From Chloroflexaceae bacterium (GTDB taxonomy: Bacteria; Chloroflexota; Chloroflexia; Chloroflexales; Chloroflexaceae), in NCBI GenBank assembly GCA_025057155.1, contig JANWYD010000004.1, forward strand, positions 186,001 through 250,000: DNA of 64,000 bases, in the 5' to 3' direction. Position numbers and translations under genes: made by a program. Positions 1 to 64,000 of this stretch are shown in pieces; position 1 is the first letter of the stretch, and each line of letters opens with the position of its first letter. The notes under the pieces are model-generated. The model did not search any database. It saw only the letters and a program-made list of their open reading frames with translations, and was not told where the DNA came from.

Positions 1-1
1 C

Positions 2-1057
2 GCCGTGGCCCTGCGCGGGGCCGGTATCGAGGCGGGCTACCTGATCGGCGCCGAAGTCCCTGACCTGGGTGGCAACGCCGCCTGGGGCCGCCCCGAGGCG
101 CCTCTGGTGATCGAGGCCGATGAGTACGACCGGGTTTTCCTGGCCCTGCGCCCCGCCATCGCGGTGATCACTAACGTAGAGTGGGATCATCCCGACATCT
201 ACCCCTCCGCCGAGGAGTACGCCGCGGCCTTCGCCCGCTTCGCCGCCCTGGCGCCTTCCCCCGACCGGGTGGTGCTCTGCAGCGATGATCCGGGGGCCCT
301 TGGCCTCGGTCTGGCCGGGGCGATGCTCTACGGCATCGAGGAGGCCATGGCCGCCGATCCGGTCTCGTGCCGCCTGGCGCCATTCGACTGGTCGGCCAGC
401 GGCGTGGCGCCCACTGCTGACGGCGGCGTGCGCTTCGATCTGTGGCGCTACAACCGGCAACGCTTCGCCCAGCAGCGCCTTGGCAGCCTCAGCCTGCGCC
501 TGCCCGGTTCCCATAACGTCCGCAATGCCCTGGCGGCCCTGGCCGTCTGCGCGCTGCTTCAGGCGCCCCTCGACGCTGGCGCGCGCGCCCTCGCCGCTTT
601 CCGCGGCACGGCGCGGCGCTTCGAGATCAAGGGCGAAGCTGCGGGCGTTACCGTAGTTGATGACTACGCTCACCACCCTACCGAGGCCCGCGCGACGCTG
701 GAAGCGGCGCGGATGCGCTTTCCAGGTCGGCGGCTGGTGCTCTACCTGCAGCCGCACACCTTCAGCCGCACCGCCGCCCTGCTCGATGAGTGGCCCGCCG
801 CCTGCGCCGCTGCCGATCTGGTGCGCGTTGGCGATGTATACGCCGCTCGCGAGCAGGGCGACGCCCCGGGCCTTGCCCGCGCCCTGGCCGAACGGGTCGC
901 CGCCCTCGGCCTCGACGCTCGCTACGCTGGTGGCCTCGAAGCCGCCGCCCGCCTCCTCGCCGTCGAGGTGCAATCGGGCGATGTCGTGCTCACCCTTGGC
1001 GCCGGCGATGGCGACCGCGTCGGTGTCCTGCTGCTGGAGCATTTGCGTGCCAGATGA
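2..1057 (+). CDS. murC: UDP-N-acetylmuramate--L-alanine ligase, C-terminal part
   Basis: This is the end of MurC, the cytoplasmic ATP-dependent ligase that adds L-alanine to UDP-MurNAc. The frame is already open at the window edge and about 352 codons are seen; the family is usually 450-490 residues, so the Rossmann domain and the P-loop of the central domain lie upstream. Visible are the central-domain stretch [13 protein letters not shown] followed by [13 protein letters not shown], and the C-terminal-domain signature DDYAHHPTE at about residue 218 of the fragment. The GTG at 5 is an artefact of the cut and not a start. It heads murC-murB-ddl-ftsQ-ftsA-ftsZ on the same strand, a classical division/cell-wall order. 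Confidence 0.95.
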
Positions 1058-1100
1058 TTGAGTGCCGTAGCGCGCCATAATCCAGAAGCACCACGCCCAA

Positions 1101-1135
1101 TCTAAAATCCAAAATCTAAAATCCAAAATCCAAAA
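1101..1135 (+). repeat. TCCAAAA/TCTAAAA heptad tandem repeat
   Basis: Five uninterrupted 7-bp units (TCTAAAA, TCCAAAA, TCTAAAA, TCCAAAA, TCCAAAA) fill the gap before murB. The last A is the first base of the murB ATG. Related arrays lie at 21977-21997 and 41097-41113. It resembles the short tandemly repeated heptamers known from cyanobacterial genomes; function unknown. Confidence 0.85.
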
Positions 1136-2034
1136 TGAATCTCACCACCGCTCCGCTCCCCATCCGCGAACACGAGCCGATGGACCGCCACACTTCCTGG
1201 CGCGCTGGCGGCGTCGCCCGCTACTATGCCGAAATCGGTGCCCGCGCCGAGGCGCTGGCCCTGGCGGCCTGGGCGCGGGAGCATGCGCTTGCCACGATCT
1301 GGGTGGGGCGCGGCACCAATCTCCTGGTGCGCGACGCGGGCTATCCCGGCCTGGTCGCGGTGTATCGGGCCCAGCAGTGGCGGATTGACGAACACGGCGA
1401 TACCGCCGCCTTGAACGTCGAAGCCGGCGCGCCGATGGCCGGTCTGGCCCGCCGCCTCGCCGCTATGGGCTGGGCCGGCCTGGAGTGGGCCGAGGGGCTG
1501 CCGGGGGCCGTCGGCGGGGCTGTGGTCGGCAATGCCGGGTGCTACGGCGGCGATACCGCCAGTGTGCTGCTCAGCGCTGAGGTGCTGGTGGACAACGTGG
1601 TTGAAACCTGGCCCGTCGAACGGCTGGCCTACAGCTACCGCACCAGCGCCCTCAAAGAGGCCTGCATGTCTCCAGGCGCGCTCCCGCCCCTGGTGCTCTC
1701 GGCCACCTTCCGGCTCACCCGCGACGACCCGGCCAGGCTCATGGCCTCCATGCAACGCATTGCTGCTGAACGCAAGCGCAAAACTCCCGCCGGAAGCTCC
1801 TGCGGCAGCGTCTTCAAGAACCCGCCCGGCGACAGCGCCGGGCGCCTCATCGAGCGCGCAGGGTTAAAGGGACGCCGGGCGGGCGGGGCGATTATCAGCC
1901 CCGTTCACGCCAACTATATCGTCAATACCGGCGGTGCCACCGCCGCCGACATCATGACCCTGATTGACCTCGCCCGGAGTGAAGTGCTGCGCCAGTTCGG
2001 CGTCGCCCTGGAGCTGGAGGTGTGCGTGTTGTGA
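1135..2034 (+). CDS. murB: UDP-N-acetylenolpyruvoylglucosamine reductase
   Basis: MurB is the FAD flavoenzyme that reduces UDP-GlcNAc-enolpyruvate to UDP-MurNAc with NADPH. The 299-residue product has the FAD-binding [16 protein letters not shown] and the [20 protein letters not shown] segment. Catalytic candidates are the Tyr of YSYRTS (about residue 166), the Ser of CGSVFKNP (about 225) and the C-terminal Glu in ELEVCVL. The ATG is the last base of a heptad-repeat array plus TG, so no Shine-Dalgarno precedes it. A second ATG at 1180 (MDRHTSW) would remove the usual N-terminal lead-in, so 1135 is preferred. It lies 77 bp after murC. Confidence 0.95.
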
Positions 2035-2131
2035 GGGCGAGGACGTGGAAAAAAAGCATCGGGTTCCTCTCTTACCGGAGCGTGCGGGTCCCGGCAACAA
2101 CCAGATCGCCCTCAACGGGCAGGGGCAATGA

Positions 2132-2148
2132 GGTAACCCGGTTTCCCC
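2132..2148. repeat. dispersed GGGGAAACC-type palindrome, degenerate copy
   Basis: GGTAACCCGGTTTCCCC lies in the 281-bp murB-ddl gap. It is an imperfect member of a family of eight 17-19 bp palindromes found between genes in this window. The rest of this gap shows no gene I would support. Confidence 0.6.
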
Positions 2149-2315
2149 ATCGCTCTCAACCGGATCGGGGCATGCGGGTTCCGCCAGACGCTCTAGCGTT
2201 TCTCGCAAAGATTGACCCCAACGATGGTAGCGCGAGCCAGGCGGCTCGGCATCCTCAGGGGATCGATCATTCCCGGTCAGGGCGATCAACAGACTGATCC
2301 CAGGAGAAGCAACGC

Positions 2316-3404
2316 ATGTCCGGCAAAATGACCGTCGCCGTCCTCTTCGGCGGCCAGAGCGGCGAACACGAGGTCTCCCTGGTCTCCTCTCACGCCATTA
2401 TGACCAATCTGGACCCTGCGCGCTACGAGGTATTACCGGTGGGGATCACCAGAGAGGGCCGCTGGCTGGCTGGCGCGGGCGCCCATGCCGCCCTGGTCGC
2501 CGCTGCTGATCCTGCCCGGCTGCCGGCAGGCGTGAACCTCTCCGCCGACGTTGCCGGGCCGGTGATCGAAGACTTTAACCTCCTGCACGCCGCCGGCCAG
2601 GTAGACGTGGTCTTCCCCGTGCTGCACGGGCCGATGGGCGAGGATGGCACGGTGCAGGGCCTGCTGGAACTGGCGGGCCTGCCCTACGTCGGCTGCGGCG
2701 TGGCCGCGAGCGCGGTGGGGATGGACAAGGCCCTGATGAAGGCCGCCTTCGCCGCCGCGGGCCTGCCATTACTCCCGTGGCTTCTGGTACGCCGCGTGGA
2801 CCTGGCCGATGTCGAGGCCGTCTGCGCGCGGGTCGAAGCGGCGCTGCGCTATCCAGTCTTCGTCAAGCCGGCAAACATGGGCAGCAGCGTTGGCGTCAGC
2901 AAGGCGCGGGATCGCGACAGCCTGCGGGCGGCCCTGGCCGAGGCGGCACGCTACGATCGGCGCATCGTTGTGGAGCAGGGCATCCCGGCCCGCGAGATCG
3001 AGGTGAGCGTGCTCGGCAACGACGCGCCCCAAGCCAGTGTGGCCGGTGAGATCGTGCCGTCGGGCGAATGGTACGACTACACCGCCAAGTATCTTGCCGG
3101 GGACTCGCGCCTGTTGATCCCCGCTCCGCTGGAGGCTGATCTGGCTGAACAGGCCCGCGACCTGGCCCTGCGAGCCTTTCTGGCCATTGATGGCGCCGGC
3201 CTGTCGCGGGTTGATTTTCTGCTCAACCGCGAGACCGGCGTCCTCTGGGTGAACGAGGTCAACACCATGCCCGGCTTTACACCGATCAGCATGTACCCGC
3301 AGTTGTGGGCCGCCAGCGGACTGGCCTATCCCGAACTGCTCGACCGGCTCATTCAACTGGCGCTGGAGCGCCACGAGCAACGCCGGGCCACGCGGCCCGG
3401 ATAA
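2316..3404 (+). CDS. ddl: D-alanine--D-alanine ligase
   Basis: Ddl makes the D-Ala-D-Ala dipeptide for the peptidoglycan stem, using ATP in the cytoplasm. The 362-residue protein has the N-terminal AVLFGGQSGEHEVSLVSSH motif and ATP-grasp elements: KPANMGSSVGVSKA, the omega-loop segment EWYDYTAKY and the metal-binding end NEVNTMPGFTPIS. The Tyr in the YDYTAKY loop is the residue type of D-Ala:D-Ala ligases rather than D-lactate ligases (known for the family), so ordinary vancomycin-sensitive ends are expected. Start is ATG with AGGAGA 8 bp upstream. ftsQ follows 52 bp later. Confidence 0.97.
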   Translation: MSGKMTVAVLFGGQSGEHEVSLVSSHAIMTNLDPARYEVLPVGITREGRWLAGAGAHAALVAAADPARLPAGVNLSADVAGPVIEDFNLLHAAGQVDVVFPVLHGPMGEDGTVQGLLELAGLPYVGCGVAASAVGMDKALMKAAFAAAGLPLLPWLLVRRVDLADVEAVCARVEAALRYPVFVKPANMGSSVGVSKARDRDSLRAALAEAARYDRRIVVEQGIPAREIEVSVLGNDAPQASVAGEIVPSGEWYDYTAKYLAGDSRLLIPAPLEADLAEQARDLALRAFLAIDGAGLSRVDFLLNRETGVLWVNEVNTMPGFTPISMYPQLWAASGLAYPELLDRLIQLALERHEQRRATRPG

Positions 3405-3456
3405 CGCTCAACCTGGCTTCTCTCGCAATCGGCAATCAAAAGGCGACAATCGGACT

Positions 3457-4341
3457 ATGGAATATAACACCCCCAATACCCGTGAACGCATCGCGGCGCG
3501 CCGCCAGCAACGGCGGGCCGCGCCACCCCCTCCGACGCCGCGGCGGCTGCCGGCAGCGCTGGTGTCAGGCCAGCAGGCTGTGCCGGGCGCCCGTCGCCTG
3601 CTGACATCCTGGCTCGCGAATGGCCGGCTCCTCTCCCTGGCGATCTGCATCGTCGCCGTCGGCATCATGGCCTATGCCCTCACCTCCCCGCGCTTCAGCG
3701 TAAGGCAGATCCGCGTCGAGGGCAACCGCATCCTCGAAGCCGAACTGGTGGCCGACCTGGCCGACGCGTTCGGGCGGCCTATCTGGTTCGTCAAACCCGC
3801 GGCCGTCGCCGCGCGCCTGCACGAGAACGCCTACATCGCCTCGGCTTCGGTTGACCTGGCCCTGCCCGATGTGATGCGCATCCGTATCGTCGAACGTCGC
3901 CCGGAAGTGCGCTGGCAGGCGGGCGGCATGCACTACCTGGTGGATGGAACCGGCAAGGTCCTCGGTCTGGCCCGCGAAAGCGCCGCCGACGACGTGCTGG
4001 TCATCGCTGACCACTCGCACCTCGAATTGAAGCCCAACGACCTGGTGGATGTTGACGCCGTACACCTGGCCCAGGAACTGGCCCTGCGCCTGCCGGTGGA
4101 ACTGGGCTTCACTCCGGTCCAGATCGGCTGGGACTATGGCCTGGGCGTGTTCGTGCGCGGCCCCCTTGGACAGACGATCGTCTTTGGACGAAGTGAGAAT
4201 CTTGATCGTAAACTGGCCATATTGAACGTATTGTTACAAGATCAAACTGCATTTACCTATCTCGATCTACGTCCGTCGAACCCGTTCTACCAGAACCGGG
4301 CGCCTGCCACGCCGGCCCCGGTCAGCACTCCGGCCCCCTAG
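3457..4341 (+). CDS. ftsQ: cell division protein FtsQ/DivIB
   Basis: FtsQ is a bitopic divisome protein linking early and late division proteins. The 294-residue sequence has a basic cytoplasmic N-terminus (about 1-55), one membrane segment (LLSLAICIVAVGIMAYAL, about 58-76), a POTRA domain beginning FSVRQIRVEGNRILEAEL, then the FtsQ beta domain and a short Pro-rich tail. POTRA plus a single TM between ddl and ftsA makes the call firm. A degenerate heptad-like run (CAATCGG, CAATCAAAA) lies just upstream. No strong Shine-Dalgarno precedes the ATG. Confidence 0.92.
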   Translation: MEYNTPNTRERIAARRQQRRAAPPPPTPRRLPAALVSGQQAVPGARRLLTSWLANGRLLSLAICIVAVGIMAYALTSPRFSVRQIRVEGNRILEAELVADLADAFGRPIWFVKPAAVAARLHENAYIASASVDLALPDVMRIRIVERRPEVRWQAGGMHYLVDGTGKVLGLARESAADDVLVIADHSHLELKPNDLVDVDAVHLAQELALRLPVELGFTPVQIGWDYGLGVFVRGPLGQTIVFGRSENLDRKLAILNVLLQDQTAFTYLDLRPSNPFYQNRAPATPAPVSTPAP

Positions 4342-4411
4342 GGTCCTGAGCGTGGAAGAGGGCAACCCTTTCCGCGGTTGCGCGCCAACTGCGAAAAGAT
4401 GAGAGAACGCT

Positions 4412-5662
4412 ATGCACCGGACCATCGTTGGAATTGATGTCGGCACCACCAAAGTCTGCACCATTGTGGCCCAGGTATCCGACGCGGGCAAACTCAACAT
4501 CCTTGGGGTTGGCCTCACCCCGAGCAAAGGACTCGACAAAGGCGTGGTGGTCAACATTGACGACGCCGTCAATGCCATCGCCGCCAGCGTCGAGAAGGCC
4601 GAACGCCTGAGCGGCTACCGTGTCGCTACCGCCTTCGTGGGCGTGAGCGGCCGCCACATCTCCTCGCTCAACAGCCGCGGCGTGGTGGCGGTGCAGCGAC
4701 CCGACCGCGAGATCACCCGCAACGACGTCGCGCGAGCGGTCGAGTCGGCCCAGGCGGTCGCCATTCCCACCCAGCGCGAGATTATCCACGTGATCCCCCG
4801 CGCCTACGTGGTGGACGGCAATGAGGGCATCCGCGACCCCATCGGCATGAGCGGCTTTCGCCTGGAGGTCGAAACCCATATTGTCACCGGCGAGGTGATG
4901 GCCATCCAGAACCTCATCCGCAGTGTGCAAAAGGCGGGGTTGGAGATTGACGACCTGGTGCTGCAACCGCTGGCCTCCGGCGAGGCGGTGCTTACCGACG
5001 AGGACAAGGATCGCGGGGTCATGCTCGTTGACATCGGCGGCGGCACCACCGACATCGCCATCTTCGTGCAGGGCGGAGTCTGGCACACCAGCGTCATCTC
5101 GGTGGGCGGCAATCACTTTACCAACGACATCACCTACGTGCTGCATACGCCTCACAACACCGCCGAGTATCTGAAGATCCGCTACGGCAGCGCCATCGCC
5201 GAGGAGCCGTCGCGCGAGGGTGAAGAGGGCGACACGGTCGAGATTGACACCCTGACGGTCGGTGAAAAACAGAAAATAAGCCGGCGCCTGCTCAACGAGA
5301 TCATCCAGGCCCGGGCCGAGCAGGTGGTGGAACTTATATACAACGAGATCAAGCGCAGCGGCTACGAGGGCCTGCTCCCGGCAGGCATCGTCCTTACCGG
5401 CGGAGCGGCCCAGTTGCATCGCTTCGACGAGCTGGTGCGCGAAATGCTGGGCATGCCAGTGCGCATCGGCGTGCCCGCCGATCTCAGCGGCCTGGCCGAC
5501 TCCCTTGACAGCCCCACCTACGCTACCGGCGTAGGTCTGCTCCGCTGGGGGGCGCGCCACGGACTCTCGATGCTCGGACCTGCCCATCGTTCGGAGGAGC
5601 GGCAAGGCTGGGGTAATGTCTACGAACGTTTCAAGGGCTGGTTGCGAGAGTTTCTGCCCTGA
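4412..5662 (+). CDS. ftsA: cell division protein FtsA
   Basis: FtsA is the actin-like ATPase that ties FtsZ filaments to the membrane. The 416-residue protein starts [17 protein letters not shown] (phosphate 1), includes the 1C insertion, phosphate-2 motif [14 protein letters not shown] (about residue 206) and the adenosine motif [17 protein letters not shown]. It ends in an amphipathic helix, [15 protein letters not shown], the expected membrane-targeting sequence. The Shine-Dalgarno is weak (GAGAGAA). The stop is 73 bp before the ftsZ ATG, with a hairpin between. Confidence 0.96.
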
Positions 5663-5675
5663 AGGGCCTGCCCCG

Positions 5676-5700
5676 TGGTGCAATTCTCTCGATTGCACCA
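5676..5700 (+). other. ftsA-ftsZ intergenic hairpin
   Basis: TGGTGCAAT and ATTGCACCA form a perfect 9-bp stem with a 7-nt loop (TCTCTCG). No T-run follows, so a simple terminator is unlikely. It could be an RNA processing or stability site or a binding site that changes the FtsA:FtsZ ratio. Confidence 0.6.
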
Positions 5701-5735
5701 TGGTATTCGACCATCATCTACCAGGAGGAATAACA

Positions 5736-6902
5736 ATGGTTGACCGCACCAACAATGGCCTGACGCTTGAGGATTTCGCTCAGATCAAGGTCGTAGGAGT
5801 CGGAGGTGGAGGCAGCAATGCCGTGGATCGCATGATCGCCGACGGGGTGCAGGGGGTCGAGTTCATTACCGTCAACACCGACGTGCAGGCGCTGATGCAT
5901 TCCCTGGCGCCGACCCGCATCCGTATCGGCGATAAGCTCACCCGCGGGCTGGGTTCGGGAGGCAACCCGGTGATCGGCCAGAAGGCCGCCGAGGAGAACC
6001 AGGAAGACATCTACGAGCAGCTCAAGGGGGCGGATATGGTCTTCGTGGCCGCCGGCATGGGCGGCGGCACTGGCACCGGCGCTTCGCCCATCATCGCGGG
6101 CATCGCCCACGACCTCGGCGCGCTCACCGTGGGCGTGGTCACCCGCCCCTTCACCTTCGAGGGCAACCATCGCCGCAAACTGGCTGAGGCCGGCATCGAA
6201 CAGTTGCGCCCCGTGGTTGATACTCTGATCGTCATTCCCAATGATCGCCTGCTCCAGATGGCCAGCAAGAACACCTCCTTCACCCAGGCCTTCCAGATGG
6301 CCGACAATGTGCTGCGCCAGGGCATCCAGGGCATCGCCGACCTGATTACCCAGCGTGGCTTGATCAATCTCGATTTCGCCGATGTCAAGACGATCATGGC
6401 CCAGCAGGGGTCGGCGCTGATGGCCATCGGCTATGGCAAGGGCGACAGCCGCGCCGTTGATGCGGTGAACCAGGCCATCGCCAGCCCCTTGCTTGAAGTC
6501 AGCATTGACGGCGCCAAGGGCGTGCTCTTCAATGTGACCGGCGGCGAGGATCTCGGCATTCTTGAAGTCTACGAGGCCGCCGATATCGTCGCCAAGCAGG
6601 TGGACCCCGACGCGCACATTATGGTCGGTGCAGTGATTGACCCGACCTTCCCGCCCGGCGAGATCAAGGTCACGCTGATCGCTACCGGCTTTGACCTGAG
6701 CAAGCCGAATGCCAGCACGCAGCGTTCGCGCTCCTACCCTACCGTGGCGACCAGCGCCGGCCACGCCACCGCGCACTACCCCCAGCCTGCTCCAGTGTCG
6801 CGCCATCCGCAACCCGCGCCGCAGCCGCGCATCGCTCCTAGCTTCAGTAGCGGCGATGATCTTGACATTCCGCCCTTCCTGCGGAACCGCCATCGCAAGT
6901 AG
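5736..6902 (+). CDS. ftsZ: cell division protein FtsZ
   Basis: FtsZ is the tubulin-like GTPase that forms the Z ring. The frame is open further upstream, but ATG 5736 has a very strong Shine-Dalgarno (AGGAGGAA, 6 bp away) and gives a normal 388-residue protein. Motifs: [10 protein letters not shown] (nucleotide-binding T1 loop, about 21-30), [14 protein letters not shown] (tubulin signature, from about 109), NDRLL, and the T7 loop [12 protein letters not shown] Pro/Ser-rich linker leads to the C-terminal peptide DIPPFLRNR, which binds FtsA and other partners. Last gene of the cluster. Confidence 0.98.
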
Positions 6903-6934
6903 CACGTCGTCCTACACCGGAGGGTGGGGGGGGT

Positions 6935-6951
6935 GGGGAAACCCCGTTTCC
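6935..6951. repeat. dispersed GGGGAAACC-type palindrome
   Basis: GGGGAAACCCCGTTTCC, 33 bp after the ftsZ stop; a variant copy of the eight-member palindrome family. Confidence 0.65.
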
Positions 6952-7013
6952 TTACACCCCTGCCTGCGGGAGGCTGTGGGAGGGCGACAGCCCTGGTGAT
7001 GGCAATTCGCTGC

Positions 7014-7042
7014 TTGACAATCCCGCCGTACCTCGCTATAAT
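7014..7042 (+). promoter_or_regulatory. consensus sigma-70 promoter
   Basis: TTGACA (7014-7019), a 17-bp spacer, TATAAT (7037-7042): a perfect match to the sigma-70 consensus. Transcription should begin near 7049 and run at once into the hairpin at 7057-7090. The only plausible coding target is the small ORF at 7202. Confidence 0.9.
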
Positions 7043-7056
7043 ACGCGTCCAACTTT

Positions 7057-7090
7057 ACAACGGGGAGGGGTGAAAACCCCTCCCCGTTGT
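7057..7090 (+). other. leader hairpin directly after a consensus promoter
   Basis: ACAACGGGGAGGGG and CCCCTCCCCGTTGT form a perfect 14-bp stem around the loop TGAAAA. It begins about 8 nt after the predicted transcription start. TTTACAACGGG (7054-7064), which includes part of the left arm, is repeated exactly at 7152-7162. The right arm could therefore pair with either copy. No T-run follows. It may be an attenuator, a 5' stabiliser or part of a small RNA. Confidence 0.75.
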
Positions 7091-7111
7091 CACCTTAAGC
7101 GCATGGTACGA

Positions 7112-7123
7112 TACGAATTCGTA
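7112..7123. promoter_or_regulatory. 12-bp perfect palindrome in the leader
   Basis: TACGAATTCGTA is self-complementary and lies about 63 bp downstream of the predicted start point. It is a possible operator for a dimeric regulator; no known consensus is recognised. Confidence 0.35.
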
Positions 7124-7201
7124 GTAGCCAGGCTCGTATGGTGTAAAGGATTTTACAACGGGTGTCGCCAGGCGTTCCGGAGTTCGCAGTGGAGTTCCCC
7201 G

Positions 7202-7426
7202 ATGAAGCCACGTCGCTGGTACAGCAGCCGCGAGTTCAACCCGCACCCTGACCCGCCGCCGGCGCCTCCGTTACGCGACCTGACGTACTGGCGTTCGATG
7301 GGGCGCACCCGGCAGGAGCAAGGTCCCGTCATCAAGCCCGCGAACCCGCAAGCAGCCGCCGCGCGCGGCGGCCGCGAGCGCGCTCTGCGCGCCCCCCGCC
7401 CGCCTCGGCGCATCAATACCGCCTGA
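7202..7426 (+). CDS. possible small basic protein, 74 residues
   Basis: I do not recognise this protein. The open frame runs further upstream, but ATG 7202 has a GGAG 9 bp before it and gives MKPRRWYSSREFNPHPDPPP as its start. The product is rich in Arg and Pro, has aromatic residues near the N-terminus, no membrane segment, and an Ala/Arg-rich tail. Support comes from the consensus promoter at 7014-7042 and the ribosome site. Against it are low complexity and an open antisense frame over the same stretch. A small RNA spanning 7050-7450 is an alternative. A short palindrome (GAAGGCCCGGCCTTC, 7432-7446) just after the stop might end the transcript. Confidence 0.4.
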   Translation: MKPRRWYSSREFNPHPDPPPAPPLRDLTYWRSMGRTRQEQGPVIKPANPQAAAARGGRERALRAPRPPRRINTA

Positions 7427-7554
7427 AGGGGGAAGGCCCGGCCTTCTCAAACGCTGTTGGCAAGCAGCCCACGTGTTCCCTGGTTGAGCACCGTAGGTAG
7501 TGCAAACCCTGTGGCCTGGTTCAGGGCCTTCCAAGCATCATTTCCATCAGTGTT

Positions 7555-8979
7555 CTAATCACCCCCGGCAGGCAAATGATCGCGCCGGGCCACGCCTTCC
7601 TTAATCGCCGCCATCGCCACGGCGTGGGCGATGACCGGCACCACCTGGCGGTTAAATACGCTGGGGATGATGTACTCCTCACTGACCTCCTCGGGTGGAA
7701 TCACGCTGGCCAGGGCCTCGGCGGCTGCCAGGCGCATGGCAGTGGTCATATGGCGGGCGTGCACATCCAGGGCTCCACGGAAGATGCCAGGGAAGCTCAA
7801 CACGTTGTTGATCTGGTTAGGCTGGTCAGAGCGGCCCGTCGCCACCACGCGGGCATACTGGCGCAGCATCTCCGGGTCGCCTTCGGGAATGGGATTGGCC
7901 AGAGCGAAGACGATCGGATCCGGCGCCATCCTCCGCACCATGTCAGGGGTCAGGAGATTACCCTTCGAAACGCCGATAAACACGTCGGCGCCCTCCAGGG
8001 CCTCGCGCAACTGCCCCCGGCGGCCGTCGCGGTTCGTCTGCGAGGCGACGATGCGCTGCATAGGGGTCTGGGTGGCGTCGTCGCCCTCACGCAGAATCCC
8101 GTGCCGGTCCACTGCGATGATCTCGCCGATCCCGGCTTCGAGCAACCCGCGAATGATTGCCGTGCCGGCTGCGCCGACCCCGTTCACTACCGCCCGCACC
8201 TCGCCCAGGCGCTTGCCCACCAGCCGCAGAGCGTTACTCAGCGCCGCCAGCACCACCACCGCCGTGCCGTGCTGGTCGTCGTGCATCACCGGAATGTCCA
8301 GGCTCTCGTGCAGACGCCCCTCGATCAGAAAGCAGTTCGGCGCGGCAATATCCTCCAGGTTGATGCCGCCGAAATTGGGGGCCAGTTGCTCGACCGTCTG
8401 TACGATGATCTCCGGATCTTGCGACCGCAGGCAGATGGGCACGGCATCAATGTTCGCCAGTTCCTTGAAGAGGATGGCCTTGCCCTCCATCACCGGCAGC
8501 GCCGCCTCCGGCCCCAGGTTGCCCAGCCCCAGCACCGCGCTTCCATCACTCACCACCGCCACGCTGTTGGCCTTCCAGGTCAGCGCGAACACCTTCTCCG
8601 GCTCATCGGCAATCGCCTTGCATACCCGCGCTACACCCGGGGTGTAGGCAATCGACAGGTCATCGCGGGTCTTCAACGGCACGCGACTCTGCGTCGTCAG
8701 CTTGCCTCCTAGATGCGCCAGAAAGACCCGGTCGCTCACCTGCAGCACCTGGATTCCCGCCAGGTCGTTGATCGCTGCGACGAGGGTGGCTCCATGCTCC
8801 TCGTCCTGCACGCGGACGGTGATGTCGCGTACCATTACGCTGCGCTCAGCCCGGACAATATCAATTGCGCCGATATCGCCGCCTACCTCGCCGATGCGGG
8901 TGGTCAGCCGGCCGAGCATTCCGGGGCGATTCTCGATCTGACAGCGTAGCGTAAGGGTATAGGCCACTCCCATCGTCAT
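7555..8979 (-). CDS. ACT-domain NAD(P)-dependent malic enzyme
   Basis: Oxidative decarboxylation of malate to pyruvate. Start ATG 8979 follows a purine-rich ribosome site (GGAAGAGAGAGGG); a second ATG lies two codons on. The 474-residue product has an N-terminal ACT domain (about 1-80, YTLTLRCQIENRPGMLGRL) and then the malic-enzyme N domain with YTPGVARVCKAIA and WKANSVAVVSDGSAVLG. The active-site region NLEDIAAPNCF leads into HDDQHGTAVVVLAAL, and a Rossmann segment VVNGVGAAGTAI completes the fold. The compact form with an ACT domain suggests amino-acid or other small-ligand control (family inference). It stands alone, convergent with the + strand material to its left. Confidence 0.93.
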   Translation of the reverse strand: MTMGVAYTLTLRCQIENRPGMLGRLTTRIGEVGGDIGAIDIVRAERSVMVRDITVRVQDEEHGATLVAAINDLAGIQVLQVSDRVFLAHLGGKLTTQSRVPLKTRDDLSIAYTPGVARVCKAIADEPEKVFALTWKANSVAVVSDGSAVLGLGNLGPEAALPVMEGKAILFKELANIDAVPICLRSQDPEIIVQTVEQLAPNFGGINLEDIAAPNCFLIEGRLHESLDIPVMHDDQHGTAVVVLAALSNALRLVGKRLGEVRAVVNGVGAAGTAIIRGLLEAGIGEIIAVDRHGILREGDDATQTPMQRIVASQTNRDGRRGQLREALEGADVFIGVSKGNLLTPDMVRRMAPDPIVFALANPIPEGDPEMLRQYARVVATGRSDQPNQINNVLSFPGIFRGALDVHARHMTTAMRLAAAEALASVIPPEEVSEEYIIPSVFNRQVVPVIAHAVAMAAIKEGVARRDHLPAGGD

Positions 8980-9524
8980 AAGCACCCTCTCTCTTCCTGC
9001 GTCCAAACGCGTTGCCTTGAAAACCATGCCAGCGGCAGGGTTTAGAAGGTCGCCTCCCCTGGAGCATCCTGAGAACCTGTCCAGATACCTCCTGCGGAAA
9101 GGTCCGGGAGGGCGCGCCCTCCCTTCTCAGGTGTAGGGTTTTCCGGCGCATCCTCGCGTCGCATGCGCCATCCGGGGCATTGGGACGCCCAACTCCCTGA
9201 GCGGGAGAGGGGGGCGGGGGGGGAGGATCGTAAGCGCATGGGAATGCCGAAAACCCCTGCTCGCTCGAAAAACCCTGCACCTGAGAACGCGCCCTCCCGG
9301 AATGTTAGCCGACGCCCTGGTTATTCAGGCAGGCTCTCCATGAAGACAGGCCCCGCGCGGGAGGGTCTGGAAGGGCTGCGCTCCCCCAGCACCGTCCTCC
9401 GGGACACCGGATACAAAAACGCTCGTCGCGGAATATGCGACGGCGCATTCGTATATGGTACCATAGTCAATAGAACCGCGCAATTGCGTTCCAGATTGCA
9501 CAAACGGTTGCGCCGGCACGCGCT
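8980..9524. other. 545-bp intergenic region with repeats and palindromes
   Basis: No gene is supported here. It holds a GGTCCGGGAGGGCGCGCCCTCCC-type repeat ending at 9123, a MITE-like element at 9124-9287, and a further GGGAGGGTCTGGAAGGG copy near 9360. Two palindromes precede xpt: TATGGTACCATA (9454-9465) and CGCAATTGCG (9479-9488), spaced 25 bp start to start; they are candidate operators for xpt. Confidence 0.7.
9124..9287. mobile_element. MITE-like element with TIRs and 11-bp flanking repeats
   Basis: A 164-bp non-coding unit begins TTCTCAGGTGTAGGGTTTT and ends with the inverted counterpart AAAAACCCTGCACCTGAGAA (one mismatch in 19). It is bracketed by an exact 11-bp direct repeat CGCGCCCTCCC (9113-9123 and 9288-9298), which looks like a target-site duplication, although that sequence is itself part of a local repeat family. 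The left 70 bp recur inverted at 44394-44465 with about 90% identity. Too short to encode a transposase. Confidence 0.6.
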
Positions 9525-10244
9525 ATGCAGCTTCCAGACGACTTGCAGGAGATGTTCAACGCCCCCTTTGAACCGCTGGCGCGGCGCGTCGTCGCCGAAG
9601 CCACGGTGCTCGATGACCGCATCCTGTGCATTGACCACTTCCTCAACCACCGCATTGACACCGCGCTCATGCGCGCAATCGGCGCAGCCCTCGCCGAGCG
9701 CCTGGCCCCCCTGCGCCCCGAACTGGTGTTGACCGCCGAGGCCGGCGGCATCGCTCCCGCCCTCGTCACCGCCCTGGCGCTGGACGTGCCCATGGTCTAC
9801 GCCAAAAAATACGCCCCCGAGGTCGAAGCCCCCGCCCTGTCGCGCCTGGTCCCCTCGCCGACCCGTGGCGGCCAGGCCCGCCTGGTCATCTCGGCGCGCT
9901 ACCTGCCACCTTCTGCCCGCGTGGCCCTGGTTGACGACTTCCTCGCCAACGGTCGCACCGCCCTGGCCCTGGCTGAACTGGTGGTCGAGGCCGGGGCCAC
10001 CCTGGCGGCGGCCGGCTTCGTGGTCGAGAAATGCTTCCAGGGGGGCCGCGCGCCCCTGGAAGCCCTCGGCGTGCCCGTGGCCGCCCTGGTCCAGGTCGAA
10101 CGCCTGGAGGCCGGGCGAGTCGTCCTGCGGGGGGGCGGGGGGGGTGGGCGGGGGCGCCGGGGGGGGGGGGGGGCTGGGGGGCGGCGCGGGGCCGCCCGGG
10201 GGGGGGGGGGGGGGGCGGGCGCCCCCCCCCCCGGTACACCATGA
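9525..10244 (+). CDS. xpt: xanthine phosphoribosyltransferase, 3' end disrupted
   Basis: Purine salvage enzyme that joins xanthine (or a related purine) to PRPP. The first about 200 residues match the Xpt family: [19 protein letters not shown] near the N-terminus, [20 protein letters not shown], and the PRPP-binding loop [14 protein letters not shown]. The family normally ends a few residues after the LEAGRVVL-equivalent, that is near 10125-10150. Here the frame instead runs into a tract of almost pure G and C and continues as Gly/Arg/Pro until 10244. That tail is not credible protein, so the true stop is probably lost or altered in the tract. No clear Shine-Dalgarno is seen before the ATG. 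Confidence 0.8.
10129..10234. repeat. 106-nt A-free G/C homopolymer tract
   Basis: Only two T and no A occur in 106 nt. It includes runs of 15 G (10159-10173), 18 G (10198-10215) and 11 C (10222-10232). It may be a real G-quadruplex-forming or slippage-prone tract, or a low-quality consensus or assembly join. It truncates or overwrites the end of xpt and sits at the border of the injection-system cluster. Confidence 0.85.
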
Positions 10245-10248
10245 AGGT

Positions 10249-10267
10249 GGGGAAACCGGGTTTCCCC
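10249..10267. repeat. dispersed GGGGAAACC-type palindrome
   Basis: GGGGAAACCGGGTTTCCCC, one of the near-perfect copies of the eight-member palindrome family; 14 bp after the G/C tract. Confidence 0.75.
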
Positions 10268-10283
10268 GTACCCCTGCCGGAGG

Positions 10284-10397
10284 GTGAAGGAGGGCTGCGC
10301 CGTCGCGCCCCTGGCGGGAGGGTGAAGGAGGGCTGCGCCGTCGCGCCCCTGGCGGGAGGGTGAAGGAGGGCTTCGCCGTCGCGCCCCTGGCGGGAGG
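10284..10397. repeat. 38-bp tandem repeat, three units plus a partial fourth
   Basis: Units begin GTGAAGGAGGGCTGCGCCGT at 10284, 10322 and 10360, exactly 38 bp apart; a diverged fourth begins at 10398. Only one base differs among the complete units (GCTGCG or GCTTCG). Each unit contains the GGGAGGG motif also found in other intergenic repeats of this window. The gap between xpt and the LysM gene holds no other feature. Confidence 0.9.
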
Positions 10398-10461
10398 GTC
10401 CGGGAGGGCGCAGCCTTCCCAGAAAAAAACTCTTTCATTGTCATGAACAAGCGGGAGCGCC

Positions 10462-10761
10462 ATGTTTGAACCAACCAGCCGCTACGCAACCGTCGCCGAC
10501 GCCCGCCTGACCACGCGCGACGCCGATCAGCGCGAGCGGGTGATCGTCTACAAGCGCCGGCGCTTCATCCCCGACGCCGGGGCCGCGACGACCCTGGTGG
10601 AGCATACGGTCACCCAGGGCGAACGCCTCGATAATCTCACTGCCCGCTACCTGGGCGACCCGACGCTCTTCTGGCAGGTGTGCGACGCGAACGGCGCGCT
10701 GCATCCCGCCGAACTGGAGGAACTGGGCCGCGTGGTGCGGATCGCCTTGCCGGGGTTGTGA
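10462..10761 (+). CDS. LysM-domain protein of a contractile tail baseplate
   Basis: A 99-residue protein with one LysM-like module: LVEHTVTQGERLDNLTARYLGDPTLFWQVCDANG (the spacing of a tail LysM, about 45-80). Small LysM proteins sit between inner tube and hub genes in phage-tail-like injection systems (Afp7/Pvc7 type) and are thought to bridge tube and hub. It is the first gene of the cluster. A ribosome site (GGGAG) precedes the ATG. The role is inferred from the domain and the next eight genes. Confidence 0.8.
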   Translation: MFEPTSRYATVADARLTTRDADQRERVIVYKRRRFIPDAGAATTLVEHTVTQGERLDNLTARYLGDPTLFWQVCDANGALHPAELEELGRVVRIALPGL

Positions 10762-10786
10762 GGTCTGGTCCTCACCCTCCCCCCAA

Positions 10787-10823
10787 CCCCCTCCCTCTCC
10801 ACCGTAGGTGGAGAGGGAGGGGG
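10787..10823. other. 17-bp perfect stem hairpin
   Basis: CCCCCTCCCTCTCCACC, loop GTA, and the exact complement. It lies 26 bp after the LysM stop without a T-run. It may reduce read-through between LysM and hub genes or be a mobile repeat. The same 243-bp gap contains a roughly 40-bp direct repeat (10823-10864 and 10898-10940, GCGCGGCGCCGCAC...GGAGGTT). Confidence 0.75.
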
Positions 10824-11004
10824 CGCGGCGCCGCACTCGCCCGAGGGAGGTTTGGAGGGGCCGGCACGGAAGCTGAGCCCATCCCGCCAGGCGGGAGGCG
10901 CGGCGCCGCACCCGCCCGGGGGAGGTTCGGAGGGGCCGGAGGCCCCTCTGAAAGAAATCGCTCCACCCTGGCAAACAGGGTTTGATGCGAGGAGGAACAC
11001 CTGA

Positions 11005-12126
11005 ATGTTCGCCAGCCAGCTCGGCATTCGCCTCGTTCTGCTCCTCGGCAAGACCGTGCCCCTGCCCGCGCCGGCCAGCGTGATGAATGCGCTGCAGCGC
11101 GTCAGGGTGATCAATGATGCCGAGGGCCAGGACGGCTTCCAGATCACCTTCACCCTGGGCAAGGACAGGCTCGGTGAGTATGGCTTGCTCGCCGGCGGGG
11201 CGCTTGATCCCGACCGGCGCGTGGTGATCGGCGTGCTCCTCGGCGCCAGACTGGAGCCGCTAATTGACGGGGTGATCTACCACCATCAGGTGAGTCCCGG
11301 CGCCGAATCGGGCACGTCCACCCTGACGGTCTCGGGACGCGACATCAGTGTGCTGCTCGACCTGGAGGAGAAGAATGCCGAGTACCCCAACCGGCCCGAT
11401 TTCTTGATCGTGACCGAGATCCTGGCGCGGTACGCGCAGTACGGGATTGTTCCCCAGGCCCGGCCCACCACCGACGTGCCAATCGAACTCCATCGCGTGC
11501 CGCGGCAGCACGAGACCGATCTGCGCTTCATCCGGCGCATGGCCGCGCGCAATGGCTTCGTTTTCTACCTTGAGCCGTTGACCCTGGGCGCTACCACGGC
11601 CTACTTCGGGCCGGAGAATCGCCTCGGTCTGCCCCAGCCGGCGCTGACGGTCAATATGGGCACGGCCACCAATGTCAATAGCCTGAGCTTCACCAACGAC
11701 GCCCTGGCCCCGGTCGGGGCGCAGGGCAGTATCGTTGAACCGATCACCAAAACGAGCATCCGCATCCCGCCGCTGCCGTCGCTGCGCGTGCCGCCGCTGG
11801 CCGCCTCGCCCGCTGCACCCCGCCGCACCACGCTGCTGCGCCGCACCGCCAGCCAGAACCCCGGCCAGGCCGCCACTACCGCCCTCGCCGCGACCTCCCG
11901 CGCGCCCGAGGCGCTCAGCGCCACTGGCCAGCTTGAGACGGTGCGCTACGGGCATGTGCTGCGGGCGCGCCGCCTGGTTGGCGTGCGCGGGGCCGGGCTG
12001 AAACACGATGGCCTGTACTACGTCCGTCGCGTCACCCACGAGATCGAGGTTGGCAAGTACACCCAGGAGTTTACCCTGAGCCGCGAAGGCACGGGCACGC
12101 TGCTACCGGTGGTGAGGGTTTCATGA
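11005..12126 (+). CDS. tail hub protein (late control gene D / VgrG N-part type)
   Basis: A 373-residue protein of the gpD/gp27 hub family, which forms the trimeric platform under the spike. Visible: a beta-rich N-terminal part, FQITFTLGKDRL, the DGVIYHHQVSPGAESGTSTLTVSGRDISVLLD region, and HRVPRQHETDLRFIRRMAARNGFVFYLE, the last being very typical of VgrG/gpD proteins. An Ala/Pro/Thr-rich linker (about 255-305) precedes the final beta part. GAGGAGG lies 9 bp before the ATG. Its stop overlaps the next ATG (ATGA). In Afp/Pvc systems hub and spike are fused; here they are two genes. Confidence 0.85.
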   Translation: MFASQLGIRLVLLLGKTVPLPAPASVMNALQRVRVINDAEGQDGFQITFTLGKDRLGEYGLLAGGALDPDRRVVIGVLLGARLEPLIDGVIYHHQVSPGAESGTSTLTVSGRDISVLLDLEEKNAEYPNRPDFLIVTEILARYAQYGIVPQARPTTDVPIELHRVPRQHETDLRFIRRMAARNGFVFYLEPLTLGATTAYFGPENRLGLPQPALTVNMGTATNVNSLSFTNDALAPVGAQGSIVEPITKTSIRIPPLPSLRVPPLAASPAAPRRTTLLRRTASQNPGQAATTALAATSRAPEALSATGQLETVRYGHVLRARRLVGVRGAGLKHDGLYYVRRVTHEIEVGKYTQEFTLSREGTGTLLPVVRVS

Positions 12127-12647
12127 GCGATGAGATGGTCGAAAGGGACGCGACGCCGTTCTTCGGCAAGTACCGCGGCGTGGTGACCGATATTCAGGAC
12201 CCCTTGATGATGGGGCGGATCAAGGCCCGCGTGCCCGATGTGCTGGGTGAGCGCGAGAGTGGCTGGGCCATGCCCTGCGCCCCCTTCGGCGGCAGCGGTA
12301 TGGGCTTCCTGGCCCTGCCTGCGGTCGGTGCGGGGGTGTGGATCGAGTTCGAGTACGGCGACCCGGATTATCCGATCTGGTCGGGCTGCTGGTGGGGGTC
12401 GGCCGCCGAGATGCCGCCGGTGCTGCTGGCGCCGCCCTACAAGAAGTTGCTGATCAAGACCGAGGGCGGCAACAGCATTCTGCTCGACGACACCCCCGGC
12501 ATCGGCGGCATTACCCTGGAGACGTCTGGGGGCCAGAAGCTCAAACTCAGCGCCACCGGCATTGAGATTGACAACGGCATGGGCGGCACGATCACCCTGA
12601 CCGGCCCGCAGGTCTCGATCAACAACGGTGCGCTGGAGGTGACGTGA
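12123..12647 (+). CDS. baseplate spike protein, gp5-like OB fold
   Basis: 174 residues. The N-terminal about 100 residues form the OB-fold module of gp5/VgrG spikes: GKYRGVVTDIQDPLMMGRIKARVPDVLG, then FLALPAVGAGVWIEFEYGDPDYPIWSG. The remainder, LLIKTEGGNSILLDDTPG to GGTITLTGPQVSIN, has the short beta repeats of a triple-stranded spike needle. Translationally coupled at both ends: ATGA overlap with the hub and a TGATG overlap with the PAAR-like gene. Confidence 0.88.
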   Translation: MSDEMVERDATPFFGKYRGVVTDIQDPLMMGRIKARVPDVLGERESGWAMPCAPFGGSGMGFLALPAVGAGVWIEFEYGDPDYPIWSGCWWGSAAEMPPVLLAPPYKKLLIKTEGGNSILLDDTPGIGGITLETSGGQKLKLSATGIEIDNGMGGTITLTGPQVSINNGALEVT

Positions 12648-12967
12648 TGCCCGGTTTCCTGCTGCACCAGGGCGCCGGCGTGCTCTGCGCCCACGCCGGC
12701 CAGGCCCAACCCACCGCGCCCAACCCGCGCGTGCGCGTCGCCGGGCAGCCCGTGGTCACCCAGGCCGCCCCGTATACGGTGGCCGGCTGCCCCTTTAACG
12801 TCTCCGGCGCGCCCAGCCCCTGCCTGACCGCCCAGTGGGTGACCGCCGCCCTGCGGGTGCGCGTGAGCGGCCAGCCCGTGCTGCTCCAGGACAGCCAGGC
12901 CATCTGCGCGCCCAACGGCACGCCGCTCACCATTGTGATGACCCAGACGCGGGTCAGGGGACAGTGA
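12647..12967 (+). CDS. PAAR-like spike tip protein
   Basis: 106 residues, Gly/Pro-rich, with scattered His and Cys (H7, C14, H16 and later Cys) as metal-site candidates. It has two similar halves ending RVRVAGQPVVTQAAPYTVAGCPF and RVRVSGQPVLLQDSQAICAP. This is the pattern of PAAR-like caps that sharpen contractile spikes. ATG 12647 overlaps the spike stop and has GGAGG 7 bp upstream; a GTG one codon earlier is less likely. gp25 follows after 2 bp. Confidence 0.75.
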   Translation: MPGFLLHQGAGVLCAHAGQAQPTAPNPRVRVAGQPVVTQAAPYTVAGCPFNVSGAPSPCLTAQWVTAALRVRVSGQPVLLQDSQAICAPNGTPLTIVMTQTRVRGQ

Positions 12968-12969
12968 CC

Positions 12970-13329
12970 ATGGTTCAGGTGGATTATCCTTTTCACTTCG
13001 ACGGCCGCGGCCGCACCGCGAGCACCACGCCGGACGAGCATATCCGCGACCTGATCGAACAGGTCCTCTTCACCACCCCCGGCGAACGGGTCAACCGCCC
13101 GACCTTCGGCAGCGGCCTGCTGCAACTGGTCTTCGAGCCGAACAGCGAAAGCCTCGGCGCCACCGTACAACTGGCGGTGCAGGGGGCGCTCCAGCAATGG
13201 CTGGGCGAGGTGATCCTGGTCGAGGCGGTGCGGGTCGAGAGCCAGGAAGCGACGGTGCAGGTAACGGTCCAGTATGTGGTGCGCCGCACCCAGCAGCGCC
13301 AGGTGGCCCGTTTCGAGCGCCAGGTTTGA
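12970..13329 (+). CDS. gp25-like baseplate wedge protein
   Basis: 119 residues of the gp25/W family, an essential baseplate subunit of contractile machines. The core motif EHIRDLIEQVLFTTPGERV followed by NRPTFGSGLLQLVFEP is diagnostic, including the conserved GER and F-GSGL. It starts 2 bp after the PAAR-like stop. A 172-bp repeat-rich gap follows. Confidence 0.92.
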   Translation: MVQVDYPFHFDGRGRTASTTPDEHIRDLIEQVLFTTPGERVNRPTFGSGLLQLVFEPNSESLGATVQLAVQGALQQWLGEVILVEAVRVESQEATVQVTVQYVVRRTQQRQVARFERQV

Positions 13330-13342
13330 TCTGAGGAGGACG

Positions 13343-13432
13343 GGAGGGCGTAGCCCTGCGGGGAAAGGCCGCTTGCCTCCCGTGGTTGCGCGCCTCCCGG
13401 CGGGGAGGGTCCGGGAGGGCTGCGCCCTCCCG
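13343..13432. repeat. GGGAGGG-type intergenic repeat, two inverted copies
   Basis: GACGGGAGGGCGTAGCC and, 50 bp on, GGAGGGTCCGGGAGGGCTGC followed by GCCCTCCC, which can fold on itself. Similar blocks occur near 9095-9123 and 10391-10420. Confidence 0.6.
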
Positions 13433-13501
13433 GGAAACGTTCCTTTCATCCCTTTGTCGTGGGGCGAAGCCCCGAAGACGCAACAGGAGTGTCCAATCCG
13501 C

Positions 13502-15985
13502 ATGGCGACCCAGTATCGCTGCGAAAACCAGGCCCGCCGCCAGATGATCATCGGCAAGCCGGACCTTAACGGCATTGACTATCTCGAAGTCGCCGATGAT
13601 CAGAGGACCCTGCGTGTCGTCTGCATCAACCCCGTCGCCCTGCCCTTCACCGGGGCAGCGCTCATCATCGGGGGCGCGCGGGTGCGCGGCGCGACCGTGG
13701 CCGAGGGCGACTCCGGCGTGGAGCGAGTGGTCGCCGAGGGCGACGTGCGGGTCGCCAACGTCGCCGTCGCCGGCAGGGTGATCAGCGTTACCGTCAACCA
13801 GCCGGGCGATTTCTCCACCTATACCCTGCGCCTGGTGGCCGCGCTCACCGACCTGCGCCCGCCCCCCGGCTTTGACCGCCAGCTCGTCGAGGTGCGCTTC
13901 TCCTTCAAGGTGGACTGCCCCGCCGACTTCGACTGCGCGCCAGCTGAAGACTGCCCGCCGGAAGCCCTGCCGGAGCCGGAGATTAACTACCTGGCGAAGG
14001 ATTACGCCAGCTTCCGCCAGCTTATGCTCGACCGCCTGAGCGTGATTATGCCCGGCTGGCAGGAGCGCAACCCCGCCGACGTGTTGATGATGCTGGTCGA
14101 GACGCTGGCCTACGTTGGCGACCACCTCAGCTACTACCAGGACGCCGTGGCGACCGAGGCGTACCTGGGCACGGCTCGCCAGCGCATCTCGCTGCGCCGC
14201 CACGCTCGCCTGCTGGATTATTTCATGCACGACGGCTGCAATGCCCGCGCCTGGGTCTGCTTCGAGTACGCCGGCGCCGGCCTGACCCTGGAGGCCGGCA
14301 CGCAACTGCTGACCCGTGGTGCGGGCGATGACCCGCGCGTCGCTCCGGGCGCCCTGAAGCGGGTACTGGCCGAAGAGCGCCCCGAGGTCTTCGAGACGCT
14401 GCACCCCATCACCCTGCAAGCCGCTCGCAGCGCGATCCGCTTCCATACCTGGGGCGACGCGGAATGCTGCCTGCCTGCCGGCGCGACCCGCGCCACCCTG
14501 GTGCGCCGGCCCGGCCTGACCCTCCAGGCGGGGATGGTCCTGATCTTTGAGGAAGTGAAAAGCCCCACTACCGGCCTGCCTCAGGATGCCGATCCGGCCC
14601 ATCGCCACGCCGTCCGGCTGACCGCCGTCGCGCCTGCCCGGGACGAGTTGTATACGCTCGACCCGGTGAACCCCGGCGGCCCGCCGATCCCCCGCGCCAA
14701 TCCCGCCGATCCGCCTCTGGAGGTGCTCGAGGTCGCCTGGGCCCTCGAAGACGCTCTGCCGTTCCCCCTCTGCCTCTCGGCCATCTCCGAGCGCGACGAG
14801 CCCCTCGGCGATGTCAGCCTGGCACGGGGCAATGTTGTCCTGGCCGATCACGGGCTGCGCATTGCCCCGTTGGAGGACCTGGACCCCGTCCCCGCCAGCG
14901 GGGTCTATCGCCCGCGCCTCCAGCGCGGCCCGCTGACCCGGCAGGGCCACGTACCCGACCCGGAGGATCGCGACCGGCTGATCCTCTTCGACCCGGCCGC
15001 GCCGGCCAGCGCCGCCATGCGCTGGGAGATGCGCCACACCCGGCCCGCCATCCGCCTGCTGGACGGCACGACGGTATGGACCCCTCAGCGCGACCTGCTC
15101 GCCAGCGACCGGTTCGCAACCGAGTTCGTGGTCGAAGTCGAGCGTGACGGCGCGGCCCATCTGCGCTTTGGCGACGACATCCTGGGCCAGCGTCCCGCGC
15201 CGGGGGCGCGCTTCAAGGCCGAGTACCGCGTTGGCAACGGAACCGTCGGGAACGTCGGCGCGGGCGCCATTGCCCGGATCGTCCATACCGACCAGGACAT
15301 CACGCGGGTGTGGAACCCCCTGCCCGCCGCAGGCGGCGTCGAGCCCGAGGCGATGGAGCAGGCGCGCCAATTCGCGCCACCGGCCTTTCGGGTGCAGGAG
15401 CGGGCCGTCACCCCCGCCGACTACGTCGAGGTCACCCAGCGCCGCGCCGATGTGCAGCGCGCCGCCGCGAGCTACCGCTGGACGGGTAGCTGGTACACCG
15501 CCTTCGTGACCGTGGACCGCCGGGGCGGTCTGCCGGTGGACGCGCGTTTCGAGGCCGACCTGCGCGATTACCTTAATCGCTACCGCCTGGCCGGTTACGA
15601 CCTGGAGATCACCGATCCCGTTCCCGTGTCGCTGGACATCGTCCTGCGGATCTGCGTCGCGCCCGGGCACTTCCCCGCCGACGTGAGGCAGGCGCTGCTA
15701 CGGGCCTTCAGCAACGGCACGCTGCCCGACGGTCGCCGTGGCTTCTTCCATCCCGACAACTTCACCTTTGGCCAGCCGCTCTACCTGAGCCGGCTCTACG
15801 CGGCGGCGCTGGCGGTGGAGGGGGTCGCCACGGTGGAGGCGCGCAAGTTCCAGCGCCGGGGCCAACCCGCCCGCGGCGAACTGGCCGCCAGGGTGCTCAC
15901 CGTCGGACCCTACGAGGTCATTCGCCTGGATAACGACCCGAACTTCCCCGAAAACGGGAAGATCGAGTTTGAGGTGATGGCGTGA
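13502..15985 (+). CDS. large baseplate assembly protein 1 (J/gp6-like)
   Basis: 827 residues from ATG 13502, which has an AGGAG 15-20 bp upstream. The N-terminal about 130 residues are beta-rich; a Cys-rich linker (CPADFDCAPAEDCPPE) leads to the conserved core NYLAKDYASFRQLMLDRLSV, then AYVGDHLSYYQDAVATEAYL and ARQRISLRRHARLLDYF. The C-terminal half holds the baseplate J-like fold (ERAVTPADYVEVTQRRADVQ, then ...ADLRDYLNRYRLAGYDLEI). Proteins like this form wedge arms in the ring around the hub. The frame is open upstream of the ATG but that part reads as repeat DNA. Confidence 0.88.
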   Translation: MATQYRCENQARRQMIIGKPDLNGIDYLEVADDQRTLRVVCINPVALPFTGAALIIGGARVRGATVAEGDSGVERVVAEGDVRVANVAVAGRVISVTVNQPGDFSTYTLRLVAALTDLRPPPGFDRQLVEVRFSFKVDCPADFDCAPAEDCPPEALPEPEINYLAKDYASFRQLMLDRLSVIMPGWQERNPADVLMMLVETLAYVGDHLSYYQDAVATEAYLGTARQRISLRRHARLLDYFMHDGCNARAWVCFEYAGAGLTLEAGTQLLTRGAGDDPRVAPGALKRVLAEERPEVFETLHPITLQAARSAIRFHTWGDAECCLPAGATRATLVRRPGLTLQAGMVLIFEEVKSPTTGLPQDADPAHRHAVRLTAVAPARDELYTLDPVNPGGPPIPRANPADPPLEVLEVAWALEDALPFPLCLSAISERDEPLGDVSLARGNVVLADHGLRIAPLEDLDPVPASGVYRPRLQRGPLTRQGHVPDPEDRDRLILFDPAAPASAAMRWEMRHTRPAIRLLDGTTVWTPQRDLLASDRFATEFVVEVERDGAAHLRFGDDILGQRPAPGARFKAEYRVGNGTVGNVGAGAIARIVHTDQDITRVWNPLPAAGGVEPEAMEQARQFAPPAFRVQERAVTPADYVEVTQRRADVQRAAASYRWTGSWYTAFVTVDRRGGLPVDARFEADLRDYLNRYRLAGYDLEITDPVPVSLDIVLRICVAPGHFPADVRQALLRAFSNGTLPDGRRGFFHPDNFTFGQPLYLSRLYAAALAVEGVATVEARKFQRRGQPARGELAARVLTVGPYEVIRLDNDPNFPENGKIEFEVMA

Positions 15986-16035
15986 ACATAGGGCAGGGTG
16001 TAGCGGTCCTCTGCCCTTCCACCGGGCCGGGGCGC

Positions 16036-16054
16036 GGGGAAACCTGGTTTCCCC
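16036..16054. repeat. dispersed GGGGAAACC-type palindrome
   Basis: GGGGAAACCTGGTTTCCCC, a perfect copy, in the 266-bp gap between the two large baseplate genes. Confidence 0.8.
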
Positions 16055-16106
16055 GCCCGGAACGCGGAGGGTCGCGCTACAACGGTTCCCTGTCGGGCAG
16101 GGGCGT

Positions 16107-16125
16107 GGGGAAACCTGGTTTCCCC
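16107..16125. repeat. dispersed GGGGAAACC-type palindrome
   Basis: A second perfect GGGGAAACCTGGTTTCCCC, 71 bp after the first in the same gap. The rest of the gap is GC-rich repeat (CCCTCCCCCGCCGGGGG). Confidence 0.8.
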
Positions 16126-16237
16126 CTCCCTAACCCTCCCCCGCCGGGGGACAACCGGGCGCCTCCCCCAGCGGGGGTAGGCAGAGAGGGGGAGCAGAAC
16201 CCTGGGAACGGTAACGTGCCCGTGAAACCATGATTAT

Positions 16238-16254
16238 CATGTGAGAATCACATG
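16238..16254 (+). promoter_or_regulatory. hairpin over the start codon of baseplate gene 2
   Basis: CATGTGA GAA TCACATG: a 7-bp stem with a 3-nt loop whose right arm contains the ATG at 16252. It could lower translation initiation of the next gene unless melted or bound. Confidence 0.45.
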
Positions 16255-19020
16255 CCTGCTGACCTTCAACTGAACCCGTGCGGCTGCTGCGAGGGCCTCA
16301 CCCGGCTGACCCCGCGGAACCCGGCGAACCCGCCCGGCCTGTCGGCCCTGGTGTACCGCGTTGGCGCCCACGGCGCCTTCAAGCGCAGCATGCTCGCCGG
16401 CCTGGCCAGCCCGGGGGGCCTTCCCACCCTCACCACCCGCGCCGATGACGACCCGAGCATCGCCCTGTGCGACGCCGCCGCCGCCATGCTCGACGTGCTG
16501 ACCTTCTACCAGGAGCGCATCGCCAACGAGGGCTATCTGCGCACCGCTACCGAGCGCATGTCGGTGCTGGAACTGGCGCGGGCGATTGGCTATGAACTGC
16601 GCCCCGGCGTGGCCGCCAGCACCTACCTGGCCTTTGAACTGGAGACCGCTCCCACTGCTCCCGCCGTGGTCAATCTCCCCGTTGGCGTCAAGGTGCAGAG
16701 CCTGCCTGGCCCGGACGAGCAGGCGCAGACCTTCGAGACGGTTGAGCAAATCGAGGCGCGCCGCGAGTGGAACCAGCTTCGTCCCCAGACCTTCCGCCTG
16801 GCGCAGCCGGGCTTCGCCGAGGACCGCCTGTACCTCAAAGGAACCGCCACCGGCCTCAAGCCCGGCGACGCCGTGCTGCTCATCGGCGACGAGCGCCGGA
16901 AGGACGCCGGCAACGAAAACTGGGATTTCCGCCGCGTCACCGCGGTGAAGCCGGTACCCGCGGCTGACCCGGAGGCCGCCTATACCGTGGTCGAACTGGA
17001 GCGCGGCCTGGGTTCCTTCACTCCCTACAAGGAGCCGCCGAAGCTCAATCCCCGCGTCTACGCCCTGCGCCTGCGCGCCAACCTCTTCGGCCATAACGCC
17101 CCCGCCTGGAACACCCTGCCCGCCTCCCTGCGCGTCGGCGAACTCGTTCCGCAGGCAAGCGGCCCACCCGTGTTCCAGCAAGGCCCGTATGCCGGACGGC
17201 AACAAAGCTGGGCCGAGGCCCCCTTTGCCGCGGGTACGACAGCTATCAACCTCGACGCGGTCTACGGCCAGATCACGCCGGGAAGCTGGGTGGTGCTGGC
17301 CACGGCGGAGTGGGCCGAGGTGTATGCGGTGCAAACCGTCGCCGAGGAAACCAGAACCGACTACACCCTTAGCCTGAAGACCACGCGCCTGAGCATCTCC
17401 GGCGAGAACATCAACCGTTTCTCGCCGCGTAGCGCCAGTGTGTACGCCCAGAGCGAAGAACTGCCCCTGGCCCCCCGGCCCATCCGCGATCCGCTGCAGG
17501 GCAACCGGATCACCCTGGATCGGTCGCTGCCCGACCTGCCCCCCGGGCGCACCCTCGTCGTCAGCGGTAAACGCATGCGCGTCCGTGTGGTGCGGCCACT
17601 CGAACTGATCGCCGCCGACGGCATCGGCAAGGTCGCCCTCCAGTCCGGCGACAGCCCGGTGCTGGAGGAAGCGCCGGCCACCCTGCCTTCGGGACAGCAG
17701 ACCTGGAAACTGACCGACAGGAACGGCTTTACCGGTAGCGTCACGTTCAACTCCCCCGCCGCGGCCGGCCGCGCCCTGGAACTGGTTCCCTCCCACGACG
17801 ACGATCCCGTTGTCAGCGAAGCGGTGGTGATCAAAGAAGTCGTTCCCGGCAGCGACCCTACCGAGATCGTGCTTGCCGATGCGCTCCTGCGCGCCTACGA
17901 TCGGGCCACGGTAATCATCTACGGCAATGTTGCCGCCGCCACCCACGGCGAAACCCGCCAGGAGGTCCTGGGCAGCGGCGACGGAGCGCGCGGCTTCCAG
18001 TCCTTCACCCTCAAACAGAAACCGCTGACCTATGTCTCCGCGGCGACGCCCGCCGGCGCCGAGAGCACGCTACAGGTGCGGGTGAACGATGTGCTGTGGC
18101 GGGAGGCGCCCGCGCTCTACCGCCTGCCGCCGCGCGAGCGCGCCTACATCACCCGCATTGATGACGCGGGCAACGTCACCCTGACCTTCGGCGACGGTCT
18201 CACCGGGGCGCGGCTGCCCACCGGCAACGAAAACGTCGTGGCGACCTATCGCACCGGGATCGGCGCGCCGGGCATGGTGCGCGCCGGCCAGCTCTCGCTG
18301 CTGATCACCCGGCCCCTGGGGGTGCAGAAGGTGACCAACCCGCTGGCCCCCACCGGCGCGGCCGACCCCGAATCGCGCGACCAGGCCCGCCAGAACGCCC
18401 CCTTCACCGTGCTGACCCTGGATCGCATCGTCTCGCTCCGCGATTTCGAGGATTTCGCCCGGGCCTTCGCCGGCATCGGCAAGGCCCAGGCCACCTGGCT
18501 GTGGGACGGTGAACGGCGCGTGGTGCACGTCACCATTGCCGCCGCCGCCAGCAACGGCGTGGACCACACCATCGATCCGCGTTCGAAGCTCTTCGCGAAC
18601 CTGGCCGCGGCCATGGACGCCGCCCGTGACACGGCGCAACGGCTGATCGTCGCCTCCTACGAGCCGCTCTACTTCCGCCTCAAGGCGCGCGTGCTGATTG
18701 ACCCGGCCTACCTCGCCGATAAGGTGCTGGCGGCCGTCACCGCGACCCTCCGCGACGCCTACGCCTTCGAGCGCCGCGCCTTCGGCCAGCCGGCCCACGA
18801 GAGCGAGGTTCTGGCGCTCATCCAGGCCGTCGAGGGCGTGCAGGCCGTCTTCCTCGACCAGTTCTACCTGCGCGGCCAGACGCCCGCTCGCCAGACGCCG
18901 CTCCTCGCCGCCCGCGCGCGCTGCGACCCTGCCGCGCCACCCGGAACGTGCAACGTTCGCCCGGCGCAGTTGCTGCTGCTCGACCCTCGCGGCATTGATC
19001 TCACGGAGGCCGCGCGATGA
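16252..19020 (+). CDS. large baseplate assembly protein 2 (J-like paralogue)
   Basis: 922 residues. N-terminal CGCC cluster (NPCGCCEGL), then the same kind of core as baseplate protein 1: FYQERIANEGYLRTATERMS (about 85-105) followed by ELARAIGYELRPGVAAST. The middle third is several beta domains; the end (GLTGARLPTGNENVVATY, RIVSLRDFEDFARAFAGIGK, ESEVLALIQAVEGVQAVF) is J-like. It probably fills the second wedge position, as Afp12/Pvc12 does. A weak ribosome site and a hairpin cover the ATG. Its stop overlaps the next gene by ATGA. Confidence 0.85.
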   Translation: MPADLQLNPCGCCEGLTRLTPRNPANPPGLSALVYRVGAHGAFKRSMLAGLASPGGLPTLTTRADDDPSIALCDAAAAMLDVLTFYQERIANEGYLRTATERMSVLELARAIGYELRPGVAASTYLAFELETAPTAPAVVNLPVGVKVQSLPGPDEQAQTFETVEQIEARREWNQLRPQTFRLAQPGFAEDRLYLKGTATGLKPGDAVLLIGDERRKDAGNENWDFRRVTAVKPVPAADPEAAYTVVELERGLGSFTPYKEPPKLNPRVYALRLRANLFGHNAPAWNTLPASLRVGELVPQASGPPVFQQGPYAGRQQSWAEAPFAAGTTAINLDAVYGQITPGSWVVLATAEWAEVYAVQTVAEETRTDYTLSLKTTRLSISGENINRFSPRSASVYAQSEELPLAPRPIRDPLQGNRITLDRSLPDLPPGRTLVVSGKRMRVRVVRPLELIAADGIGKVALQSGDSPVLEEAPATLPSGQQTWKLTDRNGFTGSVTFNSPAAAGRALELVPSHDDDPVVSEAVVIKEVVPGSDPTEIVLADALLRAYDRATVIIYGNVAAATHGETRQEVLGSGDGARGFQSFTLKQKPLTYVSAATPAGAESTLQVRVNDVLWREAPALYRLPPRERAYITRIDDAGNVTLTFGDGLTGARLPTGNENVVATYRTGIGAPGMVRAGQLSLLITRPLGVQKVTNPLAPTGAADPESRDQARQNAPFTVLTLDRIVSLRDFEDFARAFAGIGKAQATWLWDGERRVVHVTIAAAASNGVDHTIDPRSKLFANLAAAMDAARDTAQRLIVASYEPLYFRLKARVLIDPAYLADKVLAAVTATLRDAYAFERRAFGQPAHESEVLALIQAVEGVQAVFLDQFYLRGQTPARQTPLLAARARCDPAAPPGTCNVRPAQLLLLDPRGIDLTEAAR

Positions 19021-21908
19021 CCAGGTACACCAGCGAACGGCTCTACCAGCTCCTGCCGGCGATCTACCGCCTGCGCGACGCCGAGCAGGGCTACCCCCTC
19101 AAGGCGCTGCTGGCGATCATCGCCCGCGAGATCGGGATTGTCGAAGAAGACATCGCCCGGCTCTACGCCAACTGGTTCATCGAGACCGCCGATGAGTGGG
19201 TGACGCCCTACATCGGCGACCTGCTGGGGGTGCGCGGCCTCCACGACTTCGAGGCCCCCGGCTTCACCCGCCGCGCCTTTATCGCCAACACCCTCGGCTA
19301 CCGCCGGCGCAAGGGTACGCCGGCGATGCTCGAACAACTGGCGCGCGACGCCACGCTGTGGAACGCGCGGGTGGTCGAGTTCTTCGAGTTGCTGGGTACG
19401 ACCCAGTACCTCAACCACCTCCGGCCCCACAACCTGCGCACCCCCGACCTGCGCCAGACGAACGAGCTGGAGTTGATTGACACGCCCTTCGACGCCAGCG
19501 CCCGCACCGCCGATGTGCGGCGCATCGCCAGCGGCCGCGGCAAGCACAACATCCCCAACGTGGGCATCTTCCTGTGGCGGCTGCAGGCCTACTTCGTCAC
19601 CCGCGCCACCCCCCGCGCCGTGGCTGACCCGCCCGACGGGCGCTACACCTTCAGCCCCCTCGGCAACGACGCGCCGCTCTTCAACCGCCCGCAAACCGAG
19701 ACCACCATCACCCACCTGGCCGGCGAGGCCAACGTGCCGGGGCGCCTGCGCCGCCGCGCCCTCTACGATGACCTGGAGCATTACCGCCACGCCCTGACCA
19801 GCGGCCAGGGCGCCCCGGTCAGCGCCTATCTCGACCCGCGCCAGCCGGTGATTGAGGTGTTTTTCGACGGCGCGGCCCTCGCGCCGGAGGAGATCAGCAT
19901 CTGCGATCTAAGCGGTTGGAGCGCCCCTGGCTGGCAACCGCCCTTAAGCCGGAGCTTCACCCGCGCCAGCGATGGCTTCGCCTTCGAGACGAAGGTGGCC
20001 GTGGACCCGGCCCTGGGCCGCCTGGCGGTGCTGCGCAATCTGACCAGCCCGCCCGCTGACGTCGCCGTCAGCTACGCCTATGGCTTCAGCGGCGACCTGG
20101 GCGGCGGCCCCTACGACCGGCGTTTCGCCCCGCGCCCTGGAGATCCTTCGCCAACGGCATACCACAACACGGTTGCTGTTCCCGAGGCCCTCGGGCGACT
20201 CTACCGCGTCTCGGCGAGCGCCTTTGGAACCATCCAGGCCGCCCTCAACCAGTGGGCGCTCGACGGCCATCCCGCGGCGGTGATCCAGATTGACGACAAC
20301 CGCACCTACACCGAAAACCTGAGCCTCTCTCTGGCCGCCAACGACCTGGTGATCCAGGCCGCCAATCGCCGGCGCCCGGCCCTCATCGGCAATCTTAGCG
20401 TGACGGGCAACCAGCGCGCGCGCCTGGCCCTCAACGGCCTGCTCGTCGCCGGCAACCTGACGGTGGTGGACGATGCCAGTCTGCGCCAGCTCGATCTCGT
20501 TCACTGCACGCTCGTGCCGGGCGGCCGGCTCGATGCCGCCGGCGAGCCGCTCCAACCGGTGTTGCCGGCGGTGCTCGTTGGCGCCGCCAACACCGCCCTG
20601 ACCCTGAACGTGACCCGCTCCATCACCGGGCCGCTGCGCCTGCCGGAGCAGATGGCGGCCCTGCGCGTCCAGGATAGCATCATCGAGTCGCCCCTCCGCG
20701 GCCACCCGGCTGAACTGACGCCGGCCCTGGTGTCGGGCGATCTCAGTGCGTTTCCCGCAGGTCTGCCGGCCGCGCCGGCGCTGCGCGTCACCATCGGCGG
20801 CGATGGGCCGCATCCCGTCACCCTGAGCGCGGCGCCGGCCAATCTCACCCAGGCCCGCGACCGGCTGCAGAGCGCCATCCGCAACGTTCGCCCGACGCGC
20901 GCCTTTGGCGAGGCCCGTGTCATTACGGTGGACAACCGGCTGGTCATCCTTCCTGGCGTTCCGGCTGAGGTGACCATTGATGCCGCGGAAGGCGACCCCT
21001 CCGCCAGGTTGCTGGGCCTTAGCCGCGACACGGCAGCGCAACGGCTCGCCGTCATCAGCGGCCCGCTGGCGCCGTTTCCGGCCCTGAGCGCCCCGGCGCC
21101 CGCCGTGACCGCGGCCTTTGGCGCGGAGGCGCACACCATCACCCTCACCCCGTCCCCCACCACGCTGATCCAGGCCCGCAATCGCCTCGGCGCCGCCCTG
21201 CGCGCCGTCAGCGCCGCACCCGCCTTCGCCCGGGCCCTCGTCGGCAGCCTGAGCGACCCCGATCGCCTGGTGATCCTCCCCGGCGCCGGCGGGGTCGTGC
21301 CGGCCTTTGATCACGCCCCCGGAGACAACACCACCCTGGCCGAGTTGGGGCTTGCGGGGCCGCTCTTCCTGCCGGCGATCGGCGGCGACGCTGCCGGCGC
21401 CCTGCCCGGCCCGCCCACGACCCTGGAACGGGTGACCGTGCTGGGGCCGGCGCACGTCAAGGAACTTACCCTGGCCTCGGAGACGATCTTCAGCCACCGC
21501 GTCCACGTCGCGCGCCGGCAGGCCGGCTGCGCGCGCTTCAGCTACGTCCCGCCCGGCGCGCAGACCCCGCGCCGCTTCCGCTGCCAGCCGGAGCTGGCCG
21601 TTGCGGCCGCCCTGGAGGCCGAAGCCGCCCGCCTCGGCGCCGCGCTGACCGCGGCCCAGGCCGAGAGCATCACCCGGAGCGTGCTAGGCCGGCTGCGGCC
21701 CGCCTTCACCTCCACCCGCTACGGCGATCCCGCCTACGGGCAACTCGGCCCGACCTGCGCGGAGGAGATCCGCACCGGCGCGGAAGATGGCGCCGAAATG
21801 GGCGCCTTCGCCTTCTTGAAGCAACCCCAACGCCTCGCCAACCTGCGAACCAGCCTGGAAGAGTACCTGCGCTTCGGCCTCGAAGCCGGGATCTTCTTTG
21901 TGACATAA
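19017..21908 (+). CDS. phage-tail-I-like protein with beta-helix and duplicated domain
   Basis: 963 residues. N-terminus (about 1-150: YQLLPAIYRLRDAEQGYPLK, IGDLLGVRGLHDF, ANTLGYRRRKGTPAMLEQLA) matches the tail-protein-I/phage tail-like family. A region at about 400-560 reads like a beta-helix (IQAALNQWALDGHPAAVIQI). Two copies of an about 100-residue domain follow at about 589-694 and 695-790, each with an ITL/VTL start, a QARNRL helix and LVILPG. The C-terminal QAGCARFSYVPPGAQTPRRF block and helical end resemble conserved ends of injection-system surface proteins. It likely connects the wedge to fibre or target-contact parts. Confidence 0.75.
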   Translation: MTRYTSERLYQLLPAIYRLRDAEQGYPLKALLAIIAREIGIVEEDIARLYANWFIETADEWVTPYIGDLLGVRGLHDFEAPGFTRRAFIANTLGYRRRKGTPAMLEQLARDATLWNARVVEFFELLGTTQYLNHLRPHNLRTPDLRQTNELELIDTPFDASARTADVRRIASGRGKHNIPNVGIFLWRLQAYFVTRATPRAVADPPDGRYTFSPLGNDAPLFNRPQTETTITHLAGEANVPGRLRRRALYDDLEHYRHALTSGQGAPVSAYLDPRQPVIEVFFDGAALAPEEISICDLSGWSAPGWQPPLSRSFTRASDGFAFETKVAVDPALGRLAVLRNLTSPPADVAVSYAYGFSGDLGGGPYDRRFAPRPGDPSPTAYHNTVAVPEALGRLYRVSASAFGTIQAALNQWALDGHPAAVIQIDDNRTYTENLSLSLAANDLVIQAANRRRPALIGNLSVTGNQRARLALNGLLVAGNLTVVDDASLRQLDLVHCTLVPGGRLDAAGEPLQPVLPAVLVGAANTALTLNVTRSITGPLRLPEQMAALRVQDSIIESPLRGHPAELTPALVSGDLSAFPAGLPAAPALRVTIGGDGPHPVTLSAAPANLTQARDRLQSAIRNVRPTRAFGEARVITVDNRLVILPGVPAEVTIDAAEGDPSARLLGLSRDTAAQRLAVISGPLAPFPALSAPAPAVTAAFGAEAHTITLTPSPTTLIQARNRLGAALRAVSAAPAFARALVGSLSDPDRLVILPGAGGVVPAFDHAPGDNTTLAELGLAGPLFLPAIGGDAAGALPGPPTTLERVTVLGPAHVKELTLASETIFSHRVHVARRQAGCARFSYVPPGAQTPRRFRCQPELAVAAALEAEAARLGAALTAAQAESITRSVLGRLRPAFTSTRYGDPAYGQLGPTCAEEIRTGAEDGAEMGAFAFLKQPQRLANLRTSLEEYLRFGLEAGIFFVT

Positions 21909-21976
21909 CACCTATTCCTGTTGCACAGACTGCGTTCGCATCATCGCCAGTCTCACTGGAACGCCATAGGTGGCAA

Positions 21977-21997
21977 TCTACAATCCACAATCCGAAA
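21977..21997 (+). repeat. degenerate heptad repeat
   Basis: TCTACAA TCCACAA TCCGAAA, a weak relative of the TCCAAAA array before murB, placed just ahead of the ribosome site of the next gene. Confidence 0.5.
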
Positions 21998-22008
21998 TAA
22001 GGAGCGCT

Positions 22009-25000
22009 ATGAAAGGCGATTTTACCCGATCGACCTTCAGGCCCGAAAAGCACTACAGCGGCGTGCGGCTGCAACAGGGCCGGGTGCAACTCGACGCCGA
22101 CTGGAACGAGCAGATTGACATCACCGCCCATCGCGTCGAGACCGAGGCCGCCGATGTAATCGGCGCCTGCGGCGCGCCCCTGGACGCGGCCGGCTTCGCG
22201 CTCACCGGCGGCGCCATGCCCGCCATCGGCGCCGGACGCTACTACGTCAACGGCATCCTCTGCGAGAATGAGGCCCCGGTTGCCCTCGATCAACAACCCG
22301 ACCTGCCGGGCATGGCCCTGAGCGGCCTGGCCGACGGCTTCTACCTGGCCTACCTGGACGTCTGGCAGCGCCACATCACCGCGCTGGAGGACGAACACAT
22401 CCGCGAGGTCGCCCTCAATGGGCCGGACACGGCCACCCGCACCCGCACCGTCTGGCAGGTGAAGCTCCTCGGCCCGTTTCTTAATCCCATCACCTGTGTC
22501 AGCGAACCGGCGGAATGGAAGGCCCTGCTCGACCAGAGCCAGAACGGCAGACTGAGCGCCCGGGCCGCGGAGAGCGCCACCGCGCCGGGGCCGTGCGTCG
22601 TGCCCGAGGGCGCCGGCTACCGCCGACTGGAGAACCAGCTCTACCGTGTCGAGGTGCACGCGGTAGACGCCAACGGCAAGATTACGCGCCTCAAATGGAG
22701 CCGCGACAACGGCGCCATCGTCACCCGCTGGCTGGCTCAGGAGGCCAGCAAACCCGAAGCCCTGACCGTGGCCAGCATCGGGCGCGACGAGGTGCTGCGC
22801 TTCGCCGCCGGCCAGTATGTCGAGGTAATTGATGAGCAACGCGAGTTGCGCGGCGAAGCGGGCATCCTGGTGCGCCTGGCGAACGCCGAGGACCAGATCC
22901 TGACCCTCGACACCACCGACCCGAACTGGACAGGCGTGAAGATCGCCGATTTCCCGCCCAGCGTCGCCGGGCGGCCCAACCTTCCGAAGGCGCGGCGCTG
23001 GGACGGCGTGCTCGCCAATCCCGCGCTGAACACATGGCTGGAACTGGAGGACGGAGTGCAGATCCGTCTCTCAGCCGGTCGCTACCGCGTCGGCGACTAC
23101 TGGCTCATCCCGGCGCGCACCGTCACCGCCGATGTGGAGTGGCCCCGCGACGCGGGCAACGACCCGATCCCCCAGCCCCGCGCGGGCATCGCGCACCATT
23201 ACTGCAAACTGGCCGTTCTCAACCGCAGCGGCGGCGCCTTCACCGTTGCGCAGGATTGCCGCCAACTCTTCCCCCCGCTCACCCGACTGATGACGCTGCT
23301 CTACGTGGGCGGCGACGGCCAGGAGGCCATGTCGGGGCAGCCCCTGCCGCAGCCGCTGCGCGCGCGGGTGCTCAACGGCGCGACGCCGGTGATCGGCGCG
23401 CGAGTGCGCTTCACCGTCACCCAGGGCGGGGGCAGCCTCACCGCTGCCCAGCCAGTGCTCACCACGGGACCCGACGGCATCGCCGAGTGCGGCTGGACGC
23501 TGGGCGCGACCGGGGCGCAGCAGGTGACGGCAGTGTTGCTCGATGCGGGCGGTGCGCCGGTACCCGGTCAGGTGTTGCGTTTCGGCGCAAACCTGAGTCT
23601 GGCCCGGGGCGGCTGCTGCGTCTGCGTGGGTCCGGGCGGCGACTACCAGCGCCTGGATGAGGCCCTCAGGGACCTGATCGGGCGCGGGGAGCGCAACATC
23701 TGCATCTGCCTGCGCCCGGGAGATCAGGAGATTGGCGCAATCGGCATCGAGCGCAACCCCAATGAGCCTGAACTGCACCTCAGCGTCGCCGGCTGTGGCC
23801 CGGGCAGCCGCCTGACGCTGCGCGAGCCGATCCGCTTCGTTGGCCTCACGTCGGTTATCATGCGTGATCTGGCCCTTGACATCGCCTTTCCCGTGGCCGG
23901 CGACGGCGCCATAGTCATGCAACATTGCTCCGGCATCGAGGTGCGCGCCTGCCAGATGTCGGGCGTCACCGACAAGGACGGCGCGTTGCTCCAGATCATG
24001 AACGCCGACCGGGTGCACCTGGAGGGGAACGTCTTCGAAGCATTGCTGCTAGATAGCCTGGCGCCCGCGCGCGATCTCTTCGCCCGCAGCCAGGCCGAAG
24101 ACCTGTCAAAGCCGTTCAACCTCCCCGAGCAGGGTGAGTTCCGCCTGTCCGCCTTTCGCCGGGGCGCGCTGCAGGCCGCCCAGGCTCTGATCACCCTGGA
24201 CCCGCGCACCCGCAGGGAGATCCAGAGCGCTCTGCAACAGGCCTTGCGCCAGTTCGCCGGGCAGAGCCAGGGCGAGCGGCTCAGTTACGCCAAACTAATC
24301 CTGGCCCTTGCGGCCGATGTGCTGCGGCTGAGCACGATCTTCGACCTGCTGCTGGATATCCGGCGCGCCGCGGGAAAGGTTCGCCCTGGCACAGCGATCA
24401 TCCTGGAGCAGGCCCGGCGCATGGACGAAGCCGGGCTGCAGTTATTACAGTCGAGCATTGACGTTCTGGACCAGGACGACCGTTACCGGCTGACAGACAA
24501 CGACATCGCCGGGGTCCTCAGCCTCTACGGCCCGCCCACGCCGCCTTCAGAGGTCAATGAACTGCTGAATGTTGACATCATCAAGCAGTTGTTCGGGCGC
24601 CTGCGCGAAAACCAGATCCGGTTCAACGCCGGCTTCCTGGGCACGCTGTACCTGCGCGGCAATCAGATCGCGCGCGTGGCGGTCAGCCGCGACATCGTCA
24701 GGGCGTTGCAAGAGGCGGCGATGGCGCAGGAGAGCTTCATCTTCCCCTTCGACCTGTTCAGCCGCTGCCCGTGGAGCGACAACGTCTTTGAAGGCGCGCA
24801 GAGCCTGCTGGTGTGCCGCCACCTGAGCATGCAGAGCAACGAGTTCACCGGCGCGGCCGCGAGCGCCGGCCTCACAGGCGCGCCCGATGTGACCGCGACC
24901 ATCATTGCCGATTCGACCATCTACGTCGCTAACCACGGCGCCAGCGAGCGGGTCCCGCTGCTACGCGACATCGCGCGCCTGAGCGATCGGGTCGCCAATC

Positions 25001-25026
25001 AGGAATTGAGCATTGCCGATGGATAA
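22009..25026 (+). CDS. DUF6519-type baseplate-associated beta-helix protein
   Basis: 1005 residues from ATG 22009 (AAGGAG 6 bp upstream). The N-terminus, KGDFTRSTFRPEKHYSGVRL followed by QQGRVQLDADWNEQ, is the hallmark of the DUF6519 family that accompanies phage-tail-like injection loci. About 455-540 looks like a bacterial Ig-like domain (NGATPVIGARVRFTVTQGGG, then DGIAECGWTLG). After a Cys-rich CCVCVGPGGDY motif comes a right-handed beta-helix-like part (SVIMRDLALDIAF, NADRVHLEGNVFEA), a helical insertion (about 690-860) and a second helix-rich tract. Likely exposed at the baseplate, in adhesion or anchoring. Last gene of the cluster. Confidence 0.78.
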   Translation: MKGDFTRSTFRPEKHYSGVRLQQGRVQLDADWNEQIDITAHRVETEAADVIGACGAPLDAAGFALTGGAMPAIGAGRYYVNGILCENEAPVALDQQPDLPGMALSGLADGFYLAYLDVWQRHITALEDEHIREVALNGPDTATRTRTVWQVKLLGPFLNPITCVSEPAEWKALLDQSQNGRLSARAAESATAPGPCVVPEGAGYRRLENQLYRVEVHAVDANGKITRLKWSRDNGAIVTRWLAQEASKPEALTVASIGRDEVLRFAAGQYVEVIDEQRELRGEAGILVRLANAEDQILTLDTTDPNWTGVKIADFPPSVAGRPNLPKARRWDGVLANPALNTWLELEDGVQIRLSAGRYRVGDYWLIPARTVTADVEWPRDAGNDPIPQPRAGIAHHYCKLAVLNRSGGAFTVAQDCRQLFPPLTRLMTLLYVGGDGQEAMSGQPLPQPLRARVLNGATPVIGARVRFTVTQGGGSLTAAQPVLTTGPDGIAECGWTLGATGAQQVTAVLLDAGGAPVPGQVLRFGANLSLARGGCCVCVGPGGDYQRLDEALRDLIGRGERNICICLRPGDQEIGAIGIERNPNEPELHLSVAGCGPGSRLTLREPIRFVGLTSVIMRDLALDIAFPVAGDGAIVMQHCSGIEVRACQMSGVTDKDGALLQIMNADRVHLEGNVFEALLLDSLAPARDLFARSQAEDLSKPFNLPEQGEFRLSAFRRGALQAAQALITLDPRTRREIQSALQQALRQFAGQSQGERLSYAKLILALAADVLRLSTIFDLLLDIRRAAGKVRPGTAIILEQARRMDEAGLQLLQSSIDVLDQDDRYRLTDNDIAGVLSLYGPPTPPSEVNELLNVDIIKQLFGRLRENQIRFNAGFLGTLYLRGNQIARVAVSRDIVRALQEAAMAQESFIFPFDLFSRCPWSDNVFEGAQSLLVCRHLSMQSNEFTGAAASAGLTGAPDVTATIIADSTIYVANHGASERVPLLRDIARLSDRVANQELSIADG

Positions 25027-25031
25027 TCGGC

Positions 25032-25080
25032 AGGGCCAAAGGATTGGGCCTGGCTGCGCCAGGCCCAATCCTTCGGCCCT
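25032..25080. terminator. strong bidirectional hairpin between convergent genes
   Basis: Two 22-nt arms (AGGGCC then AAGGATTGGGCCTGG on the left side) pair with one mismatch around the loop CTGCG. It ends the baseplate cluster on the + strand and overlaps the stop codon of the convergent gene on the - strand. No T-run. Confidence 0.8.
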
Positions 25081-25867
25081 ACGCGCGCATCACCCGCAGC
25101 GCGGTGATCGTCCGCGGGCCGGGCCAGGTGAGCAGCGTCCCATCACAGAAAACGATGCGCCCCTCGCGCACCGCGGGTACATCGGCGTAGGGCGCGAAGG
25201 CTTCAAGGTCACGCTCACTAAAGGGGTACGGCTCGCTCGGCAGGAGGATCACCTCCGGGCGCAGGGCCATGAATGCGTCAAGCGGCGCGCGCGGGTAGCG
25301 ACCAGGGAGTTGGAGAGCGCAGTTGGCGGCGCCGCCGAGCCGTAGCAGATCGCCAGCGTAGGTCTCGGCGCCAACTGCCATCCACGGGTCGCGCCAGATA
25401 AAGGCGATGGTCGGGCGCGGCGTGGCGGGCAGGGCGCGCTCCGCCGCCTCGATTGCCGCGCGCAGTTCCTCCAGGGCGGGAGCAGCCTGGTCAGCCGCCC
25501 CCAGGGCCAGGGCCAGGCGCCCGAGTTGCTCCGGCACATCGGCCACGCTGCGAATGGCGGTTACGTACACCTGAATGCCGGCGGCAGCAAGGGCCAGAAC
25601 ATCGCGCTCGCGGTTCTCCTCCTGGTCGGCGATCACCAGGTCGGGCCGCAGGGCGACGATCCGCGCCCGGTCGGGGTTCTTGGTGCCGCGCAGGCGCGGC
25701 AGCCCGGCCAGCCCCGCCGCAGGCTCGATGCAGTACTCGGTGACGCCAACAACGCGCGCCCCCAGGCCCACGCTGAACAGCCACTCCGTCATACTTGGCA
25801 CGAGCGAGACGATCCGCTGCGGCGGCCCGTTGAGTTCGATCCGCCGCCCAAGGGCGTCGGTCAGCAT
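25079..25867 (-). CDS. helical-backbone metal receptor / BtuF-like binding protein
   Basis: 262 residues of the class III periplasmic-binding fold used for cobalamin and siderophores: PPQRIVSLVPSMTEWLFSVG, VGVTEYC, RIVALRPDLVIADQEENR, then AGDLLRLGGAANCA and ALRPEVILLPSEPYPF. Odd point: the ATG gives no signal peptide or lipobox, and no ABC permease or ATPase is next to it. It may be a cytoplasmic or moonlighting member, or be exported from an unseen upstream start. Substrate not predicted. Confidence 0.8.
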   Translation of the reverse strand: MLTDALGRRIELNGPPQRIVSLVPSMTEWLFSVGLGARVVGVTEYCIEPAAGLAGLPRLRGTKNPDRARIVALRPDLVIADQEENRERDVLALAAAGIQVYVTAIRSVADVPEQLGRLALALGAADQAAPALEELRAAIEAAERALPATPRPTIAFIWRDPWMAVGAETYAGDLLRLGGAANCALQLPGRYPRAPLDAFMALRPEVILLPSEPYPFSERDLEAFAPYADVPAVREGRIVFCDGTLLTWPGPRTITALRVMRA

Positions 25868-25960
25868 AGCTGGCTCCTTTGCACTCCTTAGCTCCCCTGC
25901 GGTGAGCGCCTGTTCGGCAGGCGTAAACCCCTTCAGTGCCTCAGCGCCTCAGCGCCCTAG

Positions 25961-25990
25961 TTGCCGCCAACCCGCTCCCCGTGCTATACT
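25961..25990 (+). promoter_or_regulatory. sigma-70-like promoter
   Basis: TTGCCG (25961-25966), 18-bp spacer, TATACT (25985-25990), 34 bp before the GTG start of the small membrane protein. Confidence 0.6.
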
Positions 25991-26023
25991 GCCGCTGTCG
26001 TGACCGGGGCCCAGGAGTTACAT

Positions 26024-26242
26024 GTGAGTACCATCGCCGAAGACGTTGCGCGCCTTATCCCCGAGGTGGATGAATGGCCGCTGTTGCGGGGCATCCTGGT
26101 AGGGTTCGTTCTCGGCGCGGCGGCAGGGGGACTGGTTGTGCTCGGGCAGCGTCTCGCCGAACGGCAGGTCGTCCGGCGCTATCTTCCTCCCCCTCCGCCA
26201 GCGCCCTCTCCCCCCACTGAGGGTGAAGGCTCACCATTGTAG
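26024..26242 (+). CDS. small single-pass membrane protein, 72 residues
   Basis: Not recognised by family. GTG 26024 has CAGGAG 7 bp upstream and a promoter just before it. The protein has an acidic N-terminus, one membrane segment (LLRGILVGFVLGAAAGGLVVL, about 22-42), a short basic stretch and a Pro-rich tail. Likely cytoplasmic membrane. It stands alone, 167 bp before the metallopeptidase. Confidence 0.6.
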   Translation: MSTIAEDVARLIPEVDEWPLLRGILVGFVLGAAAGGLVVLGQRLAERQVVRRYLPPPPPAPSPPTEGEGSPL

Positions 26243-26409
26243 GGGCAGATGGTTCCTCCGCTGGTGCAACCCTCTGGTTTGCACCAGCGGAACGTCACGT
26301 TTTGCATGTCTCCCGCTCTGTTCTTATGCTGCTCTTATGAGTGCCGTGCGTCTGGAATGGTATACTATTTACGCGATAATTGCTTCGTTAGTCGAACGGA
26401 GATGCAATA

Positions 26410-27117
26410 ATGATGTGGTTTGATCCCCTCTACTTCGTATTTACCCTGCCAGCTTTGCTCCTGGCGCTGTGGGCGCAGTTTCGCGTCCAGGCGGCCTATC
26501 GCAAGTGGTCGCAGGTGCCCAACGCTCGCGGTCTGAACGGCTTCGATGTGGCTCAGACGCTGATGCGAAACGAAAATCTCTCCCATGTTCAGGTGGAGCG
26601 CATCGGCGGCATGCTCACCGATCACTACGATCCGCGCGGTGCAGTGATGCGGCTCTCCGACGGCTCCTTACAGCCCTCGGTCGCCGCGATGGCCATTGTC
26701 GCCCACGAACTCGGCCATGCCGCTCAGGATCAGGAGGGCTATTTCTGGCTGCGGGCGCGGGCCGGCATCGTCGGAATCGCCAACCTCGGTTCGAACCTGG
26801 GGGTTATTCTGTTCTTCATCGGGTTGATGCTAACCGCCTTCTCCGGCAGCGGCTTCGGCTACACCCTCGCAACCGTCGGCTTGATCCTCTTCTCCGCCGC
26901 CGTCGTGTTTACCCTGGTTACCCTGCCGGTTGAATTCAACGCCAGCGCCCGCGCCAGAGCGATGTTGCAGCGCAATGGCCTGGTCACCAGCCAGGAAATG
27001 AACGGGGTAAACGCTGTGCTCAACGCCGCCGCGCTGACCTATGTGGCCGCGGCCGCGCAGGCGATCGCTCAGTTGCTCTACTTTGCCACTTTGCTTGCAG
27101 GACGACGGGAGGACTAA
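26410..27117 (+). CDS. membrane zinc metallopeptidase, YugP family
   Basis: 235 residues: N-terminal membrane segment (PLYFVFTLPALLLALWA), zinc-binding HELGH (H99-H103), further membrane segments at about 120-145 and 150-172, and a likely third ligand Glu in LPVEFNAS (E175). This is the Zn_peptidase_2/YugP family of integral membrane proteases; substrates are not known in general. TATACT at 26361-26366 may be its -10. GGAG precedes the first of two adjacent ATGs. Its TAA abuts the ATG of a 45-codon gene. Confidence 0.88.
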   Translation: MMWFDPLYFVFTLPALLLALWAQFRVQAAYRKWSQVPNARGLNGFDVAQTLMRNENLSHVQVERIGGMLTDHYDPRGAVMRLSDGSLQPSVAAMAIVAHELGHAAQDQEGYFWLRARAGIVGIANLGSNLGVILFFIGLMLTAFSGSGFGYTLATVGLILFSAAVVFTLVTLPVEFNASARARAMLQRNGLVTSQEMNGVNAVLNAAALTYVAAAAQAIAQLLYFATLLAGRRED

Positions 27118-27255
27118 ATGGACGAAGATCTGCGCCGCCGGCTCGTCTATGGGTTGCTCAATCTACTCCTGGGCCTCGCCGCAGCCTGGCTGGCCAGCTA
27201 CCTCACCAACAAGATCCTTGGCGCGATGGACGCGCAAAAGAAACTCGAAGCCTGA
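27118..27255 (+). CDS. 45-residue membrane microprotein
   Basis: The ATG follows directly on the metallopeptidase stop (TAAATG) with GGGAGG 7-8 bp upstream, so translation should be coupled. The sequence has a charged start (MDEDLRRR), one membrane segment (LVYGLLNLLLGLAAAWLASY) and a charged end (KKLEA). Its topology and position suggest a small partner or regulator of the protease; that is inference. A terminator-like hairpin follows 8 bp after the stop. Confidence 0.65.
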   Translation: MDEDLRRRLVYGLLNLLLGLAAAWLASYLTNKILGAMDAQKKLEA

Positions 27256-27262
27256 ATCGAAC

Positions 27263-27289
27263 GAAGCCGCAGGGTTGCCCTGCGGCTTC
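27263..27289. terminator. 12-bp hairpin between convergent genes
   Basis: GAAGCCGCAGGG, loop TTG, CCCTGCGGCTTC: a perfect stem between the microprotein stop and the end of the convergent nucleoside hydrolase gene. Confidence 0.75.
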
Positions 27290-27331
27290 AATGTAGGGAA
27301 GCCCGATTGCCGCGCCTCTCCCTACGGGCGC

Positions 27332-28399
27332 CTACCTGCCAACCGCGCGCTCCATTCCCCATTCCATCAGGCCGGCTTCCAGCATCTCCGCCATTGTCCG
27401 CGCATCAATCTCCAGCACTACCTGAGCGTTCCGCGGCGCGCGAGCGCTGGCCTGGCGCAGCGCCTCCAGATAGTCAAAATCAGGCGCCGTCACGTTCATC
27501 GCCAGGTGCTCAACCCCGTGGGTTCCAAGCGCCAGCATGGCCTGATGTTGTTCGCTCAGAGCTATAATCGTCTGACCGCGGGTCAGTTCACCCTCGGTCA
27601 CGACCCGCACGGTCGCGGGTACGGCCACACCCAGGTCGGGATGCACAGCATAGATGGCCGCCGCGGCATCAGGAACGGGAACGGGCGCCATCTGGCGGTT
27701 CACGGCCCGGGCATAGCTCTCGAATATCTGGCCGAGGAAGCGCCCGACCGCGCCACCTTCGTGCTGTAACCGCATGGCGAACGTCCGGTCCAGTTCCAGA
27801 GCCCGGAAGGCGTCGCGGGTGACCAGTTCGACGTGCAGGGAGCTTTCGAGCACCAGCGCCAGGGCGTGCGGATCGGCGAAGGCGTTAAACTCGGCGGCGG
27901 GCGTAATCGAGCCGGCGCCGTGGGCGCCGGCCAGGGCTACCAGCCGCACCCCGACCAGATCTTCAGGGTAGGCCTGTACAGCGCGGGCAATGTTCGTGAG
28001 GGGCCCCAGGGCGATGATCGTCAGGCCGGGGTGCGCGCGCGCCGCTGCGGCGATGGCCCCGGGCGCGCCCGCAGGTAGCGTTTCCAGATCGTGAGGGCGC
28101 TGCGCCCCCCACAGCCCGTCGGGGCCGTGGGTCAGCGCGCCGGCGCTGGTGCGGGGATAGACCAGCGGGGCCGAGGCGCCCATCGTCACCGGCGCCTCGC
28201 GTCCCAGCGCATCGAGAAGCGTGAGGAGATTTGCGGTCGTATTCTGGACGCTGCTGTTGCCAAAAACGCTGCTCATCCCGACCACCTTGACCTCGGGACG
28301 GCGCAGTAGCCAGGCGATGGCCAGGGCGTCATCACAGCCGACATCGGTGTCGATGAATACGGGCATCGGCGTCGTCGCGCTGTGCGGTTCCTGCCTCAT
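27332..28399 (-). CDS. nucleoside hydrolase
   Basis: Cleaves the N-glycosidic bond of nucleosides for salvage. ATG 28399 is chosen because GGAGG lies 11-12 bp upstream; an earlier ATG would add a His-rich stretch with no ribosome site. The 355-residue protein has the calcium-binding DTDVGCDDA (D17-D24), GNSSVQNTTANLL, the LTHGPDGLWG loop, and TIIALGPLTNIARA with the later EFNAFADPHA motif. All are family hallmarks. Base specificity cannot be told. Confidence 0.93.
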   Translation of the reverse strand: MRQEPHSATTPMPVFIDTDVGCDDALAIAWLLRRPEVKVVGMSSVFGNSSVQNTTANLLTLLDALGREAPVTMGASAPLVYPRTSAGALTHGPDGLWGAQRPHDLETLPAGAPGAIAAAARAHPGLTIIALGPLTNIARAVQAYPEDLVGVRLVALAGAHGAGSITPAAEFNAFADPHALALVLESSLHVELVTRDAFRALELDRTFAMRLQHEGGAVGRFLGQIFESYARAVNRQMAPVPVPDAAAAIYAVHPDLGVAVPATVRVVTEGELTRGQTIIALSEQHQAMLALGTHGVEHLAMNVTAPDFDYLEALRQASARAPRNAQVVLEIDARTMAEMLEAGLMEWGMERAVGR

Positions 28400-28510
28400 A
28401 CTCGGCTTTCCTCCGTATTGCCGTATTGTCACGGGATGATGGTGCAACCAGTATACCGGGACGTGATGGGAGGAGGCTGACTGTAACCAGCGTCACAAAT
28501 GACAATCTCG

Positions 28511-29158
28511 TCAACCGCCGACGGCGCGGGCGTTCTCGCCGGCCAGCACCGCACGGGTGCGCCTGGCCACCGTTGCGGGCATGTCTCGCAACATGCTGGC
28601 CAGGGCCTCCAGATCGGCCAGGTCGTTGACGCCGAACCAGCTCGGAAGGATGGCGACGGAAAGGTCCAGCCCGCGGGCGGCGCAGAGCAGCGCCTCGGGA
28701 TTCTCGTCCCGCGCGGGTAGCGTGCGGAGCAGCAGTGGTTCGGCGCTCCTCAATCCCAGGAGATACCACCCCTCGCGATCTTGAGGGCCAACCACCACCC
28801 CGGCCCCCGCAGCCAGGTGGGTGAGCGCGTCGCGCAGGCGCCACGGCGGCAAATGAGGGAGATCGCCGCCGACCACCACCGTCGGCTCACCTCCCTCCAG
28901 CGTCTCCTTGAGCAGCGCGGCGAGGAACTTCGGTCCCGCTCCCGCCAGCGTGCGTACCGTCACGTCTGCCGAGGGGAGCACATCCAGCCCCACGTGCGGA
29001 GCCCGGGCAATCAGCACCCGCGCGCCATTGATCTCCCGTGCCACATCAACGGTATCGCTGATAAGCGCCTCGAACAGCGACATGGCTGCCGGGCCAAGGG
29101 GACGAGCCAGATCCCTGCGCCGCAACGTATCGGCAAGGACGATCAGTGTTGGTGTCAT
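28511..29158 (-). CDS. DUF2064 / TIGR04282-type glycosyltransferase-like protein
   Basis: 215 residues from ATG 29158 (GGGAG 7 bp upstream). It resembles the rSAM/selenodomain-associated transferase 1 family, a GT-A-like nucleotidyl/sugar transferase fold: TPTLIVLADTLRRRDLARPL, VVVGGDLPHLPPWRLRDALT (D-L in place of the usual D-S/T-P), GPQDREGWYLLGL, and LPSWFGVNDLADLEAL. Biochemical role unknown. Confidence 0.75.
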   Translation of the reverse strand: MTPTLIVLADTLRRRDLARPLGPAAMSLFEALISDTVDVAREINGARVLIARAPHVGLDVLPSADVTVRTLAGAGPKFLAALLKETLEGGEPTVVVGGDLPHLPPWRLRDALTHLAAGAGVVVGPQDREGWYLLGLRSAEPLLLRTLPARDENPEALLCAARGLDLSVAILPSWFGVNDLADLEALASMLRDMPATVARRTRAVLAGENARAVGG

Positions 29159-29595
29159 AGTCTGCTCCCTGTATGCCGTGAATAACCCGCCGCCACGCCG
29201 CTGGTGATCGTTCTGGTACACGGCTTGCCGCGAGGATCCCTGACCTCTCGGACCTTCCCGTTCAGGAACCTGCCGCACGAACCATCGAGTACCGCTATCG
29301 TACTCGCTGTTCCACTCTCCTGCAGCGGAGGGGATGAGCGAAATGTCACCCTGTGGGAAGCAGTATAACACAGCGCGTTATACATCGACCGGTGGTTCTC
29401 GATGCGAAGGCTGAGTTGTCGCATAGGTCGTGCACACGCCGCTCACTGCATATTGTTGCGCATGCCATATTCGACAGGAAGAAAAGAGATCGTTACCAAA
29501 GGTTGCACGGCCTTTACCTCGTGCAAGGCGGCGCAAATCCTATACTAGCCTTGTTACGATGCTTGTTGCTCGATACTCACAGAGGAGGCATCCTC
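29159..29595. other. divergent intergenic region before PFOR
   Basis: 437 bp between the divergent DUF2064 gene and PFOR, with AT-rich patches. It holds the inverted repeat GTATAAC-N7-GTTATAC (29363-29383) and a TATACT (29541-29546) that may be the PFOR -10, with no clear -35. No coding sequence is supported. Confidence 0.6.
29363..29383. promoter_or_regulatory. inverted repeat GTATAAC-N7-GTTATAC
   Basis: Perfect 7-bp arms with a 7-nt spacer between divergent genes. The - strand reads TATACT across the left arm, so it could be both operator and -10 for the DUF2064 gene. Confidence 0.45.
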
Positions 29596-32500
29596 ATGGA
29601 TGTACGTCCGGACCTTGAAAGCGCTGTTGGCGTTGCCGAACCGATCCCGCAAATAACCATTGACGGCAATGAGGCCGCGGCAAATGTGGCATATATGCTG
29701 AGCGAGGTGGTGGCGATCTACCCGATCACCCCCTCCACGCCGATGGGTGAGATGGCGGACGCCTTCGCCGCGGCGGGCAAACCGAACCTCTGGGGTACTG
29801 TTCCTACCGTCTACGAGATGCAGTCCGAGGGCGGCGCCGCCGGCGCCCTCCACGGCGCGATGCAGACCGGCGCGCTGACCACCACCTTTACCGCCTCCCA
29901 GGGTCTGCTCTTAATGATCCCTAACATGTACAAGATCGCCGGCGAACTTACCCCGACGGTCTTCCACGTTGCTGCCCGATCGCTTGCCGCGCAGGGATTG
30001 TCAATTTTCGGCGACCACTCTGACGTCATGGCAGTGCGCGCTACCGGCTGGGCGTTGCTCTCCTCCGGCTCGGTTCAGGAGGCTCAGGATCTGGCGCTGA
30101 TTGCCCACGCCGCTACGCTGCAATCGCGCGTGCCCTTCGTGCATTTCTTCGACGGGTTCCGCACCTCGCACGAGGTCAACAAGATCACGCCCCTGGACGT
30201 CAGCGTCATCCGGGCAATGATTGACGATGAGCTGGTGCGGGCGCACCGGGCGCGCGCCCTCTCGCCCGAGCATCCGGTCCTGCGCGGCACGGCCCAGAAC
30301 CCTGATGTCTACTTCCAGGCCCGTGAGAGCGTGAACCCCTTCTACATCGCCTGCCCCGGCGTCGTCCAGCAGACGATGGACCAGTTCTTCGCCCTGACCG
30401 GGCGCCGCTACAATCTCTTCGACTATGCCGGCGCGCCCGATGCCGAGCGGGTGATTGTGATTATGGGTTCCGGTGGCGAGGTGACCGAAGAGGTGGTCCG
30501 CTTCCTGGCCGCCCGCGGCGAGAAGGTAGGCGTCGTGCGGGTGCGACTCTACCGGCCTTTCGCCGCCGAGGCCTTCGTGGCCGCGCTGCCGCCTACCACG
30601 CGCGCCATCGCCGTCCTTGATCGCACCAAGGAACCGGGCAGCGCTGGCGAGCCGCTCTTCCTCGACGTGGTCTCGGCGGTCTATGGCTATGGCAGCGGTC
30701 ACTTCCACAATGGCGGCGGCCCCCATCGGCCGTTTCCCACCATCATCGGCGGGCGCTACGGCCTCTCTTCCAAGGAGTTCACCCCCGGCATGGTCAAGGC
30801 CGTCTTCGATGAACTTGATGCGCCCCATCCGCGCGACCGCTTCACCATCGGCATCAACGACGACGTGACCGGCACGAGCCTGCCCTACGACAGCAGCTTC
30901 GATGTCGAGCCGGAGAGCACGGTCCGTTGTGTCTTCTGGGGCCTTGGCTCCGATGGCACGGTGGGGGCCAATAAGAACAGCATCAAGATCATCGGCGAGG
31001 AGACCGACTACGAGGCCCAGGGCTACTTCGTGTACGACTCGAAGAAGTCCGGTTCGGTGACGATTTCGCACCTCCGCTTTGGCCCCGAGCCGATCCGCGC
31101 CCCCTACCTGATCGGCGACGGCCAGGCCCACTTCGTCGCCTGCCACCAGTTCAGCTTCCTCGAACGCTTCGAGGTGCTGCGCTACGCCCGCCCCGGCGGC
31201 GTCTTCCTGCTCAATAGCCCCTACGGCCCCGATGAGGTCTGGTCCAGACTGCCGGTTGAGGTGCGCCAGACTATCCGCGAGAAAAGTCTGCACTTCTGGG
31301 TGATTGACGCCACCTCAGTTGCAGCGGCCACTGGCATGCGCGGGCGCATCAATACGGTGATGCAGACCTGCTTCTTCGCCATCAGCGGCGTGCTGCCCCG
31401 CGACGAGGCCATCGCTCAGATCAAGCGCAGCATCAAGAAGACCTACGGACGGCGCGGCGATGCGGTGGTCAAACAGAACTACATGGCCGTTGATCAGACC
31501 CTCAGCCGGCTCTACGAAGTGCCGATCCCGCCGGTCGATCCAGAGCAGAACGGCTACCATATGCGCCCGCCGGTCACTCCCGGCGCGCCGCCCTTCGTGC
31601 GCGAGGTGCTCGGGGCGATGATCAGCCTGCACGGTGACGACCTGCCCGTCAGCAAGCTGCCCTTCGACGGCACCTATCCCACCGGCACTGCTCGCTGGGA
31701 GAAGCGCAACATCGCCATTGAGATCCCTGTCTGGGAGCCGGACATCTGCATCCAGTGCAATAAGTGCGCCTTCGTCTGCCCCCACGCGGTGATCCGCCCG
31801 AAGATCTACGCTCCCGAGGCCCTTGCCGGCGCGCCGTCCGCCTTCAAGAGCGCCGACGCGCGCTTCAGGGAGTTTCCGGGCTACAAGTTCACCCTCCAGG
31901 TCGCTCCGGAGGATTGCACCGGCTGCGCCCTGTGCGTCGAGGCCTGCCCGGTGAAGGATAAGCGCCAGACCGGGCGCAAGGCCATCAACATGGCCCCTCA
32001 GGCTCCCCTGCGCCAGCAAGAGGCCGCCAACTGGGAGTTCTTCCTCAACATCCCCGAGGTGGACCGGACCCAGCTCCAGCTTAACACGGTGAAGAACTCG
32101 CAGTTGCTGCTCCCGCTCTTCGAGTTCTCCGGCGCCTGCGCGGGCTGTGGCGAAACGCCCTACGTCAAACTGGTCAGCCAGCTCTTCGGCGATCGCTCGG
32201 TGATCGCCAATGCCACAGGGTGCTCGTCAATCTACGGCGGCAACCTGCCCACCACGCCCTGGACGGTGAACCGCGAAGGCCGCGGCCCGGCCTGGTCTAA
32301 CTCGCTCTTCGAGGACAATGCCGAGTTCGGCCTGGGCATGCGTCTAACGATCGACAAGCAGCGCGAGTATGCCGGGGAGTTGCTCACCCGCCTCGCCGGG
32401 CGCCTTGGCCCCGATCTGGTCGAAGCGTTGCTGACCGCCGATCAGCACGACGAGGCCGGCGTTCGCGCCCAGCGCGAACGGGTGGCCCTGCTCAAGCAGC

Positions 32501-33234
32501 GCATCGCCGCCGAACTGGCGGGCAGACCGGACGCTGACACGCCGCTGCTGCGCGATCTGGACTCTCTGGCCGAGGTGCTGGTGCGCCGTTCGGTGTGGAT
32601 CATTGGCGGCGACGGCTGGGCCTACGACATCGGCTACGGCGGTCTGGATCACGTACTGGCCTCGGGGCGCAACGTTAATATTCTGGTGCTCGACACCGAG
32701 GTGTACTCCAACACCGGCGGGCAGGCCAGTAAGGCGACGCCCCTCGGCGCCGTGGCGAAGTTTGCCGCCAAAGGTAAAACCACTCCTAAGAAGGACCTGG
32801 GCTTGCTCGCCATGGCCTATGGCAATGTCTATGTCGCGCGGGTGGCGATGGGCTATGACGACGTGCAGACCCTGCGCGCGGTGCTCGAGGCCGACGCCTA
32901 CGAAGGCCCGTCGTTGATCATCGCCTACAGTCACTGCATCGCCCACGGCATTGATATGCGCCGTGGCCTCGACCAGCAGAAACTGGCCGTGCAGTCGGGG
33001 ATGTGGACCCTTTACCGCTATAACCCGGCCCTGGCCCGCGAGGGTAAGAACCCCCTTACCATCGACTCGAAGGCGCCCTCGATTTCGATTGAGCAGTACA
33101 TTGCGGGAGAGGGTCGCTTCCAGATCCTCCAGCGCAGCGACCCGCACCGCGCCGAGGAGTTGATCGCCGAAGCGATGCGCACCAACGCCGAGCACTATCA
33201 TCGGCTCGAGCAAATGCTGGATAAGGAAGTTTAG
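29596..33234 (+). CDS. nifJ: pyruvate:ferredoxin (flavodoxin) oxidoreductase
   Basis: Single-chain PFOR that converts pyruvate and CoA to acetyl-CoA, CO2 and reduced ferredoxin, or runs in reverse for CO2 assimilation. The frame is open upstream, but ATG 29596 has GAGGAGG 8 bp before it. The 1212-residue protein has AYMLSEVVAIYPITPSTPMG at the N-terminus, two 4Fe-4S motifs (CIQCNKCAFVCP from about 718 and CTGCALCVEACP from about 774), CAGCGETPY near 846 with a proximal-cluster Cys, and the thiamine site GDGWAYDIGYGGLDHV near 1005. The domain order is complete. It is followed by a DHOD-like gene, a pairing seen in several phototroph and anaerobe genomes. Confidence 0.97.
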   Translation: MDVRPDLESAVGVAEPIPQITIDGNEAAANVAYMLSEVVAIYPITPSTPMGEMADAFAAAGKPNLWGTVPTVYEMQSEGGAAGALHGAMQTGALTTTFTASQGLLLMIPNMYKIAGELTPTVFHVAARSLAAQGLSIFGDHSDVMAVRATGWALLSSGSVQEAQDLALIAHAATLQSRVPFVHFFDGFRTSHEVNKITPLDVSVIRAMIDDELVRAHRARALSPEHPVLRGTAQNPDVYFQARESVNPFYIACPGVVQQTMDQFFALTGRRYNLFDYAGAPDAERVIVIMGSGGEVTEEVVRFLAARGEKVGVVRVRLYRPFAAEAFVAALPPTTRAIAVLDRTKEPGSAGEPLFLDVVSAVYGYGSGHFHNGGGPHRPFPTIIGGRYGLSSKEFTPGMVKAVFDELDAPHPRDRFTIGINDDVTGTSLPYDSSFDVEPESTVRCVFWGLGSDGTVGANKNSIKIIGEETDYEAQGYFVYDSKKSGSVTISHLRFGPEPIRAPYLIGDGQAHFVACHQFSFLERFEVLRYARPGGVFLLNSPYGPDEVWSRLPVEVRQTIREKSLHFWVIDATSVAAATGMRGRINTVMQTCFFAISGVLPRDEAIAQIKRSIKKTYGRRGDAVVKQNYMAVDQTLSRLYEVPIPPVDPEQNGYHMRPPVTPGAPPFVREVLGAMISLHGDDLPVSKLPFDGTYPTGTARWEKRNIAIEIPVWEPDICIQCNKCAFVCPHAVIRPKIYAPEALAGAPSAFKSADARFREFPGYKFTLQVAPEDCTGCALCVEACPVKDKRQTGRKAINMAPQAPLRQQEAANWEFFLNIPEVDRTQLQLNTVKNSQLLLPLFEFSGACAGCGETPYVKLVSQLFGDRSVIANATGCSSIYGGNLPTTPWTVNREGRGPAWSNSLFEDNAEFGLGMRLTIDKQREYAGELLTRLAGRLGPDLVEALLTADQHDEAGVRAQRERVALLKQRIAAELAGRPDADTPLLRDLDSLAEVLVRRSVWIIGGDGWAYDIGYGGLDHVLASGRNVNILVLDTEVYSNTGGQASKATPLGAVAKFAAKGKTTPKKDLGLLAMAYGNVYVARVAMGYDDVQTLRAVLEADAYEGPSLIIAYSHCIAHGIDMRRGLDQQKLAVQSGMWTLYRYNPALAREGKNPLTIDSKAPSISIEQYIAGEGRFQILQRSDPHRAEELIAEAMRTNAEHYHRLEQMLDKEV

Positions 33235-33387
33235 GACAAGTTGGAGAGCCGGGGGAACCAGGAACCCGGCAGATAGGGGAACCAGGAGTGTGACGGGCGG
33301 ATACCGACCAGTGCTGACCTTAGCGCTCCTGACCCCTCATCCGCCGATTCCTGGTCCTCTGGATTCTCCTATCCAGGAGCTACTGCG

Positions 33388-34461
33388 ATGGTTGACCTGA
33401 GCACCCAGTACCTCGGCCTGCACCTGAAAACCCCGATCGTGATCGCCTCCTCGCCGCTTTCAAACCGCGTGGAGACGGTGCAGCGCCTGGAAGAAGCCGG
33501 CGCTTCGGCGGTAGTAATGTCCTCACTCTTTGAGGAGCAGATCATCCACGCCAGTCTGGAGATTGACTACTTGCTCAGCCACGGGGCCGAGAGTTTCGCT
33601 GAGGCGCTGAGCTATCTGCCCGATACCGGGCGCTACAGCATCGGGCCAGAGCAGTACCTGGAGCACGTCAGCCGCTTGAAACGTTCCGTCGGCATTCCGG
33701 TCATCGGCAGCCTCAATGGCGTCTCGAAGGGCGGCTGGGTCCACTACGCCAAGCTGATCGAGGAGGCCGGGGCTGATGCTCTCGAACTCAATATCTATTA
33801 CATTCCCACCGACCCGGATCTGACCAGCGTCCAGCTCGAGCAGACCTACATCGAACTGGTGCGGGCGGTGCGGGCCGAGTTGCGCATCCCTCTGGCGGTG
33901 AAGATCAGCCCGTACTTCACCGCCCTGCCTAACTTCGCCCGGCGCCTGGTCGAGGCCGGGGCCAATGGGCTGGTGTTTTTCAACCGCTTCTACCAGCCCG
34001 ATTTCGATCTGGAAAACCTCACTGTGGTGCCAAATCTGCGCCTGAGCACCTCGGAGGATCTGCGCCTCCCCCTGCGCGAGGTCGCCATCCTCCACGGGCG
34101 CGTGCATACCGACTTCGCCATTTCGGGCGGAGTGCACACGGCCTTCGATGTGCTGAAGGCGATGATGGCCGGTGCGAAGGTGACGCAGATGGCCTCGGCG
34201 CTGCTACGGGGCAATTATCAGCAGATTGTGCGCAGCATCATTGCCGACCTGCAGGCCTGGATGGTCGAGCACGAGTACGACTCGATCACCCTGATGCAGG
34301 GCAGCATGTCACAGATTGCCGTGGCCGAGCCGGCCGCCTTCGAGCGCGCCAACTACATGAAGGTGCTTGGCTCGTTCCGCTTCAGCGAAGGGTCTTCGGC
34401 CCATTCCACGCTCACCAGCGGCATGCTCTACCCCTTCCTCGATACGCCCGTGGAGGAGTGA
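33388..34461 (+). CDS. dihydroorotate dehydrogenase-like flavoprotein
   Basis: 357 residues of the DHOD/PreA TIM-barrel family: [77 protein letters not shown], and the phosphate-binding end [20 protein letters not shown] with SALLRG. The usual catalytic Cys/Ser loop of class 1/2 DHODs is not clear, so true pyrimidine synthesis is doubtful. The gene lies 153 bp after PFOR with its own ribosome site (CAGGAG), and a redox role tied to PFOR is the family inference. Confidence 0.85.
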
Positions 34462-34796
34462 TGGCGCCTTCGGGATGATCTTTGCCGTTGCCGATCCTGA
34501 CGCGCATCTTTCCCTTGCGCGCAGGTCCTGTGCGACTTGAGCCTGCAGGAGCAGGTTTTGACCCGCTTGTTCCAGAGACCCGCAGGGGCGACCGGCCGGT
34601 CGCCCCTGCGGGTCTGCTGCTCAGTAAGCACGGAGATGCCGGTTGCTCATCTCACCCGGTGCGCTGTGGCGCCACAAGGTCTGCCGCGCTGTCTGAGCAT
34701 ACGAGACCGTTGCCCTGGACAGCGAGGGGTGACGCGCGCAGAGAAGCCCCTGCTCCTTCAACAAGGGGAGCGGCTCCTGGCGCCCCACCCCCGGGA
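34462..34796. other. 335-bp intergenic region
   Basis: Between the DHOD-like gene (+) and the convergent SDR gene (-). It contains a 40-bp perfect palindrome (34576-34615). No gene is supported. Confidence 0.6.
34576..34615. terminator. 40-bp perfect palindrome
   Basis: Left arm AGACCCGCAGGGGCGACCGG is followed immediately by its exact reverse complement. It lies between convergent genes, so it may end transcription on both strands; the lack of loop and T-run also fits a cruciform or mobile repeat. Confidence 0.6.
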
Positions 34797-35513
34797 TTAC
34801 GCCTTGCCATAGACCGGTATGTGGGCGCCGCTAACGATCCGCGCGTCGGGACCGACGAGGAAGAGGATGACCCGTGCGATGGCCTCCGGCGGCACCCAGC
34901 GACTGTGGTTGGCCTGCGGGGCGGCGCGGCGGTTGGCGGGCGTGTCAATAGTACTGGGAAGGATCGAGTTGACAGTGATGTTGTAGTCGCGCAACTCGGC
35001 GGCAAGGGCCTCGGTCAGTTGCAGCACCGCCCGTTTCGAGGCGGCATAGGCGGCCAGGTTGGCGCCGGCCTGCGTGGCGGTGCGAGTGCTCACATTGACG
35101 ATGGCCCCGCCTCCGCGGCTGATCAAATGCGGTGTCGCCGCGGCGCACGAGATCACGGCCGTCTTGAGATTGATATCGAGTTGTTGCTGCCAGAGCGCCC
35201 AATCGGTCTCGTGCACGGGCTTGCCCCCGTCGAAGCCGCCGGCTACGTTCACCAGAATATCCAGACCGCCCGCCGTTGCCGCGACCTGATCGTAGTACGC
35301 CCGCACGCCCTGTTCATCCGTCAGATCCACCTGCGCGCCGGACAGTGCAGCGTCACCGGAGCGCCCCAGGCGCTCGCGCAGGGCGTCCAGTTCACCGGCG
35401 CGGCGATAGGGAACAGCCACGGCGGCGCCGGCGTTGAGTAGCGTATCAACCACTGCGCTGCCCAGGGCGCCGGTTCCGCCCGTTACGATTGCCACCTTAC
35501 CGCTCAGACTCAT
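34797..35513 (-). CDS. SDR-family NAD(P)-dependent oxidoreductase
   Basis: 238 residues, classical short-chain dehydrogenase. ATG 35513 follows TTGGAG by 3 bp; a TTG three codons earlier is possible. Cofactor motif TGGTGALG (11-18), NVAGG (89-93), Ser142, and catalytic YAASK (Tyr156, Lys160). The C-terminal AIARVILFLVGPDARIVSGA is typical of FabG-like members. Substrate unknown. Confidence 0.92.
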   Translation of the reverse strand: MSLSGKVAIVTGGTGALGSAVVDTLLNAGAAVAVPYRRAGELDALRERLGRSGDAALSGAQVDLTDEQGVRAYYDQVAATAGGLDILVNVAGGFDGGKPVHETDWALWQQQLDINLKTAVISCAAATPHLISRGGGAIVNVSTRTATQAGANLAAYAASKRAVLQLTEALAAELRDYNITVNSILPSTIDTPANRRAAPQANHSRWVPPEAIARVILFLVGPDARIVSGAHIPVYGKA

Positions 35514-35556
35514 ATGCTCCAAGAACCTTATCTCGTTTAACGCTCATCAGCGGGTC

Positions 35557-35925
35557 TCATTGCACTACGACCACAGGGGGCACCTTGCTCCACAACCGCT
35601 CCAGGCGGTAATACTCGCGCTGGGCCGGGCTGAACACGTGAACGACGACATCGTCGTAGTCGAGCACGATCCAACCGGTTTCGGGGGTGCCTTCGCGGCG
35701 CGGGTTCAGTCCAAACTCCTGGTGCACCTTTTCGTCAATGTGGTCTACAATTGCCCGGATCTGGCGATCATTTTCCCCGGAGCAAATCACGAAATAATCG
35801 GCGATAACGCTTTGCGGGCGAATGTCGAGCAGCACAATCTCATTAGCCTGCTTGTCTTCGGCCAGCTCGACGACGCGGCGGGCAATAGTTCCGGTCTCGA
35901 TAGCAATGCTCCTTTCTAGCGCCAC
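35557..35925 (-). CDS. rsfS: ribosomal silencing factor RsfS
   Basis: RsfS binds L14 of the 50S subunit and blocks subunit joining when nutrients are scarce. Conserved: ARRVVELAEDKQANEIVLLD, ADYFVICSGENDRQIRAIVD, GWIVLDYDDVVVHVF and YYRLERLW. The start is uncertain. GTG 35925 gives 122 residues but has no Shine-Dalgarno. A good GAAAGGAG at 35918-35911 points to an ATC at 35904, seven bases on, which would match the normal family N-terminus. No ATG fits. A promoter ends just upstream (35945-35973). Confidence 0.92.
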   Translation of the reverse strand: MALERSIAIETGTIARRVVELAEDKQANEIVLLDIRPQSVIADYFVICSGENDRQIRAIVDHIDEKVHQEFGLNPRREGTPETGWIVLDYDDVVVHVFSPAQREYYRLERLWSKVPPVVVVQ

Positions 35926-35944
35926 GGTTATAGTCTGTTGATTC

Positions 35945-35973
35945 GTTATACCGGATCGTACACAGTTTGGCAA
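35945..35973 (-). promoter_or_regulatory. sigma-70-like promoter of rsfS
   Basis: On the - strand TTGCCA, 17-bp spacer, TATAAC, starting just after the PspC stop. The predicted start near 35938 leaves a leader of about 34 nt to the ATC at 35904. Confidence 0.65.
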
Positions 35974-35976
35974 GCC

Positions 35977-36495
35977 TCAGCGCTGGCGTTGCAACAGGAT
36001 CACCCCGGCGACGATCAGCAGCGCGGGAAAGAGCAAGGACGTATCTATACCGAACTGATCCAGCAGGACCAGTCCGCCAATCCCGATGAGGATCAGCCCG
36101 AGGGTGCGCCAGCGAGCGTGGCGACGTTCGGGCTGACCGGCGGATTCCGGCGGTGGCGCCGGCTGCTCGGCGCTGCCTTCCATGCCTGATGGCTGGCCAG
36201 CGAACTGTTCGAGAGACGGAACCGGCGCCTCATCGGGTGCTTCGCCACCGCCGGTGCGGGCGCGTTGCGCCGATTGTTCCATAGCACCCGAAAGCTGCCG
36301 CATGCTGGCCGGCGCCGCCCTGGGCATCACCACCCACAGGATCAGATAGGCCGGCAATCCGAGCCCGCTGGTGAGGGTTACCACTACAAAGATCAGGCGC
36401 ACGATCGCCGGGTCAATATTGAAATACTCGGCGAGACCGCCACAAACGCCCGCCACCATTGACTCGGTGGCGCTCCGCCTCAGACGGGGCTGCAT
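35977..36495 (-). CDS. PspC-domain membrane protein
   Basis: 172 residues. N-terminal PspC domain: RLRRSATESMVAGVCGGLAE, then the signature YFNIDPAIVRLIFVVV and a membrane segment to LILWVVMP. A Gly/Pro/Glu-rich linker (about 65-125) leads to two short membrane segments (LGLILIGIGGLVLLDQFG, LLFPALLIVAGVILL). PspC proteins take part in envelope-stress sensing. GTAGGAG precedes the ATG. rsfS follows. Confidence 0.9.
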   Translation of the reverse strand: MQPRLRRSATESMVAGVCGGLAEYFNIDPAIVRLIFVVVTLTSGLGLPAYLILWVVMPRAAPASMRQLSGAMEQSAQRARTGGGEAPDEAPVPSLEQFAGQPSGMEGSAEQPAPPPESAGQPERRHARWRTLGLILIGIGGLVLLDQFGIDTSLLFPALLIVAGVILLQRQR

Positions 36496-36672
36496 TGCGC
36501 GCTCCTACAGCTATTCGCAGTTGGTCGCTTCATTATCACCGTGCATACGACGGTAAGGGAACGGTTAATGTTGCAGCCCGTCCGGCAACTCGACAACCGG
36601 ATGATGGATGGAAGGGTTGTGCGGTATGGGAAGCCCGCGCGCCTTTGTTCCGTAGTTTCTCCTGGCGCGCGG

Positions 36673-38436
36673 CTATGGCAGCGGCTCCAGCGCGCCGTAC
36701 TCCAGGGGATTAACGTTCACCCATCGCGCGTCCTGCCGCACCCAGACCTGGTAATCCAGGTGGGGACCTGACGACATCCCCGTAGAGCCGATGTAACCGA
36801 TCAAATCGCCACGGCGCACTTCCTGACCATCGCTTACGGCGAAGGAGGCGAGATGGGCATAGCCGGTGCGGTAGGCGGCATTGGTTACCCAGACGTGGTT
36901 GCCTCCCGGGTGGCTGTTGGCAGTGACCGTAACCACGCCGCTATGGGTGGCGTAGACCGGACGCTCCCATGTACCCTCAGGATCGGCCCTGCCATCGCCG
37001 TCGCCATCGAGCGCCAGATCGATCGCGCCCCAGACCTCTGCGGGGGCGTGCGTACCGACGCCGTAGCCCTGCGTTACGACGGTGTTCGGCGCCCGCAGCG
37101 GGTTCCCCTGCGGGCGGGCCTCGTCGGGCAGGCCGCGCCCGCGCAGCGAGTATGCGGAAGCGTTGAACTGCGTCCGCCACTCGTCCACCAGGCGCTGTAC
37201 GACGTTGATATATCCCTGAACATCATTCTCGAAGGCCGGGGCGTATATCGGAATGATCTCGGCAACAGTACGGACGCCGCGCCCCTGAATGTACTCGACG
37301 GAGATCAGGCGATACCAGTCTTCGATGCCCTCGGCCCAGGAGCCGTAGTCGCGAAAGCGCCCGTAGCAGGTCGGGTAGCCGGCACAGATGATGTTGCCGA
37401 TGTTATGTGTCGTGCCGCCTCCTGGTTTAAGCCCGGCCCAGTTGGGGTTGGTGCCGGCGCCGCTCTCGTGAATGAAAAAGGCGACGGCGAAGGCAGGGTC
37501 GATCCCGTATTTCAGGCCGAGGTTGTACCAGTCCTTACCGGTGCCCGTGGCGGGAGAGCCATACGAGCGCAGAATGGCGTCAATCTGCTGCGGGGTAAGG
37601 CTCGGCGGCCCTTCGACGGTGTAATCGCCGATCGGGCGCGCCACGGCGCCGGTGATCGCTCCGCTGCCGTCGTAGCCGTTGAGCTGCGCCTGCACCCAGC
37701 GGCCCAGGGGCGTATCCCCCGGCCCGCCACGCAGCGCGAGGATGACCGCCAGGCTTGCCACGGCAACGAGGGCAACCCTGCCCCAATGCCCGGCGCCGGA
37801 AGTGCCGGACGGCACCAGTGGGCCCAGCCACGCGCCGATCCATTCTACGGGGTCAGGCGCGTGACCGGCTCCGGGCATTTCTCGCGCTCGTGCCAGGTGC
37901 GCGGCTCCCGCTGGCTTCCTGGCGGGCCTGGCATCCTCAGAGGGAAGGTGGCGCACATCTGTGCGGGTGCGCGCGCTCTCTGCCCGCACGACGACGCGCC
38001 GTTCGTCGTCAAACGGTCGTGCTCGATTCGCGGCGTCGCTACGCCCGGCAGGCGATGTTTCGATCGGCTCGAACGGCGGCGCGGGCCTGGCCTCCGGAGG
38101 CGGCGCCGGGCGTCTGTATTCCGCCCGTGGCCTGCCATCGGGCGCCGGCGAATCCTCGCTATCGGCGCGCCGCGGAACGCGCGCAGAGGTGTAGCGCCCG
38201 TCGCGGGGCGGCCCTACGGATCGCTCTCCCTTCAGATCGGGGTCGCTGACGCGCCGGTCCGGACGCTCGAGACGGGTTTCGGCGAAGGTGGGAAAGGCGG
38301 CTTCATCTTCGGCGAACCAGTCGCTGAGCGGCTGCGGAGGCAGTTTCCTGGGGACGACATCCTTGCTCTCCAGAGCGAGACGTAGCTTACGCCGCTGGCG
38401 ATCCACCGGACGATCCTGGTCGTCGGAAGCGCTCAC
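36673..38436 (-). CDS. membrane-anchored glucosaminidase with degenerate M23 domain
   Basis: 587 residues. A charged, Pro/Arg-rich cytoplasmic part (about 1-200) leads to one membrane segment (RVALVAVASLAVILAL, about 218-235). Next comes an outside lysozyme/glucosaminidase-like domain (about 265-430: LGLKYGIDPAFAVAFFIHES, then HNIGNIICAGYPTCYGRFRD; Glu of FIHESG is the likely catalyst). Last is an M23/LytM domain (about 455-587). In that domain the zinc motif H-x3-D reads WGAID and the H-x-H reads HLD, so two of three zinc ligands are lost while the YAH and GPH histidines stay. An extra DGDGDGRAD loop looks like a calcium site. GTG start overlaps the upstream stop. The operon promoter carries a LexA-type box. 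Confidence 0.85.
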   Translation of the reverse strand: MSASDDQDRPVDRQRRKLRLALESKDVVPRKLPPQPLSDWFAEDEAAFPTFAETRLERPDRRVSDPDLKGERSVGPPRDGRYTSARVPRRADSEDSPAPDGRPRAEYRRPAPPPEARPAPPFEPIETSPAGRSDAANRARPFDDERRVVVRAESARTRTDVRHLPSEDARPARKPAGAAHLARAREMPGAGHAPDPVEWIGAWLGPLVPSGTSGAGHWGRVALVAVASLAVILALRGGPGDTPLGRWVQAQLNGYDGSGAITGAVARPIGDYTVEGPPSLTPQQIDAILRSYGSPATGTGKDWYNLGLKYGIDPAFAVAFFIHESGAGTNPNWAGLKPGGGTTHNIGNIICAGYPTCYGRFRDYGSWAEGIEDWYRLISVEYIQGRGVRTVAEIIPIYAPAFENDVQGYINVVQRLVDEWRTQFNASAYSLRGRGLPDEARPQGNPLRAPNTVVTQGYGVGTHAPAEVWGAIDLALDGDGDGRADPEGTWERPVYATHSGVVTVTANSHPGGNHVWVTNAAYRTGYAHLASFAVSDGQEVRRGDLIGYIGSTGMSSGPHLDYQVWVRQDARWVNVNPLEYGALEPLP

Positions 38437-38948
38437 GGAAGTTGCTCCTGCGCCAGCAGCGCCTGCTCCTCCGCCGTGGGCAGACGGAATGCGCCCTCGC
38501 GATTAAGGTAGACGACCCGTTCGTTGCTGACCGTGAGGACCAGATCGTTCAGGCCGTCACCGTCCATGTCCAGAAGAGATAATACCACAGGCTCAAGATC
38601 CTGGCGCGAGCCGAACAGGTACGGACCCGGTAGACTACGGGCCTGCTGCGGATCGCTCCCCGGCAGTTCAAGTACGACAACCTGCCGGTCCAGGTTCATG
38701 GCCACAATGTGCGTCGGGCGACCGGCGCCCTCCGCGCCGTGGCCGACGTACCCCGTCACGTGGGCTGTGCGGGGCCGGCCATAACGCAGATCGTCAAGGG
38801 CGATTCGCGCGCGCTCCACTACCGCGCCCACCAGCACGTGGACGGCCAGCGCCGCAAGCAGGAACGTTAAAACGTAGGCCACGCCCAGTCCCGGACGCCG
38901 GGGCGCCGCGGGCAACCTTCCCGCCAATTCTCTGCTCGTCACTGCCAT
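38433..38948 (-). CDS. membrane-anchored FG-GAP/VCBS-like protein
   Basis: 171 residues, first gene of the operon with the peptidoglycan hydrolase (GTGA overlap). It has an ideal ribosome site, AAGGAGGTGACGT before the ATG. One membrane segment (YVLTFLLAALAVHVLVGAVV, about 25-44) is followed by an outside beta domain with a repeat-like calcium motif LLDMDGDGLNDLVLTV (about 127-142). Not recognised beyond that; it may help place or restrain the downstream hydrolase. Confidence 0.75.
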   Translation of the reverse strand: MAVTSRELAGRLPAAPRRPGLGVAYVLTFLLAALAVHVLVGAVVERARIALDDLRYGRPRTAHVTGYVGHGAEGAGRPTHIVAMNLDRQVVVLELPGSDPQQARSLPGPYLFGSRQDLEPVVLSLLDMDGDGLNDLVLTVSNERVVYLNREGAFRLPTAEEQALLAQEQLP

Positions 38949-39108
38949 ACGTCACCTCCTTTCCTCGGGGTTTGAGCAGACCGCGCCCTCCTGGCCGGTT
39001 GATCCCGTTGCCGCCCAACAGCGCCTCACAGCGGCCCGGAGTGAACGAAAAGCCGGCTTAAGGGAGAACCGTGCTTTCTCCATGCCTTGCTTTCAAGAGG
39101 GCTGTTTT

Positions 39109-39138
39109 ATTATAGAACTTTTGTTCTACTCCTGTCAA
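39109..39138 (-). promoter_or_regulatory. consensus sigma-70 promoter of the hydrolase operon
   Basis: On the - strand TTGACA (39138-39133), 18-bp spacer, TATAAT (39114-39109): both hexamers are perfect. The spacer holds GAACAAAAGTTC, the reverse-strand reading of the GAAC-N4-GTTC box, so repressor binding would block polymerase. The leader to ATG 38948 is about 150 nt. Confidence 0.9.
39113..39128. promoter_or_regulatory. LexA-type (Cheo) box TAGAAC-TTTT-GTTCTA
   Basis: A perfect GAAC-N4-GTTC core with two more paired bases on each side, lying between -35 and -10 of a consensus promoter. This is the SOS box of Gram-positive bacteria (established). Its use in this organism is inferred and supported by the same core at the ssb promoter. 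Confidence 0.75.
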
Positions 39139-39204
39139 TCCGGTACGGCGTTGAGCGTCTGAGACGAGCCCCGTGCGCGACGGACGTTTCCAACAACGTC
39201 GCTA

Positions 39205-40395
39205 TCACGCCCGGTCAAGCACGGCGAGCGTTTCTACATGAGGGGTGTGGGGGAACATATCGTAACCGCGCAGGAAACGCGCGGCGTAAACGGGAGCGAG
39301 CATGCGCAGATCTTCGATCTGAGAGAGCGGATTGCACGAGACGTAGACAATGCGCCGCGGCCCGATCCGCAGCACTTCGCGGCAGACATCGGGACCCAGA
39401 CCGGTGCGAGGCGGGTCGAGCACCATTACGTCGAAGGCGCCCGGCCCCTGAGCGCGCAGATACGCCGCTACGTCAGCGGCGATGATCTGGACGTTGGCGA
39501 CGCCGTTCGACGCGGCATTTTCACGCGCCAGGGTCGCGCTCTCCTCTATCGCTTCTACGCAGACCACGCTGGCCGCGCGCGGAGCCAGGGTCAGCGCGAT
39601 GAGGCCCACGCCGCCGTACAGGTCGGCTACGGCGCGCGACCCGGGCTCGACCGCGGCGCTCACGTCGTCCAGAAGGCGCTCCAGGAGATGCACATTGTTC
39701 TGGAAGAAGGTATTGGGGCCTATTGCCAGGCGCAGGCGCCCGACGCGCATGCTCAGCGTCGCGGCGCCCCAGTGGCGCACCGCCACGCCGAAGGAGAGGT
39801 CCGTCAGGCTGTCGTTACGCAGCCAGTGAAAGCCGACCACACCGGGCTGCTCCAGCGCCGCGGCGGCCAGGCGCTCCATGGCTTCTTCCGGCTCGCCGGC
39901 AGCGGTAACCGTCGCCAGCAGCAGTTCATTATCGGGGCTGCGGCGCACGACGATGTAGCGCAAAAAGCCCTCGTGACGCCGCACGTCGTAGTCGGGCAGA
40001 TCGAGGGCGCGAGCCTTGGCCCACACCGCGCGGGCCGCCGCGAAAGCCACAGGAGGAATGAGATGGCACTCCTCCAGATCCACCACCTGGCTGAAGCGTC
40101 CCCGCGCCCGCAACCCGAAGCGCCCCCTGGTGGTCACATAGTCCATGCGCGTGCGATAACCGAAGGGGTCAGGCGAAGGGACCAGCTCCAGGTCCCCGGC
40201 TGCGGTCATCGTCGGCGCGCCGACTTCCGTGAAGACGCGCCCGAGCGCAGTCCGTTTGGCAGCGATCTGGGCCGAGTAGGCCCGGTCCTGAAATGCGCAG
40301 CCGCCGCATTCGACGGCATGCCGGCAACGGGGCAGGACCGCCTCCCCGGACCGGGCCAGGTCGGTCACCAGGCGCCGGAACTCTTTCGCGCGCAT
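39205..40395 (-). CDS. class I SAM-dependent RNA (uracil-C5) methyltransferase, RlmD/TrmA family
   Basis: 396 residues from ATG 40395 (GGAG 8 bp upstream). It carries the iron-sulfur Cys set CRHAVECGGCAFQD (about 25-38) with a later Cys in EECHLIPP, the SAM-binding core VADLYGGVGLIALTLAPRAA, DVMVLDPPRTGLGPDV and the catalytic-Cys motif IVYVSCNPLSQIEDL. No TRAM domain precedes it. It should methylate C5 of a uridine in rRNA or tRNA; which one cannot be told. Confidence 0.9.
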   Translation of the reverse strand: MRAKEFRRLVTDLARSGEAVLPRCRHAVECGGCAFQDRAYSAQIAAKRTALGRVFTEVGAPTMTAAGDLELVPSPDPFGYRTRMDYVTTRGRFGLRARGRFSQVVDLEECHLIPPVAFAAARAVWAKARALDLPDYDVRRHEGFLRYIVVRRSPDNELLLATVTAAGEPEEAMERLAAAALEQPGVVGFHWLRNDSLTDLSFGVAVRHWGAATLSMRVGRLRLAIGPNTFFQNNVHLLERLLDDVSAAVEPGSRAVADLYGGVGLIALTLAPRAASVVCVEAIEESATLARENAASNGVANVQIIAADVAAYLRAQGPGAFDVMVLDPPRTGLGPDVCREVLRIGPRRIVYVSCNPLSQIEDLRMLAPVYAARFLRGYDMFPHTPHVETLAVLDRA

Positions 40396-40436
40396 GCTGG
40401 TTCTCCAGGACCCCGTCCGCAACCGGGAGGGTTGCG

Positions 40437-40943
40437 CTACCCTTCGGCCAGGCCCTCCTCCTCGACCACGCGGCGCATGCGCGCCAGCATCTGCGCCCGG
40501 CGCGCCCTCGCCAGAGCCGCGGGCGCCAGCGGGGTGAAGGGCCACACAACCCCATCACCGTCGAGGCGACCGCGCTCGAAGTCCAGCCGCAGCAGCGCCC
40601 CTTCGGCCAGCCGTGCCGCGGCGGCAGGCAGCCTCAATATGGGCAGGCCATAATCTTCGCCAGCGGCGACCACCTCCGCCGCGGCCTCCCGGCAGATCAG
40701 CGCCGCGACGCCCACGGCTTGCAGGGCCAGCACCGCCGCCTCGGCGCCCTCGCCGCCGAAGAGGTCTCCATCTACGACCAGCACGTCACCCTCGCGGGCG
40801 CGCCCGGCAAACTCCGCATCAACCGCGGCCAGACAGAGGGCGGCGATTTCCGCCGGGTCGCCGCCGGCGGCCACTTCGGGAGCAATGATCTGCCGGGGAT
40901 TGAGCGAGGCGCTGACGCGCCGGGCGTAGCCTGTAATGACCAT
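40437..40943 (-). CDS. aconitase-swivel / LeuD-like protein with altered motif
   Basis: 168 residues from ATG 40943, resembling 3-isopropylmalate dehydratase small subunits: ITGYARRVSASLNPRQIIAP, EFAGRAREGDVLVVDGDLFG, and LALQAVGVAALICREAAAEV leading to YGLPILRLP. The substrate-binding loop that normally reads GCGSSRE is GGEGAE here, so standard catalysis is doubtful. There is no LeuC next to it; it lies between thrC and an RNA methyltransferase on the same strand. Upstream in-frame codons to 41150 read as intergenic sequence. Confidence 0.6.
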   Translation of the reverse strand: MVITGYARRVSASLNPRQIIAPEVAAGGDPAEIAALCLAAVDAEFAGRAREGDVLVVDGDLFGGEGAEAAVLALQAVGVAALICREAAAEVVAAGEDYGLPILRLPAAAARLAEGALLRLDFERGRLDGDGVVWPFTPLAPAALARARRAQMLARMRRVVEEEGLAEG

Positions 40944-41096
40944 ACACGCTTTACGTGCGCCGCGGTTGCGCCGCAGCGCGAAAACAAGAAACGGGATTTC
41001 TTCAACCCGCTGCCGGGCAGCAGGCATCGCGCCCGTTCGAGGCTGCCAGCGCAGGCATCGGCGCCCCGCCGACCCCATCCAACGACGCATACCCAA

Positions 41097-41113
41097 TCCA
41101 AAATCCAAAATCC
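41097..41113. repeat. TCCAAAA heptad repeat, short array
   Basis: TCCAAAATCCAAAATCC: two full units and the start of a third, 3 bp from the stop codon of thrC. Same unit as the murB array. Confidence 0.75.
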
Positions 41114-41115
41114 CC

Positions 41116-42483
<1,368 letters not shown>

Positions 42484-42620
42484 TCAATGCACAGGGTCTT
42501 CTGATACTTGCCGCAGAGGACGTAAAGTTTGTTCAGGGCGCATAGCTTAAGGCGCGCCCGAAATGCGACGCATGAACGATTGTACAGACCTTATCGCCTT
42601 GCAGCGACCTTCGCCGAGGA

Positions 42621-43055
42621 TTATACCACGCCCCCGGCGTTCTCGGCTTCGATGGCGGCGATCTGCCTGCCGGCCTCATCGCGCCAGTAGCCCTCCGGGG
42701 CCAGTTCGACGAAGCGCCGCAGGTCGGCGAGGGCCTCCGCGGGTCTGCCGTTGAAGCGATGGAACAGGCCGCGTTGCAGATAGGGTTCGGGCCACTCCGG
42801 GCGCAGGGCGCTGGCCCGCTCCAGATCGGCAACGGCGGCGGCGTACTCCCCCAGTTCGCGTCCGCGGATGAGGCCGCGCTGGTAGTACGCCGGAGCGAAC
42901 TCCGGCCAGCAACGGATGGCGCGCCGAAACGAGCCGACTCCGGCGTGGTAGAAGGAGCGATCGTGGGTGGTATGCCCCATGTAGCACAGGCTGAGGCCCC
43001 AGAGGTGCCACCAGCGCGCCCAGAGACGGCCCGGAAGTGAGGTGCGGCTCTCCAT
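42621..43055 (-). CDS. tetratricopeptide-repeat protein
   Basis: 144 residues with about three TPR units: FYHAGVGSFRRAIRCWPEFA, AYYQRGLIRGRELGEYAAAV followed by ADLERASALRPEW, and PYLQRGLFHRFNGRPAEALA. A short aromatic N-terminus precedes them. Probably a protein-interaction scaffold. It follows the STAS gene by 22 bp and is likely co-transcribed with it. Confidence 0.85.
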   Translation of the reverse strand: MESRTSLPGRLWARWWHLWGLSLCYMGHTTHDRSFYHAGVGSFRRAIRCWPEFAPAYYQRGLIRGRELGEYAAAVADLERASALRPEWPEPYLQRGLFHRFNGRPAEALADLRRFVELAPEGYWRDEAGRQIAAIEAENAGGVV

Positions 43056-43077
43056 GGTGATGTCTTGGTCCTTCGGC

Positions 43078-44187
43078 TTACCTGCTTGCCTCGCCTTTCC
43101 CGTTGGGAATCAGCGACAGGGCGGTCTGCAACCTGGCGGCGGTGCGCAGGTTGCCGAGATCCGCGCCCAGGCTTACAAGCGTCTGCGCCAGTTCGGGGCG
43201 GATGCCTGCCAGGATCGTCTCGGCGCCCATCAGCCGGGCAGCCCGGGCTACCTGTAACAGCACTTCGGCGACCTGTGTGTCAACAATCGCCACACCGGTC
43301 ACATCAAGGATCAGGACGCGGGCCTGCTGCTCCTCAAGCGCCTGGAGGGCCGTTGTTAACAGGTTGTGCGCGCGGCCTTCATTAATGTTGCCGATCAACG
43401 GGATCACCAGTGTCTCATCACTTACTGGAATCACCGGCGTCGCCACCGCCATAAACATCTGGTTCAACTGCTGCTGAGCCTGGAGACTTTCGGCGAGCCG
43501 GGACGCCATGGCGCGCTGTTCCTCGACCATCTGGTGCAGCCTCGCCGTGCGTTCCGTGACCCGCTTCTCTAACGTGGCGTTCATTTCGGACAACTGCTGG
43601 TTGGTCGTTTCGAGTTGACGCCGGGTGCTTTCGGCCTCTCGCAGCGCGCGCTGCAGGTTCAGCGCCCCGATAAAGGCAATAAAGGCGCTGACGACCAGCA
43701 GCACGGTGAGATGCCCGATGGCCAGCGGCAGATTGATCGCCTGCCTGGTCGCCTCGGGAACCAGCGCAGAGGCGCCCAGGACTCCAGCGATTAACATCCC
43801 CAGCACGATCCAGATCTGATTCGGAGGCAGCAGAATGCTGGACAACAACACGCCGATAAGCAGATAAAACAGGTTGAAAGGAGAGGTCGGATTAAGAAAC
43901 AAACCGCTCAATGTGCCGAGGATGCTGAGCACGATCAGAACATACGCTCCCGCAGTGACAAAACCCTTGCGCGCCAGCGCCCCCGCGCTGGCAAAGACCA
44001 GCACTGCAAGTCCAAGATTGACGAACCGCCGGGGCATCGGTTGCAGCAGCGTCAGCCCCACCCCGACCGTTAGCAGAACGACGATAATGCCGAGACAGAT
44101 TGTGATCAAGATCCGGCCCCGGCGCCTGGTGTCGGGATCAGGTGTCGCGACTTCAGTGAGCGTTTGAATGAACCGCGTCATTGTCAT
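43078..44187 (-). CDS. membrane STAS-domain (RsbR-like) regulator
   Basis: 369 residues: about six membrane segments (30-190, starting ILITICLGIIVVLLTVGVGL), a coiled coil (about 195-245, ESTRRQLETTNQQLSEMNAT), then a STAS domain (about 255-365) with the characteristic LILDVTGVAIVDTQVAEVLL core. RsbR/RsbS-type STAS proteins form stressosome-like signalling complexes; the Thr of DVTG and the VDTQ site are candidate phosphoacceptors (family inference). Kinase and phosphatase partners are not in the window. Confidence 0.85.
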   Translation of the reverse strand: MTMTRFIQTLTEVATPDPDTRRRGRILITICLGIIVVLLTVGVGLTLLQPMPRRFVNLGLAVLVFASAGALARKGFVTAGAYVLIVLSILGTLSGLFLNPTSPFNLFYLLIGVLLSSILLPPNQIWIVLGMLIAGVLGASALVPEATRQAINLPLAIGHLTVLLVVSAFIAFIGALNLQRALREAESTRRQLETTNQQLSEMNATLEKRVTERTARLHQMVEEQRAMASRLAESLQAQQQLNQMFMAVATPVIPVSDETLVIPLIGNINEGRAHNLLTTALQALEEQQARVLILDVTGVAIVDTQVAEVLLQVARAARLMGAETILAGIRPELAQTLVSLGADLGNLRTAARLQTALSLIPNGKGEASR

Positions 44188-44393
44188 CTCTTCATCATTA
44201 GTCTGTGACGTAAGTTTCCTTGCATTTCCGCCCTCCTCCCCAGTCTCCCCCCAACAGGGGGAGGAGCCGGACGCCCTCCCCCGGCGGGGTTTAAGGGCGG
44301 ACAGAACACCCGGGCGAATACCGTCGCTACCGCATTGGGACGGCCCCGAGCGCGGCTCTGGCCTCCCCTCTCCCGCGCGCGGGAGAGGGGGGC

Positions 44394-44465
44394 GTTGGGC
44401 GTCCCAATGGCCCGGATGGCGAATGTGACGCGAGGATGGGCCGGAAAAACCCTACACCTGAGAAT
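44394..44465. repeat. half copy of the MITE-like element
   Basis: Reads GTTGGGCGTCCCAATGGCCC to CTACACCTGAGAAT, the reverse complement of 9123-9192 at about 90% identity. One terminal repeat (CACCTGAGAA) is present; the other end is not visible. A second, inverted ATTGGGACG lies at 44335-44343. Confidence 0.7.
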
Positions 44466-44837
44466 GGGGAGGGGGTGGGTTGAGCGAAAAACGTAGTTCA
44501 TACCCTGATTATAGCCTTGAGTTTATTCTTTCTACCGTGTCACCGTGCCTCTGGCGGGGGCGCGGGGGCTGGCCAGCCCCCAAAGATCCTCACTTCCTGG
44601 TGCGGCCCGGCGAAGCCTCGCCGCACCGGGAAGCGCAAAGCTCGGAGGGGTGCGGGCCTTCCAAACCTCCTCGCAGCAGAACCTGCAGCAAGTGACAAAG
44701 TAAAGTTAATGAATTGTAGCATGCGCATGTAACCGGGCCTGGCTTTGCCGCTTCAAGGCGCACAGAGTGCTGCCCGCTCCCATTCGCCCTCGCCCCTCCC
44801 GACTTGCCGGTAATGCATAGCCCCCAGGCAGGGGAAT

Positions 44838-44856
44838 GGGGAAACCCGGTTTCTCC
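44838..44856. repeat. dispersed GGGGAAACC-type palindrome
   Basis: GGGGAAACCCGGTTTCTCC lacks only one base of perfect symmetry; upstream of mltG. Confidence 0.7.
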
Positions 44857-45076
44857 GTCTCCCTGATGATCATTAATGAAAAAATCCGGTATCGCCCGCG
44901 AAAGGCGGACTTCGCATCGGCAGCCCACGGCTTCAGCCGCCGGGCTGCAGGGCGAATAGCGGTTTATATTCTTAATCTTCATCAGGGAGGCGAATGGTAT
45001 AATGGCCCGCATCGAGAAAGAACGCGCGCCGCCTGGCGGGCGGGTCGCGCGGCGTTGACCGAGGAGGTTCACGTTG

Positions 45077-46141
45077 ATGCGCCATGTGCGCGCTTTCATG
45101 CTGGGCATCAGCCTCTTCGCTCTGGTAATCGCCTGCGGCGGCTATGTTATCCTGAGCGAGATCCGCGCCCCCGCAGCGGCGGTGGGCGACCCGGTCGAGT
45201 TCATCGTTGAGCCGGGCGCTTCGGCCAGCGATATTGCTACGGCTCTCAAGGCCGAGGGCCTGATCCGCCAGCCCGCGTTGTTTACACTGCTGGTGCGTAG
45301 CCAGGGGCTGGAGAACAAATTGCAGGCCGGGCGCTACGTCCTCAGCCCGACCATGACTATGAGCCAGATCCTGATCGCTCTGCAGAACAGCCGAATGGCT
45401 GAAGTGCAGGTGACCGTCCTGGAGGGAATGCGGCTGGAAGAGATCGCCGCTACGCTGGAAGCAGCGAGGGTGACCGGCGCGGCGGACTTCCTGGCCGCTG
45501 CCCGCGACGGGGCGCGTTTCCGGCAGGAGTTCTTTGTTCTAAGCAGCTTGCCCGATGGCGCCTCGCTCGAGGGCTACCTCTTCCCCGATACCTACCGCTT
45601 TCCCGAGCAGGCGCGTCCCGAGGAGATCATTCGCACCATGCTCAACCGCTTCGTCGAGCAGTACGCTACTATCGAACGCGGCGTGCAGGTGCCGGGGGCT
45701 ACGGTTCACGACCTGGTGACGATGGCTTCCATCGTCCAGCGCGAGGCCGCGCGCCTCGATGAAATGCCGCTGATCGCCGGGGTGTTCTGGAACCGGCTCA
45801 AGCCCGAGTATGCGCCAATTGTCGGCGGCATTCTCGGCGCCGACTCCACGGTGCAGTATGCCGCGGGCTACAGCGCCGAAGAAGGCACCTGGTGGCGCAA
45901 GACATTGACTGATGACGATCTGCGCATTGCCAGCCCGTACAATACCCGGCTCAACCCCGGCTTGCCGCCCGGCCCGATCGCCGCCCCTGGCCTCGCCGCC
46001 CTGAAGGCCGCCGCACAGCCCGACACCGCCGCTGGCTATCTATTCTTCGTCGCCAGTTGCGCCAGAGACGGCAGCCACAACTTCGCCGCCACCTACGAGG
46101 AGTTTCAGCGCTACGAGGCCGAATGGCTCGCCTGCCAGTAG
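45077..46141 (+). CDS. mltG: endolytic murein transglycosylase MltG
   Basis: MltG (YceG) cuts nascent glycan strands at the outer face of the membrane and sets glycan length. 354 residues from ATG 45077 (GAGGAGG 9 bp upstream). It has one N-terminal membrane segment (AFMLGISLFALVIACGGYVI), a LysM-like subdomain (EFIVEPGASASDIATALKAE) and the catalytic part: DLVTMASIVQREAARLDEMP with the active-site Glu, VFWNRLK, DSTVQYA, and YNTRLNPGLPPGPIAAPGLA ending in HNFAATYEEF. aroE follows. Confidence 0.95.
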   Translation: MRHVRAFMLGISLFALVIACGGYVILSEIRAPAAAVGDPVEFIVEPGASASDIATALKAEGLIRQPALFTLLVRSQGLENKLQAGRYVLSPTMTMSQILIALQNSRMAEVQVTVLEGMRLEEIAATLEAARVTGAADFLAAARDGARFRQEFFVLSSLPDGASLEGYLFPDTYRFPEQARPEEIIRTMLNRFVEQYATIERGVQVPGATVHDLVTMASIVQREAARLDEMPLIAGVFWNRLKPEYAPIVGGILGADSTVQYAAGYSAEEGTWWRKTLTDDDLRIASPYNTRLNPGLPPGPIAAPGLAALKAAAQPDTAAGYLFFVASCARDGSHNFAATYEEFQRYEAEWLACQ

Positions 46142-46185
46142 GCGCCTGTGCGGGAGCCTCCTGTAAAGAGGGTCTGAGAGGAGGT

Positions 46186-46204
46186 GGAGAAACCTGATTT
46201 CCCC
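46186..46204. repeat. dispersed GGGGAAACC-type palindrome
   Basis: GGAGAAACCTGATTTCCCC, two mismatches from the perfect form, between mltG and aroE. Confidence 0.6.
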
Positions 46205-46269
46205 GCCTCCTCTGCCCGTCGGGAGCAATGAGAGCGCGACCTCTCGGGTTGCGCGCGAGAAACACACCT

Positions 46270-47145
46270 ATGCAGCGCATCATTCTCATCGGCGATCCGG
46301 TGGCCCACAGCCGCTCGCCGCACATGCACAACGCCGCCCTCCAGCACCTCGGCATCGCCGCGCGCTACGAGGCGATGCGCACCACTGCGGCTGAGCTTCC
46401 GGCGCGAGTGGCAGCCCTGCGCGGCCCGGAATACCTCGGCGCCAACGTCACCCTGCCACATAAGCAAGCGGTTATCCCCCTCCTCGACCGGCTTGAGGAG
46501 CAGGCCGCAATGATCGGAGCGGTCAATACGATCTACAAAGACGCCGGCGCCCTCGTCGGGGCCAACACCGACGCCCCGGCGCTGCTCGCCGATCTGGCCG
46601 ACGCCGGCGTTGACCTGGCCGGGCGCGGCGTGGTGATCCTCGGCGCCAGCGGCGCGGCCCGCGCGGCCGCCTTCGCCCTGGCCGGAACCGGTATTGGCAG
46701 CCTGGTGATTGCCAACCGCACCCTTGAGCGCGCCGAGGAGCTGCTTGCCGACCTGCTTATCGCCATCACCGACGAGCAGGGGTTGACCGCCTCCGGCGAG
46801 GCGCCGCCCACCCTGATCGCCCTTGACCTGCGCGACCCCGACCTGCGCGAGCATCTTGCCGCCTGCGACCTGCTGGTCAACGCTACGGCCCTCGGCTGGC
46901 ACGAGGGAGAGACGCCCCTGCCCGATCCCCCGGTCGGGCCGCATACTCTGGTCTACGACATGGTCTACCGCCCCACGCGCCTGCTGCGCGAGGCCGCGGC
47001 GCGCGGCGCCGCCACCCGCGATGGCCTGGGCATGCTGCTGCACCAGGGCGCCCTGGCCTTCACCCGCTGGACCGGGCGCCCGGCCCCCCTCGCCGTGATG
47101 CGCGCTGCGTTGCAAGAGTTGCAAGAGAACAAAGGCCAGGGATGA
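46270..47145 (+). CDS. aroE: shikimate dehydrogenase
   Basis: NADPH-dependent reduction of 3-dehydroshikimate in aromatic amino-acid synthesis. ATG 46270 begins MQRIILIGDPVAHSRSPHMH, the normal family N-terminus. An in-frame ATG at 46228 has the better ribosome site (GGGAG) and would add 14 residues; the start is thus not fully settled. Further motifs: NVTLPHKQAV with the shikimate-site Lys, NTDAPALL, cofactor loop VILGASGAARAAAFALA, NR-T, NATALGWHEGE and the end DGLGMLLHQGALAF. 291 residues. Confidence 0.95.
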   Translation: MQRIILIGDPVAHSRSPHMHNAALQHLGIAARYEAMRTTAAELPARVAALRGPEYLGANVTLPHKQAVIPLLDRLEEQAAMIGAVNTIYKDAGALVGANTDAPALLADLADAGVDLAGRGVVILGASGAARAAAFALAGTGIGSLVIANRTLERAEELLADLLIAITDEQGLTASGEAPPTLIALDLRDPDLREHLAACDLLVNATALGWHEGETPLPDPPVGPHTLVYDMVYRPTRLLREAAARGAATRDGLGMLLHQGALAFTRWTGRPAPLAVMRAALQELQENKGQG

Positions 47146-47187
47146 GAACCAGGAGGCAATGTCCATCACACAGGAGCGCGGCGTTCT

Positions 47188-48393
47188 GTGGACCTGGAGA
47201 TGTTTGACTGGCTCCGTTCGCCGCAGGCCGAGGCGTTATTGGCGGAACTTGCCGCTCGCCCGCTGCGCGAAGGTGACATGCTGCGCGAGATGGAGTGGTT
47301 ACGCCGGCATGTTCCTCTGGAACAGGCCCGCGCCATACTGGAACTGGCCCGATTGCGACGCCGGGCTGTTGCGAAGTTCCCTGCCGCCGAGCGGCTCTAC
47401 TTCACTCGCGACGCGCTGGAGCAGGCCAGCGCCGCCCCGGTAGCCGCCCATCGCGCCGCGCGGCTGGCGCGCTGTGGTCATATCGCTGATCTGGGCTGCG
47501 GCATCGGAGGCGACACGCTGGCGCTGGCGGCGGCTGGCGCGCGAGTGACCGCGGTGGAGCGCGACCCGCTGCGCCTGGCTATGGCTCGCGCCAACGCCGA
47601 GGCCCTCGGCCTCGGTGAGCGGATTGACTGGCGCCTGTCCGATCTGGGCGCCGAAGATCCGCCCCTGGCCGATGCGCTCTTCAGCGATCCGGGACGGCGT
47701 GCGGGGGGGCGGCGGCGCTTTGACGTCGAGAGCTATGACCCTCCTCTGAGCCGGGTGCTGGCATGGCAGGATCACAACCCCGCACTGGTGGTGAAGGTCG
47801 CGCCGGGCATCGATCTTGCCGCCTTGCCCGCCGACGTCGAGGTAGAGTTTGTATCGCTCGACGGCGAATTGAAGGAGGCGGTGATCTGGTGCGGGCCGCT
47901 GGCGCGGGCGGCGCGGCGGGCCAGCGTATTACGTGCCGGGGCGAACGGCGAGGTCGCCACCCATACTCTCTGGACCGGGCACGGCACAGCCCGCCTGACC
48001 GCGCCGCTGGTTGAGCCGGACGCCTTTCTCTACGAACCCGACCCGGCGGTGATCCGCGCCGGGCTGGTTGCCGATCTGGCCCTCCAGATCGGCGCGGCGC
48101 AGCTTGACCCGACGATCGCCTACCTGACGGCGCCGACCTGCATAGCCACGCCCTTTGCCCGGGCGTGGCCAGTACTGGAATGGTTTCCCTTCAGTCTGAA
48201 GCGCCTGCGGGCGCGGCTGCGCGAACTCCGGGCCGGCCCGGTCACGGTGAAGAAGCGCGGTTCGCCGCTCAACAGCGATGCGCTGTCGCGCCAGCTCAGC
48301 GGCGCCGGGGCGCGCCCCCTTGTCGTGGCGCTCACTCAGGTGCGGGGACGCCCTGCGGCGCTGATCTGCGATGCGCCTATACCTCTGCGATAG
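47188..48393 (+). CDS. class I SAM methyltransferase with THUMP-like C-domain
   Basis: 401 residues. N-terminal helical part, then a SAM-binding core: IADLGCGIGGDTLALAAAGA, VTAVERDPLRLAMARANAEA, DALFSDPGRRAGGRRRFDVE. The C-terminal region (about 300-400: YLTAPTCIATPFARAWPVLE, FSLKRLRARLRELRAG, VTVKKRGSPLN) is the THUMP-like domain seen with RNA methyltransferases. Start GTG 47188 has AGGAG 11 bp upstream. An ATG at 47159 with a stronger site (AGGAGG) is out of frame with it. Target RNA unknown. Confidence 0.85.
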   Translation: MDLEMFDWLRSPQAEALLAELAARPLREGDMLREMEWLRRHVPLEQARAILELARLRRRAVAKFPAAERLYFTRDALEQASAAPVAAHRAARLARCGHIADLGCGIGGDTLALAAAGARVTAVERDPLRLAMARANAEALGLGERIDWRLSDLGAEDPPLADALFSDPGRRAGGRRRFDVESYDPPLSRVLAWQDHNPALVVKVAPGIDLAALPADVEVEFVSLDGELKEAVIWCGPLARAARRASVLRAGANGEVATHTLWTGHGTARLTAPLVEPDAFLYEPDPAVIRAGLVADLALQIGAAQLDPTIAYLTAPTCIATPFARAWPVLEWFPFSLKRLRARLRELRAGPVTVKKRGSPLNSDALSRQLSGAGARPLVVALTQVRGRPAALICDAPIPLR

Positions 48394-48547
48394 AAATTCA
48401 ACGCGCTATTCGACGAGGAGGGGCTGGGAAGGCTGTGCTCTCCCGGCGATTCTTTTCTCCGACCGTGCGTGTAAGAGACAGGGCCGATGCGCCGAATCAT
48501 CTCCAGCAGCGGGGGATCAGGGCAGTTGCGCGGCCCCTGCTACCGTG

Positions 48548-48591
48548 GTTTGTTCGTTGCCAACGGACAAACCGGGGTTTGGAGTTTGTCC
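48548..48591 (+). promoter_or_regulatory. overlapping alternative hairpins before an MFS gene
   Basis: GTTTGTTCGTTG (48548-48559) pairs with CAACGGACAAAC (48561-48572) through 12 positions with one G-T. The same GGACAAAC (48565-48572) can pair instead with GTTTGTCC (48584-48591). The two folds exclude each other. As DNA it is three GTTTGTYC half-sites, a possible operator. No other feature is seen in the 265-bp gap. Confidence 0.5.
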
Positions 48592-48658
48592 CCGGACGTT
48601 GCATCAGCCCCAGGAAGCGGCCAGTGCGCCATCGATGCACATGTGGTACAGTAGAGCA

Positions 48659-49933
48659 ATGTTGGACCAGTCAAGTATCAGTATACACAGCGGACACCCG
48701 GATATGGACAGGCCCGTTGCGTGCCGGCGGCGCGGGCTGATCGCCCTGATGGCGATAACCTTCTTGATGTACGCGGGATTCTTCATGGTCATCCCGCTCG
48801 TGTCCGTCCATTACATCGAGCGCCTGGGCTTTGCAGCGACGCTGGTGGGCGTGGCGCTGGCCGTGCGGCAGTTATTGCAACAGGGCGGCACGCTGGTCGG
48901 AGGCGTGCTGGCAGATCGCTTCGGGGCGCGGCGGCTGATTGGCGTGGGGGTGCTGGTGCGGGCAACGGGTTTCATCAGCCTCGCCTGGGCAACCTCGCCG
49001 GTGTTACTCTTCGTCGCTATGATCCTCTCGGCGCTTGGCGGCGCGCTGTTCGAGTCGCCGAGCCGGGCGGCAGTCGCGGCGCTGACGCACGAGGCCGAGC
49101 GGGCGCGTTTCTATTCCGTTATCGGCGTGATAAGCGGCCTGGGCATGACCCTCGGCCCCCTGACGGGGGCGCTGCTGCTGCGGTTCAACTTTCAGGCGGT
49201 GGCGCTTGGCGCGGCGGCCTGTTTTGGGCTGGTCTTTCTGATTGTGTGCCTGCTACTGCCACCGGTTCGAGTAGCAGACGAGCGGCTATCCCTTGGTTCC
49301 GGGCTGAACCTGGTACGGCGCGATCGCGCCTTTCTCACGTTTACCGGCCTGACGATGGGGTACTGGTTCATGTGGGTGCAGCTGACCCTGAGCCTGCCCC
49401 TGGCCGCCGAGCGACTCACGGGCAACCCTGAGACGGTTGGCCTGGTGTATGCGCTAAACGCCGGGATGACCGTCTTGTTCCAGTACCCGGTGTTGCGCTA
49501 TGTCGAGCGTTTCCTGCGACCTCTGCCAATCATGATCATCGGTATGGCGCTGATGGCGCTGGGGCTCGGCGCGGTAGCGGCTGCCGGCGACATCCGCTTC
49601 CTGCTGGGATGTGTGGTCATTTTCACCCTTGGCTTGATACTGGTGGCCCCTACCCAGCAAAGTATCACGGCGTCCCTGGCCAATCCTTGCGCCCTGGGAT
49701 CGTACTTCGGGGTCAATGCCCTGGCGCTGGCCTTTGGAGGCGCGCTGGGCAGCCTGGCGGGGGGAACGTTGACCGACGCCGCGCAACGGGTTGGGCAGCC
49801 GGCTTTGCCATGGTTGACCTTTGCCCTGCTGGGACTGGGCAGCGCCATCGGCATGGCAATGCTCGCGGAGCACTTGCAGCGTCGCCATTCGACCGCCCAT
49901 CTGGTCATCGCCATCCAGCCAGAACGTCCGTAG
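48659..49933 (+). CDS. MFS transporter, drug-efflux-like
   Basis: 424 residues with about 12 membrane segments. The start ATG 48659 gives a short polar N-terminus ahead of the first helix (LIALMAITFLMYAGFFMVIP). The MFS motif between helices 2 and 3 reads GGVLADRFGARRLIGVGVLV, and motif C-like LGMTLGPLTGALLL is in helix 5, typical of antiporter exporters. The frame is open further upstream (from 48371), but that part is rich in Arg/Cys and crosses the palindromic leader. Substrate unknown. Confidence 0.88.
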   Translation: MLDQSSISIHSGHPDMDRPVACRRRGLIALMAITFLMYAGFFMVIPLVSVHYIERLGFAATLVGVALAVRQLLQQGGTLVGGVLADRFGARRLIGVGVLVRATGFISLAWATSPVLLFVAMILSALGGALFESPSRAAVAALTHEAERARFYSVIGVISGLGMTLGPLTGALLLRFNFQAVALGAAACFGLVFLIVCLLLPPVRVADERLSLGSGLNLVRRDRAFLTFTGLTMGYWFMWVQLTLSLPLAAERLTGNPETVGLVYALNAGMTVLFQYPVLRYVERFLRPLPIMIIGMALMALGLGAVAAAGDIRFLLGCVVIFTLGLILVAPTQQSITASLANPCALGSYFGVNALALAFGGALGSLAGGTLTDAAQRVGQPALPWLTFALLGLGSAIGMAMLAEHLQRRHSTAHLVIAIQPERP

Positions 49934-50194
49934 CGCAACCCGGCGTATCAGGAGCGCTCCAGCCCCGTCTGACAGGCCGACCGGGGTTCCTTGCTGACGC
50001 TGCAGATGCGCACAACTGGTTCTGTGGAGATGCGGAGGTATAGAAGTGTGGAGTTGTACTTCAACCTGGCACCTGTCTGGCCTTCACCTCTACGCCTCCA
50101 CGCCTCCACAGACCAGATATGGGAGGCAGGTAAAGCAAGGCTTACGCCGGAAGCCAGGGTTCAGAACAGAACTTACTCTGCGAAGGAGCCAGCC
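49934..50194. other. 261-bp leader region before ilvE
   Basis: Starts with a half of the GTAGCGCAACCC repeat. No promoter of good quality and no leader peptide rich in branched-chain residues were found. The open frame through it has no ribosome site. Confidence 0.5.
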
Positions 50195-51124
50195 ATGCCC
50201 GCACCAAACAACCGCTATGCCTTTTTCAACGGCGCGATTGTCCCTATCGAGCAGGCCAGTGTCAGCGTAATGACGCACGCGCTGAACTACGGCACGGGTT
50301 GTTTCGAGGGCATTCGCGGCTACTGGGTTCCGGAAGAGGAACAGTTGCTGGTCTTTCAGTTGCGCGCCCACATGGATCGCCTGCGGCGTTCATGCCACAT
50401 CCTGTACATGCGCCTGCCCTACAGCGTGGACGAGTTGTGCGCGATCTGCGTCGAATTGCTCCGCCGCGAAGGCTTTCGCGAAGATGTGTATATTCGCCCG
50501 CTGGTGTACAAGAGCGATCCGGCCATCGCCGTACAGATGAATGGCCTGACCGACTCCTTCTCGCTCTTCGCCGTTGGCTTCGGCCAGTATATCGCCAGCC
50601 CGACAGTGCGGGCGTGCATTTCGTCATGGCGGCGGATTGACGACAACATCATCCCCTCGCGGGCCAAGGCCTGCGGTGCGTACCTCAACTCGGCGCTGGC
50701 GAAAACCGAGGCGTTGCTGAACGGCTACGATGAGGCGATTGTACTGGGCGGCGACGGGCAGGTTTCCGAGGCCAGCGCGGCAAACCTCTTCATCGTGCGT
50801 GGCGGGGCGCTGATCACCCCGCCCCTTACCAGCGATGTGCTGGAGGGTATTACCCGGCAGGTAGTGGTGCAACTGGCCCGCGACGAACTGGGCCTGAGCG
50901 TAGTTGAGCGACCGATTGACCGCACCGAGCTGTACGTTGCCGACGAGGCCTTCTTCTGCGGAACGGGGGTCGAGATCAAGCCGATTGTGGAGATTGACCG
51001 GCGGATGATCGGCGATGGCCAGGTCGGGCCAATCAGCGGCGAACTGGCGCGCCTCTACGCCCGGGTGGTGCGGGGGCAGGTTCCGGCGTACCGCCACTGG
51101 TGCACGCCGGTGTACGAGAAGTAA
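50195..51124 (+). CDS. ilvE: branched-chain amino acid aminotransferase
   Basis: Class IV (fold type IV) PLP aminotransferase, last step of Leu, Ile and Val synthesis. 309 residues from ATG 50195 (AAGGAG 8 bp upstream). FFNGAIVPIEQASVSVMTHA and NYGTGCFEGIRGYW at the N-terminus, RPLVYKSD, PLP lysine in PSRAKACGAYLNS (Lys158), EAIVLGGDGQVSEASAANLF with the conserved Glu, and the end GTGVEIKPIVEID. Length and motifs match IlvE more than D-amino-acid transaminase. Confidence 0.93.
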   Translation: MPAPNNRYAFFNGAIVPIEQASVSVMTHALNYGTGCFEGIRGYWVPEEEQLLVFQLRAHMDRLRRSCHILYMRLPYSVDELCAICVELLRREGFREDVYIRPLVYKSDPAIAVQMNGLTDSFSLFAVGFGQYIASPTVRACISSWRRIDDNIIPSRAKACGAYLNSALAKTEALLNGYDEAIVLGGDGQVSEASAANLFIVRGGALITPPLTSDVLEGITRQVVVQLARDELGLSVVERPIDRTELYVADEAFFCGTGVEIKPIVEIDRRMIGDGQVGPISGELARLYARVVRGQVPAYRHWCTPVYEK

Positions 51125-51171
51125 ACCAGCTGCCTGTGCATGCTCGGCGGCAAGGCTGAGCGCTCACGGCT

Positions 51172-51188
51172 GGGGAACCCGGTTCCCC
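51172..51188. repeat. dispersed GGGGAAACC-type palindrome, 17-bp form
   Basis: GGGGAACCCGGTTCCCC, a shortened perfect palindrome between the convergent ilvE and ssb genes. A GC-rich GGGGCGCG/CCGCGCC pairing follows at about 51209-51237 and may end transcription. Confidence 0.7.
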
Positions 51189-51263
51189 GGCCGTAATGGA
51201 AAGAAGGGGCGCGAGGAGCATACCCCTCCCCGCGCCTTTCCGGGAATACTGACGCGCTATCCC

Positions 51264-51809
51264 TCAAAATGGAATATCGTCGTCGTTCTCGATCGGCTGG
51301 GGCTGATTGCGGGCAGCCGGCCGCGCTGCAGGACGCGTGGAGGCGCCTGAGGGGCGCTCAACTGTGTTGCCGCCGGGGGCAGCAGCGGGAGCGCGGCGTG
51401 AGGGGGCGGGCGGAGGAGCGTCCTCTTCCGGTTCCTCGACCTGGAGCAGCGCCTCGGGCGCAGGGCCGCGTTCACCACGGCTGGAGAGGATGATCATATC
51501 CTGGGCCACCACCTCGGTGATGTAGCGATCCTGTCCGTCCCGGTCGGTCCACTTGCGGGTTTGCAGCCGGCCCTCGACGTAGACGCGCGTACCCTTGGTG
51601 AGATAGGTGTTGCAGATCTCGCCGAGTTTATCCCAGGCGACGATGCGGAACCACTCTGTATCTTCGCGGGTGCCGCCGTCGCGATCCTTCCAGGTGCGAT
51701 TACTGGCGACGCGGAACGTTGTGACCGCGCTGCCCTGCGCCGTGTAGCGCATCTCCGGGTCGGCTCCGAGATGCCCGGTGAGCTGTACTTTGTTCAGATC
51801 CTTCGCCAT
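51264..51809 (-). CDS. ssb: single-stranded DNA-binding protein
   Basis: SSB coats single-stranded DNA in replication and repair. 181 residues from ATG 51809 (GAGGAGG 9 bp upstream). OB fold: LNKVQLTGHLGADPEMRYTA, TTFRVASNRTWKDRDGG, TEWFRIVAWDKLGEICNTYL, KGTRVYVEGRLQTRKW, ITEVVAQDMIIL. A Pro/Ala-rich linker (about 115-170) ends in the acidic tip DDDIPF, which recruits partner proteins. Its promoter carries a LexA-type box over the start point, fitting SOS control as in other bacteria. Confidence 0.96.
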   Translation of the reverse strand: MAKDLNKVQLTGHLGADPEMRYTAQGSAVTTFRVASNRTWKDRDGGTREDTEWFRIVAWDKLGEICNTYLTKGTRVYVEGRLQTRKWTDRDGQDRYITEVVAQDMIILSSRGERGPAPEALLQVEEPEEDAPPPAPSRRAPAAAPGGNTVERPSGASTRPAARPAARNQPQPIENDDDIPF

Positions 51810-51870
51810 GGACGACCTCCTCGTAACACGTAGACACTCGCCCCGACACGTACCGAGCGACCGAGTGAAT

Positions 51871-51884
51871 CGAACTAGTGTTCG
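51871..51884. promoter_or_regulatory. LexA-type (Cheo) box CGAAC-TAGT-GTTCG
   Basis: A perfect CGAAC-N4-GTTCG, the consensus SOS box of Gram-positive bacteria, located from about +1 back to the -10 of the ssb promoter. ssb is a known SOS gene in other bacteria. Confidence 0.8.
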
Positions 51885-51886
51885 CA

Positions 51887-51915
51887 ACTATAACACGAAA
51901 ACTTGTGCGCGTCAA
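51887..51915 (-). promoter_or_regulatory. ssb promoter
   Basis: On the - strand TTGACG (51915-51910), 17-bp spacer, TATAGT (51892-51887): one mismatch per hexamer. Predicted start near 51880, inside the LexA-type box; leader about 70 nt. Confidence 0.8.
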
Positions 51916-51931
51916 GAGGCGCCGTCAGCGG

Positions 51932-52210
51932 CTAGGACAGGCCAATGTCGTAGCCTGCCTCGAGATCGCGCCGGGCGAAGCGGCGAAAGGCCAGCACCGT
52001 TCGTGTGCTGGTGACGCCGGGTATGCGGGCAATCCCTCCGGGCACGGCCTCGTCAAGCGATTCGTAGGCCGTTACGCGCAAGACAGCGATGATGTCCACG
52101 TCCCCGGTGACGGAGTACACCTCGGCGACGTGCGGCAGTTCGGCCACGGCCTGCGCTACCTCGCTGATGTGCTGCGCTTCGCAGCGGATCATCACAAATG
52201 CGGTGACCAT
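51932..52210 (-). CDS. stand-alone AsnC/Lrp ligand-binding domain protein
   Basis: 92 residues from ATG 52210 (GAGGA 5 bp upstream): MVTAFVMIRCEAQHISEVAQ, VAEVYSVTGDVDIIAVLRV, then ESLDEAVPGGIARIPGVTST and RTVLAF. This is the RAM domain of Lrp regulators without the DNA-binding helix-turn-helix. Such proteins may sense amino acids or modulate a full-length Lrp (inference). The open frame continues far upstream but reads as antisense to nothing real. Confidence 0.88.
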   Translation of the reverse strand: MVTAFVMIRCEAQHISEVAQAVAELPHVAEVYSVTGDVDIIAVLRVTAYESLDEAVPGGIARIPGVTSTRTVLAFRRFARRDLEAGYDIGLS

Positions 52211-52350
52211 CGGGTTCCTCGTTCTGTGCGATGAATGCCAATACAACACGGATCTGCGCCTCGCCGGAAGGGGTGGGGCGGGCCGCACCCGCTCGGAAAC
52301 AACCTGCTGCATTTCCGCTGGCGCGCGGCGCAACCGCGCGCCGACCGGCG

Positions 52351-54438
52351 TCAAAACGGCTCCGGCGGACGGACGCGCCAGAGCATCGGGGCGATCCAGA
52401 ACCAGGCGGTGTTGGCCAGGGTAAAGGCGCCCATCAGCGTGACCAGCAGGCGCGCCGGCCATCCGCGACGCCACAGGTCCTCCACGGCCAGCGCCGCGCC
52501 CAGGGCCACCACCCAGGCAATGAACATCAGCCAGCGGGGACTGTTGGTGACGCCAGCGATGAATGGGAACACGGCGAAGACCAGGGCCACGGCGAGGCTG
52601 CCCAGGGCCAGCCAGAGCACCGCTCGTCGCGGGCCGAACCCCGTCGTGTCGCTCTGAGCGAGACGCCACAGCCGCCAGATGCCCCAGGGCATGAGCAGCA
52701 GCGGAAAGAGGCCGAAGTGGATGATGAAGCCGTTGCGCCACAGGTTCTGCCACATTAGCGCCCGATTTGCCGGTTCGCGCCCCGCCACGGCGGCCAACCC
52801 GCCCTCGCGGGCGGTTTGCCACTGGTTCAGAAACATCGGCGTGTAGGCGCTGTAGAAGAAGATTATCGCCAGCGCCCCGGCCCCGGCGACCGCCAGCGTC
52901 AGGGGCCAGCGCACGGAGCGCGCCCGGTTCGCGCGCCGGCTTGCGGCCCAGATCGCCAGCGTCAGCCCTATGACCAGGAGCGCGGTGTTGATCAAAAAGC
53001 CAAAGTGGCCGAGGAAGACCACGCTCAACAGCAAACCTATGCCCAGCGTCCACCGATGCCGCGCGGGCGGCGCCTCGCTCTGCCAGGAGGTCAGCGCCAG
53101 CGCCAGGGCGGCAATCAGCAGCAGATGGAAGAACTGGGTGTAAATGTGGGTCATGAAGGCCCACCAGGCGGTCATGAAAGTGGCGGCGGTGAAAACGTAG
53201 ATCCCGGCAGCCAGCAGCGCCGTGCGTTGCCCCGTGACGCGGGTCGCAATGACGTAGACTATCGCCGCGCTCAGAGCGTCGGCGAGGGCGGCGCCGAGTT
53301 GCAGCAGCGTGCGCGGAGGCAGTCCAATCAGCGTCAGTGGCGCGACGATGGTGTAGGGGCCCGGCGGGTAGGGAAAGTCAACGCCCCGGTTCCTGGAGAC
53401 GATGAAGATCAGCCCCCAGACCATATCGTTGAAGCGATTGTGATGGAAGCCGATATCGCCGTGCATGCTGTCGGGGTACAGCCGTCCGCCGTAGCGCAGG
53501 GCGAAGCTCAGGACAATAAACAACGTCAGCCAGCTCAGGCTCACTGCGTCCATGGGCGCGTCGGCGCGTCTGGCCAGGCAGGGCAGGGCGCGTCGCACGG
53601 TGACGGCCAGAGGATAGGCCAGCGCACAGGCGATCAGCGCCGCTCCGGCACCGAAGGCCCAGCGCGGCGGGTCAAGCAGCGCTGCCAGGGCCAGCAGCCC
53701 GCCCAGCACACCAACGGCCAGAAAGGTATGGCCGGGTGGCACTCCCCTCACCCGGTCAGGCATCGGGTAGGGCGCTCCCAGGGCGTGACGCACGCTCATC
53801 CATGCCAGCGCTGTTGCGATGAGCCAGAGGACTGACGGCGCCCAGGCAGGTGCAACGAGGCCTGCCGGCAGCGCCGTGACCGTGACCAGCCCCAGGGGTG
53901 CGCCAAGGTTCCGGGGATCATCAGGCGGGCTGAAGGTCGGGCTGTACAGGGTCAAATGGAGTGTCCCGTCGGGGAGGGTTGCCGGAGGCACGATCAGCCA
54001 GTAGCGGCCCCCGGCGGGGCGCAAAGGCAGCGTGGCCAACGTCTGGCCGCCGGTGAAAACGGTCACCTCCCGCGGTCCGGGCGGAGCCGCGACCGGCAGC
54101 AGCCTCAGCGATACCAGCAGACCCCGCCGTCCCACTCCCGGCACCTCGATGGTGGACTGTCCGGTCGTCCAGCGGAAGGCGCCATAGTCGCCGCGCTCGG
54201 CGCCGTTGAATCCGCGCAGGAAGGGCAGGTCGCTCCCAACGCCTTCTTCATGACCGGCGGCAATGCGGTAGTGGAACGGCAGGTGGGGAACCAGGAGAAA
54301 TACGAATGTCAGCGCCGCAAGGACGACGCCCAGGTACGGGTGCAGGAGACCGAGCGCCTCGGCGCGCAGCCGGGCCAGGACAGCGCTGCCGGCAGATGGG
54401 GCGGCGGCTCGGGGCGGTGCGATCTTTGGCATGCCCAT
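52351..54438 (-). CDS. polytopic membrane protein, GT-C glycosyltransferase-like
   Basis: 695 residues. A membrane segment near 40-55 (YLGVVLAALTFVFLLVPHLP) precedes an exposed beta-rich domain (about 75-200), then about ten more membrane segments. An acidic loop after a helix (YGGRLYPDSMHGDIGFHHNR) and the PYPPGPY motif resemble lipid-phosphosugar-using GT-C enzymes (GT39/83-like), but I cannot fix the family. The start ATG at 54438 could equally be the one two codons on. No close partner genes. Confidence 0.65.
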   Translation of the reverse strand: MGMPKIAPPRAAAPSAGSAVLARLRAEALGLLHPYLGVVLAALTFVFLLVPHLPFHYRIAAGHEEGVGSDLPFLRGFNGAERGDYGAFRWTTGQSTIEVPGVGRRGLLVSLRLLPVAAPPGPREVTVFTGGQTLATLPLRPAGGRYWLIVPPATLPDGTLHLTLYSPTFSPPDDPRNLGAPLGLVTVTALPAGLVAPAWAPSVLWLIATALAWMSVRHALGAPYPMPDRVRGVPPGHTFLAVGVLGGLLALAALLDPPRWAFGAGAALIACALAYPLAVTVRRALPCLARRADAPMDAVSLSWLTLFIVLSFALRYGGRLYPDSMHGDIGFHHNRFNDMVWGLIFIVSRNRGVDFPYPPGPYTIVAPLTLIGLPPRTLLQLGAALADALSAAIVYVIATRVTGQRTALLAAGIYVFTAATFMTAWWAFMTHIYTQFFHLLLIAALALALTSWQSEAPPARHRWTLGIGLLLSVVFLGHFGFLINTALLVIGLTLAIWAASRRANRARSVRWPLTLAVAGAGALAIIFFYSAYTPMFLNQWQTAREGGLAAVAGREPANRALMWQNLWRNGFIIHFGLFPLLLMPWGIWRLWRLAQSDTTGFGPRRAVLWLALGSLAVALVFAVFPFIAGVTNSPRWLMFIAWVVALGAALAVEDLWRRGWPARLLVTLMGAFTLANTAWFWIAPMLWRVRPPEPF

Positions 54439-54461
54439 AGGGCCGATTATACCCTAAATGC

Positions 54462-54490
54462 CGGAGGCCCTGCCCGCGGCAGGGCCTCCG
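54462..54490. terminator. 13-bp hairpin
   Basis: CGGAGGCCCTGCC, loop CGC, GGCAGGGCCTCCG: perfect, between the end of rpoC and the start of the next - strand gene. Likely part of the rpoBC terminator. Confidence 0.7.
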
Positions 54491-54504
54491 ACGCCCCGAC
54501 GCTG

Positions 54505-54529
54505 TAGCGCAACCCGGAGGGTTGCGCTA
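54505..54529. terminator. 11-bp hairpin, TAGCGCAACCC repeat
   Basis: TAGCGCAACCC, loop GGA, GGGTTGCGCTA, 22 bp after the rpoC stop. The same unit occurs near 40415-40438 (GCAACCGGGAGGGTTGCGCTA) and as a half at 49932-49943, so it is also a dispersed repeat. Confidence 0.75.
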
Positions 54530-54550
54530 TGGGGCAGTCACGACCAGCGA

Positions 54551-59146
<4,596 letters not shown>

Positions 59147-59266
59147 CGGGTCACTCCTCTGGCGGCGGATACGCCGCAAAGCGCGCGCAGCGCCTCGGTG
59201 ATAGTGCCACGGAGCGTTCCCGGGAAGGCGCAACCTCTGCCAACCCTCCCGCGCTTACGTCAGGAG

Positions 59267-59300
59267 AGGGTTTGGGAGCACGGTGGCGCTCCCAAACCCT
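59267..59300 (-). other. rpoB-rpoC intergenic hairpin
   Basis: AGGGTTTGGGAGC and GCTCCCAAACCCT pair perfectly (13 bp) around an 8-nt loop in the 198-bp gap. No T-run on the - strand. Possible RNA processing or attenuation site within the rpoBC message. Confidence 0.65.
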
Positions 59301-59344
59301 CCGTTCCGGCAGGGGTCGGGGCGAAGCCCGCTTGCCCCCTCATT

Positions 59345-62300
59345 TTAGAACTCGCCGCGTTCCATACCCGACAGGTTGATGCCATCGAGGGCGGCCATAT
59401 CGCCGTCAATATCTTCGGTGAGTTCCACCGGCTTCTCGTCCTCGCTGAGCACCTCGACGCTCAAGGCAAGGGATTGCAGTTCCTTGATCAGCACCTTGAA
59501 GCTCTCGGGCACGCCGGCCTCCTGGATCGGCTCACCCTTGACGATGGCCTCATAGGTCTTCACCCGGCCAACCACATCGTCGGACTTGACGGTGAGCATC
59601 TCCTGGAGGGTATAGGCGGCGCCGTAGGCCTCCAGGGCCCAGACTTCCATTTCGCCGAAGCGCTGGCCGCCGAACTGGGCCTTGCCGCCAAGTGGCTGCT
59701 GGGTGACGAGGCTGTAGGGGCCGGTCGAGCGGGCGTGGATCTTATCCTCTACCAGGTGGGCCAGTTTGAGCATGTAGGCATAACCCACGGTGACGGGATG
59801 ATCGAACTTCTCGCCGGTGCGCCCGTCGTAGAGGGTCACCTTGCCGTCTTCAGGCAGGCCGGCCTCGCGGAGCATGGCCTTGATCTGGTCCTCATGGGCG
59901 CCATCGAAAACCGGCGTGGCCACGCGGTAGCCCAGGCGAGCGGCGGCCCAGCCCAGGTGGGTTTCGAGGATCTGCCCGATATTCATACGCGAGGGCACGC
60001 CGATGGGGTTGAGAATAATATCCACCGGGCGGCCATCGGGCAGGAAGGGCATATCCTCCACCGGCAGCACGCGACTGACGACGCCCTTGTTGCCGTGGCG
60101 GCCGGCCATCTTGTCGCCAGCGCTGATCTTGCGCTTCTGGCAGAGCAGCACACGCACGGTCTGGTTGACGCCGACGGGCAGGTCGGCGCCCTCGCTGCGC
60201 GAGAAGACCTTGACATCAATCACCTTGCCGCGCACCCCGTTAGGCACCCGCAGGGAACTATCCTTGACCTCGCGGGCCTTTTCGCCGAAGATGGCACGGA
60301 GCAAGCGCTCCTCGGCGGTCAGATCGGTTTCGCCCTTGGGTGTAATCTTGCCCACGAGAATATCGTTGGGTTGCACCTCGGCGCCGATGTAGATAATCCC
60401 GCGTTCATCGAGGTTCCGCAGGCTGTCCTGGCCGACATTGGGAATATCACGGGTGATTTCCTCAGGGCCGAGCTTGGTGTCGCGGGCCTCCACCTCATAC
60501 TTCTCGATGTGGATGGAGGTAAAGATGTCCTCGCGCACCAGGCGTTCAGAGACGAGGATGGCGTCCTCGAAGTTGCCGCCCTCCCAGGGCATGTAGGCCA
60601 CCAGGACATTCTGGCCGAGGGCCAGTTCGCCGTTATCGGTGGAGGAGCTATCGGCAATCACCTCACCGGCCTCCACCCGCTGGCCGCGCACCACGGCGGG
60701 CCGCTGGTTGATGCAGGTATCCTGGTTCGAGCGCATAAACTTACGCAGACGATACTCGCGCTCGTAGCCGTCGTCCTCCCGGATCACGATGCGATCACCA
60801 GTCGCGGCGACAACCACCCCGGACTTGCGGGCCACCACCACCTGCCCGGAGTCGCGAGCGGCTCGATACTCCATGCCGGTGCCGACGATAGGCGCGTCCG
60901 GTCGCAGGAGGGGCACCGCCTGCCGCTGCATATTCGACCCCATCAGGGCGCGGTTGGCGTCGTCGTGCTCCAGGAAGGGGATCAGCGCCGTCGAGACGCT
61001 GACCACCTGCTTGGGCGACACGTCCATATAATCAATCCGTTCGACCCGCTCCTGCACAAACTTCTCGGCAAAGCGGCAGGACGCCGTCGGCTGGACGAAG
61101 CGATTATACTCATCGAGGGGCGCGTTAGCCTGGGCGACCACGAAGCGATCCTCTTCATCAGCCGAGAGATACTCGGTCTCCTGAGACACTACCGGGCGAA
61201 TGCGAATGGTTTTGATCGGCAGCTCGACGATCTTCTCGGCGAGGGCGCGATTGACCTCGGTGCCGGCTTCGGCGACAACTTCGCCCGTATCCGGATTGAC
61301 CACGTCTTCGCGCAGGATCTGACCGCGCAGCAAGCCGATGGCGATGCGCCTCGCGGTCGCATCGTCCACCCGCGAGCCTTTAGCGGCGATCAGTTCACCG
61401 GTGCGCAGATCGCGCACATCGCGCAGCAACAGGCCGCGTTCCTTCCAGACCGGCGCATTCTCGATACTGTTGTACACCTTGCGATAGGGCGTCTCCAGAA
61501 AGCCCATCTCATTGACCCGCGCGAAGGTGGACATCGTGCCGATGAGACCGATGTTCGGGCCTTCAGGGGTCTCCACCGGGCAGATGCGCCCGTAGTGGCT
61601 ATGGTGCACATCGCGCACCTCGAAGCCGGCGCGGTCGCGGGAAAGCCCGCCGGGACCAAGGGCGGACAGGCGGCGCTTATTGGTCAGTTCAGCCAGGGGA
61701 TTGGTCTGATCCATAAACTGGCTCAACTGCGAACCGCCGAAGAACTCGCGCATTGCGGCCACGACGGGGCGGATATTGATCAGGCCGTTGGGCGTGGCGC
61801 TCTCGGGGTCCTGGAGGGACATGCGTTCCTTGACCACGCGCTCGAGGCGCAACAGCCCCACGCGGAATTGCTGCTGGATGAGTTCGCCGACCGTGCGGAC
61901 GCGACGATTGCCGAGGTGGTCAATATCATCGGCGCGACCATGGCCATTGTTCAACAGGATCATCTGCTCTACGATCTTGAAGATATCGCGAGGCAGCAGG
62001 ACGCGCACGTGGAGATCGGGCGGCGTGGAGACGCCATCGCGGCGCCCGTCGCGCTCCCAGAGATTCTTATTGAGCTTGTAGCGTCCCACTTTCGCCAGGT
62101 CGTAGCGCCGCGGATTGAACAGCAGCGACTCGAGCAACGAACGGGCATTATCGAGCGTCGGCGGGTCGCCAGGGCGCAGGCGCTTATACAATTCCAGCAA
62201 CGCCTCTTTGCTATTATGCACAGGGTCCTTATCCAGGGTTGCCTGGACATAGGGGTGCTCGGGCACAGTGTCCACGTGGCGCAACAGTTCCAGGATATGC

Positions 62301-63031
62301 TCATTATGGCCGTACCGGTCGAGTTCATTATCAGGAACCCAGCGGCCATTGCCATGTTCATCGGCCTGCCAGGCCATAATAGCCCGCAGGAGGATGGTCA
62401 CGGGGATCTTGCGTTTGCGATCAACCTTGACGCTGATCACATCGCGTTTGTTCGTCTCAAACTCCAACCAGGCGCCCCGATTGGGGATCAACTTGGCCGA
62501 GTGGAGCAAGCGGCCGCTGGTCGGCTCCTTCTCGTCCTTAAAATAAACGCCGGGGGAGCGGATCAGTTGCGAGACCACAACGCGCTCGGCGCCGTTATAG
62601 ATGAACGTGCCGTTATCCGTCATCATCGGAAAATCGCCGAGAAAGATCTCCGACTCCTTGATCTCGCCGGTGCTGAGGATGCGCAACTCGACATTGACGC
62701 GCAGCGGAGCGGCATAGGTGAGATCGCGCTCACGGCACTGGAACTCATCGTAGCGCGGTTCGCCGAACTGGTAGTCCTTAAAGTGCAATTCGAGGTTCTT
62801 GCCGGTAAAGTCCGTAATGGGCGAGATCTCCTCGAAGAGTTCGCGCAGACCTTCGCGGCGGAACCACTCAAAGCTGTTGACTTGGGTCTCGATCAGGCGC
62901 GGCAACTCAATCGCGTCGTGGATGCGGGCGAAGGAGCGGCGTTCGATGCGGCGGAGGCGTCGCCCATTAACACCCTGATCAATTGGCGCGATCAGCGGCT
63001 GAAGCACCACAGACTCAATCAACGGGGGCAT
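59345..63031 (-). CDS. rpoB: DNA-directed RNA polymerase subunit beta
   Basis: 1228 residues from ATG 63031 (GAGGTGAG just upstream). All main blocks are present, including [20 protein letters not shown] (rifampicin cluster I), [39 protein letters not shown] and the C-terminal [20 protein letters not shown]. At the position matching E. coli His526 the sequence has Asn (TNKRRL), a residue linked to reduced rifampicin binding. The frame is open upstream to 63235, but that part has no ribosome site. rplJ/rplL are not upstream. Confidence 0.98.
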
Positions 63032-63322
63032 ACTCACCTCTTCATCAATCGTTCGTTGGCGGGCGATCATCGGGCGACAGCGTACACTCGGCGACGCTGT
63101 GGACAGGCGCGGGTAAAAAGCAGAATAGCCGGTCCTGGAGACCCCCCGACCGGGGGGCGGTCTCAGAACTGGCGTGACAATCGCAGGCGAGTTAGCGGCG
63201 CGCACCATCTGGTGCGGCGCGTGGTGAACAAGCAAAAATAGTCAATAATAATCCGTGCTGGCAGGGAGCGCTCGTCCGCCACCTTGGGGAGACACGCCCT
63301 GGCTGACCAATCGCGACAGATA

Positions 63323-63351
63323 ATGATACCACCTGCGGGGGACTTTGTCAA
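63323..63351 (-). promoter_or_regulatory. rpoB promoter
   Basis: On the - strand TTGACA (63351-63346), 17-bp spacer, TATCAT (63328-63323). Start near 63316. Confidence 0.8.
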
Positions 63352-63633
63352 TGCTAATGGTGCGGTAAACCGGTTCGCCCGTAAGCATGGTTGTATTGTA
63401 CCACAAGATTCGGGCCAGCGAGATGCGCGAATTGGATTTCGTCTCCGGCGACGGGCGGCAGGGCGATGGAGCCGCTCGCGCCAACGAATCATCCGGAGGC
63501 CGGGGCCCGTGGCCCGGAGATGGAGCATCAACCCGAGGGCAGGACAGGAGGGGCGTCTGAGGGCGCCTGACCCGTGCCGCCCTTCCTCGCAGCCGGGCGC
63601 TTTGCAAAAACATGTTTCATTCTGTGCAAGATA

Positions 63634-63662
63634 TTGACAAATCATTGCTATTAGGATAAAAT
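63634..63662 (+). promoter_or_regulatory. promoter of the MarR-family gene
   Basis: TTGACA (63634-63639), 17-bp spacer, TAAAAT (63657-63662). Start near 63669, just before the palindrome at 63674. Confidence 0.8.
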
Positions 63663-63673
63663 ACAGGAGGATT

Positions 63674-63683
63674 TAAATATTTA
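63674..63683. promoter_or_regulatory. TAAATATTTA palindrome at the start point
   Basis: A 10-bp perfect AT palindrome about 5 bp after the predicted start of the MarR gene. Autorepression by the MarR protein is a natural guess. Confidence 0.4.
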
Positions 63684-63756
63684 TTGCAAGAATAATTCAG
63701 GGACCGACGGCGCGCCGCCCGCGCCCCGCACCGGCCACCTGGGTGCAGAGGGTCCT

Positions 63757-64000
63757 ATGTACACCAAAGACGAGCGTTCGCAACACATCGCCGCGATCGA
63801 TGAACTCGTTCGCCAGCTCATCTGGCAGAGCCACAAGCAGTTGCTCCAAACCCTCAGTCGCCCTGACATTGGTCTCACCCTGCCGCAGATGGTGACGCTC
63901 TTTGCCATTCGCAACGCGGGCACCTGCCGTATGAGCGAACTGGCCGAGATCACCCAGCAATCGGCGGGCACGTTGACAGGAATCGTGGACCGTCTGATCA
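63757..64000 (+). CDS. MarR-family transcriptional regulator, N-terminal part
   Basis: 81 full codons before the window ends. Residues begin MYTKDERSQHIAAIDELVRQ, an N-terminal dimerisation helix, then LTLPQMVTLFAIRNAGTCRM and SELAEITQQSAGTLTGIVDR, the winged-helix part with the recognition helix starting QQSAGTLT. This is clearly MarR-type. ATG 63757 has GAGGG 5 bp upstream. It has its own promoter and is divergent from rpoB; its target genes would lie beyond the window. Confidence 0.88.
   Translation, partial: MYTKDERSQHIAAIDELVRQLIWQSHKQLLQTLSRPDIGLTLPQMVTLFAIRNAGTCRMSELAEITQQSAGTLTGIVDRLI

Follow-up and report, generated by a model that had tools for sequence, protein, structure and literature searches.

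In a Chloroflexaceae bacterium, an operon for two membrane proteins, one FG-GAP-like and the other an anchored glucosaminidase-like/M23 protein, is preceded by a predicted LexA operator, which lies within the spacer of a consensus promoter. Sequence comparison makes it very probable that this operator is a LexA target and that a damage-fired promoter here drives membrane and cell-wall proteins. The sequences themselves show the operator, its likeness to the promoter elements of lexA and recA, its position on the core promoter and its conservation across the order.

A consensus promoter carries a palindromic operator in its spacer

The window, meaning the whole 64,000-nucleotide stretch of DNA that was analyzed, belongs to a genome of 5.13 Mb in 189 contigs; its relevant features are listed in Table 1. 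The first-pass annotation had described a minus-strand TTGACA-18-TATAAT promoter with a palindrome in its spacer, and an operon for membrane-anchored FG-GAP-like and glucosaminidase/M23 proteins. The promoter was confirmed at 39138..39109, where ATTGACAGGAGTAGAACAAAAGTTCTATAATAAAAC matches the consensus at 12/12 positions, and the open reading frames are as described, with FG-GAP and glucosaminidase family matches that fall below their cut-offs. No other promoter-like match occurs within 35500-39400, where 0.6 would be expected. The motif GAACAAAAGTTC (39115-39126) lies inside the perfect palindrome, and the next best site of the window scored 11.6 bits with the lexA+recA matrix (Table 1). A terminator-like stem at 39071..39054 separates the promoter from the first gene of the operon; such stems occur at chance level in the stretch (2 found, 2.3 expected).

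Table 1. Features of the window that bear on the predicted LexA regulation
Feature	Position	Strand	Remarks
Predicted LexA operator, perfect 16-bp palindrome TAGAACAAAAGTTCTA	39113..39128	-	21.4 bits, lexA+recA matrix
Consensus promoter TTGACA-18-TATAAT, operator within spacer	39109..39138	-	last bases of the operator extend into the -10 element
FG-GAP-like bitopic membrane protein P0003, 171 aa	38433..38948	-	hydrophobic stretch ~18-47; start MAVTSRE
Membrane-anchored glucosaminidase-like/M23 protein P0002, 587 aa	36673..38436	-	overlaps the FG-GAP-like ORF by 4 nt
Second LexA-type box GCGAACACTAGTTCGA	51870..51885	-	just 3' of the -10 element of the ssb promoter
ssb, single-stranded-DNA-binding protein	51264..51809	-	SSB PF00436; start codon by eye

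A palindrome that arose by chance in a strong constitutive promoter would find its support in the pattern GAACNNNNGTTC, which is expected 0.58 times per window and was found twice. This pattern alone is weak evidence, because 13 of 100 shuffles also reached at least two sites. Genome-wide, GAAC-N4-GTTC is over-represented, with 89 occurrences against 26 for the reversed control.

The operator resembles elements at lexA, recA and other SOS promoters

The genome search showed that one LexA and one S24-peptidase protein are encoded. This LexA aligns over its full length with solved LexA repressors and carries the stretches ITAGSP, GQSM and TLKKF (read by eye), which we take to hold the cleavage site and the Ser/Lys positions. 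In the lexA promoter, TTGACG-18-TATACT is followed by TGCTACAAAAGTTCTA. The lexA box matches the window site at 13/16 positions and is one-sided, with TGCTAC where TAGAAC would stand. Exact matches to ACAAAAGTTCTA occur at only three places in the genome, namely the window site, the lexA promoter and C10:17610, and allowing one mismatch adds a fourth at C4:157257, before a PGA_cap/CapA gene. Four matches are an unremarkable number, because the reversed control gives five; the notable part is their location.

Elements of the GNAC-N4-GTGC type were read by eye upstream of recA in 22/25 loci (L133, L151 and L154 lack one). The genome's own recA has two, 19 bp apart, and that of genome G027 reads TCGAACTTTTGTTCTA. 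At imuA-like loci of three genomes of the genus we found AAGAACGTTTGTGCGG or similar; the genome's own imuA-like protein scored 25.9 bits against the ImuA model, under the cut-off of 150 bits. The ssb promoter, TTGACG-17-TATAGT-TGCGAACACTAGTTCGA, holds the only other GAAC-N4-GTTC of the window.

GAAC-N4-GTTC is the LexA (Cheo) box of Gram-positive bacteria, and the promoters of lexA, recA, imuA-like genes and ssb here bear a palindrome of this type, as in the SOS regulons of those bacteria. The elements differ from the Gram-positive box in that the palindrome is extended to TAGAAC...GTTCTA, the lexA box is one-sided and recA mostly has GNAC...GTGC. The difference between the left half of lexA's own element and the operon palindrome could be taken to mean that the box belongs to another regulator, one that also controls lexA. 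We regard this as very unlikely, given the same kind of box at recA, imuA-like genes and ssb, the correspondence with the known Gram-positive LexA box, and a search of the S24 family that returned only one such repressor. Control by a second S24 repressor was rejected on that single match.

The third exact match, C10:17610, precedes a small protein, P0004 (L024 1172-1456, G000:C10:17281-17565), of a family of ~95 aa with matches in 26/41 genomes, own included, the weakest of them doubtful. Upstream regions of this family (L221-L246) have a site at p<0.05 in 21/26 cases, mostly as TTGACA-box-TATACT, a count that includes the two borderline cases L225 and L226, of which L226 shows no convincing box. 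The family has no Pfam, NCBIfam or PHROGs match and is a candidate SOS gene that may extend the regulon.

LexA-type boxes were also seen before other genes. The box TAGCACAAAAGTTCTG (L026 1497-1512, G000:C4:157253) precedes a PGA_cap/CapA family gene, a strong 19.2-bit box (L165 1501-1516, G000:C26:8182) precedes a 59-aa ORF, and a one-mismatch box (L021 1500-1515, G000:C8:92247) lies ~12 nt before a gene for a Band_7-like membrane protein. In another genome, a perfect palindrome (L104 1501-1516, G032:C6) stands just 5' of a gene that by eye looks like mraZ, where a division cluster may begin.

The box is conserved across the order

The FG-GAP-like protein is found in 39/41 genomes, the present one among them, mostly with two copies each. 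We designated as set A the copy followed by a match to the 587-aa protein, and as set B the copy without that neighbor. Upstream regions were scored with a symmetrised matrix built from 28 lexA sites (30 loci) and 21 recA sites (25 loci); 2/30 lexA loci and 3/25 recA loci without a site, and one identical recA copy, were left out. With 200 first-order Markov shuffles as background, set A had a site at p<0.05 in 31/32 upstream regions (all but L065) and at p<=0.01 in 29/32; the set includes L100, L103 and L106, where the M23-operon neighbor was assumed. Set B gave 17/20 at p<0.05. A box specific to the M23 operon was rejected on this count, as the FG-GAP-like paralogue without an M23 neighbor carries boxes as well. 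In the genome itself, this paralogue (L111 1532-2056, G000:C3:230331) has two tandem boxes after its -10 element.

The held-out set comprised 40 upstream regions of 36 genomes that had no part in the training (two regions came from each of four genomes; L191 had been seen earlier as L091), scored against 100 shuffles. A site at p<0.05 was present in 32/40 overall. Operons in the order had the box in 19/21 cases (L183 barely; L190 and L197 lacked it) and FG-GAP-like genes without an M23 neighbor in 10/10, as against only 3/9 outside the order. Control tiles reached 12 bits in 0/189 cases in the window and 3/468 in relatives.

The training sites of the matrix had been picked by their likeness to the box, and an unseeded 12-mer count, with one sequence per genus, served as a check on lexA and FG-operon promoters. 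The commonest 12-mers of lexA promoters were ACATACGTTCTA (20/21) and ACATAAGTTCTA (19/21), and GAACAAATGTTC was among the commonest of FG-operon promoters (19/20). Identity between genera was 0.74 over the box and 0.25 and 0.26 over its flanks (20 genera, one sequence each), a comparison that favors the box since the best box of each sequence served as its anchor. These results decide against a chance palindrome, which was rejected on the held-out conservation, on the footprint of conservation across 20 genera with unlike flanks, and on the unseeded count; we give it almost no weight.

Perfect palindromes number 15 in the 41 genomes against 30 for the reversed control, so that the evidence lies in their place and not in their number: seven stand before an FG-family gene and one before a gene of the P0004 family. 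Likewise, the 16-mer with up to three mismatches has 24 matches in the genome itself and the control 39.

Boxes of at least 12 bits are concentrated on core promoters. In set A, 28/30 lie within the spacer between -35 and -10 or on or just after the -10 element, against a null of 0.106, and the same holds for 19/20 boxes of held-out operons (two operons being outside the order) against the same null. For FG-GAP-like genes without an M23 neighbor, only 7/11 boxes sit on the core promoter, and 9/10 among held-out ones. This position is kept in set A although the distance from box to start codon varies from ~65 to 290 bp. Taken together, the elements at lexA, recA and other SOS promoters and the alignment of the promoter in relatives strongly support, at the level of sequence, the LexA control that the first-pass annotation had proposed for this box.

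Among 150 sampled genomes of the class, the FG-GAP-like protein occurs in 77, of which 70 belong to the order and seven lie outside; it is missing from at least four genomes of the order among the genomes listed. Eight of nine named records with an FG-GAP-like relative are Chloroflexi, Chloroflexales, Chloroflexaceae or Oscillochloris, and the ninth, a short and weak match, is deltaproteobacterial.

The operon encodes predicted single-span proteins and a degenerate M23 domain

P0003 and P0002 have one hydrophobic stretch apiece and are putative single-span proteins. In P0003 the stretch is followed by ~120 residues with the motif DMDGDG, which is not invariant among relatives; its match to Pfam FG-GAP_3 scored 20.8 bits, under the curated cut-off of 26.9. 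P0002 consists of an N-terminal region of ~210 residues, a hydrophobic stretch at ~215-240, a glucosaminidase-like domain at 303-414 and an M23 domain. The match to Pfam Glucosaminidase reached 26.1 bits (cut-off 30.2) and that to Pfam M23 70.1 bits (cut-off 28.7). The glucosaminidase-like domain, a sub-cut-off match to its family, GH73, keeps an ES motif in 39/39 sequences that have the domain, window included, and its Glu is presumably catalytic.

M23 peptidases bind zinc through HxxxD and HxH motifs. The first zinc-ligand His is absent here, with WGxxD in place of HxxxD in the window and in 28/28 M23 sequences of relatives, which are those found among 48 loci (L091 and L191 seem to be the same contig). 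The second motif reads HxD in the window and 21/28 relatives, and HxH in 7/28. Because the first ligand is lost, the M23 domain of P0002 is probably not a working peptidase, and an active M23 peptidase as originally written was rejected. Matches of P0002 to the NlpD, ActS and DipM models were below cut-off, as were those to the working peptidases MepM and ShyA.

The glucosaminidase-like and M23 domains lie on separate ORFs in 14/16 rows of relatives that were read; they are fused in two, both from one genome of the same genus. Outside the order (nine upstream regions) and at L197, the stretch examined contained the glucosaminidase-like domain and no M23 match. No Pfam LysM match was found at E <= 0.001 for P0002 and P0003, or at E <= 0.01 for P0003. 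The PHROGs search matched P0002, mainly on its M23 part, and neither P0003 nor P0004; PADLOC matched none of P0002, P0003 and P0004. Structure models were unusable (mean pLDDT 59.0 and 32.4). After the operon, on the same strand, lies a gene for a PspC/LiaF-like membrane protein (window 35977-36495), and no terminator-like site was found between the two.

The composition of P0002 bears on whether the operon could be a LexA-controlled module for lysis or filament breakage, in which the hydrolase, after heavy damage, would cut through wall or septa, so that the cell dies or pieces of the filament are freed. The conserved Glu of the glucosaminidase-like domain, the membrane protein encoded beside it and the near-consensus promoter are consistent with such a module. 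Explosive cell lysis of P. aeruginosa is reportedly linked to SOS and an endolysin. The available part of a description of explosive lysis in that species (PMC4834629) was counted in favor of the module. Within the operon, however, no holin was found, the hydrolase, with its membrane stretch and extended N-terminal region, does not look like a released enzyme, and its M23 domain lacks the first zinc ligand. A lysis or breakage role accords with the same LexA evidence; we consider it unlikely.

A proposed SOS response of the cell wall

Repression, induction, topology and the cellular role are inferred as follows. In undamaged cells, LexA would block RNA polymerase at the spacer operator of a strong promoter. 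Upon DNA damage, activated RecA would trigger self-cleavage of LexA, and with LexA gone the promoter would fire at near-consensus strength. Its products would be the FG-GAP-like protein, which is predicted to be bitopic, and the membrane-anchored protein with its glucosaminidase-like and degenerate M23 domains. Both may act on peptidoglycan, or bind to it, on the outer side of the membrane; the M23 domain, which is probably not catalytic, would serve for wall binding or as an activator. As the operon promoter bears a LexA operator, the cell wall is probably altered upon DNA damage in Chloroflexi of this order.

EnvC, NlpD, ActS and DipM form a class of degenerate LytM/M23 activators. The M23 match of the operon resembles them in its lost zinc ligand and differs from them in its LexA-type control and in being fused or adjacent to a glucosaminidase-like domain. 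We know of no other degenerate M23 domain under SOS control. That degenerate M23 proteins elsewhere activate wall enzymes speaks for SOS-controlled wall maintenance, in which the proteins would preserve or mend the wall while cells elongate in response to damage, without a checkpoint role, although the matches to NlpD, ActS and DipM are below cut-off. Wall maintenance would share all of the LexA evidence, and nothing stands directly against it; the SOS set of the order would then be without a known division blocker. We hold it to be improbable, to about the same degree as lysis.

The role we favor, with a little less than even confidence, is that septal wall would be held back or remodelled during DNA repair. 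The analogues are YneA, ChiZ, DivS and SosA, damage-controlled single-span membrane proteins whose outer part is at the wall, according to the available parts of PMC6851548 and PMC3989709. The operon has a LexA-type box and one hydrophobic stretch per protein, whose C-terminal part may lie outside the membrane, and by this analogy a division checkpoint is plausible, tempered by the lost zinc ligand of the M23 domain and a glucosaminidase match under its cut-off. The operon differs from YneA and ChiZ in that no LysM was found in its proteins, a domain that DivS and SosA lack too, and from all four in its protein families, in not adjoining lexA and in its glucosaminidase-like and degenerate M23 domains; inhibition would here be our inference. 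SOS-controlled, membrane-anchored wall proteins are known from such systems, and the operon would add a further variant. A more specific proposal, which we put forward tentatively, is an SOS wall checkpoint of Chloroflexota without known division inhibitors, in which septa of multicellular filaments would be stalled or reshaped upon DNA damage by a tethered glucosaminidase and an M23 domain without zinc, acting jointly with two bitopic FG-GAP-like proteins under LexA control.

In the limited literature searched, no published account of either a LexA motif or an SOS regulon was found for Chloroflexi, and the available portions of PMC3323433 and PMC8565304 give neither. RegPrecise, as far as its description was available, has a Chloroflexi regulog collection and names LexA among the regulators held for >25 taxonomic groups (PMC3840689), so a LexA motif for Chloroflexi may be recorded there already.

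Members of the order are filamentous, partly phototrophic bacteria. The present analysis gives this order of filamentous bacteria a sequence-defined LexA operator with a partial SOS regulon, and ties a conserved wall operon to DNA damage. How filaments stop or reshape division after damage thereby becomes directly testable.
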